The position numbers and the translations under genes were made by a program. From Methanocellales archaeon (GTDB taxonomy: Archaea; Halobacteriota; UBA148; JAUWXC01), in the NCBI GenBank assembly GCA_030616565.1, contig JAUWXC010000010.1, positions 1 through 10,915 of the forward strand: 10,915 bases of DNA. Direction: 5' to 3'. Positions 1 through 10,915 of this stretch are shown piece after piece. Positions within the stretch are counted from its first letter, which is position 1; every line of letters starts with the position of its first letter. The notes under the pieces were generated by a model. That model was given only the letters and a program-made list of their open reading frames with translations. It was not told where the DNA came from and searched no databases.

Positions 1-140
1 CATTCCACATCAAGCCCCATCATCGATCCTGCGCTCACAGTCCGAATACAAATGGTACTGTAAGCCCATTCATCCAAAAATAGATCGACCACCTGAGAGA
101 TTCCCAAATTTCCAAGTTTTACAAATCCTATTTTGACCAT
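1..140 (-). CDS. mtd: F420-dependent methylenetetrahydromethanopterin dehydrogenase, N-terminal fragment
   Basis: Only the first 46 codons lie in the window; the gene continues past the left edge. The translation begins MVKIGFVKLGNLGISQ, followed by DLFLDE and a hydrophobic strand. This matches the Mtd N-terminus, which in the family runs roughly KxGNxGxS...DxxLDERAD. Mtd reversibly reduces methenyl-H4MPT+ to methylene-H4MPT with F420H2 in the cytoplasm. The ATG at 140 sits 2 nt after the mer stop and is preceded by a strong Shine-Dalgarno GGAGGT (149-154) with 8 nt spacing. Position next to mer, which uses the product of Mtd and the same cofactor, supports the call. One oddity is DEWAYS where most family members have DERADR. 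The short fragment limits certainty, but the N-terminal match is specific. Confidence 0.85.
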   Translation of the reverse strand, partial: MVKIGFVKLGNLGISQVVDLFLDEWAYSTICIRTVSAGSMMGLDVE

Positions 141-142
141 GA

Positions 143-1105
143 TCAGATACCTCCTATGATCTCCTCGCCAATAATCTTGATCGAAGTTGGCACGTCCGGA
201 CCAATAGGGGAGCCCGCTACCACTTGCGTAACCCCCATATCAAATAGCTCCTTTACCCTCTGGATACAATGATCCGGCGTGCCGTAGATCGAAAATGCAT
301 CTGTCATTTGGTCTGTGACAGATGAAAACGCCGCACGAAAATCGCCTCTGGCAAGTGCATTTTTGACTGGCGCTACGTCTGCAGGGCTTATATCATGTCG
401 TTCTAGGACCTGGGGAGGCGATCCAGCTGCGATGAAGGCAACTGCCGGTGTTGCGGCCTTCTTTGCCTCTTCTGCGTCTTTGTCAACGGAGAAGCTGGCA
501 TAGGCAGCGATGTCAAAGTTCTTGGGAGCACTTTCCCTGACCTTTGGGATGGCATATTTAAAATCAGCGGGATGAGAGGCGTTGATTAAAACCCCGTTGC
601 CTATTGCTCCCGCCGTCTTGAGCATCACAGGACCCTGCGCCCCGATATAGATCGGAATGTCAGGACGTTGGAACGTCAGCTTTGCGTCCTTGACGACGAA
701 GAATTTTCCATTGAAGGTGACTCTATCTCCATTTAGGAGACGCCTTATAATCTCTACTGCTTCCTTCAACCTTGCCACGGGCTTATTTATCTGCAAACCC
801 AGCGAGCCCAATGTGGACCTGTCGCCGGCTCCAATGCCGAGCATAGCCCTTCCGTTCGATATCTCATCGATTGTGGCGATGGCAGAGGCGGTTAGAGCAG
901 GATGGATCTGGTATGTGTTGGTCACGCCGGGTCCAAGTTTCACTTGCGTGGTTCTTTTGGCGATCAGAGCCAGTGTTGCATAGACGCTCCGATTGTTATA
1001 GTGATCTGTGACCCATATCGCATCGAACCCATTATTTTCAGCTAAAATGCAATACTCTACTAGCGCATCCAATGGGATATCTGGTACGAATTCTATGCCG
1101 AACAC
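143..1105 (-). CDS. mer: F420-dependent 5,10-methylenetetrahydromethanopterin reductase
   Basis: Mer interconverts methylene-H4MPT and methyl-H4MPT with F420H2; it is a cytoplasmic TIM-barrel enzyme of the bacterial luciferase superfamily. Family hallmarks are visible in order: FGIEFVP at the start, VTDHYNNRSVY, KLGPGVTN, ASAIATIDEISNGRA, LGIGAGD, IYIGAQGP, KTAGAIGNGVLINAS, AFIAAGSPP and GVTQVVAGSPIGPD near the C-terminus. I prefer the GTG start at 1105. It is preceded by GGTGAT with the same GGTG-5 nt-start spacing seen at other genes here. It gives a 320-residue protein starting MFGIEFVP, like characterised Mer proteins (about 321 residues, MKFGIEFVP). In-frame ATGs at 1132 (ATGA overlap with fwdC) and 1126 would add nine or seven residues and cannot be excluded. 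The identity is secure. Its presence separates this genome from typical ANME-1, which lacks Mer. Confidence 0.96.
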   Translation of the reverse strand: MFGIEFVPDIPLDALVEYCILAENNGFDAIWVTDHYNNRSVYATLALIAKRTTQVKLGPGVTNTYQIHPALTASAIATIDEISNGRAMLGIGAGDRSTLGSLGLQINKPVARLKEAVEIIRRLLNGDRVTFNGKFFVVKDAKLTFQRPDIPIYIGAQGPVMLKTAGAIGNGVLINASHPADFKYAIPKVRESAPKNFDIAAYASFSVDKDAEEAKKAATPAVAFIAAGSPPQVLERHDISPADVAPVKNALARGDFRAAFSSVTDQMTDAFSIYGTPDHCIQRVKELFDMGVTQVVAGSPIGPDVPTSIKIIGEEIIGGI

Positions 1106-1108
1106 AAA

Positions 1109-1114
1109 ATCACC
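1109..1114 (-). promoter_or_regulatory. Shine-Dalgarno site supporting the GTG start of mer
   Basis: On the minus strand GGTGAT ends 3 nt before a GTG at 1105. This is a perfect match to part of the archaeal anti-SD complement GGAGGTGAT. GGTG lies 5 nt from the start, the same distance as at fwdC, hdrC and the fdhB-like gene. The competing ATGs at 1132 and 1126 have only a GAGG inside the fwdC end (1134-1137), 1 and 7 nt away. This favours the shorter Mer. Confidence 0.6.
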
Positions 1115-1128
1115 ATTTCTAATCATCG

Positions 1129-1896
1129 TCATTCCTCGGGTATGATATTAACGTAAAGTGTGCCAGATCCACCTCTGGTCAGATCGCCGGTAAATTTCTT
1201 CAGCTTGAGGGAATCTATGATTTCCGTCCCTTCGAACCTAAATGACGGTAGCATCTCCAGGACCTTCCCCTTTATCACTATCATACCATTCTTCATTTCA
1301 CCGCCTGGTAGCGTGACATCGCCCTCGATTATTATTTTTCCTCCAGACATGTTCAAACCAGGCAATAAACCTGCGCTGCCCTTGACGATTATTTCTCCGC
1401 CACCCATATGTCCACCCACATAGTCTCCGGCGTCCCCTTTCACCCTAATTACTCCACCCCTCATGCCTTTCTCTACACCCCAGTACCCGGCTCCGAGGTA
1501 GTTGCCGGCGTTACCCTCCACGACCAGCTCGCCGCCTCTCATCTCTCTACCTGCCCAAGCATCCGCATCACCTTTAACAATCACCTTTCCCCCTGACATC
1601 ATGGCACCGCAATGCATGTCGACGTTGCCGTTTATCGTTATCTCACCTGAAGTCATTCCCTCTCCTATTCTCTTTATCCTGGATGCGTCACCCTCGATTA
1701 CGATCTTCGCTCCTTCCTTGTCTACTCCTTCAACCTTGACATCGAAGAGAGAGCCCAACTTAACCTCTTTGTTTCCATGCCAGAGGGCAATCGATTCTAT
1801 TTCGCTTTTGCCTTTTCCAGCAAAGTTGTCTGGTTTGATCGCCTCCGCCTCTACGGGTACCTTGAAGGCCTTTTTAGGGGTTAGCGTAACTTGCAT
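1129..1896 (-). CDS. fwdC: Formylmethanofuran dehydrogenase subunit C
   Basis: FwdC is the structural beta-helix subunit of tungsten/molybdenum formylmethanofuran dehydrogenase. It is related to the C-terminal domain of glutamate synthase and packs FwdA against FwdBD. The 255-residue protein has a short N-terminal domain (about residues 1-75). It is followed by glycine-rich repeats such as GEITINGNVDMHCGAMMSGG, GKVIVKGDADAWAGREMRGG, GELVVEGNAGNYLGAGYWG, GEIIVKGSAGLLPGLNMSGG and GKIIIEGDVTLPGG. These are the GxxGxxxG-type strands of a right-handed parallel beta-helix. The ATG is 2 nt after the fwdA stop, with GGTG (1902-1905) 5 nt upstream. Gene order A-C is usual for Fwd operons. The length is slightly below the roughly 270 residues of methanogen FwdC. 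The gltB-domain alternative is rejected because the fwd neighbours fix the assignment. Confidence 0.95.
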   Translation of the reverse strand: MQVTLTPKKAFKVPVEAEAIKPDNFAGKGKSEIESIALWHGNKEVKLGSLFDVKVEGVDKEGAKIVIEGDASRIKRIGEGMTSGEITINGNVDMHCGAMMSGGKVIVKGDADAWAGREMRGGELVVEGNAGNYLGAGYWGVEKGMRGGVIRVKGDAGDYVGGHMGGGEIIVKGSAGLLPGLNMSGGKIIIEGDVTLPGGEMKNGMIVIKGKVLEMLPSFRFEGTEIIDSLKLKKFTGDLTRGGSGTLYVNIIPEE

Positions 1897-1898
1897 TT

Positions 1899-3575
1899 TT
1901 ACACCTTTGTTTTGATTTCGATCGGATGCGGGAGATATGCGTCCTGCACGGGATAATTCGCTAGGTTCACCGAGTAGTACTTCTCAAACTTCCCTGTCAG
2001 GTCACCGAGCATGTCCTTTGTAGGTTTTCCATCAAATTCTGGGTTAACCCAATACGTCCTTCCCTCTGGAACTGCAACGATCTCCCCATCCTTTACGACG
2101 ATCTCCCCGCCTTTTATCGTGTACTTTGCACGTAAAAGGGCGGACTGGATTTTCTTGGCTTCTTTCTCCTCTGGTGAAACATCATATATCGCAACATCGG
2201 CGTCTGCGCCTACACCGAGATGGCCCTTTCCATATCTATCGAGTCCAAGAATCCTTGCAGGTGCAGCCCTTGTCATTATTGCGATGTCGTTCCAGTCTAA
2301 CTCCCTCTCAATCGAGGGGAGGATCGCCCTCTTATTGATGGCTTTGTGAACGTTTGCCATGACCTCCTCCCTCTTCTGCCTGCTCATCAGCAGTGAAATG
2401 ACGATCGGATACGTAATAAATGGAGCACCGTTGGGGTGATCCGTTGTTAGCACTATCTTCCATGGGTCTTTTATGAGCAACGCCAGCTCCAGTCCAATCG
2501 CCCATTGAATCGTGTTGACAGCCACTTTTGACGAATATAAAAATGGAGTGATACCACCTCCTGTCTCGAGCTCTACGTCTAAGTTCGTCCATTTCCTCCC
2601 CGTTATCGTGTGCAGTCCATACTCAAGGGGACCATCCGCCGTCATCGTCGTCGTGTCCCCAAGCATCACCTGTCCCATGTCTATCGTCACATGCTTCTTC
2701 ACATTCACATACTTGGCAATCTCATCCACTTTCGATTCAAAGTCCTTCCAGCTGGACCCGCCATAGGAGTGGAACTGGACATGCGTGGCATGCATGACCT
2801 GGCGATTCTTGTTCGATCTGCCTTTTATAACATCAAATGATTTCAGCGTCGTTTCATAGTTTCCTGGATGCCCGAGATCATTGCAATGTATGTGGATGGA
2901 ATGAGGTAGGTTCAGCATCTCATTCGCCTCCGCAAGACTGCCGATGATATCCCTTGGTGTGACGTCAAAATTGGGTACGGAATCGTCTATGTTTACATTC
3001 TTTCCCCATCCCCATGCCTCATCTCCCCCCGGGTTCACTATTTTCACGCCATAGGCCTTTACGGCTTTTATCATCCAAGCAACGTATGCAGCCAGCTTTT
3101 TTGTTTCACCCGATTTAACATACTCCATGGTCATCCAATTGTTATCAAGCAAAGCAAGGATTGCGTTATCCAAAATAGGAGTATCGATTAGCTCCTCATG
3201 CGTATGACGTGCTAGTAAAGGTGGAGTCGCCGGCTCCATGACGAAGGTATATCCCATCTTTGCATATCTATAGCCAGTTGCATAGGTGTTTGGCACAGAA
3301 TATCCTGTGCATGCCCTAGTGAGTTTGCCTCTGGGTTCAGTTCCTTTCCTACCATCCTCGGGCCTGAGAAGTCTCCCGGCGTTTATCTTGCCGCCTGCTA
3401 TATGCGCATGTATGTCAACGCCCCCGGGCATTACCAACTTCCCATCGGCATCGATCACCTTGGGACTTTTTACCTTTGACACTATTTTATCATCCTTGAC
3501 GCAGATGTCCATTTTTTCCCCGCAGATTTCGTTGAGGGGATCGTATACGACGCCATTTTTGATCAACAGCTCCAT
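1899..3575 (-). CDS. fwdA: Formylmethanofuran dehydrogenase subunit A, amidohydrolase subunit
   Basis: FwdA is a binuclear-metal amidohydrolase that condenses formate, tunnelled from FwdBD, with methanofuran (or the reverse). The 558-residue protein shows the expected metal and catalytic set: H56 and H58 in VDIHAHI; K178 in VKIVNPGGDEAWGWG, the lysine carboxylated in Methanothermobacter FwdA; H228/H230 in HSIHIHCND; H262/H265 in HATHVQFH; and D379 in TTDHPNGAPF, equivalent to the catalytic Asp. The N- and C-terminal beta segments (LLIKNGVVYDP; GHLGVGADADVAIYD) are typical of the amidohydrolase superfamily. The ATG at 3575 lies 1 nt after the fwdB stop. A clear SD, GAGGTGA (3581-3587), precedes it, so the in-frame ATG at 3632 inside fwdB is rejected. 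All key residues are present and the enzyme should be active. Confidence 0.97.
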   Translation of the reverse strand: MELLIKNGVVYDPLNEICGEKMDICVKDDKIVSKVKSPKVIDADGKLVMPGGVDIHAHIAGGKINAGRLLRPEDGRKGTEPRGKLTRACTGYSVPNTYATGYRYAKMGYTFVMEPATPPLLARHTHEELIDTPILDNAILALLDNNWMTMEYVKSGETKKLAAYVAWMIKAVKAYGVKIVNPGGDEAWGWGKNVNIDDSVPNFDVTPRDIIGSLAEANEMLNLPHSIHIHCNDLGHPGNYETTLKSFDVIKGRSNKNRQVMHATHVQFHSYGGSSWKDFESKVDEIAKYVNVKKHVTIDMGQVMLGDTTTMTADGPLEYGLHTITGRKWTNLDVELETGGGITPFLYSSKVAVNTIQWAIGLELALLIKDPWKIVLTTDHPNGAPFITYPIVISLLMSRQKREEVMANVHKAINKRAILPSIERELDWNDIAIMTRAAPARILGLDRYGKGHLGVGADADVAIYDVSPEEKEAKKIQSALLRAKYTIKGGEIVVKDGEIVAVPEGRTYWVNPEFDGKPTKDMLGDLTGKFEKYYSVNLANYPVQDAYLPHPIEIKTKV

Positions 3576-3576
3576 G

Positions 3577-4866
3577 TTATTCACCTCTGCGCTCTCTGAC
3601 TTTGTCCAGTATCCTGCCCAAAATTTCCTCATCTGACAAGTGGTTTGGCTCTATGACTTTCCTCAGTCTTATCGGCACTTTATCCATCCTATATGCGGTG
3701 CCCTCAACCTCGACTCCAGCTATGGCAGACGGAATGACGACATCTGCTAACTCCATAGTAGGATTCGGATAGGGGTCTATTTGAATGAGAGGTATCTTTG
3801 CCAGATGCTCCACGGATTTACGTGGAAAATGCGCTGCGGGATCGGATGCAACTATCAGGGCAGAGTCACACTCTTTTCTATTTAAAATGTCCACTGCAGA
3901 CGTCTCCCCCGGATTGTACCAGGGCTGGCCCCGTGAGAAGTCGACTGCGAACGGAAATCCAGTTTCCCATGTGCACACCTGATTGAAGCCGGTTACGTTG
4001 TAGTGACCTCTCATGGGCATTATCACGAATTTCGTATGTGCGTTGAGCTCTCTTACCAGGGATATTGCGTTGACGACGTTGTTGTGCCTCCCCCTGGTGT
4101 GCGTTAAGCCCAGGCCGAAAAAGATGACGCCGAACCTAGCATCTTTCATCTTCTCCACGAGCTCAATTAATCTCTCTTTTGAGACCCCCCCTACGCAAGA
4201 GGGCACGATATCCTCTTCTCCAGCTAGGATCGCTCTAAGCGCAGACAGCACAGGGTAATCCTCTCCAGGAGCGACTTGGATGAACTCGTCCGCTACTTCC
4301 ACTGTCGTCGTTTTTCTGACATCAACCACCACTACCTTTTTCCCTTTTCTACCCTCTTCACTGAAAAACCCTCTCGGGAAGCTCGTGTACCTGCTCATAT
4401 GTCTAGGATGCGCCTCTGCTTGATTGGAACCCCAGTATATGATTAAATCCGCTCTGTTCTTTATTTGGCCGAGGGTGCAAGATGGTAGCCCGACGTTTTG
4501 GATGGCTAAAATGGATGGACCATGGCACACGGAGGCAGTGTTATCGATGACCGCGCCCATCTCCTCTGCAAGTTCGATTCCTTTCTTGTGCGCCTCACAG
4601 GTTGTAGAACTCCAGCCATATATTAATGGGCGAATCGAATTTACGAGAATCTCCGCCGTCTTGTCGACCGCATCCTCATATGTGGTCTCCTTCAGCTCGC
4701 CACTCTCTCGAATCATGGGTGTGGTAATTCTCTCGTGCCCCATCATCTTGCTCACACCCATCTCACATGCCTCTTTTACCTCGACGATCTTATTGTTCTC
4801 CACTTCGACGACGACATCGTCACACAAAGCACCGCAGAATGGGCACAGCACATCTGTGATGGTCAT
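3577..4866 (-). CDS. fwdB: Formylmethanofuran dehydrogenase subunit B, W/Mo-bis-MGD catalytic subunit
   Basis: FwdB reduces CO2 to formate at a molybdopterin-bound tungsten or molybdenum centre; it is a formate-dehydrogenase-like protein. The 429-residue sequence starts MTITDVLCPFCGALCDD. It provides CxxCxxxC (C8, C11, C15) and C34 for one [4Fe-4S] cluster. The metal ligand is C114 in NTASVCHGPSI, followed by H115 as in structurally known FwdB. R286 in MPMRGHYNVTG fits the conserved active-site arginine. Later molybdopterin-contact segments include IVASDPAAHFPR and DVVIPSAIAGVEVEGTAYR. The ligand is cysteine, not selenocysteine: the codon is not TGA. The ATG overlaps the fwdD stop (ATGA), with GGAGG (4874-4878) 7 nt upstream. 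Whether the metal is W or Mo cannot be told, so fmdB is an equally valid name. Confidence 0.96.
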   Translation of the reverse strand: MTITDVLCPFCGALCDDVVVEVENNKIVEVKEACEMGVSKMMGHERITTPMIRESGELKETTYEDAVDKTAEILVNSIRPLIYGWSSTTCEAHKKGIELAEEMGAVIDNTASVCHGPSILAIQNVGLPSCTLGQIKNRADLIIYWGSNQAEAHPRHMSRYTSFPRGFFSEEGRKGKKVVVVDVRKTTTVEVADEFIQVAPGEDYPVLSALRAILAGEEDIVPSCVGGVSKERLIELVEKMKDARFGVIFFGLGLTHTRGRHNNVVNAISLVRELNAHTKFVIMPMRGHYNVTGFNQVCTWETGFPFAVDFSRGQPWYNPGETSAVDILNRKECDSALIVASDPAAHFPRKSVEHLAKIPLIQIDPYPNPTMELADVVIPSAIAGVEVEGTAYRMDKVPIRLRKVIEPNHLSDEEILGRILDKVRERRGE

Positions 4867-5243
4867 TTAACATCCTCCATCAATTCTTTTATCGTTGGTA
4901 TGGATTCGTATGAAAGTCCCACCTCGGCATCCATCCCTTTGTAGTGTGGCATTCCACATCCGCCGGTATCCGGATCTATCACCCTATTTGCCCACGGCCC
5001 CATCGGGATGAACGCTATGCCCGCTGGATTCTCATTGTTGACCTTGGCCATCACCACAACTTCTCCAAAACGTGATTTCACCCGAACGTTACCCTCATCC
5101 CTGATACCCAGCTCGGCCACATCTCTTTCGTTCAGTTCGCAGACGGCTGCTGCCTTGAGATATTCGTCTGACATCTTGTTTTCCAGATGGATGCCCTGCT
5201 CGACGAGTCTTCCTGTAATCAATTTTACATCGATTTTTTTCAT
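4863..5243 (-). CDS. fwdD: Formylmethanofuran dehydrogenase subunit D, molybdopterin dinucleotide-binding domain
   Basis: FwdD is the small molydopterin-dinucleotide-binding subunit that completes the FwdB active site, like the C-terminal domain of other bis-MGD oxidoreductases. The 126-residue protein shows LITGRLVEQGIHLENKMS, then NERDVAELGIRDEGNVRVKS, GEVVVMAKV, and GIAFIPMGPWANRVIDPDTG followed by GCGMPHYKG. The last stretch is highly typical of FwdD/FmdD. The start is the second ATG of ATG-TTC-ATG (5243): GGAG lies 6 nt before it but directly abuts the first ATG (5249). An open frame runs upstream to 5450 but lies inside hdrB and has no family similarity. The gene follows hdrB by 11 nt, the largest clear gap in the operon and the junction between the Hdr and Fwd modules. 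Confidence 0.94.
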   Translation of the reverse strand: MKKIDVKLITGRLVEQGIHLENKMSDEYLKAAAVCELNERDVAELGIRDEGNVRVKSRFGEVVVMAKVNNENPAGIAFIPMGPWANRVIDPDTGGCGMPHYKGMDAEVGLSYESIPTIKELMEDVK

Positions 5244-5249
5244 GAACAT

Positions 5250-5254
5250 CTCCC
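5250..5254 (-). promoter_or_regulatory. Shine-Dalgarno site that sets the fwdD start
   Basis: The minus strand reads GGGAG directly after the hdrB stop codon, 6 nt before the ATG at 5243. The alternative ATG at 5249 touches the SD and would leave no spacing. The long upstream open frame (to 5450) is therefore not part of fwdD. Confidence 0.55.
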
Positions 5255-6115
5255 TCACTCTATGCATATGGATTCTAACAATTTCATCGGAGCCACCATG
5301 TTTTTGTCTAATCCAAGCTCTTTTACTCCCAGTCCCAGCGCAAGACCCAATAGTTGGGTAAAATACAGGGCAGGCAGGTCTATGGTGATACCATATCTGG
5401 ACTCGATGTTCGACTGCTGAAAGTCCAGCATGGTATGACACAGGGGACATGTTACGACTATGCAGTTCGAGCCGCCCTCTTTTGCCCCGTCTATGATTTT
5501 TTTCGCCATCTCCAGCGCAAAATCCTCCTTATTTGCCAGCAAGCCACCGCCGCAACAGCTCACTTTATGGGAATATGGCAGACACTCAGCACCTGTCGCC
5601 TTGATCAGGTCATCCAGCGATTGTGGATCCTCTGGATCGTCGAATTTAGCGATCTCGGATGGTCTGACGATCAGACATCCATAATATGGCACCGCGTTCA
5701 CCCCTTCTAACGGGGCCTTCACACCTTTCGATATTCTCTCCAGACCGACATCATTTACGATAATATCCAAAAGATGTCGTACCCCAACTCTTCCCTGGTA
5801 TTGTCCATCTATCGTCTCGTTTATCTTCTTTCTGAATTTCTCATCTTCTTTTACCATTTTATTCGCTTTGGAGAGTTTGTGGAAGCAAACACTGCACGGC
5901 GCTACTATGTCGAGCCCCTCTTTTTCAGCGAGCGCCAAGTTCCTTGCCGATAATGGGATGGATAGGGAATCCCTCGCTTCTACAGCGCCGCAACAATTCC
6001 AGTCGTCCAACTCGATCAGCTCTATGCCCAGTTTTCTGCAAACCGCCCTCGTGGACATATCGTACTCCACAGCGCTTCCGTGAAGATAACAACCAGGGTA
6101 ATATGCGAACTTCAT
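5255..6115 (-). CDS. hdrB: CoB-CoM heterodisulfide reductase subunit B
   Basis: HdrB is the catalytic subunit that reduces (or forms) the CoM-S-S-CoB heterodisulfide at two non-cubane [4Fe-4S] clusters bound by CCG domains. The 286-residue protein has both CCG motifs intact. The first uses C9, C41-C42-G43, C74 and C77 (FAYYPGC, WNCCGAVEA, APCSVCF). The second uses C147, C187-C188-G189, C223 and C226 (YYGCLIVRP, VSCCGGG, VTCPLCHTML). No transmembrane segments are evident, consistent with soluble HdrABC. The ATG overlaps the hdrC stop (ATGA) and a weak GAGG (6126-6129) lies upstream. The order hdrC-hdrB is the usual pair in methanogens. Because many CCG proteins act on other substrates, heterodisulfide specificity is inferred from the two full motifs and from the Hdr/Fwd context. 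Confidence 0.94.
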   Translation of the reverse strand: MKFAYYPGCYLHGSAVEYDMSTRAVCRKLGIELIELDDWNCCGAVEARDSLSIPLSARNLALAEKEGLDIVAPCSVCFHKLSKANKMVKEDEKFRKKINETIDGQYQGRVGVRHLLDIIVNDVGLERISKGVKAPLEGVNAVPYYGCLIVRPSEIAKFDDPEDPQSLDDLIKATGAECLPYSHKVSCCGGGLLANKEDFALEMAKKIIDGAKEGGSNCIVVTCPLCHTMLDFQQSNIESRYGITIDLPALYFTQLLGLALGLGVKELGLDKNMVAPMKLLESICIE

Positions 6116-6693
6116 TTTTTATTCGCCTCGACAATCTTGAATATTCGCCCTATCTGTTTCATACCCTTAATCTTCTGCGGTAACAATCTGAGCTTCCCTT
6201 TTCTAAACATGACAAATCCATCAGGTGCGCTGGATAGCAGTCCAGTTGCACCTTTGCTCAAGAGCACAAGATGTACGAAAAATTTTATCTCAAAAAGTCT
6301 GCCGTATTTTCTTATCAGGTCGTTGAAGACCCCGTCAAGACGCGGCTTCAGACTTTTTATCTTTATATTGCCCTCTTTGCCCTCCCTCTCCGCTATATTT
6401 GTTATGGCATGCAGCACTTCTGTTATTCCCACGCCTTGCGGACAGTGCTCATGACACGCATAGCACCTGGAGCAAAGCCAGATAATGTCGCTGGATAGTA
6501 CTTCTTTCTTCATACCAAGGACTGCCATTCGCATGATCTTGAGTGGGTCATACCGCTCGTCAATCTCTCTCACCGGACAGCTCGATGTGCATGTTCCGCA
6601 CTGGTAACACATGAGAATGTTCTCGCCACCTGCTTCTTTTATCTCGTCCACGAATCTGGGATCGGTATCCGTCAGCCTTATCGCTTCGGTCAT
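6112..6693 (-). CDS. hdrC: CoB-CoM heterodisulfide reductase subunit C
   Basis: HdrC is an iron-sulfur electron carrier linking HdrA to HdrB. The 193-residue protein has two complete [4Fe-4S] motifs: C29, C32, C35, C39 (CYQCGTCTSSCP) and C74, C77, C80, C84 (CSRCYACHEHCP). An alpha-helical C-terminal half (about 100-193) follows. The ATG at 6693 overlaps the preceding stop (ATGA) and has GAGGTG at 6699-6704 with 5 nt spacing, so the longer open frame up to 6840, which lies in the upstream gene, is rejected. The hydrophobic stretch FFVHLVLLSKGATGLL (139-154) is short and looks like a buried helix rather than a membrane segment. It is a separate soluble HdrC, not fused to a HdrE-like membrane subunit. 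Confidence 0.94.
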   Translation of the reverse strand: MTEAIRLTDTDPRFVDEIKEAGGENILMCYQCGTCTSSCPVREIDERYDPLKIMRMAVLGMKKEVLSSDIIWLCSRCYACHEHCPQGVGITEVLHAITNIAEREGKEGNIKIKSLKPRLDGVFNDLIRKYGRLFEIKFFVHLVLLSKGATGLLSSAPDGFVMFRKGKLRLLPQKIKGMKQIGRIFKIVEANKK

Positions 6694-7859
6694 TTTTGCA
6701 CCTCTTTCAGTTCGGTCTCGAAAAAGGGCGGCTTTTTCATATCGATCCCTGGAACATAATCCAGTTTTTTCTGTACTCTCTCTGTAAAGCGCATATGAAT
6801 CATGGTCAGGGGAATGCCTGCAGGGCACACATCTTCGCACCTACCGCACCCGATACAGGAATCCATCAGGTGGAGCAATCTTATCATGTTGAACATGCGT
6901 ATTCGGTGCACCTCGCTCTGAAATTCCGTCATCGTGCACTTTGCATCATCTCCACATGGACAGACGGGGCAGACCTTTTTGCATGCACCGCACCCGGTGC
7001 AACCGGCAAAGGCATTGATATAGTACTCCAATCTCTCCGAATCAGACAGTTTGTTTATGGGCTCAAACAACTTTTCATGCCACTCATGAGCGAGCTTCTT
7101 CATGGCCTGGTCTATTTTCTCTCTGATCTCTATGCTCTTATCAGAGGCGGGTTCACACTCCACGTAGCCGGCATCAACGGCGTTTTTGAATATCTCCCTC
7201 CCCTTCTCGGTCAACACCTCCACAAATGTAGCCTTCCTGCCACGTGGAACGCCCCAGTTTCCGCAAGCCAAATCCGTCATTTTTGGAACGTTTATATCGC
7301 AGTATTTGCAGGCATCCCTTCTGCCATATCCCTGCCTCTCCAGCTCATCTATCTTGATGCTTTTTTCACCCTCGCTGGTTTTTAGAATCAATTTGCCTTT
7401 CGAGATTTCCTCGCTCAAAACGGCGTTGGGATCTAGGTTATAGACCTCTTTGACCATCTTACGTGCCTTCACAGGATGCATGGTGCCGGCACAGTTTAGA
7501 CCTATCATGTAGACATTATCCAGATTGACCTGGTTTCTTTTAGCCCGTTCTATGACTCCTCTGGCATCGCATGGCTTTGCAGGAAGGGCGATTCGCACAT
7601 CTGAATCGACGTATTTGGCCAGATTGATCGCCGTCATGTGAAGGGCACCAGCACAGTCGAGGACCTCCTTCGGATCGCTTGTTACCGTGGGTATCCCTTT
7701 GAAAACATCGTGTTTTTTCAGCACCAGCACGCGCTCGACAACCCCCTTATCAAGAGCGGCTGCCAATGCAGCGGAAACGAATCCACCCGAGCTGCCTTTT
7801 TCTCTTGTTTTCTCATCAGTAGCCCATGCCAGGTAGCATTTTCCAGTGCCTATGTTCAT
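6690..7859 (-). CDS. F420-binding FdhB/FrhB-family oxidoreductase with C-terminal 2[4Fe-4S] domain
   Basis: This is the flavin- and F420-binding subunit family shared by F420-reducing hydrogenase (FrhB), formate dehydrogenase (FdhB) and F420H2 dehydrogenase (FpoF). The N-terminal part shows [11 protein letters not shown] (20-30), [10 protein letters not shown] (92-101), [10 protein letters not shown] (120-129), and [12 protein letters not shown] (179-190) with LACGNWG (197-203). These are the usual FAD, Fe-S and F420 region motifs. A C-terminal extension from about residue 283 has ferredoxin motifs C287/C290/C293/C297 and C335/C338/C341/C345, with extra cysteines C300, C302 and C308. This layout and the 389-residue length resemble methanogen FdhB more than FrhB (about 280-290). 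No FdhA or hydrogenase subunit is adjacent. Its place between mvhD and hdrC suggests it passes F420H2 electrons via MvhD to HdrA, as proposed for F420-dependent Hdr complexes. The start overlaps the mvhD stop, with GGTGAT at 7863-7868. Confidence 0.9.
6699..6704 (-). promoter_or_regulatory. Shine-Dalgarno site that sets the hdrC start
   Basis: GAGGTG on the minus strand lies 5 nt before the ATG at 6693. It fixes the start of HdrC against a longer in-frame reading that would begin at 6840 inside the preceding gene. Confidence 0.55.
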
Positions 7860-8275
7860 TCTATCACCGGCTTCAATGGACTCGGTCCGAGTTTCTTAAC
7901 TTGTTCAACCACTTCTTTGACCACGTTGGCGAATTTTTCACCTTCTGTAGCCGAGATCCATTCCAATCTAAGCCTCTCCTTCTCCAATCCAAGTTCATTC
8001 ATCATCTCGCTCAAAATCTCGAACCTGTTCTGAGTTTTGTAATTTCCATTGATATAATGGCAGTCTCCGATGTGACAACCCGTGACCAGAACACCATCCG
8101 TACCTTCCATAAAGCTCATTAGTACGAATATGGGGTCTATACGACCAGAGCACATGACCTTGATGATCCGTATATTTGGGGGGTACTGCATTCTTGAAAC
8201 GCCGGCCATGTCAGCCCCAGCGTAGGAACACCAGTTACAGCAAAACACCACGATTTTTGGGACAAATTCCTTCAC
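7856..8275 (-). CDS. mvhD: F420-non-reducing hydrogenase / heterodisulfide reductase iron-sulfur subunit D
   Basis: MvhD is the small [2Fe-2S] protein that docks on HdrA and feeds electrons from a hydrogenase, formate dehydrogenase or F420 module to the bifurcating flavin. The 139-residue protein has the family signature [15 protein letters not shown] (11-25), then [20 protein letters not shown], and [15 protein letters not shown]. The cysteines are C12, C13, C16, C42, C67 and C72. I chose the GTG at 8275. It overlaps the hdrA stop (GTGA), has GGTGG 4 nt upstream, and gives about ten residues before FCC as in known MvhD. An ATG at 8293 is possible but lacks an SD. Its presence without MvhA/MvhG means another donor must be used; the adjacent F420 protein is the natural candidate. 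Confidence 0.93.
7863..7868 (-). promoter_or_regulatory. Shine-Dalgarno site of the fdhB-like gene
   Basis: GGTGAT on the minus strand lies within the last codons of mvhD, with GGTG 5 nt before the ATG at 7859. It is the clearest example of the operon's start pattern and a reference for judging the mer and mvhD starts. Confidence 0.5.
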
Positions 8276-10915
8276 TCCACCACCAGCCTGCATACGTTCT
8301 TTATCTGGGATGCAATCTGCTTGTTCTGATAATGTCTCTGCTCCAGAGCGCCAGTCGGACAAGCGGCTACGCAGGTACCACATCCCTTGCACACGGCTGT
8401 TATTACCTCTGTGACTCCATCCACCATTCTGATGGCCCCATACGGACACATGGTCATACAAATTCCGCAGTTCACACACGCTTCAGGGTTGATGACAGCA
8501 GTGATACCTTCGCTCTTGATCATACCCACTCCCATGGGAATCGATGCCCTAGACGCTGCACCGACGGCCTGGGTTATCGTGTCTACTACTCCCTTTGGCG
8601 AATGGGCACAGCCGCAGAGATATATGCCATCGGTTGCGAAGTCCAGCGGTCTCAGTTTGACGTGTGCTTCGTGGAAGAAATTGCCCGCCCCAATCGGGAC
8701 CTTGAGCATTTTCTGTAGCGCTCCTGCGCCTTTTGCCCCCTCTGTCGCCGTCGTCAGTACAACGAGGTCCGGCTCGATTTCGAGATCCGTTCTGAGCAGA
8801 CCATCGTACACCTTGACAATCAATTTTCCGCCCTCTTCAAAAACAAGTGGTTTCTTATCCTTGGAGAACCTGATAAATTTAACACCGTTCGCCCTGACAT
8901 CATTGTAATATTCCTCTCCTTTCTTTCCAACAGTCCTGATATCCCTGTGGAGAATGAAGACGTTTGCATCTGGATACATCTCCTTGATATATTTTGCATT
9001 CTTGATCGATGTACCGCAGCCGAATCTGCAGCAGTAGGTCTTCCCTTCCTCCTCTCTGGCACCGACGCAATTGATTATCACGACATTTTTCAGCTCCTTT
9101 AATGTGCCTTCTTTTAACATGCGTTCGAGCTGGAGTTGAGTGACCACATTATCATATTCTCCGTAGCCGTAATAACCGGTGGCATCTATCTCCTGCGAAC
9201 CCGTCGCTACGATGATTGTTGAAATATTAAACACATCTTCCGAGTCCTTCTTGGAGATAGTCACCTCGAAGTTTCCGATGTATCCCTTTATGTCCTTGAT
9301 TTCGACCCCTGTGTAGATTTCAATGTTTTTATGCTCATATGCCGCCCTTATTTTTGGAGCGATGGCCTCCTCCGCCGGAGTCTCGGTCGGGAAAAGCTTG
9401 TATAGATTCCGCAGCATTCCTCCCAATTCCTGCTCGCGTTCGACCAGTTTTATCTTAAATCCCATATTTGCCAGCTCCAGGGCAGCTGTCATCCCGGCGA
9501 TTCCCCCGCCTATCACAAGGCACTCGGGTCCGACGGAAAGTTCGCCCTCCTCTTCGGCTTCAAGAAGACGTGCCCTTGCGACCCCCATCCTGAGCAGGTC
9601 CTTGGCTTTTTCCGTCGCCTCTTCTGGTTCGTTCATGTGCACCCACGAGCACTGGTCCCTGATATTCACAAACTCGAACAAATATGGGTTTAATCCAACT
9701 TCTCTACATGTGTCTCTGAATAATCCTTCATGCGTCCTGGGAGAACATGCAGCGACCACGACCCTGTTGAGATCATATTTTTCGATTGCTGCTTTGATTC
9801 TACCCCGGCAGTCATCAGAACACGTGAATATATCCTCGTTTACAAAGGTGACATTTGGGAGTGTTTTCGCATATTCCACGACAGCGGGGACACCAACAAT
9901 CCTTCCGATATTGACGCCGCACCTGCAGACGAAGACGCCAATTCTGGGCTCATCCGTGGGTTTAACTTCTTTTTCCTCTGGCAGTTCAACCTCTTCTATC
10001 TCCTCGCCCCTGGCCTCCACGATGGGCATTATGGCTTTTGCAGCAGCCCCGGATGCCTGGGTTACCGAGTCTGGAATGTCCTTTGGTCCCTGTGCGCACC
10101 CAGCAAGGTATATTCCTTCTGCATCAGTCTCTATTGGTGCCAGTGGCAAGTTTTTCTCTTGGAAAAAGCCATTTTCATCGAGTTTAACTCCCAGTATCTT
10201 TGCAAGTTCCTTGTTCGTATCGGTAGGCACGCCCGCACAAGCAAGGACCAGCATATTCGCTTCTAACCCCCCTACCTCCCCGGTATCAAGATTTTCGTAC
10301 CTGATTGTCAAATCGCCTGTTTCTGGATTTTCAGATACTTTACTCGGTCTGCCCCTGACGTATTTTACGCCGATTTGTTCTTCAGCCCTTCTGTAATATT
10401 CTTCAAATCCCTTCCCGTAGGCTCTCATGTCCATGTAGAATATGTGCGTTTCAATGTCAGGCGTATGCTCCTTTGTTATTATCGCCTCTTTTGTCGCGTA
10501 CATACAACAAACCCTTGAACAGTACGGGCGTTCTTTCGTCCTGGAGCCCACACATTGTATCCATGCAACCTTCTTGGGCTCCTTACCATCGGAGGGACGA
10601 ACGATATGCCCCCCCGTAGGTCCTGCTGCGTTCATGAGCCTTTCGTACTGCAGAGCTGTGACGACGTTTTGTAAACACCGTAACCATACGTGCCCTTATC
10701 TGGCACCAATTCGCTGTATCCGGTCGCCACTATAATAGTCCCTACATCGAGCTCGATTTCCTCTGGTTTCTGGTATAAATCGATTGCATCAGGTTCGCAG
10801 ATCACTTTACAGTTTCCGCAGGCAAAACAATGCTCTCTGTCTATGGTGTAAACTAAGGGGGACGCTTGTGGAAATGGAATATATATGTTCCCCCTCAGCT
10901 TGAGTCCCACTTCAA
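8272..10915 (-). CDS. hdrA: Heterodisulfide reductase subunit A, tandem double-module form; 5' end missing, one frameshift
   Basis: HdrA is the FAD-containing, electron-bifurcating core of soluble HdrABC. About 880 residues lie in the window and the start is beyond the right edge; the open GTG at 10910 is mid-domain (…[15 protein letters not shown]). Visible in order are: an inserted ferredoxin motif (C-x2-C-x2-C-x3-[13 protein letters not shown]); the end of HdrA module 1 (ATGYS, IQCVGSR with [15 protein letters not shown]); an acidic linker (about 9950-10010); and a second HdrA module. Module 2 starts with [11 protein letters not shown] and TCSDDC, then [16 protein letters not shown], and an FAD Rossmann motif [14 protein letters not shown] (about 9476-9525). 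It continues with ATGS, INCVGAR with YCCRFGC, and GIYLCGCA. The C-terminus carries two [4Fe-4S] motifs ([24 protein letters not shown]). The reading frame breaks at 10667-10670, and the two frames join perfectly by family sequence. The identity is certain; the break is either an assembly error or a real mutation. Confidence 0.93.
8280..8284 (-). promoter_or_regulatory. Shine-Dalgarno-like site supporting the GTG start of mvhD
   Basis: GGTGG at the end of hdrA lies 4 nt before GTG 8275, which overlaps the hdrA TGA. The alternative ATG at 8293 has no purine-rich SD match ahead of it. Confidence 0.45.
8533..9216 (-). repeat. HdrA internal duplication, copy 2 (module 2 thioredoxin-reductase-like part)
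   Basis: This is the counterpart of copy 1: [81 protein letters not shown]. It lacks the inserted ferredoxin ahead of ATG and is instead followed by the C-terminal 2[4Fe-4S] domain. The two copies have diverged well beyond nucleotide identity, so this is an old duplication or fusion and not an assembly repeat. Confidence 0.8.
10012..10736 (-). repeat. HdrA internal duplication, copy 1 (module 1 thioredoxin-reductase-like part)
   Basis: The protein-level repeat unit runs from IIVATGYS through [38 protein letters not shown] and [20 protein letters not shown] to AAAKAIMPI. It aligns motif by motif with copy 2 at 8533-9216. This copy is preceded by an inserted ferredoxin domain and contains the frameshift. 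Confidence 0.8.
10666..10673 (-). other. Frameshift in hdrA at a run of four A
   Basis: On the minus strand TAC-AAAA-CGTCGTC breaks the frame. Upstream of it the protein reads TYGYGVYK. Staying in frame then gives non-family residues and a TGA within about a dozen codons. Adding one A restores [20 protein letters not shown], which is classic HdrA and matches [17 protein letters not shown] in module 2 of the same protein. This is a one-base deletion in a homopolymer, most easily explained as a sequencing or consensus error, though a real mutation is possible. Confidence 0.88.

Follow-up and report, generated by a model that had tools for sequence, protein, structure and literature searches.

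In the gene cluster described here, from a small uncultured archaeon, the gene order links Hdr to Fwd, Mer and Mtd. The lineage shows no sign of heterodisulfide, which raises the question of what the substrate of HdrB may be where CoM-S-S-CoB is absent. The window analysed is an entire contig of 10,915 bases. No description of the operon was found in the literature searched (CC-licensed PMC papers, covered in part; papers are cited here by PMC number, and from excerpts).

Organization of the operon

The ORF map of the window shows 11 genes, all in the same direction on the minus strand, in the order hdrA-mvhD-fdhB-hdrC-hdrB-fwdD-fwdB-fwdA-fwdC-mer-mtd (Table 1). Neighboring genes overlap by 4 bases or are separated by 1–11 bases. 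There are six 4-base overlaps (hdrA/mvhD, mvhD/fdhB, fdhB/hdrC, hdrC/hdrB, fwdD/fwdB and fwdC/mer), the gap between hdrB and fwdD is 11 bases, and the remaining three gaps are 1, 2 and 2 bases, these figures resting on the start codons that we chose. Ten of the 11 genes were identified with Pfam and NCBIfam (mer with NCBIfam alone), and mtd was recognised from the sequence itself. An Rfam scan of the window gave no match.

FwdA, FwdB, FwdC and Mer exceed the NCBIfam equivalog cut-offs. HdrA (791 bits, cut-off 1100), FdhB (101, cut-off 269) and MvhD (144, cut-off 215, VhuD model), together with HdrC, HdrB and FwdD (Table 1), match their families at scores below the cut-off. The family matches and the map bear out the eleven-gene order given in an earlier note on this DNA. 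The description of the Hdr module as complete does not hold inside the window; a same-genus genome, G002, has an intact hdrA. In the window, the contig stops short of the 5′ end of hdrA, and there is a break in the reading frame, located in an A-rich stretch from about 10,670 to 10,632.

Table 1. Genes of the operon in the window (paired values are bits scored/NCBIfam cut-off)
Feature	Position	Strand	Basis and remarks
hdrA, N-terminal part	10632..10913	-	part of inserted ferredoxin domain; parallels intact G002 HdrA until the break
hdrA, main frame, 787 aa	8272..10635	-	remainder of first thioredoxin-reductase-like half and complete second half
mvhD (FlpD), electron-transfer subunit	7856..8275	-	PF02662 192 bits; 5odc_D 202 bits
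fdhB/frhB-like F420 oxidoreductase subunit, C-terminal 2[4Fe-4S]	6690..7859	-	PF04422/PF04432; 7bkb_E 309 bits, 8rja_E 48 bits
hdrC, two CX2CX2CX3C motifs	6112..6693	-	TIGR03290 90/160 bits
hdrB, two CCG domains, divergent clade	5255..6115	-	PF02754; TIGR03288 232/345 bits
fwdD	4863..5243	-	PF01568; NF042908 119/175 bits
fwdB, catalytic subunit	3577..4866	-	TIGR03129 639 bits
fwdA	1899..3575	-	TIGR03121 832 bits; 8rja_A 730 bits
fwdC	1129..1896	-	TIGR03122 284 bits
mer, F420-dependent methylene-H4MPT reductase	143..1132	-	TIGR03555 442 bits, NF002619 459 bits
mtd, first 46 codons, then contig end	1..140	-	full G002 gene passes NF002162

The cofactor motifs are retained. HdrB keeps ten cysteines of the CCG pattern, which we take to be its cluster-binding cysteines, and HdrC keeps eight, in two [4Fe-4S] motifs. 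HdrA, as mapped from the G002 protein, is of type II (two-flavin), with two thioredoxin-reductase-like halves that carry complementary domains. The second half has an N-terminal Fe-S domain, a flavin domain and a C-terminal 2[4Fe-4S] domain, and is without the inserted ferredoxin. The equivalents of E356 and K409 of the HdrA flavin site, residues described as key in an excerpt of PMC12054007, are kept in both halves.

Among the solved structures compared, FdhB is nearest to its M. hungatei counterpart in the Hdr-Fdh-Fmd complex (7bkb_E), in agreement with the F420 subunit that the earlier note had placed in the Hdr module. The window contains no FdhA-like gene, and neither does the hdrA-to-ftr interval of G002, in which all ORFs are accounted for by other genes. 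FwdB retains its Cys (C114 is aligned with Cys116 of 8rja_B) and is the sole molybdopterin oxidoreductase of the window, which has no non-catalytic Molybdop subunit. The nearest PDB entry to both FwdB and FwdA is 8rja, the F420-reducing Fwd of Ethanoperedens. MetV and MetF are absent from the window, and Mer is present instead.

Conservation and metabolic context in the order

The gene order was searched for across genomes, as the earlier note had proposed. It is identical in G002 (isolate Yes46-10, on the same contig as locus L059), where an intact hdrA begins the cluster and ftr follows it. The proteins are 89–96% identical to those of the window, with dN/dS of 0.07–0.17 in 10 of 10 genes compared, including the main frame of hdrA. 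Judged by these comparisons, the operon is not a product of chance or a chimera, because a separate genome has the same order under such selection.

A rearranged cluster is found in four other genomes of the order (g3). In these relatives hdr, fdhB and fwd remain together, at protein identities of about 51–81%, HdrA is a split pair rather than the fused form, and mer is elsewhere, on another contig. The joining of an F420-linked Hdr module with Fwd, Mer and Mtd in one operon is supported, the linkage to Mer and Mtd holding in the window genome (G000) and G002 and that to mer being lost in the g3 relatives. The fdhB gene adjoins mvhD in the window, G002, G005, G007 and G008; it overlaps fwdD in G008 and is adjacent to fwdD in the remaining g3 loci. 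The G007 contig begins inside hdrA and that of G010 inside fdhB, so that hdrA and mvhD of G010 are out of view. Six of the 11 genomes of the order have HdrB, and it is these six that have FdhB. Three others (G004, which is Met12, G006 and G009) have FwdB, of another clade, and no HdrB match, with the fwdB of G006 located on a 6.5 kb contig whose upstream genes lie outside the view.

McrA was found in none of the 11 genomes by homology search, and ComE, a marker of CoM synthesis, is over the cut-off in none. ComA was also found in none, but this absence was not counted, because the same search missed M. acetivorans; ComE was used in its place. The absences are likely rather than certain because the genomes are incomplete (63% completeness for the window genome). 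CdhC is present in 9/11 genomes. MtrA-like genes are likewise present in nine, which leaves room for CoM-like chemistry. In G002, CODH/ACS, Acs, Ftr, Mch and Mtd are over the cut-off, and the genes for CODH/ACS and acetate-CoA ligase are located about 9–19 kb further on, past ftr. Given the lack of McrA and ComE matches, coupling to CoM-S-S-CoB, as well as methane or alkane oxidation, appears unlikely in the order.

The score of HdrB against TIGR03288, the model for CoB-CoM HdrB, is 201–232 bits in all four HdrBs tested from the order (cut-off 345), and 416–474 bits in 5/5 HdrBs from other Hdr-Fwd clusters. As proof of substrate this cut-off was discarded. The score marks the clade and not the substrate, because in G015, a genome with an MCR match, HdrB reaches 205 bits (hdrB there is not linked to Fwd in the region covered), while the Bathyarchaeota HdrB passes.

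Proposed function and its alternatives

The operon probably encodes an F420-linked type II HdrABC-MvhD-FdhB module that serves the methyl branch of the Wood-Ljungdahl pathway in a non-methanogen. The cell would produce an Hdr-like, flavin-based bifurcating or confurcating module alongside the Fwd core, Mer and Mtd, plus Ftr in G002, and the latter enzymes would make up most of the archaeal methyl branch. FdhB would exchange hydride with F420, and its Fe-S clusters, followed by MvhD, would relay electrons to HdrA, where they would reach the C-terminal ferredoxin domain and the flavin. The low-potential branch may leave HdrA at the ferredoxin domain inserted in its first half and reach Fwd, directly or via free ferredoxin, and the other branch may run through HdrC to HdrB. 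The partner of HdrB would be other than CoM-S-S-CoB, such as a protein thiol, another disulfide or a membrane carrier. The two directions of electron flow have about equal chances. A slight lean to F420 reduction was dropped. Its basis was that a search of G002 at E≤1e-20 matched FdhB alone, hence possibly the sole F420 reductase, but this search fails to find the FrhB reported for Met12 (PMC11176372, in excerpt), and further F420 reductases may have escaped it.

The main competitor, with somewhat less than an even chance, is co-regulation alone, in which Hdr-FdhB and Fwd make no contact and Fwd uses free ferredoxin. Large Fwd supercomplexes require FwdF, according to an excerpt of PMC11493965, and the cluster has no such gene: across the window, G002 and the g3 loci, no ORF other than HdrA has more than two ferredoxin motifs, and the FwdF-like protein of Met12 as query has no match at E≤1e-10 in G000–G003 and G005–G010. 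A ferredoxin of FwdG size is likewise absent from the window, G002 and the g3 loci, and ANME-1 is also without FwdFG (PMC9012536, in excerpt). FwdF-like polyferredoxins are found in the Methanocella-type, f4 and Bathyarchaeota Hdr-Fwd clusters (present in G018, G027, G046, G011 and L118, as well as Met12), and are missing from four other loci with Hdr near Fwd (L078, L115, L126 and L134). Retention of hdr with fwd through the rearrangement, while mer separates, speaks against co-regulation alone. Gene adjacency of another kind could mean that FdhB serves Fwd directly, like FwdI of Ethanoperedens, with Hdr as a bystander. The proximity of FwdB and FwdA to 8rja and of fdhB to fwdD in the g3 loci would fit, but FdhB itself is far closer to the M. 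hungatei protein than to 8rja_E and its gene adjoins mvhD in five genomes, making this improbable.

An archaeal counterpart of the Sporomusa Hdr-type methylene-THF reductase chain is unlikely, though less so. Here a periplasmic hydrogenase and cytochrome b would oxidise H2, membrane electrons would enter HdrBC, and these electrons with ferredoxin would make F420H2 for Mer and Mtd. The S. ovata HdrA has two thioredoxin-reductase-like domains, the C-terminal one without inserted ferredoxin (PMC9430772, in excerpt), as in the second half here. G002 has a small and a large NiFe subunit, together with a cytochrome b561-like protein, beside a group-4-type hydrogenase, and the window genome has two similar NiFe matches on one contig (G000:C117). 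The cluster is, however, without MetVF and without a membrane anchor gene, and Met12, which is free of Hdr, has HyaAB too (PMC11176372, in part). The earlier note had instead coupled F420H2, CoM-S-S-CoB and formyl-methanofuran in one Methanospirillum-like complex, reversed for methyl or alkane oxidation. The subunits are homologous to those of solved Hdr-Fdh-Fwd complexes, and hdr-fwd clusters are known in methanogens (our own comparison; PMC12054007, in excerpt). Against both the heterodisulfide coupling and the oxidation stand the missing McrA and ComE and the CODH/ACS and acetate-CoA ligase of G002, as does, for the complex, the HdrB score, and the proposal is very improbable. Least credible, with a negligible chance, is an assembly chimera or decaying locus; the broken hdrA frame would suit it, but the same order in G002 and strong purifying selection, in hdrA as well, do not.

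The preferred reading, an F420-linked module for the methyl branch, suggests that a bifurcating Hdr complex, of a kind usually linked to methanogenesis and here encoded beside enzymes that convert CO2 to a methyl group, has been re-used for another carbon metabolism in a non-methanogen lineage. A bolder version is tentative and rather doubtful: an F420-driven bifurcating machine that fixes CO2 outside methanogenesis, delivers low-potential electrons to Fwd with a partner of HdrB other than CoM-S-S-CoB, powers the methyl branch in an archaeal acetogen by bifurcation, and arose separately from the Hdr-Fwd clusters of Methanocella type and of Bathyarchaeota. If true, it would bring bifurcation to an order in which the published member is described as doing without it.

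Comparison with known systems

The Methanospirillum Hdr-Fdh-Fmd/Fwd and Methanocella Hdr-Fwd clusters also bring HdrABC, MvhD and the Fwd core together. In comparison, HdrA here is of type II and fused (a split pair in g3), the cluster is without FdhA, FwdF-like and FwdG-like genes, HdrB and FwdB belong to other clades, and no Mcr was found in the order. The type II HdrA-HdrBC-MvhD-FdhB-Molybdop clusters of methane and alkane archaea (PMC12054007 and PMC9012536, in excerpt) share the two-flavin HdrA with complementary halves, HdrBC, MvhD and FdhB; here, Fwd genes take the place of the non-catalytic Molybdop. In the HdrA3/4 fusions of PMC9012536, as excerpted, the N-domain half comes first, whereas the CSIC half is first here.

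The HdrCBA-MvhD-MetVF clusters of Sporomusa and Moorella share the link of HdrABC-MvhD to the Wood-Ljungdahl methyl branch in non-methanogens. F420-dependent Mer and Mtd with FdhB replace MetVF here, and the carrier is H4MPT, not folate. The F420-coupled Fwd of Ca. Ethanoperedens (FwdI, 8rja) shares an F420 module and a Fwd without FwdF. Its complex keeps FwdG, and the F420 subunit here is instead of FdhB type, beside the MvhD and HdrABC genes.

Met12 (Ca. Serpentinarchaeum) shares the order, the lack of Mcr and the acetyl-CoA pathway, and acetogenesis without electron bifurcation has been proposed for it (PMC11176372, in excerpt). With no Hdr, and with a different Fwd accompanied by FwdF-like and FwdG-size ferredoxins, Met12 offers a natural comparison for the operon described here.

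The operon and its counterparts in the order

The window is one whole contig (C35, 10,915 bases) of a genome that is 63% complete (782,578 bases in 129 contigs). It carries eleven genes, all on the minus strand. Family searches identify HdrA, MvhD/FlpD, FrhB/FdhB (with a ferredoxin domain at its C-terminal end), HdrC, HdrB, FwdD, FwdB, FwdA, FwdC and Mer. Only the first 46 codons of mtd are inside the window, at the contig end. The scores of FwdA, FwdB, FwdC and Mer exceed the NCBIfam cut-offs, while those of FwdD and of the proteins on the Hdr side fall short of them, though these match their families. Six of the gene junctions are 4-base overlaps; at the other four, the genes are 1 to 11 bases apart. 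The order hdrA-mvhD-fdhB-hdrC-hdrB-fwdDBAC-mer-mtd proposed in the earlier note is confirmed, and is identical in G002, a relative of the same genus (94% complete). The term "complete" does not hold inside the window: hdrA lacks its 5' end and has one frame break, and mtd is partial.

The G002 cluster, on the contig of locus L059, has an intact hdrA (1006 residues) and continues into mtd and then ftr. The Cdh genes are on the same contig, and mch is on a different one. CdhE, CdhD, CdhC, CdhB, CdhA, acetate-CoA ligase, Mch, Mtd and Ftr of G002 all score over an NCBIfam cut-off (9/9). The dN/dS values between the window and G002 are 0.07-0.17 in 10/10 genes.

Four genomes from a second family in the order (G005, G007, G008 and G010) have the arrangement hdrA-mvhD-fdhB-fwdDBAC-hdrC-hdrB, followed by ftr and mch; the G007 contig starts within hdrA and that of G010 within fdhB. 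The mer gene is located on a separate contig in all four. In G005, G007 and G008, hdrA is two genes, of 429 residues where complete and of up to 598 residues. A second hdrA, an mvhD and an HdrD-like gene are found upstream of the split hdrA in G005 and G008, giving two Hdr flavoprotein sets within one locus (L025, L026). The second HdrA of L025 is fused (1004 residues).

Positions of features in the window and in the loci compared
Feature	Locus or contig	Position	Strand or orientation
hdrA frame break	window	between about 10,670 and 10,632	minus
ftr, end	G002, cluster contig	12,962	
CdhE, CdhD, CdhC, CdhB, CdhA, acetate-CoA ligase	G002, same 38 kb contig	about 21.9 to 31.9 kb	opposite to cluster
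Second HdrA, own MvhD, HdrD-like CCG protein, directly upstream of split hdrA pair	L025 (G008)	2573-7139	
Same three genes	L026	15802-19999	
polyferredoxin-hdrC-hdrB-hdrA-mvhD, then FdhA-like (by eye) and FdhB-like genes	L118 (Bathyarchaeota)	881-14858	divergent from fwdDBAC-mch
mvhD-fdhB, then molybdopterin-oxidoreductase-like protein (by eye)	L028 (G042)	12877-16052	
MtrA-like gene	G000:C27 (window genome) and equivalents	4374-4868	
Group-1-type uptake hydrogenase with cytochrome b561-like subunit, beside group-4-type hydrogenase	L168 (G002)	7022-14100	
Hydrogenase small subunit, meeting of two overlapping ORFs (L168)	G002	about 7321	

Subunit features and cluster ferredoxins

HdrB scores 201-232 bits in four proteins of the order, against a cut-off of 345. 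In comparison, HdrB of five other Hdr-Fwd clusters scores 416-474 bits (G018 and G027, which we take to be Methanocella arvoryzae and M. paludicola, G046, G011 and the Bathyarchaeota locus L118). HdrB of G015, a genome with an MCR match, is equally low (205 bits), and the low score is therefore a mark of clade rather than of substrate. The window HdrB keeps the cysteines of the CCG pattern (C9, C41, C42, C74, C77, C147, C187, C188, C223 and C226). HdrC has two clusters. The window FdhB matches that of the M. hungatei Hdr-Fdh-Fmd complex with 309 bits. FwdB C114 is aligned with Cys116 of 8rja_B, the tungsten ligand according to PMC11493965.

The HdrA of G002 was aligned to two references, the solved chain 5odc_A and the HdrA of L118, which has one flavin. 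The first half of the G002 protein contains the CSIC motif (Cys197 equivalent) and the inserted 2[4Fe-4S] domain, without the N-terminal domain. The second half has an N-terminal Fe-S domain, a flavin domain and a C-terminal 2[4Fe-4S] domain, without the inserted ferredoxin. Both halves retain the E and K that PMC12054007 gives as key bifurcation residues, and we read the protein as the type II architecture of that paper. The fused HdrA3/4 described in PMC9012536 has the same complementarity of halves, but in the opposite order.

A polyferredoxin ORF of seven or eight ferredoxin motifs is present in the clusters of G018, G027, G046, G011, L118 and Met12 (Ca. Serpentinarchaeum, a published member of the order). 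The loci of the window, G002 and the four genomes of the other family have no ORF besides HdrA with more than two such motifs, and no two-motif ORF of FwdG size. With the Met12 polyferredoxin as query, no match at E<=1e-10 was found in the other ten genomes of the order, including the Hdr-free ones. A polyferredoxin of this kind is also missing at L078, L115, L126 and L134, where hdr genes are found near fwd, which speaks against a simple rule.

FwdB phylogeny and the spread of Hdr-Fwd linkage

In a FwdB tree of 98 rows, a single clade (100/100) holds the window, G002 and the four genomes of the other family. L062 branches next to it (99/86), and a Methanophagales-containing clade (98/92) stands alongside. 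Across a 100/98 branch are the Hdr-linked FwdBs of G018, G027, G046, G011, Bathyarchaeota and three Asgard-type genomes, and also the FwdBs of Met12, G006 and G009; several of those beyond this branch are long branches. Given this placement on opposite sides, an independent assembly of the Hdr-Fwd linkage in this order would be the simplest explanation, with the caution that a divergent hdrA-mvhD pair is found near fwd in L078, which belongs to the neighboring Methanophagales clade.

Within stretches of up to 10 kb on each side of FwdB, hdrA, hdrB, hdrC or mvhD was found in at least 8 of 80 named loci, a lower bound because many contigs are short. These are three loci of this order and L078, L115, L118, L126 and L134; L081, L082 and L123 have only an HdrD-like match. 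L118 is a separate Hdr-Fwd neighborhood. The 16 kb contig of L028 has no Fwd match. Its genome, G042, has the fdhB closest to that of the window outside the order (56%) among 60 genomes, and a FwdB identical to a named Methanophagales FwdB.

Host metabolism and predicted electron flow

The 60 genomes searched are that of the window, 10 further genomes of its order (6/11 at least 94% complete) and 49 of its phylum. McrA is found in 0/11 genomes of the order (29/60 overall), and ComE over the cut-off in 0/11 (20/60 overall); the best ComE score in the order is about 40 bits, and non-methanogen control genomes likewise give matches below the cut-off. ComA is also 0/11, a weak absence because the same search misses M. 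acetivorans. Mer is present in 11/11, CdhC and FwdB each in 9/11, and HdrB in 6/11, the same six having FdhB. An MtrA-like gene, in 9/11, scores about 192-207 bits, versus 229-293 for the best matches of most Mcr-bearing relatives. At the thresholds applied, searches for FwdB, HdrB, FdhB and CdhC gave no match in two of the four same-genus genomes, G001 (82% complete) and G003 (86%, in one 987,146-base contig), which retain a Mer of 63% identity; the CO2-fixing pathway may therefore have been lost in part of the genus.

PMC11176372 presents Met12 as an acetogen that works without electron bifurcation and has no Mcr, no synthesis of CoM or CoB and no Hdr of any kind. As Met12 belongs to the same order, the window lineage carries Hdr and is related to a published acetogen without Mcr. 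The evidence is probably best explained by an F420-linked Hdr module made together with the Fwd core, Mer and Mtd in an Mcr-less archaeon. The operon and the F420-Hdr module of the earlier proposal are supported. Its heterodisulfide coupling and its methyl or alkane oxidation do not fare as well: given the McrA and ComE results, both CoM-S-S-CoB as the HdrB partner and methane or alkane oxidation by this operon are unlikely.

In the favored F420-linked module, F420 would exchange electrons at FdhB, which would connect through MvhD to HdrA. From there, a low-potential branch would end at Fwd or ferredoxin, and a second at HdrB. The subunit functions are predicted from solved homologs, and we infer the assembly, direction and HdrB partner. 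At E<=1e-20, the search of G000 and G002 gives no match other than FdhB, but the same search misses FrhB, which Met12 has according to PMC11176372; flow to F420 and flow from it are therefore weighted evenly. A physical Hdr-Fwd complex may form.

The hydrogenase groups of G002 were assigned from motifs and neighbors. The group-4-type enzyme has NuoH-like and DUF1959 components and a 49-kDa-like large subunit with RVCGIC and DPCIAC. The first of the two small-subunit ORFs has no Pfam match.

Compared with the Methanocella-type and Bathyarchaeota Hdr-Fwd clusters, that of this order has a divergent HdrB clade, another FwdB clade and neither a cluster polyferredoxin nor an FwdG-size ORF. A near functional analog is the HdrCBA-MvhD of Sporomusa ovata, which, as described in PMC9430772, forms part of a membrane chain by which electrons from H2 reach methylene-THF reductase.
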